A stretch of DNA of 64,000 nucleotides from Pseudemcibacter aquimaris. Lineage in GTDB: Bacteria > Pseudomonadota > Alphaproteobacteria > Sphingomonadales > Emcibacteraceae. Under the pieces are notes generated by a model, which saw nothing but the letters and a program-made list of their open reading frames with translations, was not told the origin of the DNA and did no database searches. Numbering within the stretch: position 1 is the first letter of the stretch; each line of letters opens with the position of its first letter. The position numbers and the translations under genes are program-made. The stretch is from contig NZ_CP079800.1 in the NCBI RefSeq assembly GCF_028869115.1, forward strand, positions 806,001 to 870,000, written 5' to 3'. Shown here one piece after another: positions 1-64,000 of this stretch.

Positions 1-1154
1 AGCATTTGATGTTCAATGACATCTGTGTTGAATTCAGCGCGAAAACGCGCATCAACAGCAAATTGATTTGAGCTTGCCGGATTATCATACCAACTTCGGC
101 CAATGGCGGTTCCATCTGGTGTTGTACGCGGTGCACCATCACCAAGGAAGGCTACCCAAGTTTGTTTATAATCGGCTTCGTTGTCACGGTATCTTGCTGT
201 TGCTTCGAATGAAAAAATCTCATTGATTTCTTGTTCAGCAAATAAAGTCGCAGAAAATGATTTCGTATCATATGTGTTAAACGCAGGATCACCAACATAT
301 AGTGAGTTATCAACAGCCTGCCCATTGGTGCCGGCACAGACAGCGTCAATTGAATTGGTAACATCGGTTGTTGCGCAACCCGTTACGGTTTGTGGTAGGA
401 ATTGATGCGCAGTATCACTTTTACGGTCTGTGTAATTAATGAGCGCTGTAAGTCTTGTGCTTTCATCTTCATAGGTAAGAGACGGTGCGATCACAAATGC
501 ATCATCATTTACATAATCAACTTGTGTATCACTATCGCGGTAAAGCGTCACAAGACGTCCGGATATGTTACCATTATCAGAAAGAATACCACCAACATCC
601 ATCGCGATTTGTTTACGGTTATGGGTACCATAATCAACAACAATTTCGCGGGTTGTGTTTTCAGCGGATGCTTTTTTACTGATGGTATTTAAAATGCCAC
701 CTGGTGAACCCTGACCATACAGTACTGATGCTGGCCCTTTTAAAATTTCAACTTGTTCTAGGGTATAAATATCTGATCTGGCATTATTATAATAACCGAA
801 AAGAACTTGCACGTTATCAAGATATTCTGGCACATCAAGGCCACGAACATAAGGAAAATCACCGCGTGTTGAATACCCGAAACTGTCGCCAACTACACCG
901 GCTGTATAGTTGAGTGTATCATCAAGGGTGAGGGAACCTTTCTCAAGAAATTCATCTGCTTTGATTACTGAAACTGAACGCGCCGTTTCAAGGATCGGAA
1001 TGTCAGATTTGGTCGCGCCAAAATTTGAAACTCTACCAACAACCGTTATGACATCGGCGTCAAGTTGATCAGTGTTGTCTTCTGATGCTTGTTGTGCATT
1101 TGCAGCTTCTGTAGCAGCAAGCATCATGGTGAGGGAAATAAAATTCTTAAACAT
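1..1154 (-). CDS. TonB-dependent siderophore receptor, N-terminal part (cut by left edge)
   Basis: Outer-membrane receptor that imports an iron-siderophore complex with energy from TonB-ExbBD. I translated it on the minus strand from the ATG at 1154-1152; it stays open to the window edge (about 384 codons), so most of the beta-barrel is missing. Residues 1-20 look like a signal peptide ending ANA before QQASED. A plug domain follows with the typical siderophore-receptor signature VEILKGPASVLYGQGSPGG, then alternating barrel strands. The cognate siderophore cannot be told. Two perfect Fur-type palindromes lie just upstream, consistent with iron repression. Family call is firm; the substrate is unknown. 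Confidence 0.9.
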   Translation of the reverse strand, partial: MFKNFISLTMMLAATEAANAQQASEDNTDQLDADVITVVGRVSNFGATKSDIPILETARSVSVIKADEFLEKGSLTLDDTLNYTAGVVGDSFGYSTRGDFPYVRGLDVPEYLDNVQVLFGYYNNARSDIYTLEQVEILKGPASVLYGQGSPGGILNTISKKASAENTTREIVVDYGTHNRKQIAMDVGGILSDNGNISGRLVTLYRDSDTQVDYVNDDAFVIAPSLTYEDESTRLTALINYTDRKSDTAHQFLPQTVTGCATTDVTNSIDAVCAGTNGQAVDNSLYVGDPAFNTYDTKSFSATLFAEQEINEIFSFEATARYRDNEADYKQTWVAFLGDGAPRTTPDGTAIGRSWYDNPASSNQFAVDARFRAEFNTDVIEHQM

Positions 1155-1169
1155 TTCTATCTTTCTAAT

Positions 1170-1188
1170 ATTAATAATCATTATTAAT
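1170..1188. promoter_or_regulatory. Fur-box-like perfect palindrome, proximal
   Basis: The 19-bp sequence attaataatcattattaat is a perfect 9-1-9 inverted repeat centred at 1179. It lies 15 bp upstream of the receptor start codon. The layout and base content resemble the classical Fur box (GATAATGATAATCATTATC). Iron-responsive repression of the receptor is inferred. Confidence 0.65.
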
Positions 1189-1201
1189 AAGAATCCATAA
1201 T

Positions 1202-1220
1202 GATATTAATTATTAATATC
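1202..1220. promoter_or_regulatory. Fur-box-like perfect palindrome, distal
   Basis: The 19-bp sequence gatattaattattaatatc is a second perfect 9-1-9 inverted repeat, centred at 1211, 32 bp (about three helical turns) from the centre of the first. It sits between the receptor and hisI, whose stop codon is 41 bp further on, so the receptor is the only gene it could serve as a promoter site. Confidence 0.6.
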
Positions 1221-1261
1221 AATAGAAAAATAAATTTTTTTAGGAAAGGGGGATTTAAGGG

Positions 1262-1675
1262 TTATTTTCCGTAGAGATCGTCTGGGCTTTTAAGTACGTC
1301 AGCAACGATTTTTATCTGGCCATCATTTGATACTTCTTCGAAAAAACAGCTACGACGACCTGTGTGGCAGGCAACACCGATTTGTTCAACAAAAAGTAAA
1401 ATGGTATCGCGATCGCAATCAATTCGGAAATTTTTTAATGTCTGGATTTGACCGGAACTTTCGCCCTTTCGCCATAATTTACTGCGTGATCTGGAATAAT
1501 AACAGACGCGACCTGTTTCAAGGGTTTCTTTAATGGCATCTTCATTCATCCAAGCCATCATTAATACTTCTTTCGAATCATGACTTTGGGCAATCGCAGG
1601 AATTAATCCTTGATCATTGAATTGAATTTCTTTTAACAATCGCTCTAATTGATTGTTATCTGTTGGTATTGCCAT
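1262..1675 (-). CDS. hisI: phosphoribosyl-AMP cyclohydrolase
   Basis: Third step of histidine biosynthesis: opens the adenine ring of phosphoribosyl-AMP; cytosolic metalloenzyme. 137 aa, the usual size of the stand-alone enzyme (no HisE domain fused). The signature DCDRDT (Mg-binding Asp86, 88, 90) is followed by the zinc ligands Cys87, Cys103 and Cys110 in VACHTGRRSCFF. Divergent from zur with about 95 bp between starts. No other his gene is in the window, as expected where hisI sits apart from the main his cluster. Confidence 0.95.
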   Translation of the reverse strand: MAIPTDNNQLERLLKEIQFNDQGLIPAIAQSHDSKEVLMMAWMNEDAIKETLETGRVCYYSRSRSKLWRKGESSGQIQTLKNFRIDCDRDTILLFVEQIGVACHTGRRSCFFEEVSNDGQIKIVADVLKSPDDLYGK

Positions 1676-1769
1676 AATATTTCCTTGATGGCTTGATATT
1701 TTATAACGTACAGTGCAATATCATAAATTACTTCTCTATGGAATAGTAATAACAAGAAGAGAGAGACAA

Positions 1770-2231
1770 GTGTTAAAACATAAACATGATCATAATCATT
1801 GTATCGCGACAGCGCTTGAAGCCGCACAAAAAATTTGTGAAGAACGCGAAACAAGATTTACACCGCTACGCCGCCGTGTGTTAGAGCTGGTTTGGAGTAA
1901 ACATGAACCAATTACAGCATATGAAGTATTGGATATGTTAAGTGAGGGGCAAAAGCGCGTTGCACCACCGACCGTTTATCGCGCACTTGATTTCCTAATC
2001 GAAGAAGGTTTTGTCCATAGGATCGAATCGCTTAATGCCTATGTTGGCTGTAGTGATCCTGAACATAAACATCAGGGCCACTTCATGATTTGTACAAAAT
2101 GCAGTACTGTGACCGAAATGAATGAAAGAGCATTACATGATGTCATCGAAAAAGCGGCGCAGGAAAATGGATATAGTTACGATAATTCTATTCTTGAAAT
2201 TGCGGGCGTTTGTGAAAACTGCAGGAATTAA
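1770..2231 (+). CDS. zur: Fur-family regulator, probable zinc uptake regulator
   Basis: Metal-dependent transcriptional repressor, likely zinc-responsive because znuC and znuB follow directly. I chose the GTG at 1770 (153 aa) because a purine-rich Shine-Dalgarno tract (gaagagagaga, about 1756-1766) lies upstream; an in-frame start at 1713 would add 19 unlikely residues. An N-terminal winged helix (PPTVYRALDFL) precedes a dimerisation domain with metal ligands His99, His101, His104, and two CxxC pairs, Cys108/111 and Cys148/151, as in Zur/Fur structural zinc sites. The N-terminus is His-rich (KHKHDHNH). Zur rather than Fur is inferred from context. Confidence 0.85.
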   Translation: MLKHKHDHNHCIATALEAAQKICEERETRFTPLRRRVLELVWSKHEPITAYEVLDMLSEGQKRVAPPTVYRALDFLIEEGFVHRIESLNAYVGCSDPEHKHQGHFMICTKCSTVTEMNERALHDVIEKAAQENGYSYDNSILEIAGVCENCRN

Positions 2232-2236
2232 ATGAT

Positions 2237-3016
2237 ATGAGTGGCAATAAAAGCCCGCTTTTGAAATTATCGAACATTTGCAAAAGTTATCATAAAAATT
2301 TGGTGCTCGAGAATGTATCGTTTTCAGTTAATCGTGGGGAAACTGTAACTTTAATCGGACCAAATGGTGCGGGTAAAAGTACGCTAATGAAGATTTCCCT
2401 TGGTATTCTTGATGCCAGTTCTGGCGAAATTGATCGCGAAAACGGAATTTCCATTGGTTATATGCCACAAAAAATCATGGTGGATGATACGCTGCCATTA
2501 AGCGTTCGCGACTTTTTATATTTACGCCCGAAAACGACTTATGATGAAGTAATGGAAGCCCTTGAAACAGTTAGACTTTCAAGGCTCGCAGATCAACCGG
2601 TTCAAAGCGTTTCCGGTGGGGAAATGCAGCGTATTTTACTTGCGCGTGCGATCCTTGGAAAACCAGACCTGTTGGTGCTTGATGAACCCGTGCAGGGAAT
2701 TGATATCATGGGGCAGCAGGAAATTTACGGATTGATTGCACAAATTCGTGATGAAACCGGGTGCGGCGTTCTTATGATTTCGCATGATCTTCATTTGGTG
2801 ATGGCATCTACGGATCAGGTTCTATGTCTTAATCGTCATATTTGTTGTAGTGGGTCGCCGGAATTCGTGAAAGATAATCCTGAATATCACGCCATGATGG
2901 GCCGCCCCATGGAAGGGGTCGCAATTTATACCCATCATCATAATGAAGGGCATGATGAAAGACATCATGGTCATGCACACAATCATGAACATGGAGAAGG
3001 ATGTAATCATGATTGA
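2237..3016 (+). CDS. znuC: zinc ABC transporter ATP-binding protein
   Basis: ATPase that powers high-affinity zinc import through ZnuB. 259 aa. Walker A GPNGAGKST at 41-49, ABC signature SGGEMQR near 126-132, Walker B LLVLDE at 145-150, switch His183. Residues 233-258 form a tail with eleven histidines, typical of metal-handling ZnuC proteins. It starts 5 bp after zur and overlaps znuB by 8 bp, so the three genes form one transcription unit. The periplasmic zinc-binding protein ZnuA is not encoded in this window. Confidence 0.93.
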   Translation: MSGNKSPLLKLSNICKSYHKNLVLENVSFSVNRGETVTLIGPNGAGKSTLMKISLGILDASSGEIDRENGISIGYMPQKIMVDDTLPLSVRDFLYLRPKTTYDEVMEALETVRLSRLADQPVQSVSGGEMQRILLARAILGKPDLLVLDEPVQGIDIMGQQEIYGLIAQIRDETGCGVLMISHDLHLVMASTDQVLCLNRHICCSGSPEFVKDNPEYHAMMGRPMEGVAIYTHHHNEGHDERHHGHAHNHEHGEGCNHD

Positions 3017-3797
3017 TGAATTTATTTTAAATGCTTTGATTGCTGGTGTTCTTGTCGCCGTTACTGCTGCACCACTTGGGTGTTTCATGGTGTGGCGTAA
3101 AATGGCGTATTTTGGGGATACTGTCTCTCATTCCGCCTTGATGGGTGTTGCGCTTGGTATTGCTTTTGATACGGAAAATCCAATTGTGATGATTGGTACC
3201 TGTTCAGCGATTGCTTTATTTTTGCAATTTTTGCAACGAGACCGTCGTTTTTCCTCGGATACACTTCTTGGGATTTTGGCGCATAGTGCGCTTTCCATTG
3301 GTATTATACTAATTTCAATGATGGATAATTTCAGAACGGATATGATGTATTATCTGGTCGGGGATATTCTGGCGATTAGTGAAGAAAATATCTATACCAT
3401 TGCCGGTGTAGGGGTGTTTTCAGCCATTTGTTTAAAGTTTATTTGGCGTGATTTGTTGTCGCTTACGGTTCATGAGGACCTTGCCCATACCGAAGGGGTT
3501 AAGGTTGAACGTATTAAGATCACCTATATGTTATTGATTGCTTTCCTTGTTGCTGTTGCGCTTAAAGTCATTGGTGTTCTATTAATCACTGCATTGATGA
3601 TTATTCCGGCTGCTGCGGCCAGAACCATTTCGAAAACACCGTTACAGATGATTTTATTTTCTGCCATTGGCGGTGTTGTAGCTGTGGTGTCAGGCATTAT
3701 GGCATCAAGTCAATGGGACGTACCAACAGGGCCGGCAATTGTATTATCGGCGACCGTTCTGTTCTTACTTGGCAGGTTTAAAAGAGCTGCTATTTAA
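3009..3797 (+). CDS. znuB: zinc ABC transporter permease
   Basis: Inner-membrane channel subunit of the ZnuABC importer, ABC-3 family. 262 aa from the ATG at 3009, chosen because AGAAGGA lies at the right distance and the product then begins MIDEFILNALIAG at the first membrane helix; the frame is open further upstream inside znuC. About seven to nine hydrophobic segments; conserved GDTVSHSALMGVALG and the segment MIIPAAAARTISKTPLQM are seen. The 3' end overlaps that of convergent metC by 8 bp, with no visible terminator between them. Confidence 0.92.
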   Translation: MIDEFILNALIAGVLVAVTAAPLGCFMVWRKMAYFGDTVSHSALMGVALGIAFDTENPIVMIGTCSAIALFLQFLQRDRRFSSDTLLGILAHSALSIGIILISMMDNFRTDMMYYLVGDILAISEENIYTIAGVGVFSAICLKFIWRDLLSLTVHEDLAHTEGVKVERIKITYMLLIAFLVAVALKVIGVLLITALMIIPAAAARTISKTPLQMILFSAIGGVVAVVSGIMASSQWDVPTGPAIVLSATVLFLLGRFKRAAI

Positions 3798-4953
3798 TAG
3801 CGTCAAAAGCTTTTTCCAGATCAGCGATCAAATCATCTGCATCTTCAAGACCAATATGCAGCCTGATTAGTGGTCCGTAATCATCCCATAAAGGAAGATC
3901 ACGTTCTGCTTTTAGGTCGTAAAAGCTCATAGCAAGGCTTTCAAAGCCACCCCAGCTGAAGCCCATTTTAAATAGATTAAGAGTATCGAGAAACGTTGAT
4001 ATTTCCTTTTCGCTGCCTTGCTTAAGGGTAAAAGAAAATAATCCGTTTGAGCCGTTAAAATCACGCTTCCAAATCTCGTGACCGGGGCAATCTTTGAATG
4101 CCGGATGAAGGATAAGATCAACTTCATCACGTGTCTCTAACCACTTTGCAACTTTTAGGGCACTATTCTCGTGCTGCTTGATCCTTGTTTTTATTGTACG
4201 GATGCCGCGCATAGCAAGGTTAATATCATCCGGTGCTGCCGTTTGGCCCATATAATAACTATAGTCTTGTAATTGCGGCCATAGTTTCTCAGTGCAGGTT
4301 ATGGTGCCAAGCATGGCGTCCGAATGACCGACGATATATTTCGTTGCGGCTTGTATCGAAAGATCGACACCATGATCATAGGGATTAAAATTAACCAGAT
4401 TGCCGTATGTATTATCAATCATTAGGATGATGTCATTTTTCTTGGCCACTTTGGAAATCGCGGGGATATCTTGAATTTCCATGGTGATTGAACCGGGGCT
4501 TTCGGTAAAGATAACTTTGGTATTATCCTTGATTAAATCCTTTATCCCATCGCCGATCATTGGATCATAATATGTGGTTTCAATACCCATTTTTTTAAGC
4601 ATTTTATTGCAGAAAGCGCGTGTCGGGCCGTAACAGGTATCAACCATCAAAAGATGATCACCGCTGCGTAAAAATGAAAGTAATGCTGCACTTACCGCGG
4701 CAATCCCACTTGGATAAACAAGACAGTCATGCCCGCCTTCAAGTTCCGTCATGGCATCGCGAAACGCAAAATGGGTTGGTGTACCGCGTCTTCCGTAAAA
4801 CATGATTTTGTTTTTGAAGTTTTTAAGAGCGAATTTTAAATCTTTTACCGTATCAAATAGAATGGTTGAGGCATGATATACAGGCGGGTTTACAGCCTGT
4901 CCGGTCCATTTTTTATCACGTCCGGCATGGACAATTTTGGTATCTTTTTTCAT
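3790..4953 (-). CDS. metC: cystathionine beta-lyase (PLP-dependent)
   Basis: Cleaves cystathionine to homocysteine, pyruvate and ammonia in methionine biosynthesis. 387 aa from the ATG at 4953, two bases after the sseA stop; a longer in-frame start would run back into sseA. Cys/Met-metabolism PLP family: VYPSGIAAVSAALLSFL near 79-95, PLP-contact Asp180 in IDNTYGN, Schiff-base Lys205 in SIQAATKYIVGHSD. The pairing with a sulfurtransferase suggests a shared sulfur-metabolism unit. Related gamma-lyases look similar, so the exact specificity rests on resemblance to alphaproteobacterial MetC. Confidence 0.85.
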   Translation of the reverse strand: MKKDTKIVHAGRDKKWTGQAVNPPVYHASTILFDTVKDLKFALKNFKNKIMFYGRRGTPTHFAFRDAMTELEGGHDCLVYPSGIAAVSAALLSFLRSGDHLLMVDTCYGPTRAFCNKMLKKMGIETTYYDPMIGDGIKDLIKDNTKVIFTESPGSITMEIQDIPAISKVAKKNDIILMIDNTYGNLVNFNPYDHGVDLSIQAATKYIVGHSDAMLGTITCTEKLWPQLQDYSYYMGQTAAPDDINLAMRGIRTIKTRIKQHENSALKVAKWLETRDEVDLILHPAFKDCPGHEIWKRDFNGSNGLFSFTLKQGSEKEISTFLDTLNLFKMGFSWGGFESLAMSFYDLKAERDLPLWDDYGPLIRLHIGLEDADDLIADLEKAFDAIK

Positions 4954-4955
4954 TA

Positions 4956-5798
4956 TTAAGTCTCTATCGGCGTGTCCAAACGGCAGCCCCATTCTGTCCA
5001 TGATCCGTCATATAGTGCATTTTGTGTATGCCCAATTTGATGAAGTGCGAAAAGTAGAACGCAAGCAGTTACGCCACTGCCGCAACTTGTTACAATTGGT
5101 TTTTCAAGATCGACACCGGCATTTACAAAAGCGTTCTTTAAGTCATCCGGTGATTTATAAGTACCATTGTCGTTTAGTAAAGTATTAAACGGGACATTAA
5201 AGCTTCCCGGGATGTGGCCGGAACGGGATTCTGGCCTTGGTTCCGGTGCAGTGCCGTTAAAACGACCTGCAGCGCGTGCGTCGACGACTTGCTCATTACC
5301 ACTATCAATATTGGCTTTAATATCATCAATATTGCGAATGCGGCTTTCGTCTTTCGTGGCGTTATAATGGCTGCTGGCATAGGCGACGATATCTTTATCC
5401 ATTGGTCTTTCTTCAGCAAGCCATTTTTGTAATCCGCCATCAAGGATGGATACTTTATCATGGCCAAAGTTTTTAAACATGAACCAGCATCTGGCGGCGG
5501 TACTAAAATCGCTGTTGTCATATACGATGATATGGTCTGTTTCTTTAATACCTAACGTGCGTATGCGGCTCGACATTTTTTCATTGCTTGGCATCATATG
5601 TGGCAGGGAATTATCAAGATCAGCAATTTCATCAATATCAAAAAATAATGCATCAGGAATATGTGCTTCATTAAATTCTGCTAGCGCATTTCTATCAGAA
5701 TTTGGAAGATGCCATGATGCATCCAATATTCTGACATTTTCATTGCATAGGTTTTCTTCTAGCCAACTCGTTGATACAAGTGATGGTGTTGATGACAT
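4956..5798 (-). CDS. sseA: 3-mercaptopyruvate sulfurtransferase
   Basis: Transfers sulfur from 3-mercaptopyruvate to thiol acceptors or cyanide. 280 aa with two rhodanese domains: an inactive N-terminal one (about 8-130) and a catalytic C-terminal one (about 158-275). Catalytic Cys239 lies in the loop CGSGVTA, which is the mercaptopyruvate-type (CG[S/T]GVT) rather than the thiosulfate-type loop. Upstream gene of a two-gene unit with metC. Divergent from queF across 130 bp. Confidence 0.92.
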   Translation of the reverse strand: MSSTPSLVSTSWLEENLCNENVRILDASWHLPNSDRNALAEFNEAHIPDALFFDIDEIADLDNSLPHMMPSNEKMSSRIRTLGIKETDHIIVYDNSDFSTAARCWFMFKNFGHDKVSILDGGLQKWLAEERPMDKDIVAYASSHYNATKDESRIRNIDDIKANIDSGNEQVVDARAAGRFNGTAPEPRPESRSGHIPGSFNVPFNTLLNDNGTYKSPDDLKNAFVNAGVDLEKPIVTSCGSGVTACVLLFALHQIGHTQNALYDGSWTEWGCRLDTPIET

Positions 5799-5928
5799 AT
5801 TTTTTCCCTTTAAATAAATTCACATTAAAATAGGTACAATGTGCCCTTTGGTCAACGATAAGCATATGTTGATGACAAAAATACTATTATAGATTATAGA
5901 GTGAGAAAAAATATTAAAGGCGTGAACA

Positions 5929-6393
5929 ATGACAAAAGAAATATATGACGGATTATCACAGCTTGGTGGCGATACTGTTATGCCAACCAATCCAGACGAA
6001 GCAGTGTTGGAATATGTTCCAAATCCAAGGCCGAATAGTGATTATTTTGTACGCTTTACATGTCCGGAATTTACATCACTTTGTCCAGTAACTGGACAGC
6101 CTGATTTTGCACATATGGTCATTGATTATGTACCAGGCGACAGTCTTGTGGAAAGTAAATCGCTGAAACTTTATATGCATTCATTTAGAAATCATGCAGG
6201 TTTTCACGAGGACTGCACAGTTGGCATTGGTGAACGCCTTGTGAAAGAGATGCAACCGAAATGGCTACGCATTGGTGGATACTGGTATCCGCGTGGTGGT
6301 ATTCCGATTGATGTGTTTTTCCAAACGGGGGAGCCACCGAAAGGTGTATGGATCCCTGATCAAGGGGTGCCGACGTACCGCGGCAGAGGATAA
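5929..6393 (+). CDS. queF: NADPH-dependent 7-cyano-7-deazaguanine reductase
   Basis: Reduces preQ0 to preQ1 in queuosine tRNA-modification synthesis. 154 aa, the short unimodular (type I) form. Thioimide-forming Cys52 in [13 protein letters not shown], proton-relay Asp59, and the QueF NADPH motif with Glu75 (ESKSLKLY) and [10 protein letters not shown] are present. No preQ1 riboswitch or other que gene was recognised nearby; single-gene unit ended by a strong hairpin. Confidence 0.95.
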
Positions 6394-6410
6394 AATATTC
6401 AGATACAAAA

Positions 6411-6433
6411 AAGGAGGCTTTCGCCTCCTTTTT
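6411..6433. terminator. bidirectional intrinsic terminator between queF and dctM
   Basis: Eight-bp GC-rich stem (aaggaggc at 6411-6418, gcctcctt at 6423-6430) with a tttc loop, T-rich tail on the right and A-run on the left. It lies between convergent genes, so it can end both transcripts. Confidence 0.85.
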
Positions 6434-6444
6434 CTTTATGTCTT

Positions 6445-8097
6445 TTATAATCCGGTTCCGAATATGAGTTCCGGTAACCATGTGACTAATCCTTCGAAAT
6501 TATAAAGGATCACGAGCGCAAGTACCTGTATCAGGATAAACGGCATCACACCTTTATAAATATCGGTTGTCTTAACTCTGTCTTCTGGTGCAACGCCACG
6601 AAGATAGAATAGTGCATAACCAAATGGTGGTGTCAGGAATGATGTCTGAAGGTTCATTGCCATCATAACACCAAGCCAAATCGGATTAATATCCATCAGG
6701 AACAGCACAGGTGCCACAATTGGAACCACCACAAACACGATCTGGATGAAATCAAGGAAGAAACCAAGAGCAAACATCACAAGCATCACCAGCACAAACG
6801 CACCAAGACGCCCGCCCGGCAGGTTCGTTAGAAACTCAGTGATATAATAATCGCCATTAAACCCAAGGAAGATCAGCGTAAAGAGCGCCGCACCAACCAT
6901 GATGATGAAAATCATTGAACTTGTCTTTGCTGTCATTTGTACCACTTCGTGAATGACACGGTTACGGTAAACACGCATGAAGCTAACGAATAATCCCCAA
7001 ACCATCGCAAGTAGCGTTGGGATGGAAACAGCAAAGGCAATATAATCCATTACAGGGATTTCTTCGCGTCCCATACGCAGGTCGAATAAACCACCAAGCA
7101 ATAGAAGAAGGAAAATCGCGCCACCAGCCACAACAACTGGCATTGGATTGTCTTTGTCATTCTTGTAACCGGCCATAAGGATCGCACCAACAGCACCAAG
7201 GGCTGCTGCCTCAGTCGGTGTGGCGATACCGCCAAGGATCGAACCAAGCACAGCCACCACCAAAATAATTGGCGGAAGAAATGCTGCTAGAACAGGCTTA
7301 AGATCAATTTTTTCATTGCTATCAACTGTTGGTGGACACGCTTTCGGGAAGAATACAGCGACCAACACCTGATAAAGAATATAAAGTAATACAAGACCAA
7401 GACCAGGGATCAAGGCGCCGGCAAATAAGTCACCCACTGAAAGTGGCGTCGGTGCAAAGTTACCTTGTGCAAGCTGGGATGCTTGCCATGCAGATGATAA
7501 TTGGTCACCAAGCAGTACAAGCACGATTGATGGTGGAATAATCTGTCCAAGCGTACCGGCGGCAGCGATGCCGCCTGTTGCCACAGCAGGACTATATCCT
7601 TTGTTGAGCATAGTCGGTAGCGCCATAAGGCCCATAATGACCACTGTTGCACCCACGATGCCGGTTGACGCCGCAAGAAGCGCACCCACGATCGTTACGG
7701 AAATACCAAGACCACCTTTAATGCGGCCCATAAGCTGGCCCATACTTTCAAGCAAATCTTCTGCGATCTGTGATCTTTCAAGCATCACGCCCATAAACAC
7801 GAACAGGGGAACGGCCATCATAACCACGTTGGTCATGGTGCCGTAAATCCGTTGCGGTACCCCACCAATGATGGACATATCAAATATGCCAAAGGCATAA
7901 CCAAGTCCGGCAAATATCACTGAAATACCCGGAAGGGTAAAGGCAACCGGATAACCCACAAGTAACGATCCACATGCCAAAAGGAACATGACGGAACAAA
8001 GAAGCAAATCAAGCGGCATACCGAATAATTCACTTAGCCAGATACCAATAAGTACAAAATCGATCTGTAGGCCAATAAGAGATAAATCTAAAATCAT
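6445..8097 (-). CDS. dctM: TRAP transporter large permease (DctM type)
   Basis: Catalytic membrane subunit of a TRAP transporter that imports an organic acid with sodium. 550 aa against about 430 for the classic DctM. The excess lies in a mid-protein insertion (roughly 310-400) with extra hydrophobic segments, a layout seen in the subfamily that accompanies TakP-like receptors. Family segments include VATGGIAAAGTLGQIIPPSIVL and the closing MAMNLQTSFLTPPFGYALFYLRG. Its start overlaps the dctQ stop by one base, indicating translational coupling. Confidence 0.9.
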   Translation of the reverse strand: MILDLSLIGLQIDFVLIGIWLSELFGMPLDLLLCSVMFLLACGSLLVGYPVAFTLPGISVIFAGLGYAFGIFDMSIIGGVPQRIYGTMTNVVMMAVPLFVFMGVMLERSQIAEDLLESMGQLMGRIKGGLGISVTIVGALLAASTGIVGATVVIMGLMALPTMLNKGYSPAVATGGIAAAGTLGQIIPPSIVLVLLGDQLSSAWQASQLAQGNFAPTPLSVGDLFAGALIPGLGLVLLYILYQVLVAVFFPKACPPTVDSNEKIDLKPVLAAFLPPIILVVAVLGSILGGIATPTEAAALGAVGAILMAGYKNDKDNPMPVVVAGGAIFLLLLLGGLFDLRMGREEIPVMDYIAFAVSIPTLLAMVWGLFVSFMRVYRNRVIHEVVQMTAKTSSMIFIIMVGAALFTLIFLGFNGDYYITEFLTNLPGGRLGAFVLVMLVMFALGFFLDFIQIVFVVVPIVAPVLFLMDINPIWLGVMMAMNLQTSFLTPPFGYALFYLRGVAPEDRVKTTDIYKGVMPFILIQVLALVILYNFEGLVTWLPELIFGTGL

Positions 8098-8639
8098 TAC
8101 ACGCCCTCCGTCAGTTGTTCTTCGACGAGGTGTTCACGACCCGTGATAATCAATAATGAATGAAGCGAAATTGAAACACCTTGTAAGAAGGTGCTTGCTA
8201 CAAAAAGAAGGATCATGGATTTAAGGATATAAACAATATGAAGCCCACTGGTTTCAATTGATCCTTCCATAATGCCCCATGATTGTGACACAAATGGCCA
8301 TGCATAAACGCCGATGAAAATCAAAACCGGAAACAGAATGATGAGAGAGCCAAGTAAATTAATCCAGGCTTTCTTTTTTTCATTCAGTTTACTGTAAATG
8401 ATATCAACGCGTACGTGACCGTTATGTAGTAATGTGTATCCTGCTGCCCCCAAAAATAACAGAGAATGCATATAAGTTAGACTTTCCTGTACAGCGATAC
8501 TGCCTTCTGAATAAAGGTAGTTGATCATCACGATCCCAAACTGTACGAGTACTAGCCCAAGTGCTGACCATGCTGTAATCTTGCCGATTATTTCATTCAT
8601 GGCGTCAATTGCGCGGGCGAATTTTGCAATTCCTTCCAT
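8097..8639 (-). CDS. dctQ: TRAP transporter small permease (DctQ type)
   Basis: Four-helix membrane subunit that joins DctM. 180 aa with hydrophobic segments near 20-40, 55-70, 90-115 and 130-160; contains SLTYMHSLLFLGAAGYTLLHNGHVRVDII, matching the usual DctQ 'hvrvD' pattern. Lies between dctP and dctM in one operon, one-base overlap with dctM. Confidence 0.88.
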   Translation of the reverse strand: MEGIAKFARAIDAMNEIIGKITAWSALGLVLVQFGIVMINYLYSEGSIAVQESLTYMHSLLFLGAAGYTLLHNGHVRVDIIYSKLNEKKKAWINLLGSLIILFPVLIFIGVYAWPFVSQSWGIMEGSIETSGLHIVYILKSMILLFVASTFLQGVSISLHSLLIITGREHLVEEQLTEGV

Positions 8640-8692
8640 TGGCTTTTGCTCCCGTTGGTTAATCCCTATTTATTATTTTGTGATTAGGCTCT

Positions 8693-9871
8693 TTACAGAG
8701 CCTGACCAAATTTATCCGATAGACGACGGGCGGCAAAATACGGCTCGTCAGCAACGCCATTCCATTCTTTAACCTCGGACAAGGTTGCCATATAGCTGTT
8801 ATAGATGCGTGTGGAAAGGTCATCAGTTCTTCCCATGTCGGCCGCGATATCGGCCGCTACATCGGCAAGCGCTTTCATGACTTCCTGCGGGAATTGTCTT
8901 AGTTGTACACCATGATCATTCACCAGTTGGCGAAGCGCGTTTGCGTTACGGGCATTAAATTCCGCGAGTGAACGGGCATAATGCATTTCTGCCAATGCTT
9001 CGATGACTTTACGTTCTGAATCATCAAGTTCATTCCATACATCAAGGTTCCAACCCGCACAAACAGACGCACTTGGTTCATGGTATGCTGATGTATAGTA
9101 ATATTCTGCAACCTGATGGAAACCAAGGGCCAGATCGTTCCATGGGCCGATCCATTCTGTCGCGTCAATGTTACCTTGTGATAGGGATAAGAAGATCTCA
9201 CCACCTGGAAGTGTTACTGGCGTGCCGCCCATGCGGGTGATAATCTCGCCACCAAAGCCCGGAATACGCATTTTAAGACCTTGGAAATCTTCGACGGAAT
9301 TGATTTCTTTATTAAACCATCCGCCCATCTGCATTCCTGTGGCGTTACAAAGCATTGGTTTAACATTAAATCCAGCGGCTAGCTCATCCCAAAGTTCTTG
9401 TCCGCCACCATACTGAAGCCATTGTGTCATTTCAGTTGCTGATAATCCAAATGGTACAGCGCCAAAGAAATTGAACATAATATGCTTACCTTGCCAGTAA
9501 TAATCTGGGCCATGGTAAATGTCGGCGTTTCCTTGTGATACCGCATCAAACGCTTGAAGGGCAGGAACCATTTCATCCGCCGCATATACACGAATTCTAA
9601 TGCGGCCATTTGTCGCTATTTCAATATCTCTTGCGAATTCTTCCGCGCGAGTACCTAAACCCGGGAAGTTTTTCGGCCATGTCGTAACCATTTTAAGGTC
9701 GATTGATGGTCTGCTATTGCCCCCTGTTGCTGTGCTTGAAGATGCACCAGCGTTTTTATAAGTGCCAGAATTTGGATCAACTGGGCTTGGACTACAGGCT
9801 GCAACAGCGCCTGCGGCAAGGGTGCCCGCCCCTAGTGAAGCGGATTTTTTTAGAAATGAACGACGTTCCAT
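8693..9871 (-). CDS. dctP: TRAP transporter substrate-binding protein (DctP/TakP-like)
   Basis: Periplasmic receptor delivering substrate to the DctQM permease. 392 aa. The N-terminus has both a twin-arginine motif (RRSFLKK, 3-9) and a lipobox ending at Cys26 (AGAVAAC), so it may be exported folded by Tat and lipid-anchored. Body resembles TakP and related 2-oxoacid-binding proteins: GPDYYWQGKH, PFGLSATEM, MRIPGFGGEIITRMGGTPV, the last carrying the carboxylate-binding Arg of DctP proteins. The ligand is therefore probably a 2-oxo- or hydroxy-monocarboxylate, by inference only. Confidence 0.88.
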   Translation of the reverse strand: MERRSFLKKSASLGAGTLAAGAVAACSPSPVDPNSGTYKNAGASSSTATGGNSRPSIDLKMVTTWPKNFPGLGTRAEEFARDIEIATNGRIRIRVYAADEMVPALQAFDAVSQGNADIYHGPDYYWQGKHIMFNFFGAVPFGLSATEMTQWLQYGGGQELWDELAAGFNVKPMLCNATGMQMGGWFNKEINSVEDFQGLKMRIPGFGGEIITRMGGTPVTLPGGEIFLSLSQGNIDATEWIGPWNDLALGFHQVAEYYYTSAYHEPSASVCAGWNLDVWNELDDSERKVIEALAEMHYARSLAEFNARNANALRQLVNDHGVQLRQFPQEVMKALADVAADIAADMGRTDDLSTRIYNSYMATLSEVKEWNGVADEPYFAARRLSDKFGQAL

Positions 9872-9984
9872 GAGTAGGCCTTAATTTTGTTTGAGATTAA
9901 TATATTTTGTAATAGTTATAATGTACGGTTTACTTATTATGATGCCGATTGTCAAATTTAATGGCCTCTTTGCGTTGCTCTTGC

Positions 9985-10767
9985 TTATTTTACGAGCTGC
10001 CAACCTTCTGAAATTAAAATTTCGAGCGGTTTGAAATTTTCTTTGTAACCCATTTTCTTACTGTTTTTAACGAGATAGCCAAGATAGATGTAATCCAAAC
10101 CACGGGATTCAGCCAGATATATATGATTTAAGACGATACACACGCCAAGGCTGCGTTTGTTATATTCTTCAGAAATATCAAAGAAACTGTAAACCATTGA
10201 AAGCGAATCTTCGAGCACATCGGTTAAGGCCGCCCCAACCAAATGTCCATCGGGAAGCCTGTATTCCACAATCATTGTGCTGATGGGGCTGCTTTCCACC
10301 ATATCTTTATATTCTTCAAAACTGATTTCTGACATGCCACCATCAGAATGCCTGCTGGTGATATATTTTTTTAATAGTGAATATTGTTCTTCTGTTGCGA
10401 TATTTGGTCTGATGGAAATGATTAGGTCTTTATTTTTATTCTGTACTCTTTTTTGGCTTTTGCTGGGGTTAAAAAGAACAATTGGAATGCGTACAGATTT
10501 ACATTCATGACATGTCTGGCAAGCCGGTCTATAGGCGATATCCTGACTTCGGCGAAACCCAACGAGTGCTAGTGATTGATGTAGCGCTTCCGCGCTTTCA
10601 CGTGTGTCATCCGGGCCAGCATGCATCATAATCGCATCTTTGTCATATGCCAGCGGTGGCCCGACCAGTTCTGTGAAAATCTTACGTTCTGTTCTTCCCT
10701 CAAGGTAAGGGCACGGCGAAGGAGCCGTAACATAGAATTTTGGAAAATGTGCCGATTGATCAGTCAT
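9985..10767 (-). CDS. bpt: aspartate/glutamate leucyltransferase (N-degron pathway)
   Basis: Transfers leucine from Leu-tRNA to proteins with N-terminal Asp or Glu, marking them for ClpAP degradation via ClpS. 260 aa. ATE/Bpt family motifs: PCPYLEGRTERKIFTEL near 17-33, then GFRRSQDIAYRPACQTCHEC, and C-terminal YIYLGYLVKNSKKMGYK. The Bpt rather than Aat/Ate specificity follows the bacterial family name. Ends the minus-strand run that begins with the SLC13 genes in position but is read downstream of the SLC13 gene's stop by 6 bp in the opposite order, that is bpt is transcribed first. Confidence 0.93.
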   Translation of the reverse strand: MTDQSAHFPKFYVTAPSPCPYLEGRTERKIFTELVGPPLAYDKDAIMMHAGPDDTRESAEALHQSLALVGFRRSQDIAYRPACQTCHECKSVRIPIVLFNPSKSQKRVQNKNKDLIISIRPNIATEEQYSLLKKYITSRHSDGGMSEISFEEYKDMVESSPISTMIVEYRLPDGHLVGAALTDVLEDSLSMVYSFFDISEEYNKRSLGVCIVLNHIYLAESRGLDYIYLGYLVKNSKKMGYKENFKPLEILISEGWQLVK

Positions 10768-10773
10768 ATTTAA

Positions 10774-12615
10774 TTAAATACCATAATACCAAGGTGCAAA
10801 AAAGCTATAACTGACCCAAAGTAATAAGATTAGCGGGATACCGACCTTCATATAATCTGCGAATTTATAATTTCCGGGGGCAAGTACCAATAGGTTGGTT
10901 TGATATCCCATTGGCGTTGCAAATGAACTGTTGGCGGCAAAAATGACGGTAGTGACAAATATATAAGGATCAATTCCGACTTCGTGTGCGACACTAACGG
11001 CGATGGGCGTGAATAATATGGCAGTTGCATTGTTGCTTAAGATATTGGTCATAAAGGCTATCAGTAAATAAAATGCGCTCAATATTACGGCAGGGCTGCT
11101 TCCTTCAATAAGCTGAACTAAGTTCATGGCAATGTACATGGCGCCGCCGGTTGCCTGTAGAGCAGTGCCCATGGCAAGAGCAGCGCCAATTAGTAAGAAT
11201 ATTTTTCGTTCAATCGCGCTAGATGCGTTTCTGATCGTGATGCAATCGGAAAGGATCATTAAAAATGCGGCTATAAATGCAGCTGTAGACGTGGGCAAAA
11301 TTCCTGTCGTTGCACATAAAACGAATGCCGCAAATATGGATAATGCCTTCCATCTATCGGCTTTATAAGGAATTTCTTCAAGGGACCATTCAAGTGGAAT
11401 TAGATTTTTATCTAGTTTCAATGCCTGAATATCAAGAAAACTACCTGTTACTAATAACTTGTCACCGGCTTTTAATCGTATGCGCATGATTTCTGATCTA
11501 CTCATGCGGCTACGGCGTTCTATGCCTATGATTTTACTGCCGCCTGTGAAATAATTGCTGGTTTGATCAAGATAGGTACCATCCAGTTTTGAATAGGGGG
11601 GAATGATGACCTCGGCGATACGTTGACCACGGATTAGGTTATTTGAATAATCCGCATTGTTACCAAACATATTTACATCAGAAAAAAGTATATTATCCTC
11701 TACGACCATCCGTTTTAACGCGTTTCTTGTCGTTGCAATAAGGACATGATCACCCTTGTTAAGCGTAATATCATCAAAGGGGGGGTAAAATTCTTGCCTG
11801 TCTTTCTTCACCATTTGAATGGTCATAGTGTCAATATTTGGAAACATACCCGCTTTTGATTTTTTGCCGATTAATGAATTTCCTTCTGTCAGAATTAAAT
11901 GGATCAGAAAATGTTTACCTGTTTGTTTGGCTTCTTGATCAGAATTATCGTTGTTTTTTGGTAATAGAAAAGGCGCAAAAATAGTTAAATATATAAAACC
12001 CATAAGCGCCAGAAAACTACCCGGTATGACAAAATCAAAGAATTCGAGGGGGCTTCCTGATAGGTTCTCATAAGAACTAGAAACAAGTAAATTTGTACTT
12101 GATCCAATTAATGTCGTCATGCCGCCAAGAATGGCCGCATAACTTAAGGGGATAAGATAAAGCGATGGTGATTTTTTAAGCCTATTTATCAGTGAAATCA
12201 TAATTGGGATAAAGATAACAACAACAGGTGTGTCATTTAAAAATGCACTAACCACCACCACGATTAACAGAGTAAAAAACAAAATCAAATTTGGTCTTTT
12301 TCGGCCATAAATAAGTAAGATTTTGACTGGCCTGTCGAAAGCACCGGTTTTTACCAAACCTTGCCCAACAACAAGTAAGGACAATATTGTAATTAATGCC
12401 GGGTCGGCGAAACCCGCAAGCAGTTCACGGGTGCCTAAAATAATGTCGCCATTTGAAGAATATAAAGGGAAAAATTGAAATAGAAAAAGAAGGGACGCAA
12501 TTATGCCTAATGACGTAAGTTCCATTGGCACTTTTTCCATAACATAAGAAATAATGCCAAATGTAATGATGGCAAAGGCCAACCACATGTGAATATTTGT
12601 TTCAATTTCGCCCAT
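10774..12615 (-). CDS. SLC13-family permease with two RCK_C domains, copy A
   Basis: Predicted sodium-coupled carrier of the DASS/SLC13 (CitT/ArsB-like) superfamily, inner membrane. 613 aa: N-terminal half of helices (about 10-215), two consecutive cytoplasmic TrkA-C/RCK_C-like domains (about 230-405), then the second half of helices. The SLC13 'SxT' loops are visible as STNLLV and GYQTNLLVLAPGNYKF, plus ILSNNATAILFTP. It lies 6 bp downstream of the bpt start region in tandem with copy B, which it closely resembles throughout, so the pair arose by duplication. Substrate (sulfate, dicarboxylate or other) cannot be read from sequence. Confidence 0.85.
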   Translation of the reverse strand: MGEIETNIHMWLAFAIITFGIISYVMEKVPMELTSLGIIASLLFLFQFFPLYSSNGDIILGTRELLAGFADPALITILSLLVVGQGLVKTGAFDRPVKILLIYGRKRPNLILFFTLLIVVVVSAFLNDTPVVVIFIPIMISLINRLKKSPSLYLIPLSYAAILGGMTTLIGSSTNLLVSSSYENLSGSPLEFFDFVIPGSFLALMGFIYLTIFAPFLLPKNNDNSDQEAKQTGKHFLIHLILTEGNSLIGKKSKAGMFPNIDTMTIQMVKKDRQEFYPPFDDITLNKGDHVLIATTRNALKRMVVEDNILFSDVNMFGNNADYSNNLIRGQRIAEVIIPPYSKLDGTYLDQTSNYFTGGSKIIGIERRSRMSRSEIMRIRLKAGDKLLVTGSFLDIQALKLDKNLIPLEWSLEEIPYKADRWKALSIFAAFVLCATTGILPTSTAAFIAAFLMILSDCITIRNASSAIERKIFLLIGAALAMGTALQATGGAMYIAMNLVQLIEGSSPAVILSAFYLLIAFMTNILSNNATAILFTPIAVSVAHEVGIDPYIFVTTVIFAANSSFATPMGYQTNLLVLAPGNYKFADYMKVGIPLILLLWVSYSFFAPWYYGI

Positions 12616-12718
12616 ACGCTACCCACTTGTTATACATACATTGTGAGCTCTAAACGTATTTCCTCTCTATCGCTAGATATTCAGAATAGCATATTTAGGG
12701 GTGTTTTACCAAATCCGG

Positions 12719-14575
12719 TTAAATTCCAAAGTACCATGGGGCAAAGAATGTGTAACAAATCCATAGCAACAAAATAAGCGGTACGCCGACCTTTAAAAAG
12801 TCGGAAAATTTGTAATTCCCGGGCGCAAGAACAAGTAAATTTGTCTGATATCCCATTGGTGTGGCAAATGAACAATTGGCCGCAAATATGACGACTGTAA
12901 TAAATATAAACGGATCAACACCAAGTTCCTGTGCCACATTCACGGCAATGGGGGTAAAAAGAACGGCCGTCGCATTGTTACTAAGAATATTGGTAAGAAA
13001 AGCAATCAGCAGGAAAAATGCCGATAACACGACCATAGTGCTGGCCCCATCAAGCAGATCAAGCATCGCCATGGCAAGATATGATGCGCCCCCCGTCATT
13101 TGTAACGATGTTCCCATGGCAAGTGCGGCACCAATAAGCATGAATATATTACGGTCAATGGCGTGTGCCGCTTTTCGGACGTTCAGACATCCTGTGATAA
13201 TCATTGCAAAAGCACCAAGGGTTGCGGCAATAGCAATGGGCATAAGACCGCCGGAAGCAAGAACAACAACCCCTAGGAAAATACCTAATGCTTTCCACAT
13301 GTCGGCCATGATTGGAATTTCTTTTACCGACCATTCAAGCAGCATAACATCGTTATTTAACCTTAAGGATTGAATTTGGTTCTGGTTGCCCAGTACAAGT
13401 AGTGTGTCGTTTGCTTCTATTCTGATATCATTTAAAGACGTTCTGTTCATGCGACTGCGTCGTTGAACGCCAAGAATTTTACAACCGCCCTGTAATACAA
13501 AACCTGCTTGCGCAAGTGTTCTGCCGTCAAGCCTGGATTTAGGGGCGACGATGACTTCAACCAATGTTTGGCCACGTGATAATGTTGTTTTTTGATCAGC
13601 ATCATCATCAAGATCAACAAGTGGCTGATTTTTAACGTCCGCCAGCAACATTGGGTCTTTGGTGATTTTTTCTGTAAGGGATTTTCTCGTGGTGGCAATA
13701 ACAATTTGATCTCCCTTTTCAAGGGTAATGTCATCAAACGGCGGTAAAAAACATTCTGTCCCACGGTTAATCATCTGAACTGTCAAACCCGCCAGCGTAG
13801 GGAACATGCCTGCAACCGCCTTTTTACCGATCAGCGAATTTCCATCAGTCAGGTCAATTTGCACAATGAATTGCTTACCTGTGATTTGCATTTCAGTGTT
13901 ACTGGATGATCTGTCACTTGGTAATATGCGCGGTGCGATAAACAGAACATATAGAAAGCCGATGGTGGCAAGGAATAAACCGGGTACGGCAAAATCGAAA
14001 AAGCCAAGCGCATCACCGCCAATTGATTCGTATGAACCGGCAACAAGCAGGTTGGTACTGGATCCAATTAGTGTGGTCATACCGCCTAGGATCGCGACAA
14101 AGCTTAATGGCATTAAATAAAGGGAAGGGGACTTCCCAAGATTTTCAACAAGCGTAATCATGATCGGAATAAAAATTACGACAACAGGCGTGTTATTTAA
14201 AAAGGCACTGATCACCATCACTGTAATGAGTGATAAAACAAGAATTGTAATGGGATAATCATTTCCAAGGCGCACTAAGACTTTAACCGGGCTATCAAGC
14301 GCCCCCGTTTCAACCATTCCATGGCCAACGACGAGCAGCGCCAGAATGGTAATAAGTGCGGGATCAGCAAAGCCGGAAAGCAGCATTTTCGTATTTAAAA
14401 GAAGCTCGCCATCCGCACCAGTTAACGGCATCGCATGGAAAAGCACCAGTAATGATGAAATGATGCCCAAGGAAGTGATTTCCATGGGAAATTTATCAAG
14501 AATATAAAAGAAAATACCAACCGCGATTATTGCGAATGTAAACCACATTTGTAATGATGGTTCCAAAACTTCCAT
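12719..14575 (-). CDS. SLC13-family permease with two RCK_C domains, copy B
   Basis: Tandem paralogue of copy A with the same layout: 618 aa, helices about 10-215, two RCK_C-like domains about 230-410, helices to the end. Nearly identical blocks are KFPMEITSLGIISSL, GFADPALITIL, SPSLYLMPLSFVAILGGMTTLIGSSTNLLV and GYQTNLLVLAPGNYKF. One visible difference is LNNTPVV where copy A has LNDTPVV in a membrane re-entrant region. A 103-bp gap separates the copies, enough for a separate promoter. Function as in copy A; substrate unknown. Confidence 0.85.
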   Translation of the reverse strand: MEVLEPSLQMWFTFAIIAVGIFFYILDKFPMEITSLGIISSLLVLFHAMPLTGADGELLLNTKMLLSGFADPALITILALLVVGHGMVETGALDSPVKVLVRLGNDYPITILVLSLITVMVISAFLNNTPVVVIFIPIMITLVENLGKSPSLYLMPLSFVAILGGMTTLIGSSTNLLVAGSYESIGGDALGFFDFAVPGLFLATIGFLYVLFIAPRILPSDRSSSNTEMQITGKQFIVQIDLTDGNSLIGKKAVAGMFPTLAGLTVQMINRGTECFLPPFDDITLEKGDQIVIATTRKSLTEKITKDPMLLADVKNQPLVDLDDDADQKTTLSRGQTLVEVIVAPKSRLDGRTLAQAGFVLQGGCKILGVQRRSRMNRTSLNDIRIEANDTLLVLGNQNQIQSLRLNNDVMLLEWSVKEIPIMADMWKALGIFLGVVVLASGGLMPIAIAATLGAFAMIITGCLNVRKAAHAIDRNIFMLIGAALAMGTSLQMTGGASYLAMAMLDLLDGASTMVVLSAFFLLIAFLTNILSNNATAVLFTPIAVNVAQELGVDPFIFITVVIFAANCSFATPMGYQTNLLVLAPGNYKFSDFLKVGVPLILLLWICYTFFAPWYFGI

Positions 14576-14648
14576 GGCCCGTCCCTATTGTTTTTTTCAA
14601 TAGTATCAGGAGAGTTTTTTAAAAAACAAGATTGATTTTAAACTAATA

Positions 14649-15521
14649 TCATAAATTAGTTGGAAGAATCGGTGCTTCACGGATAACCAGAATGGTAATT
14701 CTGCGGTTTTCAGGTCTTTCCGGTCTATCCGGGAGAAGTGGTTCAGTATGCGCTTTACCGACAATTTCTGCAAAACGGTCAGCAGAAACGCCCGAGCTAT
14801 TCATAACGCGGCGTGCCGTATGGGCGCGGTCCGAACTTAATTCCCAGTTGCTGTAAGTTGCGCCAGCACGATAACCAACCGAATCTGTATGTCCGCTGAT
14901 GGAAATACGGTTCGGTAGTTCATTCACCTTACCTGAAATATGCGCAAGCATTCGTTCTGCATATGAATATAGTTCGGCCGTATCATTTCTGAACATGGAT
15001 CTGTTGTCTTGGTCAACCAACTGGATACGCATGCCATCTTCGGTAACGTCGATAAGGACCTGATCTTGAAGCTCTGAAAGCTCAGCACTTTGTTGAATGC
15101 TTAAATTCATTTCAGCAGCCATATCTTCGAACGCTTCCTGTTCGCGGTTTGCCATCATTTCTTCAAATGATTCTTCGTCGACAGGGACTTCAACCTCTTC
15201 TTCAATAACGGCTGTTTGTTCAGGAATAGCTGCGGTGACAGCGCCGATTGCATCGTCTTGTTGCGTAATGGAAATCCCGCCAAATACACCGTCACCACCT
15301 GCGGCAGACTGTGTCGCGGCTGTGGTTGGTGAGAAATAGTCAGAAAGCCCTTCTTTTTGTTCTTTTGATGTTGAATTCAAAAGCCAAAGAAGCAGGAAGA
15401 AAGCCATCATTGCCGTTACGAAGTCAGCATAGGCAACTTTCCAAGCGCCACCATGGGCACCGCCATCAACCTTTTTGATCCGTTTAACAATTATCGGACG
15501 TTGTTGCTGATCATCTGACAT
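14649..15521 (-). CDS. motB: flagellar motor stator protein MotB
   Basis: Stator subunit that anchors the MotA-MotB proton channel to peptidoglycan. 290 aa: basic N-terminal cytoplasmic stretch, one membrane helix with the proton-binding Asp33 in AYADFVTAMMAFFLLLWLLNS, an acidic linker (about 60-150), and an OmpA-like peptidoglycan-binding domain (ISISGHTDSVGYRAG, about 200-280). Its partner motA is 1.5 kb away on the opposite strand beyond ilvA, an unusual split. Confidence 0.93.
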   Translation of the reverse strand: MSDDQQQRPIIVKRIKKVDGGAHGGAWKVAYADFVTAMMAFFLLLWLLNSTSKEQKEGLSDYFSPTTAATQSAAGGDGVFGGISITQQDDAIGAVTAAIPEQTAVIEEEVEVPVDEESFEEMMANREQEAFEDMAAEMNLSIQQSAELSELQDQVLIDVTEDGMRIQLVDQDNRSMFRNDTAELYSYAERMLAHISGKVNELPNRISISGHTDSVGYRAGATYSNWELSSDRAHTARRVMNSSGVSADRFAEIVGKAHTEPLLPDRPERPENRRITILVIREAPILPTNL

Positions 15522-15607
15522 TTATAACCTGTTCTTTTTATCATTATTTGACCGTATAATGACCGATGATGGTTAATTAAGTCTTATCAAAAGGACAAAT
15601 AATTGAT

Positions 15608-16840
15608 TTACATATCAATATTGCGATTTACAGACACAACAAAACCTTCCTGACGAAGTTCATCAAGAATATCCTGCAGATGATTTGAATCACGGGTTTC
15701 CAATGTTATGTTTGAATATGTTTCCTTGGCTGGTAATTCTGTAAATAAACGGTGATGCGATACATCAATAATGTTGCCGCCCTTGTCACCGATGATTGAC
15801 GAAATTATTGATAACGCACCCGGAACGTCCGGTAATTCAATTCGTAATCTGGTAATTCTGCCGTCACGCACAAGTCCGCGCATTAAGATAGAAGCTAGTA
15901 AGCGTGTATCAATATTACCGCCAGTAACAATCAAACCGACTTTTTTGCCTTTAAAGATTTCAGGATAACGAATTAAGGCGGCAAGCGGGCATGCGCCGGC
16001 ACCCTCAGATACAGTTTTCTCTATAGTGAGTAACATACCAAGGGCTGTTTCAATTTCTTCTTCACTGACCAAAAGGATGTCATCAACTTGTTTTTTACAA
16101 ACCTCTAATGTTTTTACACCGATGTTTTTAACGGCGATCCCTTCGGCAAGGGTTGAACCTTGTGGTTTATATTCTTCATCATGCATTGCACGGTAAAGGG
16201 ACGGAAATCTTTCTGACTGAACACCAATGACCTTGATATTTGGATTAATCGCTTTAGCGGCAGTGGCAATGCCTGCAATCAAGCCGCCGCCGCCAACTGG
16301 CACAACAAGTACCTCGAGATCAGGAACATCTTCAAGAATTTCCAGTGCAATGGTGCCTTGTCCTGCCATTACGTGGTAATCATCAAATGGATGAACGACG
16401 GTAAAACCTTCTTTTTCAGCAATTTTTAGAGCTTCTTCAGCAGTTTCATCAAATCTTTCACCGACTTGAACTACAGTTGCACCAAGTTCCTGAGTGTTGC
16501 TGATTTTTACAAAAGGGGTGCCAAGTGGCATCGCAATTGTTGTTGGAATACCAAGACGCGTACCATGATAGGCAACACCTTGCGCATGATTGCCCGCACT
16601 TGCGGCTATAACGCCGGATTTTTTCTGTTCGTCAGATAAATTCAGCAATTTGTTAAGTGCACCGCGCTCTTTAAATGATGCAGTAAATTGCCTGTTTTCA
16701 TTCTTTATATATACATCAGCCCCTGTAATTTTAGATAATGTAATCGCATGACTGGTTGGGGTATGTTTAATGGCGCCGGCAAAACCTTGTTCTGCCTTTT
16801 TTACATCCTCAAGTGTTAAATCGTTTAGTTCATTAGTCAT
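15608..16840 (-). CDS. ilvA: threonine ammonia-lyase
   Basis: PLP enzyme converting threonine to 2-oxobutyrate, first step to isoleucine, or threonine breakdown. 410 aa. PLP Lys57 in FTASFKERGA, the glycine-rich phosphate loop VPVGGGGLIAGI, and a single C-terminal ACT-like domain (about 328-410; TRLRIELPDVPGALSIISSIIGDKGGNI). One ACT-like domain and about 400 aa correspond to the shorter class found in many alphaproteobacteria rather than the 514-aa E. coli IlvA. Monocistronic; sits between motB and motA. Confidence 0.9.
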   Translation of the reverse strand: MTNELNDLTLEDVKKAEQGFAGAIKHTPTSHAITLSKITGADVYIKNENRQFTASFKERGALNKLLNLSDEQKKSGVIAASAGNHAQGVAYHGTRLGIPTTIAMPLGTPFVKISNTQELGATVVQVGERFDETAEEALKIAEKEGFTVVHPFDDYHVMAGQGTIALEILEDVPDLEVLVVPVGGGGLIAGIATAAKAINPNIKVIGVQSERFPSLYRAMHDEEYKPQGSTLAEGIAVKNIGVKTLEVCKKQVDDILLVSEEEIETALGMLLTIEKTVSEGAGACPLAALIRYPEIFKGKKVGLIVTGGNIDTRLLASILMRGLVRDGRITRLRIELPDVPGALSIISSIIGDKGGNIIDVSHHRLFTELPAKETYSNITLETRDSNHLQDILDELRQEGFVVSVNRNIDM

Positions 16841-17020
16841 TTTCTTATTACCTAATTAGGGTTAGTGCGCTTTATTTAATGTCTTGATATATTGCTTTAT
16901 CGCAGAAATGTCCAAAAAATATTAATTAGATAAAATTTTATTTTTTTTCATGGCATTAAAACTTGTTTAAGGAAATCGAACTATAAGTATGGTTAACTTA
17001 ATAAATATAAGGGTTTTGGA

Positions 17021-17896
17021 ATGTTAATTATCGTAGGTATATTGGTTACCTTAGGAATGGTTTTTGGAGGATACATCCTTGCTGGGGGTGCTATGGAACC
17101 CATTCTATACGCCTTGCCGATTGAAGGCATGATGATTGGGGGAGCTGGTTTAGGATCATTCCTGACAGGAAATGGCGGTTCAATTCTTAAAAAAGCTGGA
17201 TCTGGTCTCGGGAAAGCATTTAAAGGGCCAAAATGGAACGCTGATGATTATAAAGATATTTTATGTCTTTTGTTTATGATTTCCAAATTGATTAAAACCA
17301 AAGGCGTTATTGCGCTGGAAGCACACATTGAAAACCCTCAAGAAAGTAAAATTTTCAATCATGTTGGGCGTGTTAAAGATGACCATCATATTACGGATTT
17401 TATCTGCGATTATTTCCGCATGACAACAATGAACTTTGATGACCCACATCAATTTGAAGATGTAATGCTTAAGGACCTGGAAAAACATCATCACGAAGAA
17501 AGTGAAGGCGCACATGCACTCGCCATCCTTGGTGAAGCATTCCCAGCCCTTGGGATTGTGGCGGCGGTGCTAGGTATCGTGAAAACAATGGGTGCAATTA
17601 ACGAACCAGTTGATGTCCTTGGCGGCATGATCGGTAGTGCGCTTGTTGGTACATTCCTTGGTATCTTGGTATCCTATACAATGGCCAGTCCGCTCGCGTC
17701 ACGTTTGCAGCAAATTATTGACGAAGAAGGTCATGTGTATGATGTGATGAAAGATTTTATCATTGCTCATCTACAAGGCAATGCACCGCAGATTGCGTCT
17801 GAAATCGCACGCCGTGCAGTACCGCATGATTTCCAACCGTCATTTTATGAGCTTGATGAAGTTCTGCAAGAAATACCAAATGATGTCTTTGCATAA
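17021..17896 (+). CDS. motA: flagellar motor stator protein MotA
   Basis: Membrane subunit of the stator that couples proton flow to flagellar rotation. 291 aa with four helices (about 2-24, 28-48, 165-187, 198-220). The conserved ILGEAFPALGIVAAVLGIVKTMG and VGTFLGILVSYTMASPLASR segments are those of MotA, with the functional proline in FPALG. The long cytoplasmic loop is between helices 2 and 3. Divergent from ilvA across 180 AT-rich bp; ended by a strong hairpin. Confidence 0.95.
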   Translation: MLIIVGILVTLGMVFGGYILAGGAMEPILYALPIEGMMIGGAGLGSFLTGNGGSILKKAGSGLGKAFKGPKWNADDYKDILCLLFMISKLIKTKGVIALEAHIENPQESKIFNHVGRVKDDHHITDFICDYFRMTTMNFDDPHQFEDVMLKDLEKHHHEESEGAHALAILGEAFPALGIVAAVLGIVKTMGAINEPVDVLGGMIGSALVGTFLGILVSYTMASPLASRLQQIIDEEGHVYDVMKDFIIAHLQGNAPQIASEIARRAVPHDFQPSFYELDEVLQEIPNDVFA

Positions 17897-17917
17897 ATTG
17901 AATTAAATGAACAAAAG

Positions 17918-17947
17918 AAAATGCCCGCTTAATGCGGGCATTTTTTT
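17918..17947. terminator. bidirectional terminator between motA and hemB
   Basis: Stem atgcccgc (17921-17928) pairs with gcgggcat (17934-17941) around ttaat, flanked by an A-run on the left and seven T on the right. It serves convergent motA and hemB and touches the hemB stop codon. Confidence 0.88.
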
Positions 17948-18938
17948 ATCTGTTTAGAATTTTTGCAACATCGGGTGCAAAATAGGTCCAGATGCCGCTG
18001 GCGCCGGCACGTTTAAAGGCCAGCAAGCTTTCCATCATGGTTTTTTCAAGATCAAGCCAACCATTTCCGGCTGCGGCATGGATCATGGCATATTCACCAC
18101 TGACCTGATAAGCATATGTTGGAAATTTAAATTCGGTTGTTACTCTTTCGATGATGTCAAGATACGGCATGCCCGGTTTAACGATAATGCTATCTGCGCC
18201 TTCTGCAATATCCATGGATACTTCACGCATGGCTTCATCCGTATTGGCAGGGTCCATCTGGTATGTTTCCTTACCACCTTTTAGATTGTTTGTTGAACCA
18301 ACGGCATCGCGAAATGGGCCATAAAAGGCAGAAGCATATTTGGCAGAATAAGCCATAATGCCAACATTTGGCATCTTTTTTGTTTCAAGCATATCACGAA
18401 TGGAAACAATCCTGCCGTCCATCATATCAGATGGGGCCAGAATATCGCATCCTGCCTGCGCTTGCATAAGTGATTGATTGACAAGGGCTTCGATGGTCAG
18501 GTCATTGTCGATATATCCGTCCCTAATCAAGCCATCTTGACCGTGACTGGTATAGGGATCAAGGGCAACATCGCAAATCACACCGATATCAGGCACTTGT
18601 GATTTGATAGCGCGTACAGTTCGACAAACAAGATTGTCCGGGTTTACGCCTTCGTAACCGTCTTCCGTTTTCTTATCCGCGGGGGTTTGCGGGAAAATGG
18701 CAATAGCGGGAATGCCCAACTCTTTTGCTTTGGCGGCTTGTTCGACAATAAGATCAATTGTCCATCTTTTTACATTTGGCATTGATGAAATGTCGGAGGA
18801 CTGATTTTCGCCTTCCTGCACAAACAATGGCCAGATCAGGTCATTTACTGAAAGTGAATTTTCACGTACCAGATTTCTGGTCCATGCGGATTGTCTGTTT
18901 CTTCTTGGGCGACTGTTTGGATATGAACCGATTATCAT
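17946..18938 (-). CDS. hemB: porphobilinogen synthase (5-aminolevulinate dehydratase)
   Basis: Condenses two 5-aminolevulinates to porphobilinogen in haem synthesis. 330 aa. Schiff-base lysines are seen in MAYSAKYASAFYGPFRDA and SIIVKPGMPYLDI. The metal loop reads DVALDPYTSHGQDGL, with Asp in place of the catalytic-zinc cysteines, so this is the Mg-type enzyme typical of alphaproteobacteria. Divergent from the LdtR-like regulator and close to hemA, the preceding pathway step. Confidence 0.96.
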   Translation of the reverse strand: MIIGSYPNSRPRRNRQSAWTRNLVRENSLSVNDLIWPLFVQEGENQSSDISSMPNVKRWTIDLIVEQAAKAKELGIPAIAIFPQTPADKKTEDGYEGVNPDNLVCRTVRAIKSQVPDIGVICDVALDPYTSHGQDGLIRDGYIDNDLTIEALVNQSLMQAQAGCDILAPSDMMDGRIVSIRDMLETKKMPNVGIMAYSAKYASAFYGPFRDAVGSTNNLKGGKETYQMDPANTDEAMREVSMDIAEGADSIIVKPGMPYLDIIERVTTEFKFPTYAYQVSGEYAMIHAAAGNGWLDLEKTMMESLLAFKRAGASGIWTYFAPDVAKILNR

Positions 18939-19069
18939 GATTTTGGCTCCTAATGCTTTTTTTAAGCAATTTAAATGTTTGTAAACACATTTTTAACAGC
19001 TTGTTAGGTATGTTGTTATATAACCTATGCAAATAAAGCAAAATATTTTTTAAAATACGGGATACTAGA

Positions 19070-19585
19070 ATGTCACTAACTCATCATAGTAGCAACCTTA
19101 TTGGTGGCCATGAAACACAAGAATCAAGGACACGCCATAATTTTCTTGAATGTTTGAGACTTATCGAAAGACTGCACAGAAGAATGCTTGATATTGTTAA
19201 GCATCGCCTTGATACAAAAGGCTTAAGTGATATTAATTCAGTGCAGGCACTATTGCTTTATAATATTGGTGACCATGAAATTACAGCAGGTGATTTAAGG
19301 AACCGTGGTTATTATTTGGGGTCAAACGTGTCTTATAACCTAAAAAAGCTAGTTGAAGCGGGCTATATCAGGCAGGAACGTTCCGAGCATGACAGACGTG
19401 CATTAAGAATTTGGTTAAGCGATAGCGGTAAATCAGTATGTAATCTTGTGGGTGAATTGTTTGATGAAAACCTAAACATGGTAAAAGATCAAAAGTTATT
19501 TACAGATCAAGGCGTTAATGAACTTCGTGATAGACTTCGTTCGCTTGAAAGCTTCTGGACGGATATGCTGCGATTCTCTGAATAA
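19070..19585 (+). CDS. ldtR: MarR-family regulator, LdtR-like
   Basis: Winged-helix transcription factor, 171 aa. Dimerisation helices flank a wing region (about 65-130) with EITAGDLRNRGYYLGSNVSYNLKKLVEAGYIRQERSEHDRR cut here in the description to its key parts: recognition helix near GSNVSYNLKKL and wing near RSEHDRRALRI. It resembles LdtR, a MarR-type regulator of alphaproteobacteria named for control of an L,D-transpeptidase. Its placement between hemB and hemA, with a near-palindrome just after its stop, suggests a role at the hem genes, which is inference. Confidence 0.75.
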   Translation: MSLTHHSSNLIGGHETQESRTRHNFLECLRLIERLHRRMLDIVKHRLDTKGLSDINSVQALLLYNIGDHEITAGDLRNRGYYLGSNVSYNLKKLVEAGYIRQERSEHDRRALRIWLSDSGKSVCNLVGELFDENLNMVKDQKLFTDQGVNELRDRLRSLESFWTDMLRFSE

Positions 19586-19611
19586 ACAGAATAAAAGCAA
19601 TTAATTAAATT

Positions 19612-19627
19612 ATTTGCGATCACAAAT
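19612..19627. promoter_or_regulatory. near-palindromic operator candidate upstream of hemA
   Basis: The 16-bp sequence atttgcgatcacaaat matches its reverse complement at 14 of 16 positions. It lies between the regulator stop (19585) and hemA start (19733), within an AT-rich promoter-like stretch. A MarR or Crp/Fnr-family operator is possible; the half-site spacing (TTG-N6-CAA) does not fit the FNR consensus (TTG-N8-CAA). Confidence 0.4.
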
Positions 19628-19732
19628 TACATATTTATTGGCTCAAATACCGTTTTATTGTAAAATTTCGCTTCCTTTGTATGCCAAACTAAGGTAGGAC
19701 AAGGGCGAAGTGAATCGTGTGGAATTTTTATA

Positions 19733-20953
19733 ATGGATTATGACCGTATATTTTCGGATGCAATAGCGAACATCAAGGACGAGGGCCGTTACCGTGTCTT
19801 TATGGACATTGAACGTAAAAACGGTGATTTTCCGAAGGCAACATGGCATTCAGAAAAGGGTGAAAAAGATATTACTGTTTGGTGCAGTAATGATTATCTT
19901 GGTATGGGTCAACATCCTGATGTGATTAAAGCCATGAAAGATGCCATCGATAAGGTTGGTACTGGTTCTGGCGGTACACGTAACATCAGTGGTACCCATC
20001 ATTATCATGTGATGCTTGAAAATGAGCTGGCCGACCTTCACGGTAAGGAAGCTGGCCTATTGTTCACATCAGGTTATATTTCCAATGAAACATCAATTTC
20101 CACAATTGCAAGAATGCTTCCTGGCTGCATTATTTATTCTGATGAACTAAATCATTCATCAATGATTAATGGTGTACTTCATGGAAAATGCGAAAAACGT
20201 ATTTTCAAACATAACTGTGTTGAACATCTGGAAGAATTGATAAAAGCCGACGATCCGGCAGCGCCGAAAATTATCCTTTTTGAATCTGTTTATTCTATGG
20301 ATGGTGATTTTGCCCCGATCGAGGAATTCTGTGATCTTGCTGATAAATATAACTGTATGACTTATATGGATGAGGTACATGCTGTTGGTATGTATGGCCC
20401 ACGCGGTGGCGGTGTTGCAGAAGAGCGCGGCTTAATGGACCGTGTTGATATAATCGAAGGAACACTTGGTAAGGCATATGGTCTTATGGGTGGTTATATT
20501 ACAGCGACACGCGATATTGTTGATAGCGTGCGTAGTTTTGCGCCAGGATTTATTTTTACAACATCACTATCACCGGCGATTACTGCGGGTGCACTTGCAA
20601 GTGTACGTCATTTGAAAAAATCTACGGCTGAACGTGAACGTCATCAGGAACGTGCAGCAACACTTAAGCAAATGATGCGTGATGCGAATTTACCAGTAAT
20701 GCCTTCACTTAGTCATATTGTTCCTCTTTTGGTTGGTGATCCGATTATCTGTAAGCAGGCATCTGATATGTTGCTTGAGGAATATGGTATCTATGTACAA
20801 CCGATTAATTTCCCGACAGTGCCGCGTGGTACGGAACGACTTCGTTTTGCGCCAAATCCTCTTCATGATGATGCAATGATGGATCATTTGGTACAATCAC
20901 TTAAAAAAGTTTGGCAGAAACTGGATATCGATAAATACTCCAGCGCTGCATAA
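19733..20953 (+). CDS. hemA: 5-aminolevulinate synthase
   Basis: PLP enzyme condensing glycine with succinyl-CoA, the committed step of haem synthesis by the Shemin (C4) route, a hallmark of alphaproteobacteria. 406 aa. Substrate-binding [12 protein letters not shown], the [20 protein letters not shown] block and PLP Lys247 in EGTLGKAYG are all present. Followed at 21 bp by a small conserved protein, probably in the same transcript. Confidence 0.97.
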
Positions 20954-20974
20954 GGATTTAAACAGGAATACGCA

Positions 20975-21160
20975 ATGAGTAATAATGAGGGCTTTATCAT
21001 TGAATTCATTGCGATGGGGAATACAGTAAAAGTGACCTGTGTTGATCCACGTGATGGACGTGAGGTATCTACCATTGGTCCCGCGAACGCACCAAGATCG
21101 CAACTTACCCAAGCCGCAATCCGTAAAATGAAATATGTGATTGAGAAAGAAAAATCATAA
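20975..21160 (+). CDS. small conserved protein downstream of hemA (DUF6898-like)
   Basis: 61-aa soluble protein beginning MSNNEGFIIEFIAMGNTVKV. It fits the short uncharacterised proteins usually found just after hemA in alphaproteobacteria (I believe DUF6898), rich in a beta-strand pattern followed by a helix. A clear ribosome-binding tract (aaacaggaa) precedes the ATG, 21 bp after hemA. No motif for a function is visible. Confidence 0.7.
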   Translation: MSNNEGFIIEFIAMGNTVKVTCVDPRDGREVSTIGPANAPRSQLTQAAIRKMKYVIEKEKS

Positions 21161-21257
21161 AATAATTTTAGCGAAACTTCTTTACAGTTACTGTCATTGC
21201 TTGGCATTCTAATTTTTGAAAATTAATGAAATAATTTATTCAATTGGAAACGAATTG

Positions 21258-22823
21258 ATGGATTACATATGGGTATTGGTGGCATTTGTTTTTGGCTTTG
21301 CCGCAAGGCAGATTAATCTACCGCCACTTGTCGGGTATTTGATTGCGGGGTTCGGTTTACATGCTTTGGGCGTTGAACCTGAAGAATCTTTGGAAACTTT
21401 GTCTGATCTTGGGGTTACGTTACTGTTATTCACAATCGGTCTTAAGCTCGACATAAAAAGTCTTCTTAAGACGGAAATATGGGGTTCAGCGACTGCCCAT
21501 ATGGGTATTGTAGTGTTTTTAACGACGATAAACAGCCTCTTTTTTGCTTACTTGGGATTAAGTTTTTTTGATGATTTAAATGTTTACGGTGCTCTTCTTA
21601 TTGGGCTCGCTGTTAGTTTTAGCAGTACAGTTTGTGCCGTAAAAGTTTTGGAAGAGCGATCAGAATTGAGGGCGAGGCATGGTCAGGTGACTATCGGTAT
21701 TCTGATTATTCAGGATATTGCCGCTGTTTTGTTTGTTACCTTTGCTTCAGCAAAAATTCCATCAATTTGGGCTTTGGGGTTAGTCGGACTTCCTTTATTA
21801 AGGCCATATATAATAAAACTGCTTGAAAAATGCGGGCATGGGGAACTTTTGCCTCTTGCCGGTTTCTTTTTGGCCTATTCAGGCGGTGAATTATTTGCAC
21901 TTGTTGGCTTAAAAGAACAGCTTGGTGCCTTGGTTATCGCAGTTTTAATCAGTGGACATGTGAAATCCAATGAACTTGCAAAATCATTGATGAATTTTAA
22001 AGATATTTTCTTAATTGGTTTTTTCTTGTCGATAGGTTTTACGGCGCTTCCGACGCTGGATATGATTTTTGCTGCACTCATAATGTGTGTGTTCTTGCCA
22101 ATTAAGGCTGGTCTATTCTTTGTTATCATGACGCAATTAAAGTTAAGAGGGCGGACGGCATTTCTATCGTCATTAAGCCTTGCAAATTATAGTGAATTTG
22201 GCTTGATCGTTGTTTCCGCAAGCGTTGGTTTTGGAATGCTCGCTAAAGAGTGGCTTGTTATATTAGCGCTTGTCGTAACGTTCTCTTTTATCTTTTCAAG
22301 TATTTTAAATTCGGCGGCCCACAGGCTTTATGCAATATGGCGTAGCAAAATAGTTACTTTTGAAAAACATGAATGCCTGCCTGAAGATGTGATTAACGTG
22401 CCGAAAAACGCTTCAATATTAATTATTGGTATGGGGCGTGTTGGTACGGGTGCATACGATACATTAATAGAAAAGTTACACGGAAATGTCTGCGGCATTG
22501 AAGTTATTCGTAAAAGAGCAGCAGATCATATTGATAGTGGGCGAAATGTTGTGAATGCGGATGCCGAGGACCCTGCCTTTTGGGAGCATGTTGATTTAAG
22601 CTGCGTTGAAATGATCATGTTCGCAATTCCAAATCATCTTGATATTCTTGAGATTGTAAAGCAATTAAGACATGTCAATTACTCAGGAAAAATGGCGGGC
22701 ATTGCGAAATATGAAGATAATAAGCAAAAATTGCTTGATTGTGGAATTGATGTGGTTTTCAATTTTTATCAAAAGGCCGGCGCGGGTTTTGCAGATAAAG
22801 CGATTAAAACGTTACAACAGTAA
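21258..22823 (+). CDS. Kef-type cation/proton antiporter with TrkA-N domain
   Basis: CPA2-family membrane antiporter, predicted potassium efflux. About 521 aa from the ATG at 21258, which has GGAAA upstream and begins directly at helix 1; a TTG at 21216 in frame is less likely. About 12 helices occupy residues 1-370; VGYLIAGFGLHALGVEP and GVTLLLFTIGLKLDIKSL are classic Kef segments. A C-terminal NAD-binding RCK/TrkA-N domain (about 380-510) begins ILIIGMGRVGTGAYD. In E. coli such proteins respond to electrophiles, but no glutathione-related gene is adjacent. Confidence 0.88.
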   Translation: MDYIWVLVAFVFGFAARQINLPPLVGYLIAGFGLHALGVEPEESLETLSDLGVTLLLFTIGLKLDIKSLLKTEIWGSATAHMGIVVFLTTINSLFFAYLGLSFFDDLNVYGALLIGLAVSFSSTVCAVKVLEERSELRARHGQVTIGILIIQDIAAVLFVTFASAKIPSIWALGLVGLPLLRPYIIKLLEKCGHGELLPLAGFFLAYSGGELFALVGLKEQLGALVIAVLISGHVKSNELAKSLMNFKDIFLIGFFLSIGFTALPTLDMIFAALIMCVFLPIKAGLFFVIMTQLKLRGRTAFLSSLSLANYSEFGLIVVSASVGFGMLAKEWLVILALVVTFSFIFSSILNSAAHRLYAIWRSKIVTFEKHECLPEDVINVPKNASILIIGMGRVGTGAYDTLIEKLHGNVCGIEVIRKRAADHIDSGRNVVNADAEDPAFWEHVDLSCVEMIMFAIPNHLDILEIVKQLRHVNYSGKMAGIAKYEDNKQKLLDCGIDVVFNFYQKAGAGFADKAIKTLQQ

Positions 22824-22831
22824 TGGTACTG

Positions 22832-23461
22832 CTAAGGTTTCCTGACAAATTCATCCGCTTTGTCGATATTATGACTAAACTCACCAATGTCACAATAATC
22901 AATGATTTTTTCCATACTATCACGTGTGTTCGTAACAAAGTCGTTATGGCTAATACTTAAATACGAAAGTTTGTGCGTAATCGTGTTGGCCAGAAAATGT
23001 TGATAGATTTTATAGGCCCCAGCACCACCAAAATTTGGGTGCCAGTCCCTTCTTAATCGGCTTTCTTCAATATCATCGAAAGGGCGGTGGATCAAAATGA
23101 TTTTTGTATCAAAAATTTCGCAAATTTCCGGAAGGCAGAGAGTCGCAAGCGGCATTTTTAGTGCAAAAATTTTCCTCTCGGGATTGGGGAGCTCCGGCCA
23201 TTTGGCCTTTAGGAGCGAATTTTTGAAATTTTCCAATTCAAGCTTAAAGCCAGACGTATAATTACCTTTATGCTGTATTGATGCTTCATCAACAAAATGA
23301 AGCACCATATCGCGAAAGGGGATAAGCTCGTATGAATTTTTTGTGCGTTCATCGCGGGTTTTGAAGTGTGGACCAAAGGTGGGTACACCTAGTTTATCTA
23401 ATGCTCCGGCAACAGCGGTAGTACCGCTTCCCCAAGATCCTGCAACAAAAATTAATTCCAT
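22832..23461 (-). CDS. sulfotransferase-like P-loop protein
   Basis: 209 aa from the ATG at 23461; a longer frame upstream would add 48 unlikely residues. The N-terminal P-loop GSWGSGTT (8-15) in LIFVAGSWGSGTTAVAGAL is the phosphosulfate-binding type of bacterial sulfotransferases, and KIILIHRPFDDIEESRLRRDW fits the 3'-phosphate-binding 'R-P-D' region. Donor would be PAPS; the acceptor is unknown. Ends 8 bp after convergent Kef gene. No PAPS synthesis genes are in the window. Confidence 0.65.
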   Translation of the reverse strand: MELIFVAGSWGSGTTAVAGALDKLGVPTFGPHFKTRDERTKNSYELIPFRDMVLHFVDEASIQHKGNYTSGFKLELENFKNSLLKAKWPELPNPERKIFALKMPLATLCLPEICEIFDTKIILIHRPFDDIEESRLRRDWHPNFGGAGAYKIYQHFLANTITHKLSYLSISHNDFVTNTRDSMEKIIDYCDIGEFSHNIDKADEFVRKP

Positions 23462-23550
23462 TGAATATCCTCTGTTTCTTGCCTTACTTACTAAAAAAAG
23501 GGTGCATTCACAAATATAATTTGTAAACTGTGCGCAAAAGGGAAAATAAA

Positions 23551-24861
23551 ATGAGCGCGGAAAATAAAAAGCTATTGGGGTTTTGGGATTTAATGAGCAT
23601 CTCACTTGGTCAGATTATTGGCACAGGTGTAGTGGTTCTAACCGGTATCAGTATAAGCATGACCGGTTATGGCGCGCCGTGGGCTTTTATTCTGGCTCTT
23701 TTGATAGTTGCAATGCCGACCATTTGTATTGCGGCCCTTGGATCAGCAGTTCCAAGTACAGGGGGGAATTATACATATGTTCGTGATATGCTTGGAGCAA
23801 GAACATCTTTTTTATATCTTTCTTTACTGATAGCCGGACAGGTGATCCTTGCTAGTTTCGCCATTGGATTTGCGGAATACGCCGAAGCTCTATTTCCTGA
23901 TATTAATTTGACCATGACCGCGGCAATTATCATGGTGCTTTGTTATCTTGCTAACCTGATGGGGATTAAAACAGCCGCTCGTTTTCAAAGTATTATGGTG
24001 TTGGTGCTGGTTGGTTCCCTTGTTTTCTATATTTTATCTGGCTTTGCACACATAGAAGATTACAGTCATTATGGTGATATGAGTAAAGTACTTCCGAATG
24101 GCTTCGGCGGCTTTTTTGCTGCAGCATTTCTTTTACGCCTTAGCTTAATCGGATCAGAATTTGTATCTGAATTTGGTGGTGAAATGGAAAATCCTGGTAA
24201 ATTGATCCCTCTTGTTATGGGTTTATCATTATTGCTTGTGGTCGTGCTGTATATTTGTATCGCTATTGTTGCGACGGGTGTTTTGCCGCTTGAGCAAGTG
24301 ATCGGTGAAAATCTTGCTGCAACGGCGAAAGTGGTGTTCTCGCCAGCCGTTTATTATGCCTTTATTGGCGGTGGTATAATGGTGTCACTAGTTACGTCGC
24401 TTAACGCTATTTTCGCATGGTGTACGCGCGGTCTATATATGGCAACCGAAGATGGATGGCTTCCTTCAAAACTTGCGACAAAAAATAGGTTTGGAACGCC
24501 ATATATTTATCTGACATTGTTTTTTATTGTCGGGATTACACCAATTCTAACTGGGCTTAGTCTTGAATATGTTGCAATACTTGGCAATGCTGTTGGCGCA
24601 ATTTTTGGGTTATTCCCTGTTTTTGCACTTTATAACTTGGCTAGCAGGAAGCCAGAAGCCTATGCAAATGCACCGTTTAAATTGCCGCTTTGGGCAACGA
24701 AAGTATTTCCGCTCGCGTCTGTGGTGATTTACGGATACGGCATATATTCCTCTTGGGACTTCATCGGTAATACAGGTTGGCTGATGCTTGCGGGGTATGC
24801 GATTTTAATATGTGGATATATATATTTCAGAGCGCCGCATGTTCCAGCATGTCAGAAATGA
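23551..24861 (+). CDS. APC-family amino acid permease
   Basis: Inner-membrane amino acid/polyamine/organocation carrier, 436 aa, about 12 helices. ATG at 23551 chosen for the upstream aaggga at good spacing. Helix 1 contains the conserved GQIIGTGVVVLTG, helix 3 region STGGNYTYVRDMLG, and helix 6-7 EFVSEFGGEMENPGKLIP, matching the APC 'E-x-NP' signature. Substrate not predictable. Divergent from the sulfotransferase-like gene and convergent with the serine hydrolase. Confidence 0.88.
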   Translation: MSAENKKLLGFWDLMSISLGQIIGTGVVVLTGISISMTGYGAPWAFILALLIVAMPTICIAALGSAVPSTGGNYTYVRDMLGARTSFLYLSLLIAGQVILASFAIGFAEYAEALFPDINLTMTAAIIMVLCYLANLMGIKTAARFQSIMVLVLVGSLVFYILSGFAHIEDYSHYGDMSKVLPNGFGGFFAAAFLLRLSLIGSEFVSEFGGEMENPGKLIPLVMGLSLLLVVVLYICIAIVATGVLPLEQVIGENLAATAKVVFSPAVYYAFIGGGIMVSLVTSLNAIFAWCTRGLYMATEDGWLPSKLATKNRFGTPYIYLTLFFIVGITPILTGLSLEYVAILGNAVGAIFGLFPVFALYNLASRKPEAYANAPFKLPLWATKVFPLASVVIYGYGIYSSWDFIGNTGWLMLAGYAILICGYIYFRAPHVPACQK

Positions 24862-24870
24862 TGAAATCGT

Positions 24871-26094
24871 TTATTCACTATATGTATCTGATAAATATCG
24901 CCATAATGTCTTAAGGCAAGTCATCATCAGGTCGCTATCTTGTTTTGGGTAAGATCCGAAACCAACGGCCATAAGGTCTTTATCAATATCAAACCATGCA
25001 AATTGACCGTGAATGCCAAGCATAGTGAATTGCTTTTGTTCCGGTTCAACGATCCAGAATTGATCATGATATTGGCCGCTTGGAAATATATTATCTATTG
25101 TTTCGGCTTGGTATATATTTTTTGCTTTTTCATCGGGGGTAAATAATTGATCGATGAAATCCGGATTAATGATTTGTTCGCCATTTATGTTCTTCCCTTT
25201 TGAAATTATGGGGAAAGCTAATCTTGCAAAATCTCTTAGATGCAGATTAAATTGTCCTTCAATGATAGGAAAGCCCTGCGGGTCTGTATTCATGAAGCCA
25301 TCATGTTCCGCACCAATTTTTGAATATAATTTCTCTTCAAGGATTAAACCCAAGTTTTTCTGGTAAATACTTTCAAGAACCATACCCAATACGTTTGAAA
25401 GACATGAATTATAAACAAAGGCTGCCCCCGGCGTGTGAATGCGGGTGTTTAAATTTTCTAGCATCCATGCTTTTGCACCAATAGCTTCTTCGCCTTCTAA
25501 TGGCGGGTAATATCCTGCTGCTCTTGCATAATGCCAATAATGGGCATTTGGGTCTGTATAATCCTCGCTATATTCAATACCGGCTTGCATATCGAGTACA
25601 TACTGGATAGTGACACTGTCCCATTCGGCACGATTATTGAACGGTTCGATATATTTGGATATCAAGTCATTTCTTTTTAATAATCCTTCGTCCATTGCAA
25701 TGAAAATAAGCATCGCATTTATGGACTTTGTACATGAATGTAGAACATGCCTATCGTTTTCCGTCATTCCATTGCGGTAAGATTCATGAATAACCTGACC
25801 TTTATGCATCACGAGTAATGCATCATTATAAAGTCTGCGGTTTAAAAATTGTTCACCTGTGATCGTTTGATTTTTTCTTAGAGGGTCAATTAATTCGGCA
25901 TTATTTATATTTAACTGATTGGTTGAATACGATAAGGGATAAGTAATTGTCCCGCGTTCAATGGCAATGGTTCTAAATAAATTATGCATTGATGTTTGCG
26001 AAATCGCCAAACTTTCCGGGTCATCCCAATTATGATTACCAATGTTAAATTCCTCATTGGCGATATGATTTGGTTTTTCAGTGATGACCTTCAT
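24871..26094 (-). CDS. serine hydrolase of the beta-lactamase/PBP4-like family
   Basis: Cytoplasmic or peripheral hydrolase (no signal peptide seen), 407 aa. The class C/esterase-type catalytic Ser120 and Lys123 (SCTK) and Tyr228 (YNS) are in place, and the general arrangement resembles 6-aminohexanoate-dimer hydrolase and esterase EstB relatives. A final KTG-type box is replaced by GIHGQF near 375. Substrate unknown; an amidase or esterase is more likely than beta-lactam resistance. Confidence 0.82.
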   Translation of the reverse strand: MKVITEKPNHIANEEFNIGNHNWDDPESLAISQTSMHNLFRTIAIERGTITYPLSYSTNQLNINNAELIDPLRKNQTITGEQFLNRRLYNDALLVMHKGQVIHESYRNGMTENDRHVLHSCTKSINAMLIFIAMDEGLLKRNDLISKYIEPFNNRAEWDSVTIQYVLDMQAGIEYSEDYTDPNAHYWHYARAAGYYPPLEGEEAIGAKAWMLENLNTRIHTPGAAFVYNSCLSNVLGMVLESIYQKNLGLILEEKLYSKIGAEHDGFMNTDPQGFPIIEGQFNLHLRDFARLAFPIISKGKNINGEQIINPDFIDQLFTPDEKAKNIYQAETIDNIFPSGQYHDQFWIVEPEQKQFTMLGIHGQFAWFDIDKDLMAVGFGSYPKQDSDLMMTCLKTLWRYLSDTYSE

Positions 26095-26156
26095 TTTGTC
26101 TCCCGTTCTCTTTTTAAATAGAATAGAGGACTAAAATATTTTTGTCACTTTTATGT

Positions 26157-28631
26157 TTATTCGTAACGAAGGGCTTTAATCGGATTTGCACGCGCAACAC
26201 GAAATGCATGAATGCCAACCGTTAACCATGCAATGATAAGGGTAATCATTCCTGCAACAGCGAAAAGATAGAAATGCCCGGATAATTCAATTCTATATTC
26301 AAAAGTGGTAAGCCAGTCGTTCATGAAATACCAGCCAATTGGCCATGCGATTATGTTCGCCAGTAATACAGGTTTTGAAAAACGCCATATCATCATTTTG
26401 ACTATATCCTTGACCTTTGCACCCATAACCTTGCGGATACCGATTTCTTTGGTGCGTTGTTCTGCTTCAAAGCATGCAAGGCCGTAAAGTCCAAGGCAGG
26501 CAACAAAGATTGCGAAACTTGAAAAGAATGCGAATGTCATCATGCGTTCTTCATCTGCCTGATAATGAAAATTATATTGGTCATCAAGATAAAAGCCGGA
26601 TGGTTTGTTATTGGACTGTGAAATTTCTGCCCATTTTTCATGTAAGCTTTCTGCTAAGTTAGCACGGTATGCTCTGTCGTATTGAAGGCTTACGGCCCAC
26701 AGGTTTTCGATGCCTAATTGAAAAATCATTGGTCTGATAGGGGAATGTAGTGAAGCAAAGTTTGTATCTTTTACCACACCGACAATAGTTGATAGCGTTC
26801 TGTCGTCGCTATTTATTTCTGTTACAACCATTGTGTTGCCAATGGCATCTTCTGCACTATCAAAACCCATATATTCAAGGGCGTTTTGGTTAATAATCAC
26901 ACCTCTTTTATATCCATTTTCCTCGTTATCAATGGGTGTTACCAAGTCAGATTGAAAATTTGGTGAAAATAATCTTCCTGCTAAAAGTTCTGCATTATAA
27001 AAAGATAAAAAGTTATAATCGCCAGTAAGTCGGTCGATGAAATAAACATCGCTTGTTTCCCGTCCCAACAATTGAATTCTGCCTGCATTGTCACCAGATA
27101 GTGGCAAGTTGCGATCGGCAACCGTAATATCGGTGATTTGTGGCATTTTCATAAATTCGGACCTGATGGTGTCTAGTGCTGCTTCGGAATCCTCTTCCAA
27201 ATTGCTAAAGAGCATATATTTATCGTCTTTTTCAAATCCGAGAACTTTGTTTTGGGCGAGATCCACTTGAAAATACATCACTGCCGTCATCAAAATAAGA
27301 CCGATTGCGATAGCAAATTGCATAGTGACCATTGATGCCCGAAGTAGGCCAGAATTTGAATTTTCTTCTTTTTTACCTTTTAATATTTCTGCGGGTCTAA
27401 AGGATGAAAGATAAAGCGATGGATAAGCACCAGCGCCGAAGCCTACAAATACTATTAATGCACAAATAAGAAACAACATAAATGGGTCATTGATGATGTT
27501 AAGCGAAAGCACTTTTTCAATCACATCACTAAATATCGGCAAGGCAAGCTCTACCAATATAAAGGCGATCAGGCTTGCAATAATTGTAATGAGGATGGCT
27601 TCCATTAAAAACTGGCTTGCTACCTGTTTTTTACTTGCACCGCATACTTTTCGGACGGCTACTTCTTTTGCGCGTGTGAAAGAACGTGATGTGGATAAAT
27701 TCATGAAATTTATACAGGCAATAGCAAGAACAAGTAGCGCGATTGAGGAAAAATTATAAACCACATTGATATCACCTGTTGGTTTGAACTGCATTTGCGC
27801 TTGTGAATGAAGGTGGATGTCTTCAAGGGGCATAAGTTTAATGTCAATAACATCTGACGCGGTAATGGTGCCCATATTCAATTTGCTGATATCAAGTTGG
27901 GTGTCGAGGAAATTTGGAAATTTGTTTTCAACTTGGGTTGCTTGTTCTGCGGTATTTAATTTCAAATATTGGTAGACATTATGGGAAACCCAACTTTCCG
28001 CGATATAGGGTTCATTGATAAATTGTGCGGTATCAAACCATGTGATCATCTCGAAATCGAGGTGGGTATTTTCAGGAAGATTCTTAAACATGGCAACGAT
28101 TTTATAGCTTTTACCGCCCCCTAAAATCATTGTTTCGCCAATTGGGTTTTTGTCAGGGAAATATTTGGCTGCTTTTTCTTCGTTGATGATGATGGATGCA
28201 TTATCCTGAAATACTTGTGATGGATCGCCAGCAATAATGGGCAGGTCGAAGACATCAAAAAAATCATAATCTACGAATGCAACTGTCTCTCTAGAGACGC
28301 TTTCACCAAACCTGAAATCATAACCACGGCGATATACACGTGTAATTGCCTCTAATTCTGATGAGAAATAAGTTTGTAGGCTCTCATACCATTTTCCAGG
28401 TGTTCCTGCATAGTTTTCCGCTTTTTGACCTGGTAGGGTAATTGTTGATTCAAGTCTAAATATATTTTCAGACTCAGGTATCCATTTATCGTAACTTAAT
28501 TCATCAATAACGAATAATGAAATTAACATCACGGCGGCCAAGCCTATGGCCAATCCACCAATATTTATTAAAGAATAAAGTTTGTTGTTCAGTATATTTT
28601 GAACTGCCGTTTTAAAATAATTTTTAAACAT
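26157..28631 (-). CDS. MacB/FtsX-type ABC transporter permease, double domain
   Basis: 824-aa inner-membrane protein: helix near 20-42, periplasmic MacB-like core (about 45-280), FtsX helices (about 285-410), a further helix near 430, a second periplasmic domain (about 450-680) and a second FtsX block (about 690-800, with EIGIRKVMGAKVKDI). The same GASKKQVASQF/GAKVKDIVKM coupling motif appears twice. Such proteins typically export lipoproteins, peptides or signal stress with a LolD-like ATPase. No ATPase gene is adjacent, which is unusual. Double-domain permeases of this style are common in Bacteroidota, so transfer is possible. Confidence 0.85.
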   Translation of the reverse strand: MFKNYFKTAVQNILNNKLYSLINIGGLAIGLAAVMLISLFVIDELSYDKWIPESENIFRLESTITLPGQKAENYAGTPGKWYESLQTYFSSELEAITRVYRRGYDFRFGESVSRETVAFVDYDFFDVFDLPIIAGDPSQVFQDNASIIINEEKAAKYFPDKNPIGETMILGGGKSYKIVAMFKNLPENTHLDFEMITWFDTAQFINEPYIAESWVSHNVYQYLKLNTAEQATQVENKFPNFLDTQLDISKLNMGTITASDVIDIKLMPLEDIHLHSQAQMQFKPTGDINVVYNFSSIALLVLAIACINFMNLSTSRSFTRAKEVAVRKVCGASKKQVASQFLMEAILITIIASLIAFILVELALPIFSDVIEKVLSLNIINDPFMLFLICALIVFVGFGAGAYPSLYLSSFRPAEILKGKKEENSNSGLLRASMVTMQFAIAIGLILMTAVMYFQVDLAQNKVLGFEKDDKYMLFSNLEEDSEAALDTIRSEFMKMPQITDITVADRNLPLSGDNAGRIQLLGRETSDVYFIDRLTGDYNFLSFYNAELLAGRLFSPNFQSDLVTPIDNEENGYKRGVIINQNALEYMGFDSAEDAIGNTMVVTEINSDDRTLSTIVGVVKDTNFASLHSPIRPMIFQLGIENLWAVSLQYDRAYRANLAESLHEKWAEISQSNNKPSGFYLDDQYNFHYQADEERMMTFAFFSSFAIFVACLGLYGLACFEAEQRTKEIGIRKVMGAKVKDIVKMMIWRFSKPVLLANIIAWPIGWYFMNDWLTTFEYRIELSGHFYLFAVAGMITLIIAWLTVGIHAFRVARANPIKALRYE

Positions 28632-28840
28632 CGCCTGATCGTCCCTTTTTGCCCGACTATATTAGATAACATAAGTTGAAGAGTGAAAATGACATTTGCG
28701 ATAAGGGGGTAAATTCCTGCGATAAGTAGGGCGAAATAATACTTAAAATTTAGAACCTTTTCTGTTTCATAAAAAAGTCACATATGTTATGAAGCCATGA
28801 ATCAATTATATGCTTCAAATTAACTTGGAGAGTAAGCTCT

Positions 28841-29275
28841 ATGACGAATGAAGTTATTGCCATCGCCAGCGACCACGGCGGTTTCGATTATAAGGAAATC
28901 CTTAAATCAGAACTTGAAAATATGGGGTACGAGGTTGCCGACCTGGGCTGTCATGACAATTCGTCTGTTGATTATCCTGATTATGCCAATAAACTTGCGG
29001 ATGCATTGAAAGATGGCACCGCGGACCGTGGTGTTTTAATTTGTGGTACGGGGATTGGTATTAGTATTGCTGCAAATCGCCATAAACATATTAGGGCAGC
29101 GCTCGTTCATGATGCGCTAACGGCAAGATTAACGCGTGAACATAACAATGCGAATGTTCTTGTGCTAGGGGGACGAACAACTGGTATTGAAACAGCGAAA
29201 GACTGTTTGAATGTATTTTTTAATACGGAATTTGAAGGCGATCGCCATCAACGCCGTATTGATAAAATGTCTTAA
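28841..29275 (+). CDS. rpiB: ribose-5-phosphate isomerase B
   Basis: Interconverts ribose-5-phosphate and ribulose-5-phosphate; the latter feeds RibB downstream in this same operon. 144 aa. SDHGG at 10-14 and catalytic Cys68 in LICGTGIG identify the RpiB/LacAB family. Good ribosome-binding site (ttggagag) before the ATG. First gene of the unit running to fliL. Confidence 0.94.
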
Positions 29276-29304
29276 TCTATTTTTTAATTTTAAAGGTTTT
29301 ACCA

Positions 29305-30582
29305 ATGTCATCAAATTTGGAAACATTTTTTAACGCACCCTTAAGCGAAACAGATGCTGCACTTCTGGAATCAATTGATCTGGAAATGGGCCGCCAACAA
29401 GAACATATTGAATTGATTGCTTCTGAAAATATCGTAAGCCGCGCTGTGCTTGAAGCGCAGGGATCAATTATGACCAACAAATATGCGGAAGGTTATCCTG
29501 GTCGTCGCTATTATGGTGGTTGTGAATATGTTGATATTGCAGAAAGCCTTGCTATTGAACGTGCAAAAAAACTGTTTAATTGTGAATTTGCAAATGTTCA
29601 GCCGCATTCTGGCGCACAGGCAAATGGTGCGGTTATGCTTGCATTAACAAAACCGGGTGACACTATTCTTGGTATGTCACTTGATGCTGGTGGTCACTTA
29701 ACACATGGTGCGCCGCCTGCGCAGTCCGGTAAATGGTTTAATGCTGTTCAATATGGTGTTCGCAAAGATGACCATCTTATGGATTTTGATCAAATCGAAA
29801 GCCTTGCTAACGAACATAAACCACGTGTGATTATTGCAGGTGGTTCTGCATACCCACGTGAAATTGATTTTGGCCGTATGCGTGAAATCGCGGATAGCGT
29901 TGGTGCTTATCTTCTTGTTGATATGGCTCACTTTGCTGGTCTTGTTGCTGGTGGTGAACACCCAAGCCCGCTTGAGCAGGCCCATGTTGTGACAACAACA
30001 ACACATAAAACATTACGTGGCCCACGTGGTGGCATGATCCTGACAAATGATCTGGATCTTGGTAAGAAATTCAATAGCGCTGTATTCCCGGGTCTTCAAG
30101 GCGGTCCATTGATGCATGTGATCGCTGCAAAAGCTGTTGCCTTTGGTGAAGCATTAAAACCTGAATTTAAAGAGTATGCAAAACAGGTTAAGGCAAATGC
30201 CCGCGCCCTTGCAAACAGACTAAAAGAGGGTGGTTGTGACATCGTTTCTAATGGAACAGATACGCATTTGGCACTTGTTGACCTGCGTCCAAAAGGTCTT
30301 ACTGGTCGTGATGCTGATAATTCACTTGGTCGTGCGAATATTACATGTAACAAAAACGGTGTTCCGTTTGACCCTGAAAAACCAATGGTAACTTCTGGTA
30401 TTCGCGTTGGTACGCCAGCAGGCACAACACGCGGATTTAAAGAAGCGGAATTTGAATTGGTTGGTGATTTTATTCTTGAAATCCTTGACGGCCTTCAGCA
30501 AAACCTTGAAGATAATAGTCAAGTGGAAGCAAGCGTGCGTGAAAAAGTTAAAGAACTTTGTGCACGTTTCCCGATTTACTAG
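29305..30582 (+). CDS. glyA: serine hydroxymethyltransferase
   Basis: PLP enzyme making glycine and 5,10-methylene-tetrahydrofolate from serine. 425 aa. PLP Lys235 in [16 protein letters not shown]-terminal [12 protein letters not shown] and [11 protein letters not shown] blocks are diagnostic. 29 bp after rpiB and 19 bp before nrdR, the usual alphaproteobacterial order. Its glycine also feeds HemA. Confidence 0.98.
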
Positions 30583-30601
30583 TCAATAAAAGGACAGAAA
30601 A

Positions 30602-31063
30602 ATGCGGTGCCCATTTTGCGCGAACGAAGATACTCAAGTAAAGGACAGTCGTCCGACAGAGGATAATTCTGCGATCAGGCGCCGCCGTTCCTGTAACGGT
30701 TGCGGGGCGCGCTTCACAACATTTGAACGCGTCCAGCTTCGTGAATTAACGGTGCTTAAAACTTCGGGTAAAAAGGTACCGTTTGAACGTGATAAGTTAG
30801 AACGTTCGGTAACAATGGCAATCCGTAAACGCCCTGTTGAAGAAGAACAAGTTGAACGCATGATCAGCGGGATTGTACGCCAACTTGAAAGCATGGGGGA
30901 AAGCGAAATTCCATCCGAAACCATCGGTAAGCTGATTATGGAAGGGTTGGAGCAACTGGATAAGGTTGCGTATGTTCGGTTCGCTTCAGTTTATAAAAAC
31001 TTCCGTGAAGCCAGCGATTTCGAAGATTTTGTCAGCGAGTTAGCTGATCATGAAAAACAGTAA
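30602..31063 (+). CDS. nrdR: transcriptional repressor NrdR
   Basis: Nucleotide-sensing repressor of ribonucleotide reductase genes. 153 aa: N-terminal zinc ribbon ([17 protein letters not shown] and [12 protein letters not shown], four cysteines at 3, 6, 31, 34) followed by an ATP-cone (about 47-137). Its 3' end overlaps ribD by 14 bp. No NrdR box was sought by computation here. Confidence 0.96.
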
Positions 31064-32168
31064 CCCCGATTTTAATCAACAAGATCATTATTTCATGGGC
31101 TTGGCCCTGAACCTCGCCCGCCGTGGAATAGGACGCGTTGCGCCAAACCCATCTGTCGGGTGTGTTTTGGTTCGCAGTGGGCATATTATTGGCCGTGGAT
31201 GGACGGCAGATGGCGGACGCCCACATGCAGAAACTATTGCAATTAAAAATGCTGGCGATGCAAGCGGTGCGACTGCTTATGTAACCTTAGAACCTTGTGC
31301 GCATTATGGTGAGACACCACCGTGCGCAGAAGCGATGGTAAAAGCCGGCGTGGCAAAGGTTGTCATTGCTACAGGTGATCCTGATGAACGGGTTGCTGGT
31401 AAGGGAATTGATATTCTTAAAAAGGCAGGTGTTGATGTTTCAACTGGATTGATGAAGGAGGAAGCTGACCAAATTAATCAGGGTTTCTTTAAGAAAGTTA
31501 CCGTTCAACAGCCACTTGTCACGGTTAAACTGGCAACATCAAGTGACGGGAAAATTGCCAAAGTTGAAGGGGAACAATATTGGGTGACAGGGCAAGAGGC
31601 GAGGGCGCGTGGACATCTGTACCGTGTAAGCCATGATGCCATAATGGTTGGTATCAACACTGTTCTAGCGGATGACCCATCACTTGATTGTAGGTTATCT
31701 GGATTAAATGGCCACTCACCAATTAGAATTATATTGGACAGTGAACTTAAGTTGCCTGTGGTTAGCAAATTATCGCAATCAGCGCAGGATATTCCAGTTT
31801 GGGTTATGACGGTGTCAAATGATCAAGAAAAGATATCTACTTTGGAAGAGCTGGGCGTAAAAATCTTTCAAATACAGAAAAATGATCAAAACCAACCTGA
31901 TATTTCAGAAGTGCTAAGAGTGCTTGCGCAAAATGGAATTACCAGATTACTTTCTGAAGGGGGCGCTAAAGTAAATGCTTCTTTGGTGAAAAATGGCTTA
32001 GTTGACCGAATAATATGGTTTAAATCTGCAGAATCTATTGGCGAAAATGGTGTAAATGCATTATACGATATTCCAATAGATGAAATTGATCAGTATTTAG
32101 ATCTATCGCTCATTGAAAATGGTGTTGCCGGGGCCGATCACTGGCAGGAATTTATGGTTAAACGTTAG
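31050..32168 (+). CDS. ribD: bifunctional riboflavin deaminase-reductase
   Basis: Second and third steps of riboflavin synthesis. 372 aa: N-terminal deaminase with zinc site H-A-E ([11 protein letters not shown]) and [15 protein letters not shown] (about 1-145), C-terminal NADPH-dependent reductase (about 155-365; [25 protein letters not shown]). It starts 14 bp inside nrdR, so its translation is probably coupled. Confidence 0.94.
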
Positions 32169-32176
32169 GTAAAAAA

Positions 32177-32779
32177 ATGTTTACAGGAATTATTACAGAT
32201 ATCGGTGAAATCACAGAAATCACAAAAAGCGGTGATACCCGCATGGTGATTAAAACATCATTTGATACTTCAACGATTGAATTTGGTGCATCCATCGCTT
32301 GTTCTGGCGTCTGCCTTACTGTTGTTGGTAAGGGGGATGATTGGTTCAGTGTTGATGTGTCTGCGGAAACGCTATCATGTACGTCACTTGGTGATTGGGC
32401 TGTTGGATCAAAGGTTAATCTTGAACGCGCTTTAAAAGTGGGTGAAGAACTTGGCGGTCATATTGTAACCGGGCATGTTGATGCAGTGGGTAATGTTAAA
32501 TCGATTGAGCCGGAAGGTGACAGTAAGAAAATTATTTTCACATTACCGCCTTCACTGAAAGCTTATATCGCTGCAAAAGGGTCGGTTACTATTAATGGTG
32601 CTTCCCTTACCGTGAACTCAGTTATTGATAATGACACTGATACAGAATTTTCGATAAATATTATTCCACATACACAAGAAAAAACGACCTTTAGCAGTGT
32701 TGCAGTTGGGGATAAGGTCAATATTGAAATTGATATTCTGGCAAGATATGTCGCCAGAATGAGAGACGTTGCAAATTAA
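32177..32779 (+). CDS. ribE: riboflavin synthase, alpha subunit
   Basis: Dismutates two 6,7-dimethyl-8-ribityllumazines to riboflavin. 200 aa with the characteristic tandem lumazine-binding domains: MFTGIITDIGEI start, IACSGVCLTVV in repeat 1, and GSVTINGASLTVN with GGHIVTGHVD in repeat 2. No FMN riboswitch is seen upstream, as expected inside an operon. Confidence 0.95.
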   Translation: MFTGIITDIGEITEITKSGDTRMVIKTSFDTSTIEFGASIACSGVCLTVVGKGDDWFSVDVSAETLSCTSLGDWAVGSKVNLERALKVGEELGGHIVTGHVDAVGNVKSIEPEGDSKKIIFTLPPSLKAYIAAKGSVTINGASLTVNSVIDNDTDTEFSINIIPHTQEKTTFSSVAVGDKVNIEIDILARYVARMRDVAN

Positions 32780-32793
32780 GTTTAGAGAATATA

Positions 32794-33933
32794 ATGCCAC
32801 ATAGATTTTTATCCCCTATTGAAGATGTTTTAGAAGATGCAAAAAATGGTCGTATGTTCATCCTTGTTGATGATGAAGACCGTGAAAACGAAGGGGATTT
32901 AATCATCCCGTCACAAATGGCAACGCCGGATGCTATTAACTTTATGGCGACCCATGGACGTGGCTTGATTTGTTTGACATTAACTGCTGAACGAGCCGAA
33001 GAATTGGGCCTTCAGATGATGTCGCAAAACAATAGAACGCGTCATCATACGGCCTTCACAACATCTATTGAGGCCTCGGAAGGGGTAACAACCGGCATTT
33101 CAGCTGCGGACCGTGCCCACACAATTGCAGTGGCAATTGACCCAACAAAAAACAAAGATGATATCGTAACGCCGGGGCATGTATTCCCAATTGTGGCAAA
33201 GCGCGGCGGCGTTCTTGTCCGTGCGGGCCATACCGAAGCAGCGGTCGATGTTGCGCGTCTTGCAGGTCTTATCCCATCTGGCGTAATTTGTGAGATTATG
33301 AATGATGACGGAACAATGGCTCGTCTTCCTGACCTTGTGGAATTTGCCAAGAAACACCAATTGAAAGTAGCGACTATTGCTGATCTGATCGCGTACCGCA
33401 GACGTCATGATAATCTTGTTGAATGCATTGATGAAACAAGTGTTGATTCCGAATTTGGCGGTGAATTTAAAATGCGTGCTTATCTTTCAAAGGAAGATGG
33501 AATTCAACATTTTGCCCTTGTTAAAGGTAATCCTACGACTGCCGATAAAGTATTAGTCCGCATGCATTCTTTTAATATTTTTGAAGATTTGCTTGGACAA
33601 AAAGGTGCAAAAACCGGTCAGTTTAACCGCGCGATGGAAGAGCTAGGTAAAGAAGAATGTGGTGTGCTTGTTTTCCTTCGTGAAAATAGAAAAACATATA
33701 TCACCGATGAAATTGCCAAGAAAGATCAGAAGAAATCGAAAAAATCACCGAATATTAAAAACTATGGTATTGGTGCGCAAATTTTGCTCGATCTTGGGGT
33801 TAAAGAATTCACTTTACTTTCTGATAGTGAACATAACGTAGTCGGTATTGAAGGATATGGTCTTAATATTGTTGCGCATCAGGCATTTGATGCTGACCTT
33901 GATCTTCAGATTGTAAATAAGAAGGACCAGTAA
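32794..33933 (+). CDS. ribBA: 3,4-dihydroxy-2-butanone-4-phosphate synthase with degenerate GTP cyclohydrolase II domain
   Basis: Makes the four-carbon precursor of riboflavin from ribulose-5-phosphate. 379 aa. The N-terminal RibB domain (about 1-205) is intact: [45 protein letters not shown]. The C-terminal RibA-like part (about 215-375) lacks the zinc cysteines normally in SECLTGDVFGSLRCDCG; the equivalent stretch reads [20 protein letters not shown] cyclohydrolase II activity is therefore unlikely and a separate ribA should exist. RibB proteins with such a vestigial domain are known in other alphaproteobacteria. Confidence 0.92.
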
Positions 33934-34362
33934 ATGAAACTACTGATTGTTGAAGCAAGATTTTACGAAGATATTGCAGATGAACTTGTAAAAGGTGCAG
34001 TGCAGGCAATTGAAAATGCCGGCGCAGAATATGACCGTCTTTCCGTTCCGGGTGCTTTGGAAATTCCAGCAGCGATCAGATTTGCTGCTGATGGTAATGA
34101 TGGTTATGACGGTTTTATCGCCCTTGGATGTGTTATCCGCGGTGAAACAACCCATTATGATTATGTATGTGGTGAAAGTGCGCGTGGCTTAATGGAATTA
34201 ACCATTAAAGACAGGCTTGCAATCGGTAATGGCATTTTGACTGTCGAAGATCGTGACCAAGCATGGGCCAGATGTTCTGTCGATGATAAGAACAAGGGCG
34301 GTGCGGTTGCAGAAGCGGCCATTCGTATGATTGAACTTAAGAAACAATACGGGGTTTCTTAA
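33934..34362 (+). CDS. ribH: 6,7-dimethyl-8-ribityllumazine synthase
   Basis: Penultimate step of riboflavin synthesis. 142 aa, typical short form. Substrate-binding [12 protein letters not shown] and the catalytic-region [14 protein letters not shown] are seen. It starts directly after the ribBA stop and is followed by nusB after one base. Confidence 0.95.
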
Positions 34363-34363
34363 A

Positions 34364-34822
34364 ATGGCAGAGAATAGAAAAGCAAAAGGCGGCGCAAGAA
34401 GTTCTGCACGTCTTGCTGCCTTACAAGCATTATACCAAATTGAAGCAAGTGGTAGTCCGGCAAGAATTGTGGCCAAGGAATTTGTCGATCACCGAATTGA
34501 CGAGGTTATTGACGATACGCCATTGGAAAAAGCAGACGTTAAATTTTTTACAGATTTGGTCATTGGTGTTCATGAGCGTCTTGATGAAATTGATGAACAA
34601 ATAAAATCGAACCTTAGCGATGATTGGTCAATGGAACGTATTGAATCCGTTGCTAGAGCAGCGCTGCGCGCGGGTGTATATGAAATTATCGCACGTGTTG
34701 ATGTGCCGACCAAGGTGATCATTAACGAATATATTGATGCGACAAAGGCATTTTTTGATGACGGCACACCAGCATTTGTAAATGGTGTTCTTGATAAAGT
34801 AGCACGGGATAATCGCGGTTAG
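34364..34822 (+). CDS. nusB: transcription antitermination factor NusB
   Basis: RNA-binding factor for rRNA antitermination. 152 aa from the ATG at 34364 (MAENRKAKGG); a longer frame reaching into ribH is not needed. ARLAALQALYQIEASG and the closing NEYIDATKAFFDDGTPAFVNGVLDKVAR are family signatures. ribH-nusB-thiL order is standard for the class. Its TAG stop is in the same frame as thiL, five sense codons before the probable thiL start. Confidence 0.95.
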   Translation: MAENRKAKGGARSSARLAALQALYQIEASGSPARIVAKEFVDHRIDEVIDDTPLEKADVKFFTDLVIGVHERLDEIDEQIKSNLSDDWSMERIESVARAALRAGVYEIIARVDVPTKVIINEYIDATKAFFDDGTPAFVNGVLDKVARDNRG

Positions 34823-34837
34823 GGTAAAGGTGATAAG

Positions 34838-35812
34838 CTGACCACATCAGAATTTGATCTTATTTCGAAATATTTAAGGCCCCTGACTAAAGAGGGAGGG
34901 GCCGCTGATGCCCTTAAAAATGATGCTGCTGTCTATAGCCCAAATCCGGGCATGGATATCGTTACCACAAAAGATACGTCCATTGCTGGTGTTCATTTTT
35001 TTGAAAATGACGATCCGGAATTGATTGCTGAACGATGCTTAAGGATTAATTTGTCTGACCTTGCTGCCATGGGGGCGGAACCTGTGGGCTATTTACTAAG
35101 TCTTTCATTGCCGATAACTGGGATTGATGTTGATAGTTGGGTTAAAAAATTTGCCACAGGCCTAAGCAGCAATCAAAAGTTTTTTCGATGGGATTTATGG
35201 GGTGGTGATACTGTAAGCACACCCGGTCCATTATCAGTATCTGTAACGGCGATTGGGGAAGTGAAGAGAGGGCAGTATCTTTCCAGATCAGGTGCAAATG
35301 TAGGCGACGGTATATATGTATCAGGTGCGCTTGGTGATGCAGCAATGGCGCTTGATGTTATTCAGGGGAACTTGAACACTGATAAAGATGCATTTTTTAA
35401 AAAACGATTTTACAAACCATTTCCAAGATTGAAACTTGGTAAAAACCTGGTGGGTGTTGCGTCGGCAGCACTAGATATATCAGATGGGCTTATGGGTGAT
35501 ATATCACATATCTGTAATCATTCCGGTGTGGGCGCAATAATTTATTGTGACAAAATCCCACTATCATCGGCTTTTGTAAATATTTTAAACGAAAATAAGC
35601 AGTATCATTCCCTTTCATGGAGTGGTGGTGATGATTATGAATTATTGTTTACAGTACCAAAAGAGAATGAAAAACAATTGCAAAATTTACCCAAATGCCA
35701 ATATCATGACATTGTAAAAATTGGAGAAATTATCGAAGGGGATAATGCTATCTTACTTGATGGTATAGGAAATAAAATAGAGCTTGAAAAACAAGGGTTC
35801 CAACATTTTTGA
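34838..35812 (+). CDS. thiL: thiamine-monophosphate kinase, probable CTG start
   Basis: Phosphorylates thiamine monophosphate to thiamine diphosphate. The protein's true N-terminus is visible in frame well before the first ATG (34952): TSEFDLISKYLRPLTKEGGA and ALKNDAAVYSP match the ThiL start, including the Mg/ATP-binding Asp. No ATG, GTG or TTG is in frame between the nusB stop and this segment. The best start is CTG at 34838, 7 bp after AAAGG, giving 324 aa, the normal ThiL length. Further motifs: TTKDTSIAGVHF, LAAMGAEPVGYLLSLSLP, LDISDGLMGDISH, SGGDDYELLF. Identity firm; the start is inferred. Confidence 0.9.
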   Translation: MTTSEFDLISKYLRPLTKEGGAADALKNDAAVYSPNPGMDIVTTKDTSIAGVHFFENDDPELIAERCLRINLSDLAAMGAEPVGYLLSLSLPITGIDVDSWVKKFATGLSSNQKFFRWDLWGGDTVSTPGPLSVSVTAIGEVKRGQYLSRSGANVGDGIYVSGALGDAAMALDVIQGNLNTDKDAFFKKRFYKPFPRLKLGKNLVGVASAALDISDGLMGDISHICNHSGVGAIIYCDKIPLSSAFVNILNENKQYHSLSWSGGDDYELLFTVPKENEKQLQNLPKCQYHDIVKIGEIIEGDNAILLDGIGNKIELEKQGFQHF

Positions 35813-35825
35813 AAACAGGTGAATA

Positions 35826-36344
35826 ATGTCCGAAGAAGAAAATAAAGAAGACGAAAAACCGGAAGAAAAAACAGAAGAAGGCGGCGGTGGTAAGAAGCTG
35901 TTGATTGTTGGCTTGCTGGCAGGTTTGATCGTCGGGGGTGGCGGCGCCGCGGGGTATTTCATTATGCAATCTGGTAATGATGGTGGTGCCGAAGTCGTTG
36001 AAGCAGAGCCAGAGCCGGAAATTGAGCGTCCAGACTATCAATATGCGCAGTTAGACCGTCTCAGTTTACCTCTATTTCATAATGGTAGGGTGCTAAATTA
36101 CGCCATGATGAGTGTCTCTCTGGAAACAATTGGTGAAGAGAATATGACTTTGGTGAATAAAAATATGATTATCATCAAAGATGCATTGCTTAGACATTAC
36201 AGCAATAATTCAGTGGGACGCGAAGATAATCCACGCGTTGTTGATTTTGATAAACTATCATCAAAGATACAAGAAATCATTGATCAGGAAATTGGCAAAA
36301 ACATTGTAACGCGTGTTGTCATTAACGATGCAATGAATTTGTAG
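35826..36344 (+). CDS. fliL: flagellar basal body-associated protein FliL
   Basis: Inner-membrane protein next to the flagellar stator ring that supports motor torque. 172 aa: acidic N-terminus, one helix about 25-50 (LLIVGLLAGLIVGGGGAAGYFI), then a periplasmic FliL domain (about 75-172). Last gene of the long operon, 13 bp after thiL, and the only flagellar gene in it. Together with motA, motB and the FlgC-like gene it shows that flagellar genes are dispersed in this genome. Confidence 0.9.
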   Translation: MSEEENKEDEKPEEKTEEGGGGKKLLIVGLLAGLIVGGGGAAGYFIMQSGNDGGAEVVEAEPEPEIERPDYQYAQLDRLSLPLFHNGRVLNYAMMSVSLETIGEENMTLVNKNMIIIKDALLRHYSNNSVGREDNPRVVDFDKLSSKIQEIIDQEIGKNIVTRVVINDAMNL

Positions 36345-36348
36345 TTTG

Positions 36349-36822
36349 CTAGTTACCGGCGGTTGGGTTTGAAGCACCGCCGCCAAAGCGACCAACATTT
36401 CCGAACAGTTCAGCAAAGAAATTCATGTCTTTACCGTGGGTGACAGTTTTCTTCGTCACAGGATCAATGATTTGATTGTCTTCTACAGAATAGCGACGAA
36501 TATCTGATACATAATTTTCATCATCGAATGAAATTGCGAGAATATCCATTTCCGTCACGCGCTCTTTAAAAAACGCCCATTGTTCTGTTTTCTTAGAATA
36601 ATAATACCAGTTTTCATCATCAAACGTTGGGCGCATTGTAGGATTGCCCAGCATGGAAAGTACAGATTCCTTATTATCCACTTCAACGCGAATGGCTTCT
36701 GTCATTTTAGGATCCGGTACATAACCACGAGTGGTTTTGATAGCAGAGCAACTTGCAAGAATAGCTGTTGACAATAATAGAATTGTCAATTTTTTTGCCG
36801 TATTTGCTATCTTAATATTCAT
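36349..36822 (-). CDS. bamE: outer membrane assembly lipoprotein BamE
   Basis: Small lipoprotein of the BAM complex that inserts beta-barrels. 157 aa; signal peptide with lipobox ending at Cys24 (ILASC), then a SmpA/OmlA domain (NKESVLSMLGNPTMRPTFDDENWYYYSKK). A C-terminal extension is rich in Gly/Phe (FGNVGRFGGGASNPTAGN). Convergent with fliL, 4 bp apart; divergent from the bc1 chaperone gene. Confidence 0.9.
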   Translation of the reverse strand: MNIKIANTAKKLTILLLSTAILASCSAIKTTRGYVPDPKMTEAIRVEVDNKESVLSMLGNPTMRPTFDDENWYYYSKKTEQWAFFKERVTEMDILAISFDDENYVSDIRRYSVEDNQIIDPVTKKTVTHGKDMNFFAELFGNVGRFGGGASNPTAGN

Positions 36823-37024
36823 CGGTTTTTATACCTTTTCTCTAGTATCATTTGCAGTTTTGCTTGCTACATGTTAATTCACAGCTGCTTACTTTAACAG
36901 CCTAAATTTGGCAACAAAATGGCATTTGCGATAACACTAGTCAATCATTTAGTATATGTATTTTAAAGGGCAGTAATTTTATGTCTTTGAATGATTGGCT
37001 ATTTCAGTGAAAGTAAAGAACGAA

Positions 37025-37570
37025 ATGTTTGGATTTTTATTTAAAAACAAAAAGTTGAATAACATAGCGCATGATTTATTTGGTCAAATCATATCCCAAT
37101 CTCGTGAACCTGTTTTTTATAAGAAATTTTCTGTGGAAGACAGTTTGGACGGTAGATTCGATCTTATGGCGCTTCATATGGCAATTGTGATTGAAAAATT
37201 GAACAATTCGGAAAATCAGGAAGATGTTCTTAAATTGAAGCAGGCCCTGCAAGAAATTATGTTTGATAACCTTGACCTTACCATGCGTGAAATTGGCGTT
37301 GGTGATATGGGCGTGGGTAAAAAAGTAAAAGCAATGGCAGAAGCATTTTACGGCCGAATGAAAGCCTATAAAGAGCATCTCAATTCAAATAATAAAGCTG
37401 AAATGACAGCTGCATTAACAAGAAATCTTTACCGTGACCGAAATGTTGACGGAAAGTCCGTTGATGCGATGGTGGCATACGTATTTGAGCAATATTCTCA
37501 TGTCTTAAATCAAGATGCACAAAAAGTATTTAGCGGTGAGATTAATTTTTTTGTGCCGGATGATGAATAA
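37025..37570 (+). CDS. ubiquinol-cytochrome c chaperone family protein
   Basis: CBP3-like assembly factor for the cytochrome bc1 complex, cytosolic. About 181 aa from the ATG at 37025 (MFGFLFKNKK); a TTG at 36995 in frame would add ten residues. Family segments include GRFDLMALHMAIVIEKL and MREIGVGDMGVGKKVKAMAEAFYGRMKAY. The stop overlaps the start of the next gene by one base, the common pairing with a DUF177 gene in alphaproteobacteria. Confidence 0.88.
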   Translation: MFGFLFKNKKLNNIAHDLFGQIISQSREPVFYKKFSVEDSLDGRFDLMALHMAIVIEKLNNSENQEDVLKLKQALQEIMFDNLDLTMREIGVGDMGVGKKVKAMAEAFYGRMKAYKEHLNSNNKAEMTAALTRNLYRDRNVDGKSVDAMVAYVFEQYSHVLNQDAQKVFSGEINFFVPDDE

Positions 37571-38145
37571 TGAGCGAAGATTTACCTGAAAATGAATTTG
37601 TGAGATTGGTTGATCTAAAACCAATTGAAAAAAAAGGCTTCGACATCAACATTGAAGCAGACGAAGAAGAGAGGCAAAAACTGGCGGGTCGCTTTTCAAT
37701 TCCTGGAATTTTAAAGCTTGAAGCAAACTGTACAATTAAAAAACGAGCTCAAAAACAAGTTGGTGATTTCCAATTGAGTGTCGTTCTGAATGCGGAAGTT
37801 ATTCAGGAATGTGTAATGACGCTTGATGATGTAAACGAATCAATTCATGAAGAATTTACAATAATTTTCGAACTGGATGATAAAGGCAGACAAAAAGAGG
37901 AAGAAGAAAAAGAAGTAGAGTTTTCTTTGGAAGATGAGGATATTGAAGTTATTAGTGGCTCGGAAATTGATCTGGGTGAATATGTGGCTGAATATCTTTC
38001 CTTAGCGATGAACCCTTATCCCCGACAAAACACCGTTGATAAAGAAAAACTGGGTTATGAAATTATGGATGAAGAAGACGTGATTGCAGAACCAGAAAAG
38101 AAAAATCCGTTTGCTGTTTTAAAAGACCTTAAACATAAGACTTGA
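37570..38145 (+). CDS. YceD/DUF177-family protein
   Basis: 191-aa soluble acidic protein. YceD relatives are linked to 23S rRNA processing/ribosome assembly in bacteria and chloroplasts. FQLSVVLNAEVIQECVMTLDDV, SEIDLGEYVAEYLSLAMNPYPR and the C-terminal NPFAVLKDLK are typical. Unusual is a charged stretch EEEEKEVEFSLEDEDIE near 114-130. Upstream of plsX, where rpmF sits in many other bacteria; rpmF is not here. Confidence 0.87.
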   Translation: MSEDLPENEFVRLVDLKPIEKKGFDINIEADEEERQKLAGRFSIPGILKLEANCTIKKRAQKQVGDFQLSVVLNAEVIQECVMTLDDVNESIHEEFTIIFELDDKGRQKEEEEKEVEFSLEDEDIEVISGSEIDLGEYVAEYLSLAMNPYPRQNTVDKEKLGYEIMDEEDVIAEPEKKNPFAVLKDLKHKT

Positions 38146-38248
38146 AGATAAAAGATAATACTATATTTTAAACAAACGACCTTTTTAGGCTTGATTCAAA
38201 GTTAATGAGTGTTGGTAGAAAACAGAATAACCAAATTAAGGGTATGCT

Positions 38249-39334
38249 TTGACGCGTGAACTTGTAATTTCATTGGATGCTATGGGCGGTGATGACGCAC
38301 CTGATATTGTTATCGAGGGCGCAGCAATCGCACGTGAACGTGTGCCGAATTTGAAATTCATTATTTACGGTGATGAAACGAAAGTTGTCCCGCTTATTAC
38401 AAAATTCCCAATCTTGAAAGATTGTTGTGAAGTCAGCCATACGGATAAGGTAATTTCCGCAGATGAAAAACCAAGTCAGGCGTTACGTCGTGGCCGTGAT
38501 TCAAGTATGGGGCAATCCATCCAGGCTGTAAAAGATGGTAAAGCATGCGCGGCTGTACTTGCGGGGAATACTGGTGCTCAAATGGCACTGGCAAAATTTA
38601 TTTTACGCACGATGGATGGTATTGACCGACCTGCGCTTGCGTCATTAATTCCGACAACACGCGGTGAAAGCGTCATGCTTGATCTTGGCGCTAATGTGGA
38701 ATGTGATGAGAATAATCTAACCCAATTTGCAATTATGGGCGCCGCATTCGCGAGAACCGTTCTTGGTGTTCAGTTGCCATCTGTTGCTATTTTGAATGTC
38801 GGTGTTGAGGAATTAAAAGGCAGTGATGTTATTCAAAATGCGGATAAGCTGCTGCGTAATGCAAACCTTCCTATGGATTATAAAGGCTTTACCGAAGGGC
38901 ATGGCCTTGGCGGTGGCGAAGTTGATGTTGTTGTGACGGATGGTTTTACAGGGAACATCGCGCTAAAGACTGCTGAGGGAACCGCAAAAATGATTGCTAA
39001 CCTTCTTAAGCGATCATTAAATGAATCTGTAATGTCAAAAATTGGTGCTGCTTTTGCAAGTTCATCACTCATGTCATTAAAAAATCATCTCGACCCTAAT
39101 AATCATAATGGTGCCGTATTTATGGGACTAAATGGCCTTGTGATTAAAAGTCATGGTGGTGCATCGGCAAAAGGATTTGCTGCTGCGATTGGGGTGGCCG
39201 TTGATATGGCCGAAAATGACCTCGCGGGTAAAATTACCCGTGATCTTAAGAATTTTAATAGTACGATTGAAAATACCGAAGATGTCGACACGAACGAAAC
39301 GGTTATTGAGATGAATATTAAGGAACAAAAGTAA
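38249..39334 (+). CDS. plsX: phosphate acyltransferase PlsX
   Basis: Makes acyl-phosphate from acyl-ACP for phospholipid synthesis, membrane-associated. 361 aa. The start is TTG at 38249, giving [17 protein letters not shown], exactly the family N-terminus; a nearby ATG at 38244 is out of frame. [21 protein letters not shown], and [17 protein letters not shown] are family motifs. One-base overlap with fabH. Confidence 0.95.
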
Positions 39335-40311
39335 TGGCCGCCATCCGTTCGATTGTATCGGGCACTGGATCATACCTACCGGAAAAGATCTTAACCAATA
39401 AAAATATGGAAGAAATGGTCGATACATCCGACGAATGGATTATCGAAAGAACTGGCATTAAACAGCGCCATATCGCTGCTGATGATCAGGTGACTTCTGA
39501 TCTTGCCGTGAACGCGGCGAACAATGCACTTGATGCGGCGGGAATGACTGCGGATGATATTGATTTAATCGTTGTGGCAACCTCATCAGCGGATCAAACA
39601 TTTCCATCTACTGCGACAACAGTTCAAAGAAAACTGGGTATCACACGTGGTGCAGCATTTGATGTACAGGCGGTATGTTCGGGATTTGTATATGCACTGA
39701 CAACAGCAGATAATTTTATCAAGGCTGGGCAGGCTCAAAATGTGCTTGTGATTGGTGCAGAAATTTTCTCGCGTCTTCTTGATTGGGAAGATAGAACAAC
39801 CTGCGTTTTATTCGGTGATGGTGCTGGTGCTGTTGTTCTTTCTGCCAAAGAGGGCGAAGGTAACAACGACGATCAGGGTATTTTGGCGTCACGCATCCAT
39901 TCAGACGGTCGTTATAATGAAATGCTTTATGTGGATGGCGGTGTTGCTTCCACGGGGACTATTGGTCATCTTAGAATGAGAGGGCGGGAAGTATTTCGTC
40001 ACGCTGTAAAAAATCTTGCGTCCGTCGTTGGTGAGGTTCTTGGTGACACTGAAATGACATCAGATGATGTTGACTGGATTGTTCCGCATCAGGCAAATAA
40101 ACGCATCCTTGATGGCACAGCAAGAAAACTTAAAATTGCACCGGAAAAGGTTGTTGTTACCGTAGATAAGCATGCCAATACATCGGCGGCTTCAATCCCA
40201 TTAGCGCTCGATATCGCCGTAAGAGATGGCCGAATCACCCGTGGTGATGTGCTGATTCTTGAAGCGATGGGGGGCGGATTCACATGGGGTGCTTGCCTTC
40301 TTAGGTGGTAA
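39334..40311 (+). CDS. fabH: beta-ketoacyl-ACP synthase III
   Basis: Starts fatty acid synthesis by condensing acetyl-CoA with malonyl-ACP. 325 aa. Catalytic Cys in [16 protein letters not shown] (near 113), His in [12 protein letters not shown] (near 250) and Asn in [10 protein letters not shown] (near 280) complete the triad; [18 protein letters not shown] is the entrance signature. Pairs with plsX and ihfA as in most alphaproteobacteria. Confidence 0.97.
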
Positions 40312-40453
40312 AACTTTCCAAATAAGCCTCAAAAACCCGATTTTTCTGAAATTTTCCTTGTAAACTAGACCTTTAGGAAGATTACGCATCCCTTTGATAT
40401 TGACCGATTAATTCTGCTGAAGTAGGCTAGGGAAAACAAAAGAGGCGAGAAAC

Positions 40454-40747
40454 ATGAGTGGAAAAACAGTAACAAGAGCTGATCTGATAGAAGCCGTTTA
40501 TCAGGAAGTGGGACTATCCAGAAATGAATCTTCCGATCTGGTTGAAACGGTTTTGGATGAAATCGCATCGACGCTTACAAATGGGGATAATGTAAAAATT
40601 TCATCGTTTGGCAGCTTTATCGTTCGCGATAAAGGTGGTCGTGTTGGCCGCAATCCAAAAACGGGCGAAGAAGTTCCGATTGAACCAAGACGTGTACTGG
40701 TATTTAGACCGTCACAGGTTTTAAAAGATCGCGTTAGTAATTCTTAA
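40454..40747 (+). CDS. ihfA: integration host factor alpha subunit
   Basis: DNA-bending nucleoid protein, partner of IhfB. 97 aa. The HU/IHF fold with the diagnostic arm [17 protein letters not shown] and N-terminal [17 protein letters not shown]. Own promoter likely in the 142-bp gap after fabH; 68 bp before the MerR gene. Confidence 0.95.
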
Positions 40748-40815
40748 ATTACTAAACTTTTCATCTAAAAGCTAAATTCAATCATATGGGTTTAGCCAGA
40801 AAGAACTTGGGTTAA

Positions 40816-41235
40816 ATGTCAGCTAGTAAACATGCAAAGTCACCAAATGCGTTCCGGACCATCAGCGAAGTTGCTGATAGCATCGGCATTCCGCAGCATG
40901 TTTTAAGGTTCTGGGAAAGTAAATTTAGCCAAATCAAACCAATGAAACGTGGCGGTGGCAGACGTTATTACCGTCCGGAAGATGTAGAAATCATCGAAGC
41001 CATCAGAAGGCTTTTGCACGATGATGGTTATACCATTAAGGGTGCGCAAAAATTATTACGTGAACATGGTGTAAAAGCCGTTATCAATCAGACGTATGCT
41101 CAAAGTACAACTGATGAAGAAGAGAGCACAACCGATAGCATCGCTGTTGCCAATAGTGATGATGTCAGTCTTGTATCAATCCGTGATAATCTTCAAGTCT
41201 CAAGAGATAAACTCAGAAAAGCTTTAAAAGCTTAA
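40816..41235 (+). CDS. MerR-family transcriptional regulator
   Basis: 139 aa with an N-terminal MerR winged helix (about 14-85; [24 protein letters not shown] and [12 protein letters not shown]) and a short variable tail lacking metal-binding cysteines. This is the conserved MerR gene that follows ihfA in alphaproteobacteria; its targets are not known. The 3' end overlaps the convergent EAL-like gene by 4 bp. Confidence 0.9.
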
Positions 41236-42533
41236 TGTTTCACCAGATCATCCCAATTTACATATGCCATGTGATTTGGGGCCTCTGAATAATTTCCTAT
41301 TATTTTACCTGAAATATAATCTAATTCAGTTTCTTTAATGATAATAAGTTCGTCTTTATGATCAACGCCGTCTAGTGAAAGTGCAATTTCCTCTTTCGCG
41401 CAAAGAGCGGCTAATTTATTGACTTTTTCAACGTAATTTTTTGCCAATTTTTCTTTGGGTGATGCGTTTAGATAAATTCCATCTAAACCACATTCTTTAT
41501 AATAGTAAATTTCTGATGGTACTTTTTCGCATTCAATTACGACTTCCTTACAAAACTTTCTAAGTGAGGTGATGATTAAATGCATTCTTGCCTCTGGGAA
41601 CCCTTCTGGAAATCCAACCAATTGGAATGTGATATAATTTCTAAGCGGTTCAGGGATATTTTGACAATGAAACAAAAATGTATGCAGGCGCGTTAAGTTA
41701 AAAAGCGTTTTATAATGTAATGGAATTGAAAATTTTGCCCTGAAATTATTGTTGAAGAATTCCTGCATCATATCGACAACTTCATCCAATAAAAGCTTGT
41801 CCAGTTCAATCATAGAGGCAAAACAAAATGGCGTTGATAAAGTCTTATAGCTTATTAACGAAGTTGTGTTTTCTGATTTATTCTTTTTATTTTTTCGAAT
41901 ACTGATCATAAATGTTGAAATGACATTGTTCTTCTTATCCCAAATCGGTTTATAGATCAGCTCAAACGGGCGTTCCTTTTTTGGCTTTATATGTGAAACA
42001 AAAGGCTCAAGTTTAGGAACAGAGGCATGTTCATTTGTAATGGGTTTTTCTTTTGTTTCTAACTTGCTGGAATATGCCACATCTTTAAAAAGAAGCTTAC
42101 CATGCCTTTTACCAATAGCTGTTCTAAGTATCACATTTCTATCGTAACATTGTCCCAGAAACTTTTTTGAAATCCCTTTTAGAATGCTACCGCAAATTTG
42201 TTGACCATCGGCAGTTGTCTTAGATGTGAAGATTATGAGATGCTCTGTTTCTGACCTTGAAAAAAATATATCTTCGTCATCTGTGTGATATTTAATTCTT
42301 TCCATCAAAGTGGATAGAATTTTTTCTCTTTTACCATACCACGCCAGGCCGAGAGTTTCTTTAATATGCTGAAGACTTATTAAATGGACTTTACCAGAAT
42401 CGAATAAATCACTTGCCGCGACGACTTTTTCAAAATTCTCAATATCGGAATAACGTGAATATGCCTTGCCCCCAATAAGACGGGAAAAAGCATTCATCGT
42501 TTTATTTGTTATATGATCAAATAGCTTTAGCAT
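41232..42533 (-). CDS. degenerate EAL-domain protein
   Basis: 433-aa soluble protein. The C-terminal half (about 188-428) has the outline of an EAL c-di-GMP phosphodiesterase: [16 protein letters not shown] at the place of the 'YQPIVD' entry and [13 protein letters not shown] at the place of the final 'DYLQGY' motif. The catalytic E-x-L and the metal-binding acidic motifs are not recognisable, so it is probably enzymatically dead and a sensor or scaffold. The N-terminal half may be a remnant GGDEF/PAS-type fold; I do not recognise it. Unusually Lys-rich. It stands between merR and tRNA-Pro, which are neighbours in relatives. Confidence 0.55.
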
Positions 42534-42651
42534 TTAATCTCAAAATCCTCAAAATTCGTATTTTCAGATTTTGGATGTTACTAAAGCTATTTTAAAATTA
42601 GCTTAAGGATTAGTTCAAATTGTAATAAAAACAATTAGTTATAATGTTGGT

Positions 42652-43146
42652 CTAATTCCCAGCGCCATTTGATTTAATCAGGCGTTCGATAACCTCATCC
42701 GAATAATCAAGGATCTCGCCAAAGCCAACGGCGATTTCACGACGACCCGCTGCATCATATTTATTGCTTGCGATAAGTTCTGCTTTTCGTTTTTTAAGTG
42801 CAAGATACTTATCAAGTGTGTCATCTTTATAGATCACAAATAATGTTAAACCATTTGTCTTTGATGCCGGGAAAAGATCGGTTACCAGAAAATCATTCTC
42901 ACGGTAATATTCTACGCCATTACGCTCTGCGATGTGTTTTACCACAGGTTCCCATTTTGTCGCTTCCTCTTCTGTGAATAATTCACTAAGGCCTACTTGC
43001 TTAACCTCTAGGTTAACAACCTCGGCAAAAGCGGCAATCACACCCATATGGAAGTGGATGTTTTCAACGGTAAATTCCTCCAGATTTTGTGCCTGCGCAG
43101 ATGTAAATGAAAATGCGAATATGATAGCAATTAATTTTTTAAACAT
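42652..43146 (-). CDS. secreted protein of unknown function
   Basis: 164 aa. Residues 1-19 form a clear Sec signal peptide (KKLIAIIFAFSFTSAQAQ, cleaved after AQA or AQAQ). The mature part is charged and helical, with HFHMGVIAAFAEVVNLEVKQ, a putative beta segment LTLFVIYKDDTLDKYLALKKRK and no cysteines. I do not recognise a family. Periplasmic location is inferred; upstream in transcription of the EAL-like gene by 118 bp, so possibly in the same unit. Confidence 0.65.
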   Translation of the reverse strand: MFKKLIAIIFAFSFTSAQAQNLEEFTVENIHFHMGVIAAFAEVVNLEVKQVGLSELFTEEEATKWEPVVKHIAERNGVEYYRENDFLVTDLFPASKTNGLTLFVIYKDDTLDKYLALKKRKAELIASNKYDAAGRREIAVGFGEILDYSDEVIERLIKSNGAGN

Positions 43147-43252
43147 TTTGTAATCCTGTAATTATTATTTTTCCATATGCTATAAACATATTGGGTAAAA
43201 ATCAATGTTGCAGACTATTAAGCCTGTCGTTATATTGCCACCACCAATTTAG

Positions 43253-43330
43253 CGGAATGTGGCGCAGTCTGGTTAGCGCACTACACTGGGGGTGTAGGGG
43301 TCGCTGGTTCGAATCCAGTCATTCCGACCA
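43253..43330 (+). tRNA. tRNA-Pro (anticodon GGG)
   Basis: 78 nt including encoded CCA. Acceptor cggaatg (43253-43259) pairs with cattccg (43320-43326); anticodon stem ctaca/tgtag holds loop ctgGGGg..., anticodon GGG at about 43288-43290; T arm ctggttcgaatccag. The order merR then tRNA-Pro is conserved in alphaproteobacteria, with two genes inserted here. Confidence 0.95.
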
Positions 43331-43336
43331 TTTTAG

Positions 43337-43367
43337 AGCCTCTGATTTTTATGATCAGGGGCTTTTT
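43337..43367 (+). terminator. intrinsic terminator of tRNA-Pro
   Basis: Stem agcctctgat (43337-43346) pairs with atcaggggct (43354-43363), one G-U wobble, 7-nt loop, followed by a T-run. It separates the tRNA transcript from the rtcB operon. Confidence 0.8.
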
Positions 43368-43402
43368 GATTTATCGTTCTGAATATTTTTTGAATAATCC
43401 GC

Positions 43403-43431
43403 TTGCAATTTAAAATTGATTTCAATATAAC
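43403..43431 (+). promoter_or_regulatory. sigma-70-like promoter for the leader-rtcB-prfH operon
   Basis: ttgcaa (43403-43408) and tataac (43426-43431) are separated by 17 bp, and lie 48 bp before the first leader ORF. No sigma-54 (-24 GG/-12 GC) element or rtcR-type regulator was seen, unlike the E. coli rtcBA arrangement. Confidence 0.45.
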
Positions 43432-43478
43432 CGCGCAACAATTTGCACATGTAATTATCAGAAAAAGAGGAGGGTCAA

Positions 43479-43580
43479 ATGCAAAACATAAACACAGACA
43501 TTTCGACACTACTTATTAATTTTTCTAATCAGGAAGAAAAAACATGGGCAATTCCTATGAAGGTGGTTATGACCACCTAA
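43479..43580 (+). CDS. leader ORF 1 (33 aa)
   Basis: Tiny ORF MQNINTDISTLLINFSNQEE... ending KVVMTT. It is preceded by a near-consensus Shine-Dalgarno (gaggaggg, 43467-43474) at 4-5 bp. It overlaps leader ORF 2 by 37 bp in another frame. I recognise no family. Translation is plausible from the ribosome-binding site alone; a regulatory leader role for rtcB is inference. Confidence 0.4.
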   Translation: MQNINTDISTLLINFSNQEEKTWAIPMKVVMTT

Positions 43581-43678
43581 CTGAATTGAGTGCGCAAGTT
43601 GCGGCTCAACATTTTAATAACATTAAACGACGTATCGTAATGTCTTCTCATTTATTTTGGGAGGGGCGTTATGTGTAA
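43544..43678 (+). CDS. leader ORF 2 (44 aa), coupled to rtcB
   Basis: ORF beginning MGNSYEGGYDHLTELSAQVA with caggaag (43530-43536) at good spacing. It ends 8 bp inside rtcB (TAA 43676-43678, rtcB ATG 43671), so a ribosome finishing it would arrive on the rtcB start. Content is amphipathic then basic (NNIKRRIVMSS). No known family. Could be a real small protein of the system or only a coupling leader. Confidence 0.45.
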   Translation: MGNSYEGGYDHLTELSAQVAAQHFNNIKRRIVMSSHLFWEGRYV

Positions 43679-44777
43679 TAATTGTGTGAACATTATCGCA
43701 TCCTGTGATAGCTGGATCGAAGGTGAAGCCATCCGTCAACTTGAAGAAACTGCAAAACTGAAAGGTATCAAGCGTGCAGTTGGTTTACCTGATCTTCATC
43801 CGGGGAAAGGTATTCCAATTGGAGCGTCATTTCTTAGCGAAGGTGTCATATACCCGCATCTTGTGGGTAATGATATTGGCTGTGGTATGGGGCTATGGAC
43901 AACGGATATTCCGGTTCATAAATTCAAACTGGATAAGGCTGTTAAGAAACTGAAAGGTTTCGAAGAACCATATGATGGTGACATCAGTGATATTCTGGAT
44001 GAAGAAGAATTCTATGAATTTACCTCACACTCATTTGGAACCATTGGTGGTGGAAATCATTTTGCTGAATTTCAACGCGTTGATCAGGTCTTTGATAACG
44101 GCTTGTTTCAATCGCTCGGGCTTGATGAAAAGTCGGTCGCGCTTCTTATCCATAGTGGTTCACGTGGTCTTGGACAGGTGATTTACCACAAATATGTGTC
44201 TGATTGTAAAGCGGAGGGACTTCGCGAGAATAGCGGTGCTTTTGATGCCTATATTACGGAACATGACTATGCCATTAAATGGGCAGAGATAAATCGCCGT
44301 GTGATCGCCAAACGTTTTCTAAATCGTCTTGGAGGTACTGGTAAACGTTGTCTTGATATTTGCCATAACAGCGTAACGAACTATGTTGATGGTGGCTGGC
44401 TACACCGTAAGGGGGCTGCGCCATCTGATAAAGGTGCAATTGTCATTCCCGGCTCGCGAGGTGCGATTACCTATGTGGTGATGCCGAAGTCGGGAGTTGA
44501 TGATGTGGCATTAAAATCACTTGCACACGGTGCAGGTCGTAAATGGAAACGTGGTGAAGTCAAAGACAAGCTTGTTAAACGTTATAAGGTCGCAGATCTT
44601 GAACAAACCAGGTTTGGTGGTCGTGTTATCTGCGAAGATAAGGCCTTGATATATGAAGAGGCTACAGAAGCTTACAAAGATATCGAGGTGGTGATTTCTG
44701 ACTTGGTCAATGCAGGGTTGATCGACCTAATTGCATCCATGAAGCCACTCATTACATACAAGACAAGGAGGAAATAA
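43671..44777 (+). CDS. rtcB: RNA ligase RtcB (PrfH-associated type)
   Basis: GTP- and Mn-dependent ligase joining RNA 2',3'-cyclic phosphate (or 3'-phosphate) to 5'-OH. 368 aa, shorter than the 408-aa housekeeping E. coli RtcB. Metal and catalytic motifs are intact: DLHPGKGIPIG, NDIGCGM with Cys71, FGTIGGGNHFAEF, LIHSGSRGLG, CHN, IPGSRG and the guanylated His286 in SLAHGAGR. Strong SD gggagggg. One-base overlap with prfH. The pairing points to repair of cleaved 16S rRNA, known for RtcB-PrfH couples, rather than tRNA splicing. Confidence 0.92.
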   Translation: MCNNCVNIIASCDSWIEGEAIRQLEETAKLKGIKRAVGLPDLHPGKGIPIGASFLSEGVIYPHLVGNDIGCGMGLWTTDIPVHKFKLDKAVKKLKGFEEPYDGDISDILDEEEFYEFTSHSFGTIGGGNHFAEFQRVDQVFDNGLFQSLGLDEKSVALLIHSGSRGLGQVIYHKYVSDCKAEGLRENSGAFDAYITEHDYAIKWAEINRRVIAKRFLNRLGGTGKRCLDICHNSVTNYVDGGWLHRKGAAPSDKGAIVIPGSRGAITYVVMPKSGVDDVALKSLAHGAGRKWKRGEVKDKLVKRYKVADLEQTRFGGRVICEDKALIYEEATEAYKDIEVVISDLVNAGLIDLIASMKPLITYKTRRK

Positions 44778-45400
44778 TGGACGTATATATTCATATTTCT
44801 TCAGGTTCTGGCCCGCGCGAATGTGCGTGGGTCGTGAACAAGCTTGCGGAGGTATTTGTCAAAGAAGGCCGTGCTGAGGGTATCAAGGCGATCATATTGT
44901 TGGGAGATAACCCCTCAGCATCGCTTGCCCCATCATTATTGATGAAACTTTCTGGTAAGTCGGTACGCGAATTTGCGAAAGAAAGAATTGGTACTATCCG
45001 ATGGATTGGTAACAGTCCCTTTAGGCCAAATCACAAACGCAAGAACTGGTTTGTTTCTGTATCAAAGGCACCAACCATTAGCGAGGTGCCGGAACTACAG
45101 GAACGCGATATCCAATATCAAACCATGCGTGCAACTGGTCCCGGTGGGCAACATGTGAATACGACGGATTCAGCAGTAAGGGCGACACATGTCCCGACGA
45201 ATGTTTCTGTAGTAGCCCGAGAAGAACGTTCACAGCATATGAACCGGAAGCTCGCTATCACCAAGCTTGCTATGATTTTTGCCGACCGTCAGTCATCCGA
45301 AAGACAAGATGCCAAAGAAGCCATGTGGCGACAACATCATAACCTTGAACGTGGTAATGCGGTTAGGACTTATGAGGGTATAAAATTTAAGAGAAAATAA
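44777..45400 (+). CDS. prfH: peptide chain release factor homologue PrfH
   Basis: Ribosome-rescue factor, 207 aa, lacking the codon-recognition domain of RF1/RF2. The catalytic GGQ sits at 123-125 (MRATGPGGQHVNTTDSAVRATH), followed by a basic tail (EERSQHMNRKLAITKLAMIF) as in the family. PrfH is known to act on ribosomes damaged in the decoding centre of 16S rRNA, releasing the peptide so that partner RtcB can reseal the rRNA. Very strong SD (aaggagg) within the rtcB end; overlaps rtcB by one base. Followed 15 bp later by the SF0329-like gene. Confidence 0.93.
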   Translation: MDVYIHISSGSGPRECAWVVNKLAEVFVKEGRAEGIKAIILLGDNPSASLAPSLLMKLSGKSVREFAKERIGTIRWIGNSPFRPNHKRKNWFVSVSKAPTISEVPELQERDIQYQTMRATGPGGQHVNTTDSAVRATHVPTNVSVVAREERSQHMNRKLAITKLAMIFADRQSSERQDAKEAMWRQHHNLERGNAVRTYEGIKFKRK

Positions 45401-45415
45401 TGGAAAGGAGTAACT

Positions 45416-45910
45416 ATGCGTTGGTCGAAACTTAAGAAACGAATAGAAGATAACTTTGCCGAAAACATTAAGTCACGCATTTCCATTCACAGCACTGCTT
45501 ATGGAAACTGTTCATGTGGACATGCTTGGTTGACATTAGACGGAAAAGTCATTGCAAATTTTTGTACCAGAGCTTTCTTTAATAGATATCCAATGGGATA
45601 TGGCAGAGGTGAAATGAAATTAGATAACAAGAAAACTAATAAGTACAAAGATCAATTTGTTGAGTATGGAGAAATGTCGCGTCAGAATTTTTACTTAGCT
45701 TGTTGGGAATATATTCACAAAATGGGGCTTGATGAAGCTTTGGATTCAGAAAATTGTTTAATACAATCTTTGGCCGTCCTAGATAAAAGGTTGGGTAAGA
45801 AACGCATGAATAATCTGAAAAAAGCAAACTTGCACCGGCTTGCAAGAAAATTATTGCTTATTCGATTTAATAAAGATGACCTTGCTGTCTGCCTAAATCA
45901 AATCCAGTGA
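45416..45910 (+). CDS. SF0329-like small protein, third gene of the rtcB-prfH operon
   Basis: 164-aa soluble protein with its own strong SD (ggaaaggag). The N-terminus MRWSKLKKRIEDNFAENIKSR, cut here at its key positions Arg2-Trp3-Ser4-Lys5-Leu6, and LTLDGKVIANFCTRAFF resemble the uncharacterised SF0329 family as I remember it. A CSCGHAW cluster near 35 and basic C-terminus (LKKANLHRLARKLLLIR) are seen. Function unknown. Co-transcription with rtcB and prfH suggests a link to rRNA damage. The 3' end overlaps radC by 18 bp. Confidence 0.6.
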   Translation: MRWSKLKKRIEDNFAENIKSRISIHSTAYGNCSCGHAWLTLDGKVIANFCTRAFFNRYPMGYGRGEMKLDNKKTNKYKDQFVEYGEMSRQNFYLACWEYIHKMGLDEALDSENCLIQSLAVLDKRLGKKRMNNLKKANLHRLARKLLLIRFNKDDLAVCLNQIQ

Positions 45911-46570
45911 CTTGAAACTGCTATGGCCGCCTTTGGAAATGATAAGGTGGTCATGCAGTATGACGCCGAGTTGTTTGCCGGCTTCCATGATTTTTTTGGT
46001 CATTTCGATGTCTTCACGGCTTGGGGTAGGGTCGCCACTTGGGTGGTTATGAACAAGGATGATGGCAGTGGAACCGAGTTCCAGTGCTTTTTTGATGATT
46101 TCACGTGGGTATACCGGAGTGTGGTCAATGGTGCCTTCCTGCATTTTAACGTCCGCAATCAAACGGTTTTTACGGTCAAGAAACAGAACACGGAACTGTT
46201 CATTTTTCTTATAGGCCATTTCAGATGAGCAATAATTAATAAGGGCCTGCCAGTTACTGAGAACCGGTTTTTCAAGTACTTTACTTTGTGCAAGTTTTTG
46301 TGAGCTGGCCTCGACAATTTTTAATGTGGTGACCACGTTGTCACCAACACCGGAAATTTCCTTTAATCGTTCTGGTGGTGCGCTGATTACTTCGGCGTAA
46401 TTCCCAAATTCAGCGAGCAATGTTTTTGCAAGTGGCTTAACATCACGGCGTGGGATCGCCAGCATTAATGCCAGCTCAAGTAATTCATATTCAGCAAGTG
46501 CGTTTGCGCCCCCTTTGCGGAAGCGCTCTTTAAGTCTTTCTCTATGTCCTAGACGGTGATCATCAGACAT
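45893..46570 (-). CDS. radC: RadC-family JAB/MPN+ protein
   Basis: 225 aa from the ATG at 46570 (MSDDHRLGHRERL). N-terminal helix-hairpin-helix (LKEISGVGDNVV) and C-terminal JAMM metalloprotease-like domain with VHNHPSGDPTPSREDI. Despite the old name it is not a proven repair protein; role unknown. Start lies 8 bp inside map; map-radC pairing is common in alphaproteobacteria. Confidence 0.93.
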   Translation of the reverse strand: MSDDHRLGHRERLKERFRKGGANALAEYELLELALMLAIPRRDVKPLAKTLLAEFGNYAEVISAPPERLKEISGVGDNVVTTLKIVEASSQKLAQSKVLEKPVLSNWQALINYCSSEMAYKKNEQFRVLFLDRKNRLIADVKMQEGTIDHTPVYPREIIKKALELGSTAIILVHNHPSGDPTPSREDIEMTKKIMEAGKQLGVILHDHLIISKGGHSSFKSLDLI

Positions 46571-47384
46571 AGGGCGGTTTTGTGTGTCCCTCTGGTGATA
46601 GCGTGAATACCTCAACGCCGTCAGCGGTCACCCCCATGCTGTGTTCAAATTGTGCGGATAGTGATTTATCACGTGTTACCGCGGTCCAGTCATCAGATAG
46701 AACCTTTACTTCCTTGGTACCAAGGTTGATCATTGGCTCAATGGTAAAGAACATGCCTTCTTTAATCACGGCACCTTCGCCCTTACGGCCATAATGAAGG
46801 ACATTCGGGCTATCATGGAAAATACGGCCCAGACCGTGGCCACAAAAGACCTCAACCACGCTGCAACGTTGGCTGTGGGCATATTCCTGAATGGCGTAAC
46901 CGATATCACCCATTGTATTTCCGGGCTTAACCTGTTCAATACCGCGCATAAGACATTCATATGTGATGTCGACAAGGCGTTTTGCCTTTACGCTTGGTGG
47001 TCCGACATAAAACATGCGGCTTGTATCGCCGTACCAGCCATCCACAATCACGGTAACATCAATGTTAATGATATCACCTTTTTTAAGTTTCTTTGGTCCC
47101 GGAATACCGTGACAAACCACATGGTTGATGGATGTACAAATTGATTTTGGGAAACCGTTATAATTTAGTGGTGCGCTTATGGCGCCGTGATCCGCCACAA
47201 AATCGGCGCATATTTTATCAAGTTTGTCAGTCGTTACACCCGGCACAACATGTGGCGTAATCATGTCCAATGTACGCGCGGCTAAATTACCAGCTTTACG
47301 CATGCCATCAAAATCGGCAGGGTCGTGTAATTTAATCGCGCTGGTTGCTTCAACCGGTGCATCTGATGCTTTTATATATCTCAT
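46563..47384 (-). CDS. map: methionine aminopeptidase, type I
   Basis: Removes N-terminal Met from nascent proteins. 273 aa. Metal ligands are seen in order: Asp pair in INIDVTVIVDGWYGDTSR, His in GHGLGRIFHDSPNV, Glu in FTIEPMIN and Glu in FEHSMGVT. Start overlaps the sfsA stop by 4 bp and its end overlaps radC by 8 bp: a tightly packed sfsA-map-radC operon. Confidence 0.96.
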   Translation of the reverse strand: MRYIKASDAPVEATSAIKLHDPADFDGMRKAGNLAARTLDMITPHVVPGVTTDKLDKICADFVADHGAISAPLNYNGFPKSICTSINHVVCHGIPGPKKLKKGDIINIDVTVIVDGWYGDTSRMFYVGPPSVKAKRLVDITYECLMRGIEQVKPGNTMGDIGYAIQEYAHSQRCSVVEVFCGHGLGRIFHDSPNVLHYGRKGEGAVIKEGMFFTIEPMINLGTKEVKVLSDDWTAVTRDKSLSAQFEHSMGVTADGVEVFTLSPEGHTKPPYV

Positions 47385-48094
47385 TCTTTATCCATTATCG
47401 GGATGCTATGATCCACTTCAATACCCTGTGGTGTTACATTGCTGATATAACAATATGCCTCAACACCATTTTCTTTTGCCATTTTTAACGCATCTGCATA
47501 AGCGGGGTCAATGTCTGATGCAATTTTGAATGTTTTGATGTCACTGCGTTGGGCGAGATATAACATCACACTACGTGCACCTTCATCCACCATATTGCTT
47601 AATTCATTGAGATGTTTTGTACCGCGGCTTGTGACGGCATCGGGAAATTCACCAAGTTCTGCTTCGCGGCTTAGGGTTACGCTTTTGACCTCAACATAAC
47701 AATCCGGTTTGCCGTCTTTATGTCCGCTTAAGAAAATATCGATGCGGCTGTTTTCGCCGTATTTCATTTCACGGCGTAGATTTTCGTATCCCTGAAGTTC
47801 CTTGATGGTTCCGTCAAGAATGGCTTCTTCCACCAGCTTGTTTGGATGGGATGTGTTAATGCCGACCATGGCACCAGCCACTTTAACGATTTCCCATTTA
47901 TAAGAAAGTTTCGCTTTAGGGTTCGTTGCGGGGGATAACCAGACTTCGTTGCCTTCGTCTTTTAAGGAAAGCATAGAGCCACTATTGGCGCAGTGGGCGG
48001 TTACCACCTCGCCACTGTCCAGTTTTACATCAGCAAGGAAACGTTTGTATCTTTTAATTAACGTTCCATGGAAAAGTTCGTGTTCAAATTTCAT
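47381..48094 (-). CDS. sfsA: DNA/RNA nuclease SfsA family protein
   Basis: 237 aa. SfsA was first named for sugar fermentation stimulation; related proteins have nuclease-like folds. Motifs: GTLIKRYKRFLADVKLDSGE, AHCANSGSML, and the nuclease-like SRIDIFLSG..DCYVEVKSVTL with RDSDPAYADAL-type ending (IASDIDPAYADALKMA). First gene of the operon with map and radC, the standard alphaproteobacterial order. Confidence 0.92.
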   Translation of the reverse strand: MKFEHELFHGTLIKRYKRFLADVKLDSGEVVTAHCANSGSMLSLKDEGNEVWLSPATNPKAKLSYKWEIVKVAGAMVGINTSHPNKLVEEAILDGTIKELQGYENLRREMKYGENSRIDIFLSGHKDGKPDCYVEVKSVTLSREAELGEFPDAVTSRGTKHLNELSNMVDEGARSVMLYLAQRSDIKTFKIASDIDPAYADALKMAKENGVEAYCYISNVTPQGIEVDHSIPIMDKE

Positions 48095-48146
48095 AAGTTA
48101 GGATATAGTCCTATTTTCAATGATATTCAATTGTGATGACATAAGA

Positions 48147-48902
48147 ATGGTAAAAAAAGTAAAAGCAGCACTCATCATTATCGGTGACGAAATCTTATCA
48201 GGAAGAACCCATGACGCCAATTTGAACTATTTGGCAAAATGGGCTGGGGGAATGGGGATTGTTCTGGATGAAGTTCGTGTTATCCCTGATATTGCGGAAC
48301 GTATTCAAGTGGCCGTTAATGAATGCCGAAATACGTTTGATTATGTTTTTACCACAGGTGGTATCGGGCCGACCCATGATGACATTACATCTGAAAATGT
48401 GGCGCGCGCATTCGGTGTGGACCTCCTTTTACATGATGAGGCAAGAGGATTGCTTGAAGAAAGTTTGGGGACAAAAGATTTAAGCGAAGCGCGTCTTAGA
48501 ATGGCGATGATTCCAGATGGTGCGGAACTGATTAAAAATCCGGTTAGCGGTGCCCCAGGTTTTATGCTTGGCAATGTATTTGTTCTTGCGGGCATTCCGG
48601 TCGTCATGCAGAGCATGTTACTTGATGTTGAAAATAAAGTTTCCGGTGGGTCAAAGGTTGTTTCAAAATCCATTCATGTATTCGAAGGGGAAAGTCATTT
48701 TGCGGCAATCCTGACGGAAGTCGAAGATACATTTGAGCACTTAACCATCGGCAGTTACCCATTTTATAAAGCGGGTAGTTATGGTGCAAGTTTCGTTGTG
48801 CGTTCCCCCATTGAAAATGATGTTGATAAGGCGATTGAATTGCTAGGCCAAAAGATTAAAGACCGTGGTTCTGAATTCTTTGACGGGGAAGCACCGGAAT
48901 AA
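48147..48902 (+). CDS. CinA-like molybdopterin-binding domain protein
   Basis: 251 aa from the ATG at 48147. MoCF/CinA N-terminal type domain with ALIIIGDEILSGRTHDANLNY and TTGGIGPTHDDITSENVARAF. It lacks the C-terminal nicotinamide-nucleotide amidase domain of full CinA. Often annotated competence/damage-inducible protein A; actual role in alphaproteobacteria is unknown. Divergent from sfsA across about 50 bp. Confidence 0.88.
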   Translation: MVKKVKAALIIIGDEILSGRTHDANLNYLAKWAGGMGIVLDEVRVIPDIAERIQVAVNECRNTFDYVFTTGGIGPTHDDITSENVARAFGVDLLLHDEARGLLEESLGTKDLSEARLRMAMIPDGAELIKNPVSGAPGFMLGNVFVLAGIPVVMQSMLLDVENKVSGGSKVVSKSIHVFEGESHFAAILTEVEDTFEHLTIGSYPFYKAGSYGASFVVRSPIENDVDKAIELLGQKIKDRGSEFFDGEAPE

Positions 48903-48903
48903 G

Positions 48904-48930
48904 AGAATCACATAGAATCAATTAGAATCA
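48904..48930. repeat. three phased agaatca repeats containing GANTC sites
   Basis: agaatca occurs at 48904, 48914 and 48924, an exact 10-bp period. Each copy contains GAATC, a GANTC site (48905, 48915, 48925), the target of the cell-cycle methyltransferase CcrM of alphaproteobacteria. They begin 2 bp after the CinA-like stop codon. Regulatory meaning is inferred. Confidence 0.6.
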
Positions 48931-49071
48931 CTTTAAATGATAAAAATGGCAGTTTTCTGCGAATTTTATAATTTTTGTTAAAAAAAATGAAAAAAAGTGA
49001 AAACTGATGGTTCCATTCCTTAAAAGAATATGGCATACCCTCTTATCGATTTACCAATCACGTTTCAATGT

Positions 49072-49158
49072 GCGCTCGTGGTGAAATTGGTAAACACAGC
49101 AGACTTAAAATCTGCCGCCCTCACGGGCTTGCCGGTTCAAGTCCGGCCGAGCGCACCA
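49072..49158 (+). tRNA. tRNA-Leu (anticodon UAA)
   Basis: 87 nt with encoded CCA and a long class II variable arm (gccgccctcacgggcttgc region). Acceptor gcgctcg (49072-49078) pairs with cgagcgc (49148-49154); anticodon loop cttaaaa gives TAA; T arm ccggttcaagtccgg. Solitary tRNA in the 610-bp gap between the CinA-like and DUF2336 genes. Confidence 0.96.
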
Positions 49159-49511
49159 CCTCTTCCAAGCCATTAAAAATAAATAGATTTTTATCCATCT
49201 TCGAAATCAATTTTTAACCATTTATGGTTAATTTTAGTTCGTCTTTTTACAAGAGAGTTTGGTCTGTATTATAGAGCTGGAATTTATGGACGAAAAATGT
49301 GAGGTCAAAAAAAGACTTGCAATGCCAAAATTTATATCTAAAGTTTTAAATTAAGTGATATATTGAACTAACTGTAAAATAAGGATTTTTATATTTTATT
49401 AACCAAATCGTTTTAAACTTCGTAAGTTAAAAATATAAGAAAAATAAGAATAATAATAAGAAGAAATAAGTAAAATTGCAGTAAGCAATGTTACGAAAAT
49501 GTTGGAACGTT
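49159..49511. other. long AT-rich intergenic region before DUF2336 gene 1
   Basis: 353 bp, strongly AT-rich, ending in a purine tract (about 49436-49465). It holds the 18-bp palindrome at 49214-49231 and a 22-codon ORF at 49286-49354 with no good ribosome-binding site, probably not a gene. No terminator-like hairpin after the tRNA and no RNA gene was recognised. Confidence 0.6.
49214..49231. promoter_or_regulatory. perfect palindrome ttaaccat-tt-atggttaa
   Basis: Perfect 8-2-8 inverted repeat. Each arm, TTAACCAT, equals the half-site often bound by the alphaproteobacterial cell-cycle regulator CtrA, but the full CtrA consensus TTAA-N7-TTAA is not met (spacing is 10). Candidate operator for the downstream DUF2336-kinase unit. 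Confidence 0.4.
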
Positions 49512-50633
49512 ATGAGTGAAAATCTATCATCACAAAGCTTGTTAAAGCTTGCTATGGATAGCTCGAAGGGATCGAAAGATGCCCTGATGGAGAACATTAC
49601 AGATCTGTTTTTGTCCTCTAAAGGTCGCTTGAATGAGCATGAACGCGTTCTAATGAATGACATTATGGTCAAGCTTCTTAAAACCGTTGAAAAAACAATC
49701 AGAAAAAACCTTTCCAAAAAACTTGCAGAATCGGATGAGATTTCAATCGAGCTTGTCACCATGCTTGCCAATGACAATATTGAAATTGCGCAACCCGTTC
49801 TTGAAAAAAGTAAGCTACTTCGTGATGAAGATCTGATTGAAACAATTCGTAACCGCACGGATGCACATCGTCTTTCCATTGCTATACGTGAACATGTCAG
49901 TGAAAATGTATCAGGTGAACTGATTGAACATGGCAGTGAAGATGTGATCGAAGCGCTTATTCGCAATGAGAATGCAGAAATTTCACAAGCTTCACTGGAT
50001 TATTTGGTGCAGGAATCACGTTCAGTGGACCGCTTCCAAGAACCGCTTGTAAATCGAAATGATCTGTCATTTGAAATGGCCCACAAAATGTATTGGTGGG
50101 TGACAGCAGCGCTGCGTCGGAAAATCGTTGAAGATTTTGATGTCGATCCAAATTTGCTTGATGATGCACTGGAAAGTGCAACAAAAGAAATTATCGCGAA
50201 CCATAACGAAGAGGATGGCGTTATGCAAAAAGCGATATTGCTTGTTCGTACTATGAATAACCAAAGAAGGCTGAATTTTGATTTTGTTGTCACATCATTA
50301 AGACAGCAAAAAATAAATGTGGCTGTTGCTGCTCTCGCGGAAATGAGCGGCCTTGGGGTAAAGATTATCTGGCGCGTGATAAGGGAAAAAAATGACGAGG
50401 GTCTCGCTGTGATTTCACGTGCCATCGGGTTAGAAAAATCGCAGTTTTCATCAATGTTTTTGTTAATCTTGCAGGTGAATAGTGGGCCAAAGGCAAGATC
50501 GACATCAATATTGAATACGATGCTAAGTTTGTATGATAGGATTAAACCTGCAAATGCACGTGCCGCAGTGAAGTATTGGCAACGTGATTATCATTTTCAG
50601 GAAGCACAATTGTTATTACAGGATGCATGTTAG
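49512..50633 (+). CDS. DUF2336 protein 1
   Basis: 373-aa soluble, all-helical, acidic protein of the alphaproteobacterial DUF2336 family; function unknown. ATG at 49512 (MSENLSSQSLL). The N-terminal 230 residues look like HEAT-type repeats: IRKNLSKKLAESDEIS, ELVTMLANDNIEIAQPVLE, LVQESRSVDRFQEPLVNR. Close paralogue of DUF2336 protein 2 (53158-54273) over its whole length. Followed 34 bp later by the histidine kinase, so the two probably act together. Confidence 0.8.
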   Translation: MSENLSSQSLLKLAMDSSKGSKDALMENITDLFLSSKGRLNEHERVLMNDIMVKLLKTVEKTIRKNLSKKLAESDEISIELVTMLANDNIEIAQPVLEKSKLLRDEDLIETIRNRTDAHRLSIAIREHVSENVSGELIEHGSEDVIEALIRNENAEISQASLDYLVQESRSVDRFQEPLVNRNDLSFEMAHKMYWWVTAALRRKIVEDFDVDPNLLDDALESATKEIIANHNEEDGVMQKAILLVRTMNNQRRLNFDFVVTSLRQQKINVAVAALAEMSGLGVKIIWRVIREKNDEGLAVISRAIGLEKSQFSSMFLLILQVNSGPKARSTSILNTMLSLYDRIKPANARAAVKYWQRDYHFQEAQLLLQDAC

Positions 50634-50667
50634 GGTGCATCACACATTACTGGGATAGGATAGTAAA

Positions 50668-52341
50668 GTGGGAAAGAAAAATAATATAACAAATCAAACG
50701 ATTATCCCATTGGAAATCGTTGAAAAGCTGAGGGCAGAAAAGCTTGTCAAAACTCAATTAGAGAAGAGTGACAATCCGACTGTTAAAGATCAGATTCACA
50801 TGCTTCTTTCTAAAATGAAGTTTGATGAAAATGTTCCTCTTTATGTTTCAACAATTAATGGTGAACTTGTTTATGTTAATGATGGATATCGCGCTCTTGT
50901 CAGCGACAGCGAATCTATCAGCGGCATCGTTCACAATTCGCGTGGTGAATATTCACTACCTGGAAGCCTACTATCCATTTTAAATGAAGTACAATTAACC
51001 CGCAGCAGCGTTACCGTTGAAGAGACTATCCATCTTCACGGCAGCAATCATCAATATCGTTCTCGTCATTTTCCTATCTGTGACGACCAAGGATATGTGA
51101 TTGCCATTGGCGGTACTTATACGGATTGTACGGATCAATACCGTGCGACACAGACAGAAGAATTAAGCGGTAATGATCAACGTTACCGCGATTTCGCACG
51201 TGCAACGTCGGACTGGTATTGGGAAGTTGATAAATCATTTAATCTGACTTATTTATCAAATCGTTTCACTGCACTAACGGGTGTTCCATCATTCTTGATG
51301 ATGGGTAAACAGCTTAGTGAGTTGGGAACACTTCTTGATGGCTTTGATGGAAAAATAGTTGATGAAACAGCATTTATGAACAAAAATGCGCCGTTTCGTG
51401 ATCAGCTGTTGGTGATTAAGGATCAGGACGATGAAGATGTTTATGTTTACTTAAGTGGTGTGCCGCTTTTTGACGTAAAAAGTGGCGAATTCCAAGGTTT
51501 CCGAGGTGCCGGTACAGATGTGACGGAAAACCGTAAAGCAAAGATTGAAGCAGAGACCGTTCAGGAAACATTGATTGATACGCTTCATGAATTAAAAGGT
51601 AAGCGTGCGCAACTTGATGTGGCAACGAAACAGGCGGAAGAAGCCATCGAAGCAAAAGGCGATTTCCTTGCGGCGATGAGTCATGAGCTAAGAACGCCGC
51701 TTAATGCGATTATTGGTTTTGCTGAAACCATGACCATGCAGGCGTTTGGTGAACTTAACGATCAATATATTTCATATAGTAATGACATTATGAATGCGGG
51801 TCGTCACCTGCTACACCTTATCAATGATATTCTGGATGTTGCGGTTCTTGAAAGCGGCAAAATTCAGCTTGAGACAGAAGATGTGTCATTAAATGATGTT
51901 ATTAATGGTGCCCGTAATATGGTCGCGATTAAGGCGGAAAGCAAAGAAATTGATATTAGTGAAGTTTCACTGAATGAAGAAGTTGATATCTGTGTTGATG
52001 CACGTCGTGTTACACAAATTTTCGTAAACCTTCTAAGTAACGCCGTGAAATTCACACCAGAAGGTGGTTCGGTTGGTGTTAAAACGCGCGTCTTTGAAGA
52101 AGGAATCATCGGCGTAACAGTATGGGATACCGGTATTGGTATTGCCCCGGATCAACAAGAACTTGTTTTTGAGAAATTCCATCAGGACCGCGGTCATATT
52201 TATGCCCGTAAGGAAGAAGGAACCGGTCTAGGACTTCATATTTCAAAACATCTAGCCAAACAGATGGGTGGTGACGTCGTTCTGAAAAGTAAAGTCGGCG
52301 AGGGATCAGAATTTACCGTTCTGCTTCCGCTTTCAAGATAA
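50668..52341 (+). CDS. soluble PAS histidine kinase
   Basis: Two-component sensor kinase, 557 aa, GTG start. No membrane helix. Two PAS-like domains (about 48-150 and 168-295), a coiled-coil (about 296-333), HisKA with phospho-His339 (SHELRTPLNAIIGFAE) and HATPase with N-box Asn458 (LLSNAVKFTPEGG), DTGIGI and GTGLGLHISK. The catalytic half resembles the PleC/DivJ group of cell-cycle kinases. No response regulator gene is next to it, so the partner is encoded elsewhere. Likely co-transcribed with DUF2336 protein 1. Confidence 0.9.
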   Translation: MGKKNNITNQTIIPLEIVEKLRAEKLVKTQLEKSDNPTVKDQIHMLLSKMKFDENVPLYVSTINGELVYVNDGYRALVSDSESISGIVHNSRGEYSLPGSLLSILNEVQLTRSSVTVEETIHLHGSNHQYRSRHFPICDDQGYVIAIGGTYTDCTDQYRATQTEELSGNDQRYRDFARATSDWYWEVDKSFNLTYLSNRFTALTGVPSFLMMGKQLSELGTLLDGFDGKIVDETAFMNKNAPFRDQLLVIKDQDDEDVYVYLSGVPLFDVKSGEFQGFRGAGTDVTENRKAKIEAETVQETLIDTLHELKGKRAQLDVATKQAEEAIEAKGDFLAAMSHELRTPLNAIIGFAETMTMQAFGELNDQYISYSNDIMNAGRHLLHLINDILDVAVLESGKIQLETEDVSLNDVINGARNMVAIKAESKEIDISEVSLNEEVDICVDARRVTQIFVNLLSNAVKFTPEGGSVGVKTRVFEEGIIGVTVWDTGIGIAPDQQELVFEKFHQDRGHIYARKEEGTGLGLHISKHLAKQMGGDVVLKSKVGEGSEFTVLLPLSR

Positions 52342-52354
52342 GATATAAACTTTT

Positions 52355-53128
52355 TTAGCTGATAAATTGTTCGTTTAAGATACGCTCTTCAAGCGTATGT
52401 TCACGGTCGAATAATAATGTTTTGGTGTATGAATTATCCTGTTCAATTGAAACGGACATAACATTACGTACTTCAATGGTATCAGCAACCGCACTAACCG
52501 GGCGTTTCGCAGGGTCACTAATTTCAAATTTAATTTTTGCGGCTTGCGATAATAGCGCACCACGCCATCTGCGCGGTCTAAAGGCGCTGATCGGTGTAAG
52601 TGCCAGGATATTTGCATGCATCGGGATAATCGGACCGTGCGCCGATAGGTTATAGGCTGTACTGCCAGCCGGGGTCGATATCAAAACGCCATCACAAACT
52701 AGCTCTTCTAATCTTAATTTTCCATCAATATAGATTTTGACCTTGGCCGCTTGCCTTGTTTCACGAAGTAAGGATACCTCGTTAAAAGCAATTGCTTCGA
52801 AATCCTGGCCTTCCATCGTTGTCGTCTGCATTTTAAGCGGATGAAGTTGAAACGGCATAGCCTTTTCAATGCGTTCAATCAGGTTTTCTGGGTGATATTC
52901 GTTGAGAAGAAAGCCAACCGTACCCAAATTCATTCCAAAAATAGGTTTATTAACATTTATGATTTCATGAAATAAATGCAGCATATATCCATCACCGCCA
53001 AGGGCGACGATTGCATCCGCTTCTTCAACAGAAACAAATGAATATAACTTTCTAAGCTCTTCGGCTGATTTTTCCGCCTCTTCGCTATGGCTATTCACAA
53101 GCGCGAGCTTTAAGTCTTTATTCGACAT
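52355..53128 (-). CDS. nadK: NAD kinase
   Basis: Phosphorylates NAD to NADP. 257 aa. The ATP-NAD kinase GGDG motif is at 44-47 (ALGGDGYMLHLFHE) and the NAD-binding STPAGSTAYNLSAHGP near 149-164. Convergent with the histidine kinase, 13 bp apart, no clear terminator. In the same orientation as DUF2336 protein 2, 29 bp downstream of it. Confidence 0.95.
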   Translation of the reverse strand: MSNKDLKLALVNSHSEEAEKSAEELRKLYSFVSVEEADAIVALGGDGYMLHLFHEIINVNKPIFGMNLGTVGFLLNEYHPENLIERIEKAMPFQLHPLKMQTTTMEGQDFEAIAFNEVSLLRETRQAAKVKIYIDGKLRLEELVCDGVLISTPAGSTAYNLSAHGPIIPMHANILALTPISAFRPRRWRGALLSQAAKIKFEISDPAKRPVSAVADTIEVRNVMSVSIEQDNSYTKTLLFDREHTLEERILNEQFIS

Positions 53129-53157
53129 GGATATTGCCTATTAATAATTAAACAGGC

Positions 53158-54273
53158 TTAGAATATAGGAGTACGTGCAGAATCTTCAACCCATTTGTGT
53201 AAAATGAGTTTTGCGCGTTGCTCGTTTGTATTCACAAATTGACTATATGTATGTTCAATTTCTGATTGGCTTAATTCTGTATCCATCATTTTTGCCTCAC
53301 GTGTTAAGCGGAACATGGTTAGGAATACAGATTTATCAATGCGTGCAGCACAACATGCTATGGCAAGGGCCGCCGGACCACGTTCATATAAAATATTACA
53401 CATGATATCTTCAGGAACATTCAGAATTTCTGCGAAAGCGAGTTCAAATAAGCGGGTGTTGCCTTGACGAAGACTTTTCATCAAGAAAGAAATATGCAGT
53501 TTGTTTGCCTTTTTCAGTTTTGCAATCAATGTTACTTCGGCATCAACTGTTTGACCGTTAAGGTTGTCTTCTTTCTTTAATTCTTTGATTGATGATTCTA
53601 GCTGTTCTTCCAATTCTTCTTCAGTGAAAGAATGAATTTCCATCAGTTCAGATTTTAACGACATGGAAATCCAGCTATACATTCTGGCTGCGATATGTTT
53701 AGGAAGATCTTGTCTATGAACAAGTGGTGACTGTAAAATTTCGCGCGTTTTTGATTTTTCTACAATTTGTTCAATTGTATCGTTATCGATCTTTGCTTCT
53801 TGGTTGGAAAGAAGTGTCACAATTACATCGTCATCATCGGTTCTCACCAGTTCACGACATACATCTGAAGAAAGCATTTTGCGTGCAGCAATGCTTAATT
53901 GATGCTGACGCGATTTTCGTTGGATGATTCGAACCAGTTCTTTATCGGTCAGTAACGTGTTTTGTAAAAGAATCGGGTTGGCGACTTCAATTTCATCATT
54001 AGCGAGAAGAATAATAAGTTCTGCAGGAAGGTCAGCTCGATCGGCTAGCTTAAGTGCGAGTTTCTTACGAATGTTCACTTCGATATCGCAAATGATTTTG
54101 CTTAAGATATCCATCATCAAATCAATTTCAGTGATTGAAATTTGTTGATGTTGTGCCTCTATCAGGTCTGTTATGCCATCAAAAAGGGCCGCACGAGCAT
54201 CTTTACTGCTATCGTGTGCCAATGACATCAGCTTTTCGATTTCTTCGCCTGTTGTGTTCTCTATATCGCTCAT
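53158..54273 (-). CDS. DUF2336 protein 2
   Basis: 371-aa paralogue of DUF2336 protein 1, reading in the opposite direction. Same layout: N-terminal MSDIENTTGEEIEKLMSLAHDSSKD, HEAT-like helices with NIRKKLALKLADRADLPAELIILLANDEIEVANP, cut here to key parts, then a helical C-terminus. The matching block in protein 1 is TIRKNLSKKLAESDEISIEL. Function unknown. Upstream of nadK by 29 bp. Confidence 0.8.
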   Translation of the reverse strand: MSDIENTTGEEIEKLMSLAHDSSKDARAALFDGITDLIEAQHQQISITEIDLMMDILSKIICDIEVNIRKKLALKLADRADLPAELIILLANDEIEVANPILLQNTLLTDKELVRIIQRKSRQHQLSIAARKMLSSDVCRELVRTDDDDVIVTLLSNQEAKIDNDTIEQIVEKSKTREILQSPLVHRQDLPKHIAARMYSWISMSLKSELMEIHSFTEEELEEQLESSIKELKKEDNLNGQTVDAEVTLIAKLKKANKLHISFLMKSLRQGNTRLFELAFAEILNVPEDIMCNILYERGPAALAIACCAARIDKSVFLTMFRLTREAKMMDTELSQSEIEHTYSQFVNTNEQRAKLILHKWVEDSARTPIF

Positions 54274-54340
54274 TCTTACTCACCTGAATCATCTGATTAC
54301 ATTCTTGTATACCTGATGATTATTTTTATTCTTTTTATTA

Positions 54341-54362
54341 TTAACGAAAAGCCTATCGTTAA
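54341..54362. promoter_or_regulatory. inverted repeat ttaacga-N8-tcgttaa upstream of DUF2336 gene 2
   Basis: Seven-bp perfect arms around an 8-bp spacer, in the 162-bp gap between the FlgC-like and DUF2336 genes. No T-run follows in either direction, so it is more likely an operator than a terminator. Like the palindrome before DUF2336 gene 1 it begins TTAAC. Confidence 0.3.
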
Positions 54363-54435
54363 AAAGTTAAGAATGTTTCAACTTTGCCCAAAAAAACATA
54401 AAACTTAACTAAAAAGAACAAATTTACTCAAACTT

Positions 54436-54849
54436 CTATTCAATAATGTCCAAAGCTGCATCTTCAATTTCGGACAATGTTCTTAAAACCGCGGCATTTG
54501 CCTTATATGCATTCTTCGCTTTTATCAGCTCGGAAAATTCAATTGCCGGTTCGACATTTGGAACATTAACAAATCCTTCTTCATTTGCAACCGGATTATC
54601 CGGGCTAAATACACTTAAAGATGCCGGATTTACAGGAACATTATGTGCTGTTACGCCGCCATTCTTATTGGATGTATTTACTGTCCTTTGCGGGACATAT
54701 GCCTTGGCCGCTTTTAAACCCGCAGTGCTTCTGTCGCCACCAACAGGCATAGAAGTATTGTAAGCGTTAACAATATTATTGGCCGCAGTATTGGCCCTTG
54801 TTGACGCTGCGAGTAATCCAGACAGACTTGTGCTAATTCCATTTATCAT
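54436..54849 (-). CDS. FlgC-like flagellar basal-body rod protein
   Basis: 137-aa protein of the flagellar rod family: N-terminal helix ISTSLSGLLAASTRANTAANNIVNAYNTS and C-terminal helix EFSELIKAKNAYKANAAVLRTLSEIEDAALDI are the rod signatures. The middle carries QRTVNTSNKNGGVTA and a Pro-rich linker. Isolated from other rod genes (flgB, fliE), so it may be a second, specialised rod-like protein rather than the main FlgC. Confidence 0.75.
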   Translation of the reverse strand: MINGISTSLSGLLAASTRANTAANNIVNAYNTSMPVGGDRSTAGLKAAKAYVPQRTVNTSNKNGGVTAHNVPVNPASLSVFSPDNPVANEEGFVNVPNVEPAIEFSELIKAKNAYKANAAVLRTLSEIEDAALDIIE

Positions 54850-54906
54850 GTGCTTACTATAGGAAAAACCTTCTAACTATAGTTTAACAATTAGTAATAA
54901 TTTTAA

Positions 54907-57900
54907 CTATTGTACCACATTTTGCGCAATTTTCGCGAGCGCTTTCGAAAGATTTAACGACCCGAGTAATCGGCTTTCAACTTTTGACCATTTTCTGACA
55001 TAAACCAGTTTATGATCCGGCCTTAATTTTGTGACAGCGCCTTGTTTTGTAAGGAAATTTATCAAACCTGGTGGATTTGGGAATTTTGAATTTCTAAATG
55101 AAATGATGGCGCCCTTAGGTCCGGTTTCAATTTTTTCAATGCAGGCAATCTTACAATATTGCTTGATTTCAATAACTTTCAGTAGATGTTCTACTTCTTC
55201 TGGTAGTTTTCCAAAACGATCAATCAGTTCTGCACCGAATGCATCGACATCCTCTTTTGTCTTAAGTTCTGCGATTCGACGATATAGTGACATTCTTAGA
55301 TTAAGATCTTTAACATACCGTTCCGGTATCATCACAGATGCACCCACATTTATTTGTGGTGACCACGCTTCGTCACTTTCTTCATCGTCATATGTGGATG
55401 ATTTGGCTTGGGCCACGGCCTCTTCAAGCATTTGTTGATAAAGCTCGATGCCAACTTCCTTGATATGACCTGATTGTTCATCACCAAGTAAGTTACCTGC
55501 ACCACGAATATCCAAATCATGACTGGCAAGTGTGAACCCGGCACCAAGAGTATCAAGTGTTTGTAGTACATGAAGACGTTTTTCCGCCTGCGGTGTCGGA
55601 ATTTTACGTGGCGGTAATGTCAGATATGCATATGCCCGAACCTTAGAGCGGCCAACACGCCCACGAAGCTGATAGAGCTGCGCCAGGCCATAATTATCCG
55701 CACGGTGAATGATCATGGTATTTGCAGTTGGAATATCCAGACCACTTTCCACGATGGTCGTGGATAAAAGAACGTCATAGGCACCATCATAAAAGGCATT
55801 CATGATGTCTTCGATTTGTCCCGGTGACATTTGACCGTGGGCGGTGATGAATTTAACTTCTGGGACCACTTCTTTTAAAAATTCACCAACTTCTTTCAAA
55901 TCGGAAATGCGTGGGCAAACATAAAAACTTTGACCGCCGCGGTAATGTTCACGAAGAAGTGCTTCACGGATCACGAGATCATCCATCGGAAGCACAAATG
56001 TTCTGACAGCCAACCTATCTACTGGCGGTGTTGCGATCAGGCTTAAGCCCTGAATGCCGCTCATGGCCAATTGTAAAGTTCGTGGGATTGGCGTTGCAGT
56101 CAGTGTTAAAACGTGAACATTATTTTTAAGCTTTTTAAGTTGTTCTTTATGACCAACACCAAAATGCTGTTCTTCATCAATAATCAACATTCCAAGATTA
56201 TTAAAGTTCACAGAATTACCAAGCACGGCGTGTGTGCCAACAACGATTTCACAATCGCCTTTTGATAATTCTTCTTTTGTAAGCTTTTGTTCTTTACTTG
56301 TAACAAGTCTGGAAAGATGACCGACCTTGATATTGAACCCTTTAAAACGCTCAACAAAAGTTTTGTAATGTTGCCTCGCGAGCAGGGTGGTCGGCGCAAC
56401 CACGGCTACTTGGAAGCCTTCCATAACGGCGAGGAATGCTGTTCTAAGCGCCACTTCTGTTTTACCAAAACCAACATCACCACAAACAAGTCGGTCCATC
56501 GGTCTGCCGCTTGATAAATCCTTAATCACGTCACCAATAGCATTTAATTGATCATCGGTTTCCGTATATGGGAAACGGGCGCAGAATTCATTATAAAGCC
56601 CGTCTGCAGGTTTGATGACCTCGCCTTTACGCAGCGTACGTTCAGCCGCAACTTTAATAAGTTCATCGGCCATTTCACGGATACGTTTTTTAAGTTTGGC
56701 TTTACGTCCTTGCCATGCAACACCGCCAAGTTTATCAAGTTTGCCGTCGCTATCTTCGTTGCCGTAACGGCTTAAAACTTCGATATTTTCAACAGGAACA
56801 TAAAGCTTGTCACCACCATGATACGTAAGCAGCACGCAATCATGGGCAGCGCCACCGACCTCAATGGTTTTAAGCCCAACATAACGGCCAATGCCGTGGT
56901 CCATATGGATCACCAGATCACCCGGGGTGAGGGCGGATGCTTCGGATATAAAGTTTTCTGCTTTGCGCGTGCGTCTGACTTTACGGATCAGACGGTCACC
57001 AAGAATATCCTGTTCAGAAATAACGGCGAATTTATCGGTTTCAAAACCGTGTTCAAGTGGCAGAATAATTAATCCAATGGTATCGCGGGTATTTCGTTTT
57101 GCGCTTTTCCATGTATCGATCAGCTTATGCCTTGCCATGCCATGGTCATTTAAAACGGCGCTTAATCGGTCACGGGCACCGATACTATAACTGGCGAGAT
57201 ATACTTTTTTTCCAGCTTCCTGAAGGGCAACGATATGTTTGCGTAACGCATCATATATATTGATGTTTTTATCGTTTCGCTCGGGTGCAAAATTACGCCC
57301 TTGTGATCCTTTATGGGGTCTGACATCTTCGCCGGGTGGTGCGTCAAATGGATTAAATTGATGAATTCTTAAGTTTTCAGCATATTCTTTCCATTCAGCA
57401 GCGCCCATGAATAATTGTTCAGGCGGAACGGGTTTATAGGGGGCAACAGTATCACTTTTCTTCGGTGCGTCTTCATACGCCGATTTTCTGGAAAGGTAAT
57501 AATCGGAAATGGCGGAAAGCCTGTTTTCCAATGCTTCTGTCGTCAGATTATCCATAGTAACGACAGGGTTTTCCAGATAATCAAAAAGCGTTTCGAGCTT
57601 TTCATGAAAAAACGGCAGCCAATGTTCCATTCCGGCGTGCTTTCTGCCGTCAAGAACCGCTTCGTATAACGGGTCATTGCCGCGTGCGACACCGAATTCT
57701 GAAACATAATTTCTGCGGAAAAGTGATATTGATTTTTCATCCAAAAATATTTCGCCCATCGGGATTAAATCGATGCGGTCAATTTTTTGTTCTGTGCGCT
57801 GGCTAACGGGATCGAAGTATTTAATGGTATCAACCTCATCCCCCCAAAGGTCAATACGAACAGGTTTCTTGTTTCCCGGTGGGAATATATCAATAATGCT

Positions 57901-58395
57901 GCCGCGAATGGCGTAATCGCCATGATCAACCACTGTGCTTGATCTGCTATAACCGTTATGACTTAAATAATGGGATAGCTTATCGATATTCAGGGTTTTA
58001 CCGACCTTGGTTTTAAAGGTGGCTTCTTTAACCGTATCTGTCGCCGGTATGCGCTGTGTGACCGCATTAATGGTAGTGATGATGATTTGTTTCTTTTGGC
58101 CGGATGATAAAATATCCGTAAGCGCTGTCATACGTTTTGCAAGAACATCCGGGTTCGGTGAAACCCTGTCATAAGGAAGGCAGTCCCACGCTGGGAATGT
58201 AATGACATTTACATCGGGCAAATAAAAACGGATCAGTTCCGCCATATTTTCCATACGCATATCATCACGGGCAATATGAAGCGTCGCCCTATCACTTTCA
58301 AGAGAAGCGACCATGTCAGCAATGACCAGCGCATCCATGCCTTCCGGCACGTTGCTTAAAATCAGCGGCACTTCTTCTTCGGACAGATGGGTCAC
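54907..58395 (-). CDS. mfd: transcription-repair coupling factor
   Basis: Removes RNA polymerase stalled at DNA lesions and recruits UvrA. 1162 aa. N-terminal UvrB-like region (about 25-330), RNA-polymerase-interaction domain (about 500-590; LVIHMDHGIGRYVGL), translocase with Walker A GDVGFGKTEVALR near 640 and DEEQHFG, helicase C, and C-terminal TRCF domain. Start overlaps the sdhE stop by 4 bp. Confidence 0.97.
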   Translation of the reverse strand: MTHLSEEEVPLILSNVPEGMDALVIADMVASLESDRATLHIARDDMRMENMAELIRFYLPDVNVITFPAWDCLPYDRVSPNPDVLAKRMTALTDILSSGQKKQIIITTINAVTQRIPATDTVKEATFKTKVGKTLNIDKLSHYLSHNGYSRSSTVVDHGDYAIRGSIIDIFPPGNKKPVRIDLWGDEVDTIKYFDPVSQRTEQKIDRIDLIPMGEIFLDEKSISLFRRNYVSEFGVARGNDPLYEAVLDGRKHAGMEHWLPFFHEKLETLFDYLENPVVTMDNLTTEALENRLSAISDYYLSRKSAYEDAPKKSDTVAPYKPVPPEQLFMGAAEWKEYAENLRIHQFNPFDAPPGEDVRPHKGSQGRNFAPERNDKNINIYDALRKHIVALQEAGKKVYLASYSIGARDRLSAVLNDHGMARHKLIDTWKSAKRNTRDTIGLIILPLEHGFETDKFAVISEQDILGDRLIRKVRRTRKAENFISEASALTPGDLVIHMDHGIGRYVGLKTIEVGGAAHDCVLLTYHGGDKLYVPVENIEVLSRYGNEDSDGKLDKLGGVAWQGRKAKLKKRIREMADELIKVAAERTLRKGEVIKPADGLYNEFCARFPYTETDDQLNAIGDVIKDLSSGRPMDRLVCGDVGFGKTEVALRTAFLAVMEGFQVAVVAPTTLLARQHYKTFVERFKGFNIKVGHLSRLVTSKEQKLTKEELSKGDCEIVVGTHAVLGNSVNFNNLGMLIIDEEQHFGVGHKEQLKKLKNNVHVLTLTATPIPRTLQLAMSGIQGLSLIATPPVDRLAVRTFVLPMDDLVIREALLREHYRGGQSFYVCPRISDLKEVGEFLKEVVPEVKFITAHGQMSPGQIEDIMNAFYDGAYDVLLSTTIVESGLDIPTANTMIIHRADNYGLAQLYQLRGRVGRSKVRAYAYLTLPPRKIPTPQAEKRLHVLQTLDTLGAGFTLASHDLDIRGAGNLLGDEQSGHIKEVGIELYQQMLEEAVAQAKSSTYDDEESDEAWSPQINVGASVMIPERYVKDLNLRMSLYRRIAELKTKEDVDAFGAELIDRFGKLPEEVEHLLKVIEIKQYCKIACIEKIETGPKGAIISFRNSKFPNPPGLINFLTKQGAVTKLRPDHKLVYVRKWSKVESRLLGSLNLSKALAKIAQNVVQ

Positions 58396-58709
58396 TTTAA
58401 TATCTTGATATAATCAATGGATCTTAATTTTTGCATGACTTCGTGGTTATAATGTTCCGGTGGTTCTCTGTCCCCGGTAATCCATGCCACAAGATCAGAA
58501 TCGGCCTCACGCAAAAGCGTTTCATATTTATCCAGCTCGTCAGCAGGCATATCTTGCAAAAATTTATCAGCGAATGATCCAAGCAAGATATCAGCTTCTT
58601 TAATACCGCGGTGCCAGCTTCTGAATTTAAGCCGTTTTCTGCGGATTTCGATGCTTTCATTTTTATCAACCGGGTCTTCAATAAATCCCGGTGTATTAAA
58701 TCTTGTCAC
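58392..58709 (-). CDS. sdhE: FAD assembly factor SdhE
   Basis: Promotes covalent flavin attachment to SdhA/FrdA. 105 aa. Conserved helix motif SWHRGIKEADILLGSFAD, matching the RG-x-K-E signature. The variant GIKE in place of GMKE is minor. The sdhE-mfd order on the minus strand, divergent from recG, is standard in alphaproteobacteria. Confidence 0.92.
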   Translation of the reverse strand: MTRFNTPGFIEDPVDKNESIEIRRKRLKFRSWHRGIKEADILLGSFADKFLQDMPADELDKYETLLREADSDLVAWITGDREPPEHYNHEVMQKLRSIDYIKILK

Positions 58710-58803
58710 TTAACTTCTCATTCGGCTATTGGTAGGTTATGTTATGTGTATATAAAAATATCTAATATATGAAAACCAATAAAAGCACAAAGAATAATCA
58801 CAT

Positions 58804-60897
58804 ATGCGCCCGGAAATACTATATCCACTCTTTACTGATACCCAAAGCCTGCCTGGTGTTGGTGCAAGGGTTGCACAGTCACTGGAAAAAATAACGGGTA
58901 ATCGCATACTTGATTTATTATGGCATTTGCCGGTTGATGTAATTGATCGCCGCAATACGCCAGCATTAAAAGATATTTTATTTGATCAAGTCGTGACCGT
59001 TGAAGTCACCGTGGGAAAGCATGACCCGGCACCCGCAAAAAGCAGAAAGCCATATCGGGTTTGGTGTCATGATGATACGGGGCAGATGCAATTGGTGTTT
59101 TTCCATCCAAGGCGGGATTACATTCAGCGTCAATTACCGGAAGGGGAAAAACGATTAATCAGCGGCAAGATCGAAATATTCAATGGCGCGTTACAAATGA
59201 GCCACCCGGAATATATGGTTACCCCAGATAAAAAGGATGAAATTCCCCCGATCGAACCAATTTATCCATTGACTGCAGGGATCAGCGCCAAGGTAATGGC
59301 AAAAATAATGAAAGAAGCGGTTAAAAAAGCGGTGGAGCTTCCAGAATGGATTGATGAAACATTATTGGCCCGCGAAGGGTGGCCGGCATGGTATCCATCA
59401 TTAATGGGATGTCATAACCCGGAAAATAAAAATGATACTGAAATCAACACGTCCGCCCATTTACGCCTTGCCTATGATGAAATTCTTGCCAATCAATTGG
59501 CGCTTGAAATCATGCGAAGACAGGTAAAAAAGAAAAAAGGAAGGCCGCTTGAAAACAAAGGTTTTCTGACGAACGTCGTTATTGAAAAATTACCCTATGC
59601 TTTAACAGATGCACAAAGTCGTTCAATTAAAGAAATTATGGCCGATATGGCGGAAAGTTCGGCTATGATGCGTTTATTACAAGGGGATGTAGGCAGTGGT
59701 AAGACCGTAGTCGCACTGATTGCTATGCTTGTTGCCGTTGAAAATGAAACACAGGCTGCCATACTTGCACCGACGGAAATACTGGCCCGTCAGCATTATG
59801 AAAGCTTGACCGAAATGGCATCAGGGGTTGATGTTAATATCGCCATTTTAACGGGACGAGATAAGGGCAAGGCGCGTGAGAAAATACTCGCAGATCTCGC
59901 ATCCGGTGAAATTGACATATTGATCGGTACGCACGCCATTTTCCAAAAAGATGTGATCTATCATGATCTTGCCATGGCGGTGATTGATGAGCAACACCGT
60001 TTTGGTGTTGAACAGCGTATGATGCTTGCGGCAAAGGGAAAGCAGGGTATCAGTATGGATGTGCTTGCCATGACCGCGACACCTATCCCACGGACACTGA
60101 CGCTGACTGTTTATGGGGATATGGATGTATCGCGACTTGACCAAAAACCACCAGGAAGAACCCCTGTGGATACCCGCGTGATGGCATTAAACAGAATTGA
60201 TGAGGTCGTTTCTGCGGCAAATAGGGCTATTCAGACGGGTGCGAGACTTTATTGGGTCTGCCCACTTGTGGAAGAATCAGAAGTGATAGACCTCGCCGCT
60301 GCAGAAGAACGGTTCAGACATCTAACCCAAGTTTTTGGGGACCGCGTCGGAATGGTTCACGGTAAAATGAAGGCCGCAGAAAAAGACGACGTGATGCAGA
60401 AATTCGCATCAGGTGATCTGGATATTCTAGTTGCAACAACAGTGATTGAAGTGGGGGTAAATGTCCCCGAAGCAACCGTGATGATCATTGAACACGCCGA
60501 AAGATTTGGCCTTTCGCAGCTTCATCAATTACGTGGTCGTGTCGGCCGCGGGGCGGATAAATCAACGTGTTTGTTGCTATATGGAAATCTATTGGGTGAG
60601 GTGGCAAAGTCACGTCTGAATATTATGCGCGAAACCGAGGACGGTTTTGTGATTGCAGAAGAGGATTTGAAATTACGCGGTGCGGGTGAAGTGCTCGGCA
60701 CTCGACAAAGCGGCTTACCAAAATTCCGTGTCGCCAGTATGGAAGATCACCATCATTTAATCCCTATGGCACGTGATGACGCCAGGTTGATTTTGGAAAA
60801 AGATGCCGATCTATCTTCAGAGCGCGGAAAAGCATTAAGAACGCTGCTTTATCTGTTCGAACGCGATGAAGGGGTTAAATACCTTAAGAGCGGATAA
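58804..60897 (+). CDS. recG: ATP-dependent DNA helicase RecG
   Basis: Branch-migrating helicase acting at stalled forks and recombination intermediates. 697 aa: wedge/OB domain (about 55-160), helicase domain with Walker A GDVGSGKTVVALI near 295, DEQHRFGVEQR and helicase-C with IEHAERFGLSQLHQLRGRVGRG. Divergent from sdhE across 94 bp; ends 14 bp inside convergent rsmJ. Confidence 0.97.
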   Translation: MRPEILYPLFTDTQSLPGVGARVAQSLEKITGNRILDLLWHLPVDVIDRRNTPALKDILFDQVVTVEVTVGKHDPAPAKSRKPYRVWCHDDTGQMQLVFFHPRRDYIQRQLPEGEKRLISGKIEIFNGALQMSHPEYMVTPDKKDEIPPIEPIYPLTAGISAKVMAKIMKEAVKKAVELPEWIDETLLAREGWPAWYPSLMGCHNPENKNDTEINTSAHLRLAYDEILANQLALEIMRRQVKKKKGRPLENKGFLTNVVIEKLPYALTDAQSRSIKEIMADMAESSAMMRLLQGDVGSGKTVVALIAMLVAVENETQAAILAPTEILARQHYESLTEMASGVDVNIAILTGRDKGKAREKILADLASGEIDILIGTHAIFQKDVIYHDLAMAVIDEQHRFGVEQRMMLAAKGKQGISMDVLAMTATPIPRTLTLTVYGDMDVSRLDQKPPGRTPVDTRVMALNRIDEVVSAANRAIQTGARLYWVCPLVEESEVIDLAAAEERFRHLTQVFGDRVGMVHGKMKAAEKDDVMQKFASGDLDILVATTVIEVGVNVPEATVMIIEHAERFGLSQLHQLRGRVGRGADKSTCLLLYGNLLGEVAKSRLNIMRETEDGFVIAEEDLKLRGAGEVLGTRQSGLPKFRVASMEDHHHLIPMARDDARLILEKDADLSSERGKALRTLLYLFERDEGVKYLKSG

Positions 60898-61486
60898 ACA
60901 CATCATAACGGGTCGTTTTGCCGGTGATCTGATGTGATGGTTTTCTTAGGTCCTCAATAGGATCCGCTTTCATCGGCCATTTTAATACCACACGTTTACT
61001 GGCGTGATGAAGGGCGACTTCCATTAATTCCTTTGCGTCGGGGTCGGTGCCGACAAGATCGCGAATAATGCGCATCTCTTTTTTGACAAGTGCCGATTTT
61101 TTGCGTTCAGGATGCATGGGATCAACCAAAATTATTTCCGGATTTAATGTCGGAATGATTTCTTTGGCATCGCCATGAATTAATGTCAGGCGATCCATGA
61201 TATCGCGGTATTCATCATTTTCTTTGCGGGCACGTTCCATGCCATCAAGTAAATGTTGGTACATGTCTTCGTTGCGTTCGACCATCGTGACAGTGGCGCC
61301 AAGACTTGCAAGCAAAAATGCATCACGCCCAAGTCCCGCGGTGGCATCAACAACGTTTGGAATGATGCCAGCTTTAAATCCTATGGCTTTGGGAAGGGCT
61401 TGTGAACGGCCACCACCCTGACGGAAACGATGCCCGACCGCACCGCCAACAAAATCAACGACAAGGGGTTTATTTTTTTCTGCCAT
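60884..61486 (-). CDS. rsmJ: 16S rRNA m2G1516 methyltransferase RsmJ
   Basis: SAM-dependent methyltransferase of the small ribosomal subunit RNA. 200 aa from the ATG at 61486 (MAEKNKPLVVDF). SAM-binding motif VVDATAGLGRDAFLLASLGATVTMVERN and catalytic DPMHPERKKSA are family marks. Its start lies 17 bp inside the DUF502 gene and its end overlaps recG by 14 bp. Relatives share the fold, so exact site specificity is by resemblance. Confidence 0.85.
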   Translation of the reverse strand: MAEKNKPLVVDFVGGAVGHRFRQGGGRSQALPKAIGFKAGIIPNVVDATAGLGRDAFLLASLGATVTMVERNEDMYQHLLDGMERARKENDEYRDIMDRLTLIHGDAKEIIPTLNPEIILVDPMHPERKKSALVKKEMRIIRDLVGTDPDAKELMEVALHHASKRVVLKWPMKADPIEDLRKPSHQITGKTTRYDVFIRS

Positions 61487-62138
61487 TTTTCTTCGGAAGG
61501 TCTTCTGGGTTAACAAGGCCTGCTGAAATGACATATTTCGCGCCCTGATCTGGTGTCATATCCAGATATATTAAATCTTTTTTCGGTGCAAATAATAGAA
61601 AACCTGATGTCGGGTTTGGCGTCGTCGGAAGGAAAAGGTTTACAATCTCATCTTCCATACGGTCCTGAATTTCGCTTGTGTTTTCACCGGATACAAATGC
61701 AATTGCCCAAAGACCGGGACGAGGGTATTGCACTAGCACCACATCACTAAAGCTTTTCTTATCTTGAGAAACGACCGTTTCGAAAATTTGTTTTAACGTA
61801 CCATAAACGCTTCGGATCACCGGCATACGGTCAACGATTTTTTCACCAAACCGAAGTAATGCACGGCCAAAAAGGTTCGCCGTTAATGCACCAAGAATGA
61901 TCAGAAAAATGACCACCCCGATAAGGCCAAGTCCTGGAATTGAAAACGGCAAATATGTTTCCGGATTATAGGCATCCGGAATAAGTGGTTTTACATTTTC
62001 ATCAACAAACGTAATGAACCACCAACCGATATAGATCGTAATCCCTATCGGTGACGCAACCACAAGACCGGTTAGAAAATAATTTCTAATCTTGTGCAGC
62101 AGGCTGATTTTCTTTGGTGGTTCGATGATTTCGGTCAT
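61470..62138 (-). CDS. DUF502-family membrane protein
   Basis: 222 aa, function unknown. Two hydrophobic segments (about 17-42 and 66-92), then a soluble domain with MPVIRSVYGTLKQIFETV and the family signature AIAFVSGEN, LFLPTTPNPTSGFLLF. Inner-membrane location inferred. Common beside recG/rsmJ in alphaproteobacteria. Confidence 0.88.
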   Translation of the reverse strand: MTEIIEPPKKISLLHKIRNYFLTGLVVASPIGITIYIGWWFITFVDENVKPLIPDAYNPETYLPFSIPGLGLIGVVIFLIILGALTANLFGRALLRFGEKIVDRMPVIRSVYGTLKQIFETVVSQDKKSFSDVVLVQYPRPGLWAIAFVSGENTSEIQDRMEDEIVNLFLPTTPNPTSGFLLFAPKKDLIYLDMTPDQGAKYVISAGLVNPEDLPKKNGRKK

Positions 62139-63287
62139 TTATAAATCTTTTTGATATAATCTATATGTTTTATATTTTACGCAGCCAATGGTTTCCAATA
62201 ACTTGGAAAGTCTTGTGTTTTCCTCAAGGACCCATGAAAGTTCCGCCGTATCACAGCCTAATTTTTCTGTGCTTTTGCGGCATGCTTCAAAAAGGCCGAA
62301 TGACATAATACCACTTAGGCGGCTATTTTGATATTCGGTTCTAACGCCCATTAATGGCACGCGCACAGACTTAAAGCTTGGTTTTAACTTAAGACGCCAC
62401 AGCAATTTGAATACGCCAAACGGGAATAGCTTACCATCAAGGTCTTTGATGATTTCATTGATATTCGGCAGCGTCACCATCATCGCCTGTGGAATACCGT
62501 CGACCTCAGCGATATAAGTGAAATCTTCACGGATAATCATTTTCAATTCTTTTACCGCGTGATCAAGTTCTGCTTCGGTGAATGGGATATATTTCCAATT
62601 ATCAATCCAAGCGTCGTTAAAAATATCAAGAATAATTCGAAGCTCTTCTTCATATTTATCCATATTGATAGGGCGGAATGTGACTTGTCCTTTATCAACG
62701 GCACGGTCAACCAATTTTTGAATGGTTGGCGGAAGGATCGGTTTGCTGATATCTAACGTATAAGCCCACGTATCCTTAACTTTTCCTAACCCGTAATTGG
62801 TAATTAGTTTTTCATAATAGGGACGCGCATGCCCCATCAACAGACGTGGTGAATGTTCAAAACCATCAACAAGCATACCTGTCTCTTCGTTAATGGACAG
62901 GTTAAATGGTCCAATAACCTCTGTACGTCCTTGTTCACGCAACCACGCCAGTGCCGTATCAAATAATGCATTGGCCACATCCTGATCATCAATACAGTCA
63001 AAGAAACCGTAATGACCGGTTTTTAATCCGTGTTGCTTTTCAACAAGTTCGTCAATTTGCGCGCTAATGCGTCCAACAGGCTTACCGTCTTTATAAGCAA
63101 TCCAAAGCTTTACTTCCGCATGTAGGAAGTACGGGTTTTTCTTTTCATCAATCGCATCCATGCGTTCCATTATCAGAGGCGGAACCCAGTGCGGATCACC
63201 TTTATAAATATCCCAAAGAAGCGTTACGAATGTTTTCCTGTCTTGTTTCGAGATGGCAGGTTTAATTTCAATATGTTCGGATGTCAC
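62139..63287 (-). CDS. GNAT-fold acetyltransferase-like protein
   Basis: 382 aa. Two GNAT-like halves: an N-terminal one (about 10-200; LWIAYKDGKPVGRISAQID) and a C-terminal one (about 205-380). Such proteins are sometimes annotated dATP pyrophosphohydrolase, for which I see no evidence here. The acetyl-CoA loop is not clear, so it may bind another acyl-CoA or be inactive. Starts 16 bp after lptG ends; ends directly at the DUF502 start. Confidence 0.7.
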   Translation of the reverse strand: MTSEHIEIKPAISKQDRKTFVTLLWDIYKGDPHWVPPLIMERMDAIDEKKNPYFLHAEVKLWIAYKDGKPVGRISAQIDELVEKQHGLKTGHYGFFDCIDDQDVANALFDTALAWLREQGRTEVIGPFNLSINEETGMLVDGFEHSPRLLMGHARPYYEKLITNYGLGKVKDTWAYTLDISKPILPPTIQKLVDRAVDKGQVTFRPINMDKYEEELRIILDIFNDAWIDNWKYIPFTEAELDHAVKELKMIIREDFTYIAEVDGIPQAMMVTLPNINEIIKDLDGKLFPFGVFKLLWRLKLKPSFKSVRVPLMGVRTEYQNSRLSGIMSFGLFEACRKSTEKLGCDTAELSWVLEENTRLSKLLETIGCVKYKTYRLYQKDL

Positions 63288-63303
63288 AGATTGTCCTTTT
63301 TTA

Positions 63304-64000
63304 TTATTCTTCTGTTAGCAGGATAAAGCTGACGCCCGCGAGCCCAAAGAGCAAAAACGGCAGCCATGCGGCAATAAGTGGCGGAACCGCGCCATATTGC
63401 CCCAACGCGATGAATAAATTATTGACCACAAAAAATCCAAAGCCCATGGATAGGGTGATCAAAATTCGGCCAAACAGGTTACCACCACGATGAAGGCCAA
63501 ATGCCGCAAGTCCCGCTAGCAATGGCATAAGCAGTGTGCTTAATGGTGATACGTATTTTTGATGCAGCATGGTATCAAGGCTGTCTGTATCATGCCCTTC
63601 TGATTTTAATTGCGTGATCGCGCGGCGAAGGCGCGGCATATTGACCTGATCCGCGACAATCGCCAATGAAATAAACCTTTCTGGTGGAATTGTTGTTTCC
63701 CAATCAAGGTTTTCCATCACTGTAATTTCAAGCGTATTAACATCAAAGGTTTTAACTTCAAACAGTTTCCAAGCATCATCGCGGTAAACGGCGAAATCGG
63801 CCTTGATAATGTTGGTGATGGTTTTATTTTCGTCACGAATATATTGTGTAACTTCATCAAGCAGAAGGATGCTTCCATTCCTGCTTGCGCTTTCTGCTTT
63901 TACCAAATTTTGACCATCGGTTACCCACGTGTCAAATACGGAATCCGGCGCGGGTGGAATATCAGCGGCAAATGCATTTGCTTCCCAGTTTCTAAGTTCC
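63304..64000 (-). CDS. lptG: LPS export ABC transporter permease LptG, C-terminal part (cut by right edge)
   Basis: Inner-membrane permease that extracts lipopolysaccharide and feeds the Lpt bridge. The frame is open to the window edge on the minus strand, so the N-terminus is missing (about 230 residues remain). Periplasmic jellyroll-like domain, then three closing helices (LSTLLMPLLAGLAAFGLH, ILITLSMGFGFFVVNNLFIALG, AAWLPFLLFGLAGVSFIL). YjgP/YjgQ family; LptG is preferred over LptF from the C-terminal pattern, a moderate call. Confidence 0.85.
   Translation of the reverse strand, partial: ELRNWEANAFAADIPPAPDSVFDTWVTDGQNLVKAESASRNGSILLLDEVTQYIRDENKTITNIIKADFAVYRDDAWKLFEVKTFDVNTLEITVMENLDWETTIPPERFISLAIVADQVNMPRLRRAITQLKSEGHDTDSLDTMLHQKYVSPLSTLLMPLLAGLAAFGLHRGGNLFGRILITLSMGFGFFVVNNLFIALGQYGAVPPLIAAWLPFLLFGLAGVSFILLTEE

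Follow-up and report, generated by a model that had tools for sequence, protein, structure and literature searches.

A predicted alpha-solenoid protein of the DUF2336 family and an orphan PAS histidine kinase as a candidate signalling unit in alphaproteobacteria

What might a histidine kinase with no response regulator beside it do together with the two DUF2336 proteins encoded around it? The question is raised by one locus in the window, the 64,000-nucleotide stretch of the Pseudemcibacter aquimaris genome analysed here. DUF2336_A (49512..50633, forward strand, 373 residues) is a predicted SpbR-family alpha-solenoid protein, and its gene lies immediately 5' of a same-strand gene, 34 bases away, for a soluble PAS-PAS-HisKA-HATPase histidine kinase (50668..52341, forward strand, 557 residues, GTG start). 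Convergent to this pair are nadK, encoding NAD kinase (52355..53128, reverse strand), and DUF2336_B, a second putative SpbR-family paralogue (53158..54273, reverse strand, 371 residues), and beyond DUF2336_B lies a FlgC-like gene, likewise on the reverse strand (54436..54849, 137 residues). The open reading frame of DUF2336_A opens at 49488; the start at 49512 is likely because homologous reading frames begin at residue 9 in eight congeneric loci (L035-L042). An earlier note on this DNA had described two DUF2336 paralogues facing each other around a kinase and nadK next to a FlgC-like gene, and all of its gene positions are correct. The 3.37 Mb genome, assembled as one contig, carries four DUF2336 genes. 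Chance proximity of two of them was rejected as an explanation, as all 20 fetched convergent pairs enclose a kinase and nadK; the pair itself was the selection rule for these 20 loci, its enclosed content was not.

The kinase has the hallmarks of a two-component histidine kinase, namely a HisKA domain with the phospho-acceptor histidine and a HATPase domain with intact N and G1 boxes. It matches the Pfam families HATPase (2e-27), HisKA (1.3e-17), PAS_4 and PAS_9, and residues H339, N458 and D487 are invariant in 48 of 48 aligned sequences. Hydropathy averaged over 19 residues peaks at 1.09, and therefore no membrane helix is indicated. Judged by its sequence, the kinase is intact but orphan. 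The label 'PleC/DivJ-like', given to it previously, proves too specific, and a specific identity of that kind is not supported: among the NCBIfam matches listed, DivJ ranks behind TorS, BarA, HrmK and PnpS for the kinase core, and none of the five reaches its cut-off. The DivJ and PdhS equivalog models are matched by the kinase core only (184.7 against a cut-off of 1000 and 171.2 against 2000, respectively), and no PleC model is among the 25 of 84 NCBIfam matches listed. Loci L035-L192 include 26 with receivers; 12 of the 26 are Emcibacter-type loci that have the receiver upstream of DUF2336_A, mostly beside a different kinase. A single-domain receiver adjoins the linked kinase only in L156 and L268, the latter receiver sharing only 23-32% identity with those encoded in the window's genome. 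The idea of a conserved response regulator beside the kinase was rejected on these grounds, and the absence of one is borne out across the examined loci.

Both DUF2336 proteins belong to the Pfam family DUF2336 (PF10098; cut-off 34.6 bits), with matches of 3e-63 and 214.2 bits for DUF2336_A and 1.1e-54 and 186.1 bits for DUF2336_B. They are 33% identical over 311 aligned positions, and their highest 19-residue hydropathy means are 1.59 and 1.43, respectively. The AlphaFold2 model of DUF2336_A is almost all helical (pLDDT 86.3). Its residues ~65-240 superpose on HEAT/ARM/LRV alpha-solenoids such as PP2A PR65, alphaRep and 1lrv with Z values of 9.2 to 6.5, the best match to HEAT/ARM-like structures covering 166 residues (65-239) at an rmsd of 4.6; however, no Foldseek match reaches E <= 0.001. 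The single sequence has no match in the PDB at E <= 1, and a search of the PDB with the DUF2336_A profile returned three weak matches, two of which are designed repeat proteins. The region beyond about residue 243 is barely tested for fold, because few of the 50 structural matches listed align there. According to the model, DUF2336_A is a HEAT/ARM alpha-solenoid in its N-terminal two thirds, an assignment that stops at fold class because helical repeats commonly give Z values of this size. The HEAT-like fold class that had been proposed for DUF2336 is supported to this extent by the model and the structural matches.

Conservation of the gene pair was followed in two sets of loci. The named set (L063-L132) consists of 70 loci retrieved by two peptide patterns taken from DUF2336_A; it shares genomes with L035-L054, and the two were hence counted separately. 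Three named loci (L107, L127, L130) end at a contig edge and are uninformative. In all 67 informative loci, comprising 66 counted loci and L119, in which the kinase match starts past the end of DUF2336_A, the DUF2336_A gene is directly followed by the kinase. The earlier note had named the absence of conserved linkage as what would speak against its proposal, and the linkage is present throughout this set. The class-level set (L133-L192) consists of 60 hand-picked stretches from part of a longer list, in which 25 of 68 DUF2336 genes are directly followed by a same-strand kinase. This count combines 23 genes found by a script that uses longest-ORF gene calls with L135 and L162, where start-extended kinase reading frames overlap DUF2336_A and the kinase profile matches lie behind it. 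L154 was discarded from the linked pairs because the neighbouring protein of 784 residues is a molybdopterin enzyme. After removal of four loci chosen with a known kinase (L144, L146, L191, L192), 21 of 63 genes are linked, over 15 further family codes. No directly adjoining kinase accompanies 38 of the 68 genes (40 by script, minus L135 and L162), leaving a large share of the wider family with no kinase next to it; no dominant family was found among the shared neighbours of DUF2336 genes that lack a kinase.

A possible explanation for the arrangement is that DUF2336, kinase, nadK, moaA and flagellar genes have merely stayed together through slow rearrangement, with no joint function. This explanation agrees with the retention of nadK and moaA, which match the seeds in 44/70 and 26/70 named loci, respectively, but the DUF2336-kinase pairs recur over many families and more than one kinase lineage while their neighbours change, and only 2 of 344 other genes of the same class-level loci are directly followed by a same-strand kinase. 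Among 121 linked pairs in a redundant set, moreover, the genes overlap in 38 and are separated by 0-50 bases in 69, some pairs being spaced at -4, so that neighbourhood without function appears quite improbable. A quick kinase tree, which left out 5/86 linked and 4/40 unlinked kinases with short cores, places 62 linked rows including the window's kinase in one all-linked group (SH-aLRT 98; 61 rows and SH-aLRT 99 before the window's kinase was added). Other linked kinases fall outside this group, and DUF2336 thus appears, from these sequences, to have partners in more than one lineage of kinases. Purifying selection is seen on the module, including in congeners without FlgI and FlhA. The DUF2336-kinase gene pair is therefore widespread, tightly spaced and selectively maintained. 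The nadK gene scores over its NCBIfam cut-off (NF003406; 377.5 vs 211 bits), and a specific role for it is not supported, as L155 and L188 have it together with moaA and a DUF2336 gene of B type that lacks a downstream kinase; nadK is probably a conserved neighbour and not part of the signalling unit.

The membership of DUF2336_B is less clear. DUF2336_A and the kinase alone could form the unit, with DUF2336_B coming from a separate B-moaA-nadK block that adjoins them by shared ancestry. B-type DUF2336 genes beside moaA and/or nadK with no kinase downstream occur in L149, L155, L157 and L188, as expected of such a block, and DUF2336_B was not found in 27 of the 66 named loci with a kinase although at least 3.5 kb of room was available, which leaves its standing as an obligate part unsupported. 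Within the same 66 loci, however, DUF2336_B is convergent in 19 and tandem in 10, the latter having the order A-kinase-B on one strand that is typical of Sneathiellales-type loci. The one-strand order is also present in L264, L265 and L266, and DUF2336-kinase-DUF2336 arrangements occur in other families (L151, L152, L165). A unit confined to DUF2336_A and the kinase is accordingly a serious possibility, with somewhat over one chance in three.

The missing response regulator also raises the idea that DUF2336_A and DUF2336_B are themselves phospho-acceptors, a new kind of phosphotransfer protein in its place. The candidate residue would be H127 of DUF2336_A, present in 85/85 DUF2336 proteins with a kinase directly downstream and in 31/31 otherwise near one, compared with 48/68 others. 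Yet the histidine is thereby common in unlinked copies too, R134 and R190 are conserved equally or more strongly over all groups, and the AlphaFold2 model places H127 close to the beginning of a short helix of the solenoid. Phosphotransfer by DUF2336 is thus highly improbable.

Indications of a biological role come from Caulobacter, in which SpbR binds PopZ and localises to the cell pole. The NCBIfam model NF052659 is inferred, from its name and its match to DUF2336, to represent this protein. DUF2336_A and DUF2336_B match the profile over about 310-320 residues at ~1e-46; the equivalog is a solo gene elsewhere in the genome, L001 (445.5 bits, cut-off 400), whereas A and B, each at 159.5 bits, score well below the cut-off, and L004 of the same genome reaches 126 bits. 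From these profile matches, A, B and a fourth copy are paralogues of the Caulobacter cell-pole protein; since A and B score so far below the cut-off, SpbR biology may not transfer to them. A gene of PF10691, which we take to be the PopZ family, is present in the window's genome and in 19/19 kinase genomes, a co-occurrence that says little because 203/241 genomes overall carry one. SpbR was the subject of Wang and Bowman 2019 (doi 10.1111/mmi.14247), as cited in PMC12700997, and none of the literature consulted pairs SpbR with an adjacent kinase.

Flagellar genes offer a second indication. The FlgC-like gene of the window falls below the FlgC cut-off (TIGR01395; 69.1 vs 102.1 bits), and the FlgC of the same genome, at 1038146, scores above it (134.5 bits). 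The FlgC-like gene adjoins DUF2336_B in 16 of the 20 convergent-pair loci, two of the other four ending at a contig edge, and its membership in the module is uncertain. Outside the window's family, the A-kinase pair is often beside flgK-flgL or flgI-FlaG; in the named set flgK/flgL were seen in 24/70 loci, flgI/FlaG in 7/70 and no flagellar gene in 25/70, several of these on short contigs. Flagellar labels beyond L115 and L116 denote similarity to seeds from those two loci, and these seeds detected no flagellar genes in those linked loci of the class-level set that fall outside the kinase group of the window.

These neighbours could reflect a flagellar assembly checkpoint, in which the kinase and DUF2336 would monitor how hook or filament is assembled and govern the late flagellar genes. 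Consistent with a checkpoint, such genes lie beside the pair in 31/70 named loci, and FlgI is present in 19/19 kinase genomes vs 127/222 others, kinship being ignored. Four congeners (G001, G003, G005, G007) lack FlgI and FlhA but retain their DUF2336 genes, three of them with the module intact and under purifying selection (L035 in G001, L036 in G005, L038 in G007), flagellum loss being judged by FlgI, FlhA and FlgC in incomplete assemblies; the role of the module is hence not only flagellar. Conversely, FlgI is present in the five genomes of family code f6, which have no DUF2336 save one weak match in G036, and flagella therefore do not need DUF2336. A dedicated checkpoint is rather unlikely as a result. 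The suggestion 'cell cycle or flagella' proved a sound one, given the flagellar context in other lineages and the relation to SpbR, although a strictly flagellar role does not hold.

The best reading is that, in polar/flagellar development, the kinase would have DUF2336_A, perhaps with DUF2336_B, as its dedicated scaffold or regulator. On sequence and model grounds, the balance tips slightly towards DUF2336_A and the orphan PAS histidine kinase forming one signalling unit, with a solenoid partner and a polar/flagellar output. The solenoid would bind the kinase, most simply at its PAS or DHp region, and set its activity and/or cellular place, as PodJ does for PleC; DUF2336_B would be a second, less obligate partner, and nadK and moaA are treated as neighbours. 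The phosphoryl group would pass to a response regulator whose gene lies elsewhere in the genome, in which 34 receiver matches were found. Polar/flagellar development, tied to the cell cycle, may be the output. This is suggested by the inclusion of SpbR in the DUF2336 family, by the position of this clade's kinase genes at flgK-flgL or flgI-FlaG in other families, and by the retention of the unit in some cases of flagellum loss. Such a unit predicts co-purification, a shared mutant phenotype and polar localisation.

The proposed design would resemble PodJ-PleC, SpmX-DivJ and PopZ-CckA (PMC8980812), in which a non-catalytic protein binds, places and modulates a PAS histidine kinase. According to the same source, the Caulobacter scaffolds PopZ, SpmX and PodJ are disordered or condensate-forming, and an intrinsically disordered region of PodJ binds the PAS domain of PleC and forms condensates (PMC8980812). 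DUF2336, in contrast, is predicted to be a folded alpha-solenoid whose gene lies beside that of its kinase. No publication was found in the literature searched on DUF2336, COG5330 or PF10098, on SpbR together with PopZ, or on Kordiimonas with a kinase and flagella, nor was a description of this signalling unit of kinase and scaffold.

The family may reach further. A GGDEF protein precedes DUF2336_D in most of the D loci examined, and therefore the DUF2336 family joins a second signalling enzyme. It is conceivable, if speculative, that the DUF2336/SpbR family as a whole supplies alphaproteobacterial signalling enzymes with dedicated alpha-solenoid co-regulators, each paralogue tied to a single partner, with A and B acting on the PAS kinase, D on PAS-GGDEF and SpbR on the PopZ pole; one scaffold family would then wire polar development, flagellar assembly and c-di-GMP. 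If the signalling unit itself is real, a folded helical-repeat kinase partner would provide a genetically tractable second scaffold design beside the disordered ones of Caulobacter, give DUF2336 a role, and offer a handle on the connection between SpbR-type polar proteins and flagellar genes.

DUF2336_A (49512-50633, + strand) is the first gene of a row in which the kinase gene (50668-52341, + strand, GTG start) begins 34 bases past DUF2336_A and nadK (52355-53128, - strand) is convergent with both. A gap of 29 bases separates nadK from DUF2336_B (53158-54273, - strand), and one of 162 bases separates DUF2336_B from a FlgC-like gene (54436-54849, - strand). Past the FlgC-like gene come, in order, mfd, sdhE and recG, the first and last of which we take to be such from their ORF sequences. 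The longest ORF of DUF2336_A may open at 49488; the start at 49512 given in the earlier note is upheld because homologous ORFs in eight congeneric loci begin at residue 9. The genome, one contig of 3.37 Mb, holds four DUF2336 genes, and a scan with DUF2336_A finds its nearest named relatives among Emcibacteraceae/Kordiimonadaceae-type alphaproteobacteria.

The linkage of DUF2336 and kinase genes pointed out in the earlier note is conserved. In the 70 named loci found by genome scan with DUF2336_A alone, the kinase lies directly after it on the same strand in 66, plus L119, where the kinase match begins behind DUF2336_A; L107, L127 and L130 end at a contig edge and so are not informative for this order. 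Of the 66, 10 (Sneathiellales-type and Oceanibacterium) have DUF2336_B in tandem after the kinase and 19 have it convergent; it was not found in 27 despite at least 3.5 kb of room, and the remaining 10 are uninformative. All 20 loci fetched because they showed two convergent DUF2336 genes (family codes f1 and f4) enclose the kinase and nadK between the pair; five carry an additional ORF of ∼330 residues between nadK and DUF2336_B, labelled moaA by seed where named loci overlap these (L085, L093, L096).

A class-level search with the DUF2336_A profile matched 73 of 241 genomes, and 60 stretches fetched out of these matches contain 68 DUF2336 genes. By script, a kinase is directly downstream of 23, directly upstream of 4 and absent beside 40, with one gene lying at a stretch's edge; the figure for other genes of these loci is 2 of 344. 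For L135 and L162, counted among the 40, an overlapping ORF just downstream does contain a kinase match. Without four stretches picked with a kinase already known (L144, L146, L191, L192), a kinase is downstream of 21 of 63 DUF2336 genes, across 15 family codes. One linked kinase, in L158, is weak (99 bits). In L149, L155, L157 and L188, a B-type DUF2336 gene adjoins moaA and/or nadK and is followed by no kinase, a second conserved block.

Among 121 linked pairs (a redundant set), 38 overlap and 69 are spaced by 0-50 bases, with a spacing of -4 seen seven times, a pattern as in translationally coupled genes; no fusion ORF matching both profiles was found. A quick tree built from 118 kinase rows (82 linked), the window's kinase included, gathers 62 linked rows into a single all-linked group (SH-aLRT 98). 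Of the 20 linked kinases outside it, 16 share a weaker, mixed group with four unlinked ones. Linked/unlinked labels change 7 times on the tree versus 31.2 in shuffles. A further kinase of the window's genome (G000:C1:1327814-1328596, L202) sits in this mixed group with other DUF2336-linked kinases; its fetched stretch holds no DUF2336 gene.

The kinase comprises two PAS domains, HisKA and HATPase; no hydrophobic stretch was found in it, and H339, N458 and D487 are kept in 48/48 aligned sequences. It matches 84 NCBIfam families, mostly through the kinase core. Among the best 25 of these, TorS (207 bits), BarA (202), HrmK (196) and PnpS (190) outscore DivJ (185) and PdhS (171). As none of these six cut-offs is reached, the kinase is read from its sequence as an ordinary, intact HisKA kinase; these scores do not establish the PleC/DivJ identity proposed earlier. 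It has 57 other matches in the genome, the top one with 45% identity over residues 309-555. In G166, a single-domain receiver gene (L268 7794-8162) is convergent with a window-type kinase and is possibly its cognate regulator in that lineage.

A sequence search for a solved relative of DUF2336_A returned none at E <= 1, and the A2 profile gave three weak matches to solved structures, two being designed repeat proteins. An AlphaFold2 model built on a 70-sequence alignment (A4) is almost wholly helical (pLDDT 86.3, pTM 0.60). Foldseek found no match to it at E <= 0.001. By VIA-align, residues ∼65-240 superpose on HEAT/ARM-type solenoids, namely alphaRep 7z0g_C (Z 9.2, rmsd 4.6, 166 residues), PP2A PR65 1b3u (Z 7.6, rmsd 3.9, 150 residues) and 1lrv (Z 6.5, rmsd 10.2, 179 residues), values that for helical repeats indicate fold class only. 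At that level the predicted model agrees with the HEAT-like fold suggested earlier.

After redundancy reduction, R190 is present in 184/184 DUF2336 sequences. H127 occurs in 85/85 sequences followed by a kinase, 31/31 with a kinase preceding or near on the other strand, and 48/68 others; the corresponding counts are 84/85, 30/31 and 27/68 for W204, and 85/85, 31/31 and 67/68 for R134. This pattern marks a candidate contact surface, a lead rather than proof because the 68 others include contig-cut loci and B-type genes.

The sole NCBIfam family for DUF2336 proteins is SpbR (NF052659, cut-off 400 bits). L001, a solo copy, scores 445.5 bits and is thus, by profile score, the SpbR equivalog of the genome; DUF2336_A and DUF2336_B (159.5 each) and the fourth copy, D (L004, 126), fall below the cut-off and are paralogues. 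SpbR binds PopZ. The open literature searched (subscription papers outside) holds no mention of DUF2336, COG5330 or PF10098, and no paper on SpbR together with PopZ. The equivalog (L270 2066-3178, genome position 1008332) is ∼14 kb from flgI (1022910); top-scoring DUF2336 genes in a dozen relatives lie ∼14-31 kb from FlgI, though not in G016. The D-type copy adjoins a different kind of signalling gene: in 11 of 15 D-type loci (L213-L227), the ORF directly before D lies on the same strand and carries a GG[DE]EF motif. In L213, the window genome's D locus, this ORF is GGDEF by Pfam. One more locus, L222, has a GGDEF protein by Pfam that lacks the motif; in two loci the preceding ORF is similar in length and outside the motif scan, and L227 lacks such an ORF.

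The flagellar connection raised in the earlier note stands for neighbourhood in other lineages and is disfavoured as an exclusive role. The flagellar seeds came from L115 (Kordiimonas marina) and L116 (Sneathiella chinensis); Pfam assigns them to FlgK, FlgI and FlaG and, in the FlgL position, to a flagellin-type protein. By these seeds 23 of the 70 named loci have FlgK and FlgL, one has FlgL alone, six have FlgI and FlaG, and one has FlaG alone. In 14 the FlgC-like gene typical of the window's family is the single flagellar match, and 25, several being short contigs, have none. Two gene orders are typical, flgK-flgL-(flavin reductase)-A-kinase / nadK-moaA and flgI..FlaG-A-kinase-B-moaA-nadK, the latter recurring in L264-L266 (three genomes, one family code). 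Emcibacter-type loci (L074, L075, L077, L078, L083, L084, L086, L107) carry an extra response regulator and a different kinase upstream of DUF2336_A. With kinship ignored, FlgI occurs in 19/19 genomes with the kinase (E <= 1e-85) versus 127/222 without (Fisher p 9e-5), and in 67/73 with DUF2336_A-type matches (E <= 1e-50) versus 79/168 (p 4e-12).

A purely flagellar role is disfavoured because congeners without FlgI and FlhA keep the module. Both are absent from G001, G003, G005 and G007 (92-96% complete), whose FlgC-type matches, the window-type FlgC-like gene included, all score below cut-off. DUF2336_A, kinase, nadK, DUF2336_B and the FlgC-like gene are all kept in G001 (L035), G005 (L036) and G007 (L038); G003 has four DUF2336 matches by genome search, its module region lying outside the fetched loci. 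In G002, FlgI, FlhA, DUF2336 and FlgC are all unmatched. Over six pairs, with synonymous sites near saturation, pN/pS of DUF2336_A, kinase and DUF2336_B is 0.11-0.28, all below nadK in five; in the flagellum-less pair L035/L038, DUF2336_A (0.277) and DUF2336_B (0.275) exceed nadK (0.239). The FlgC-like gene is itself intact in L035, L036 and L038, and a role there as a flagellar rod protein is improbable because it is kept beside DUF2336_B, below the FlgC cut-off, without FlgI and FlhA.

The analysis shows which genes are present, how they are linked, spaced and conserved, the fold class predicted for DUF2336_A, the SpbR relation and the flagellar neighbourhood. The best-supported reading is that the kinase has a dedicated partner of alpha-solenoid type, DUF2336_A, and often a second, DUF2336_B. 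The pair would work like scaffold-kinase pairs such as PodJ-PleC, described in PMC8980812, although the DUF2336 partner is a different kind of protein. The partner would bind the kinase and may alter its activity, the unit may be located at a pole, and its output, through a response regulator presumably encoded elsewhere, would be developmental.
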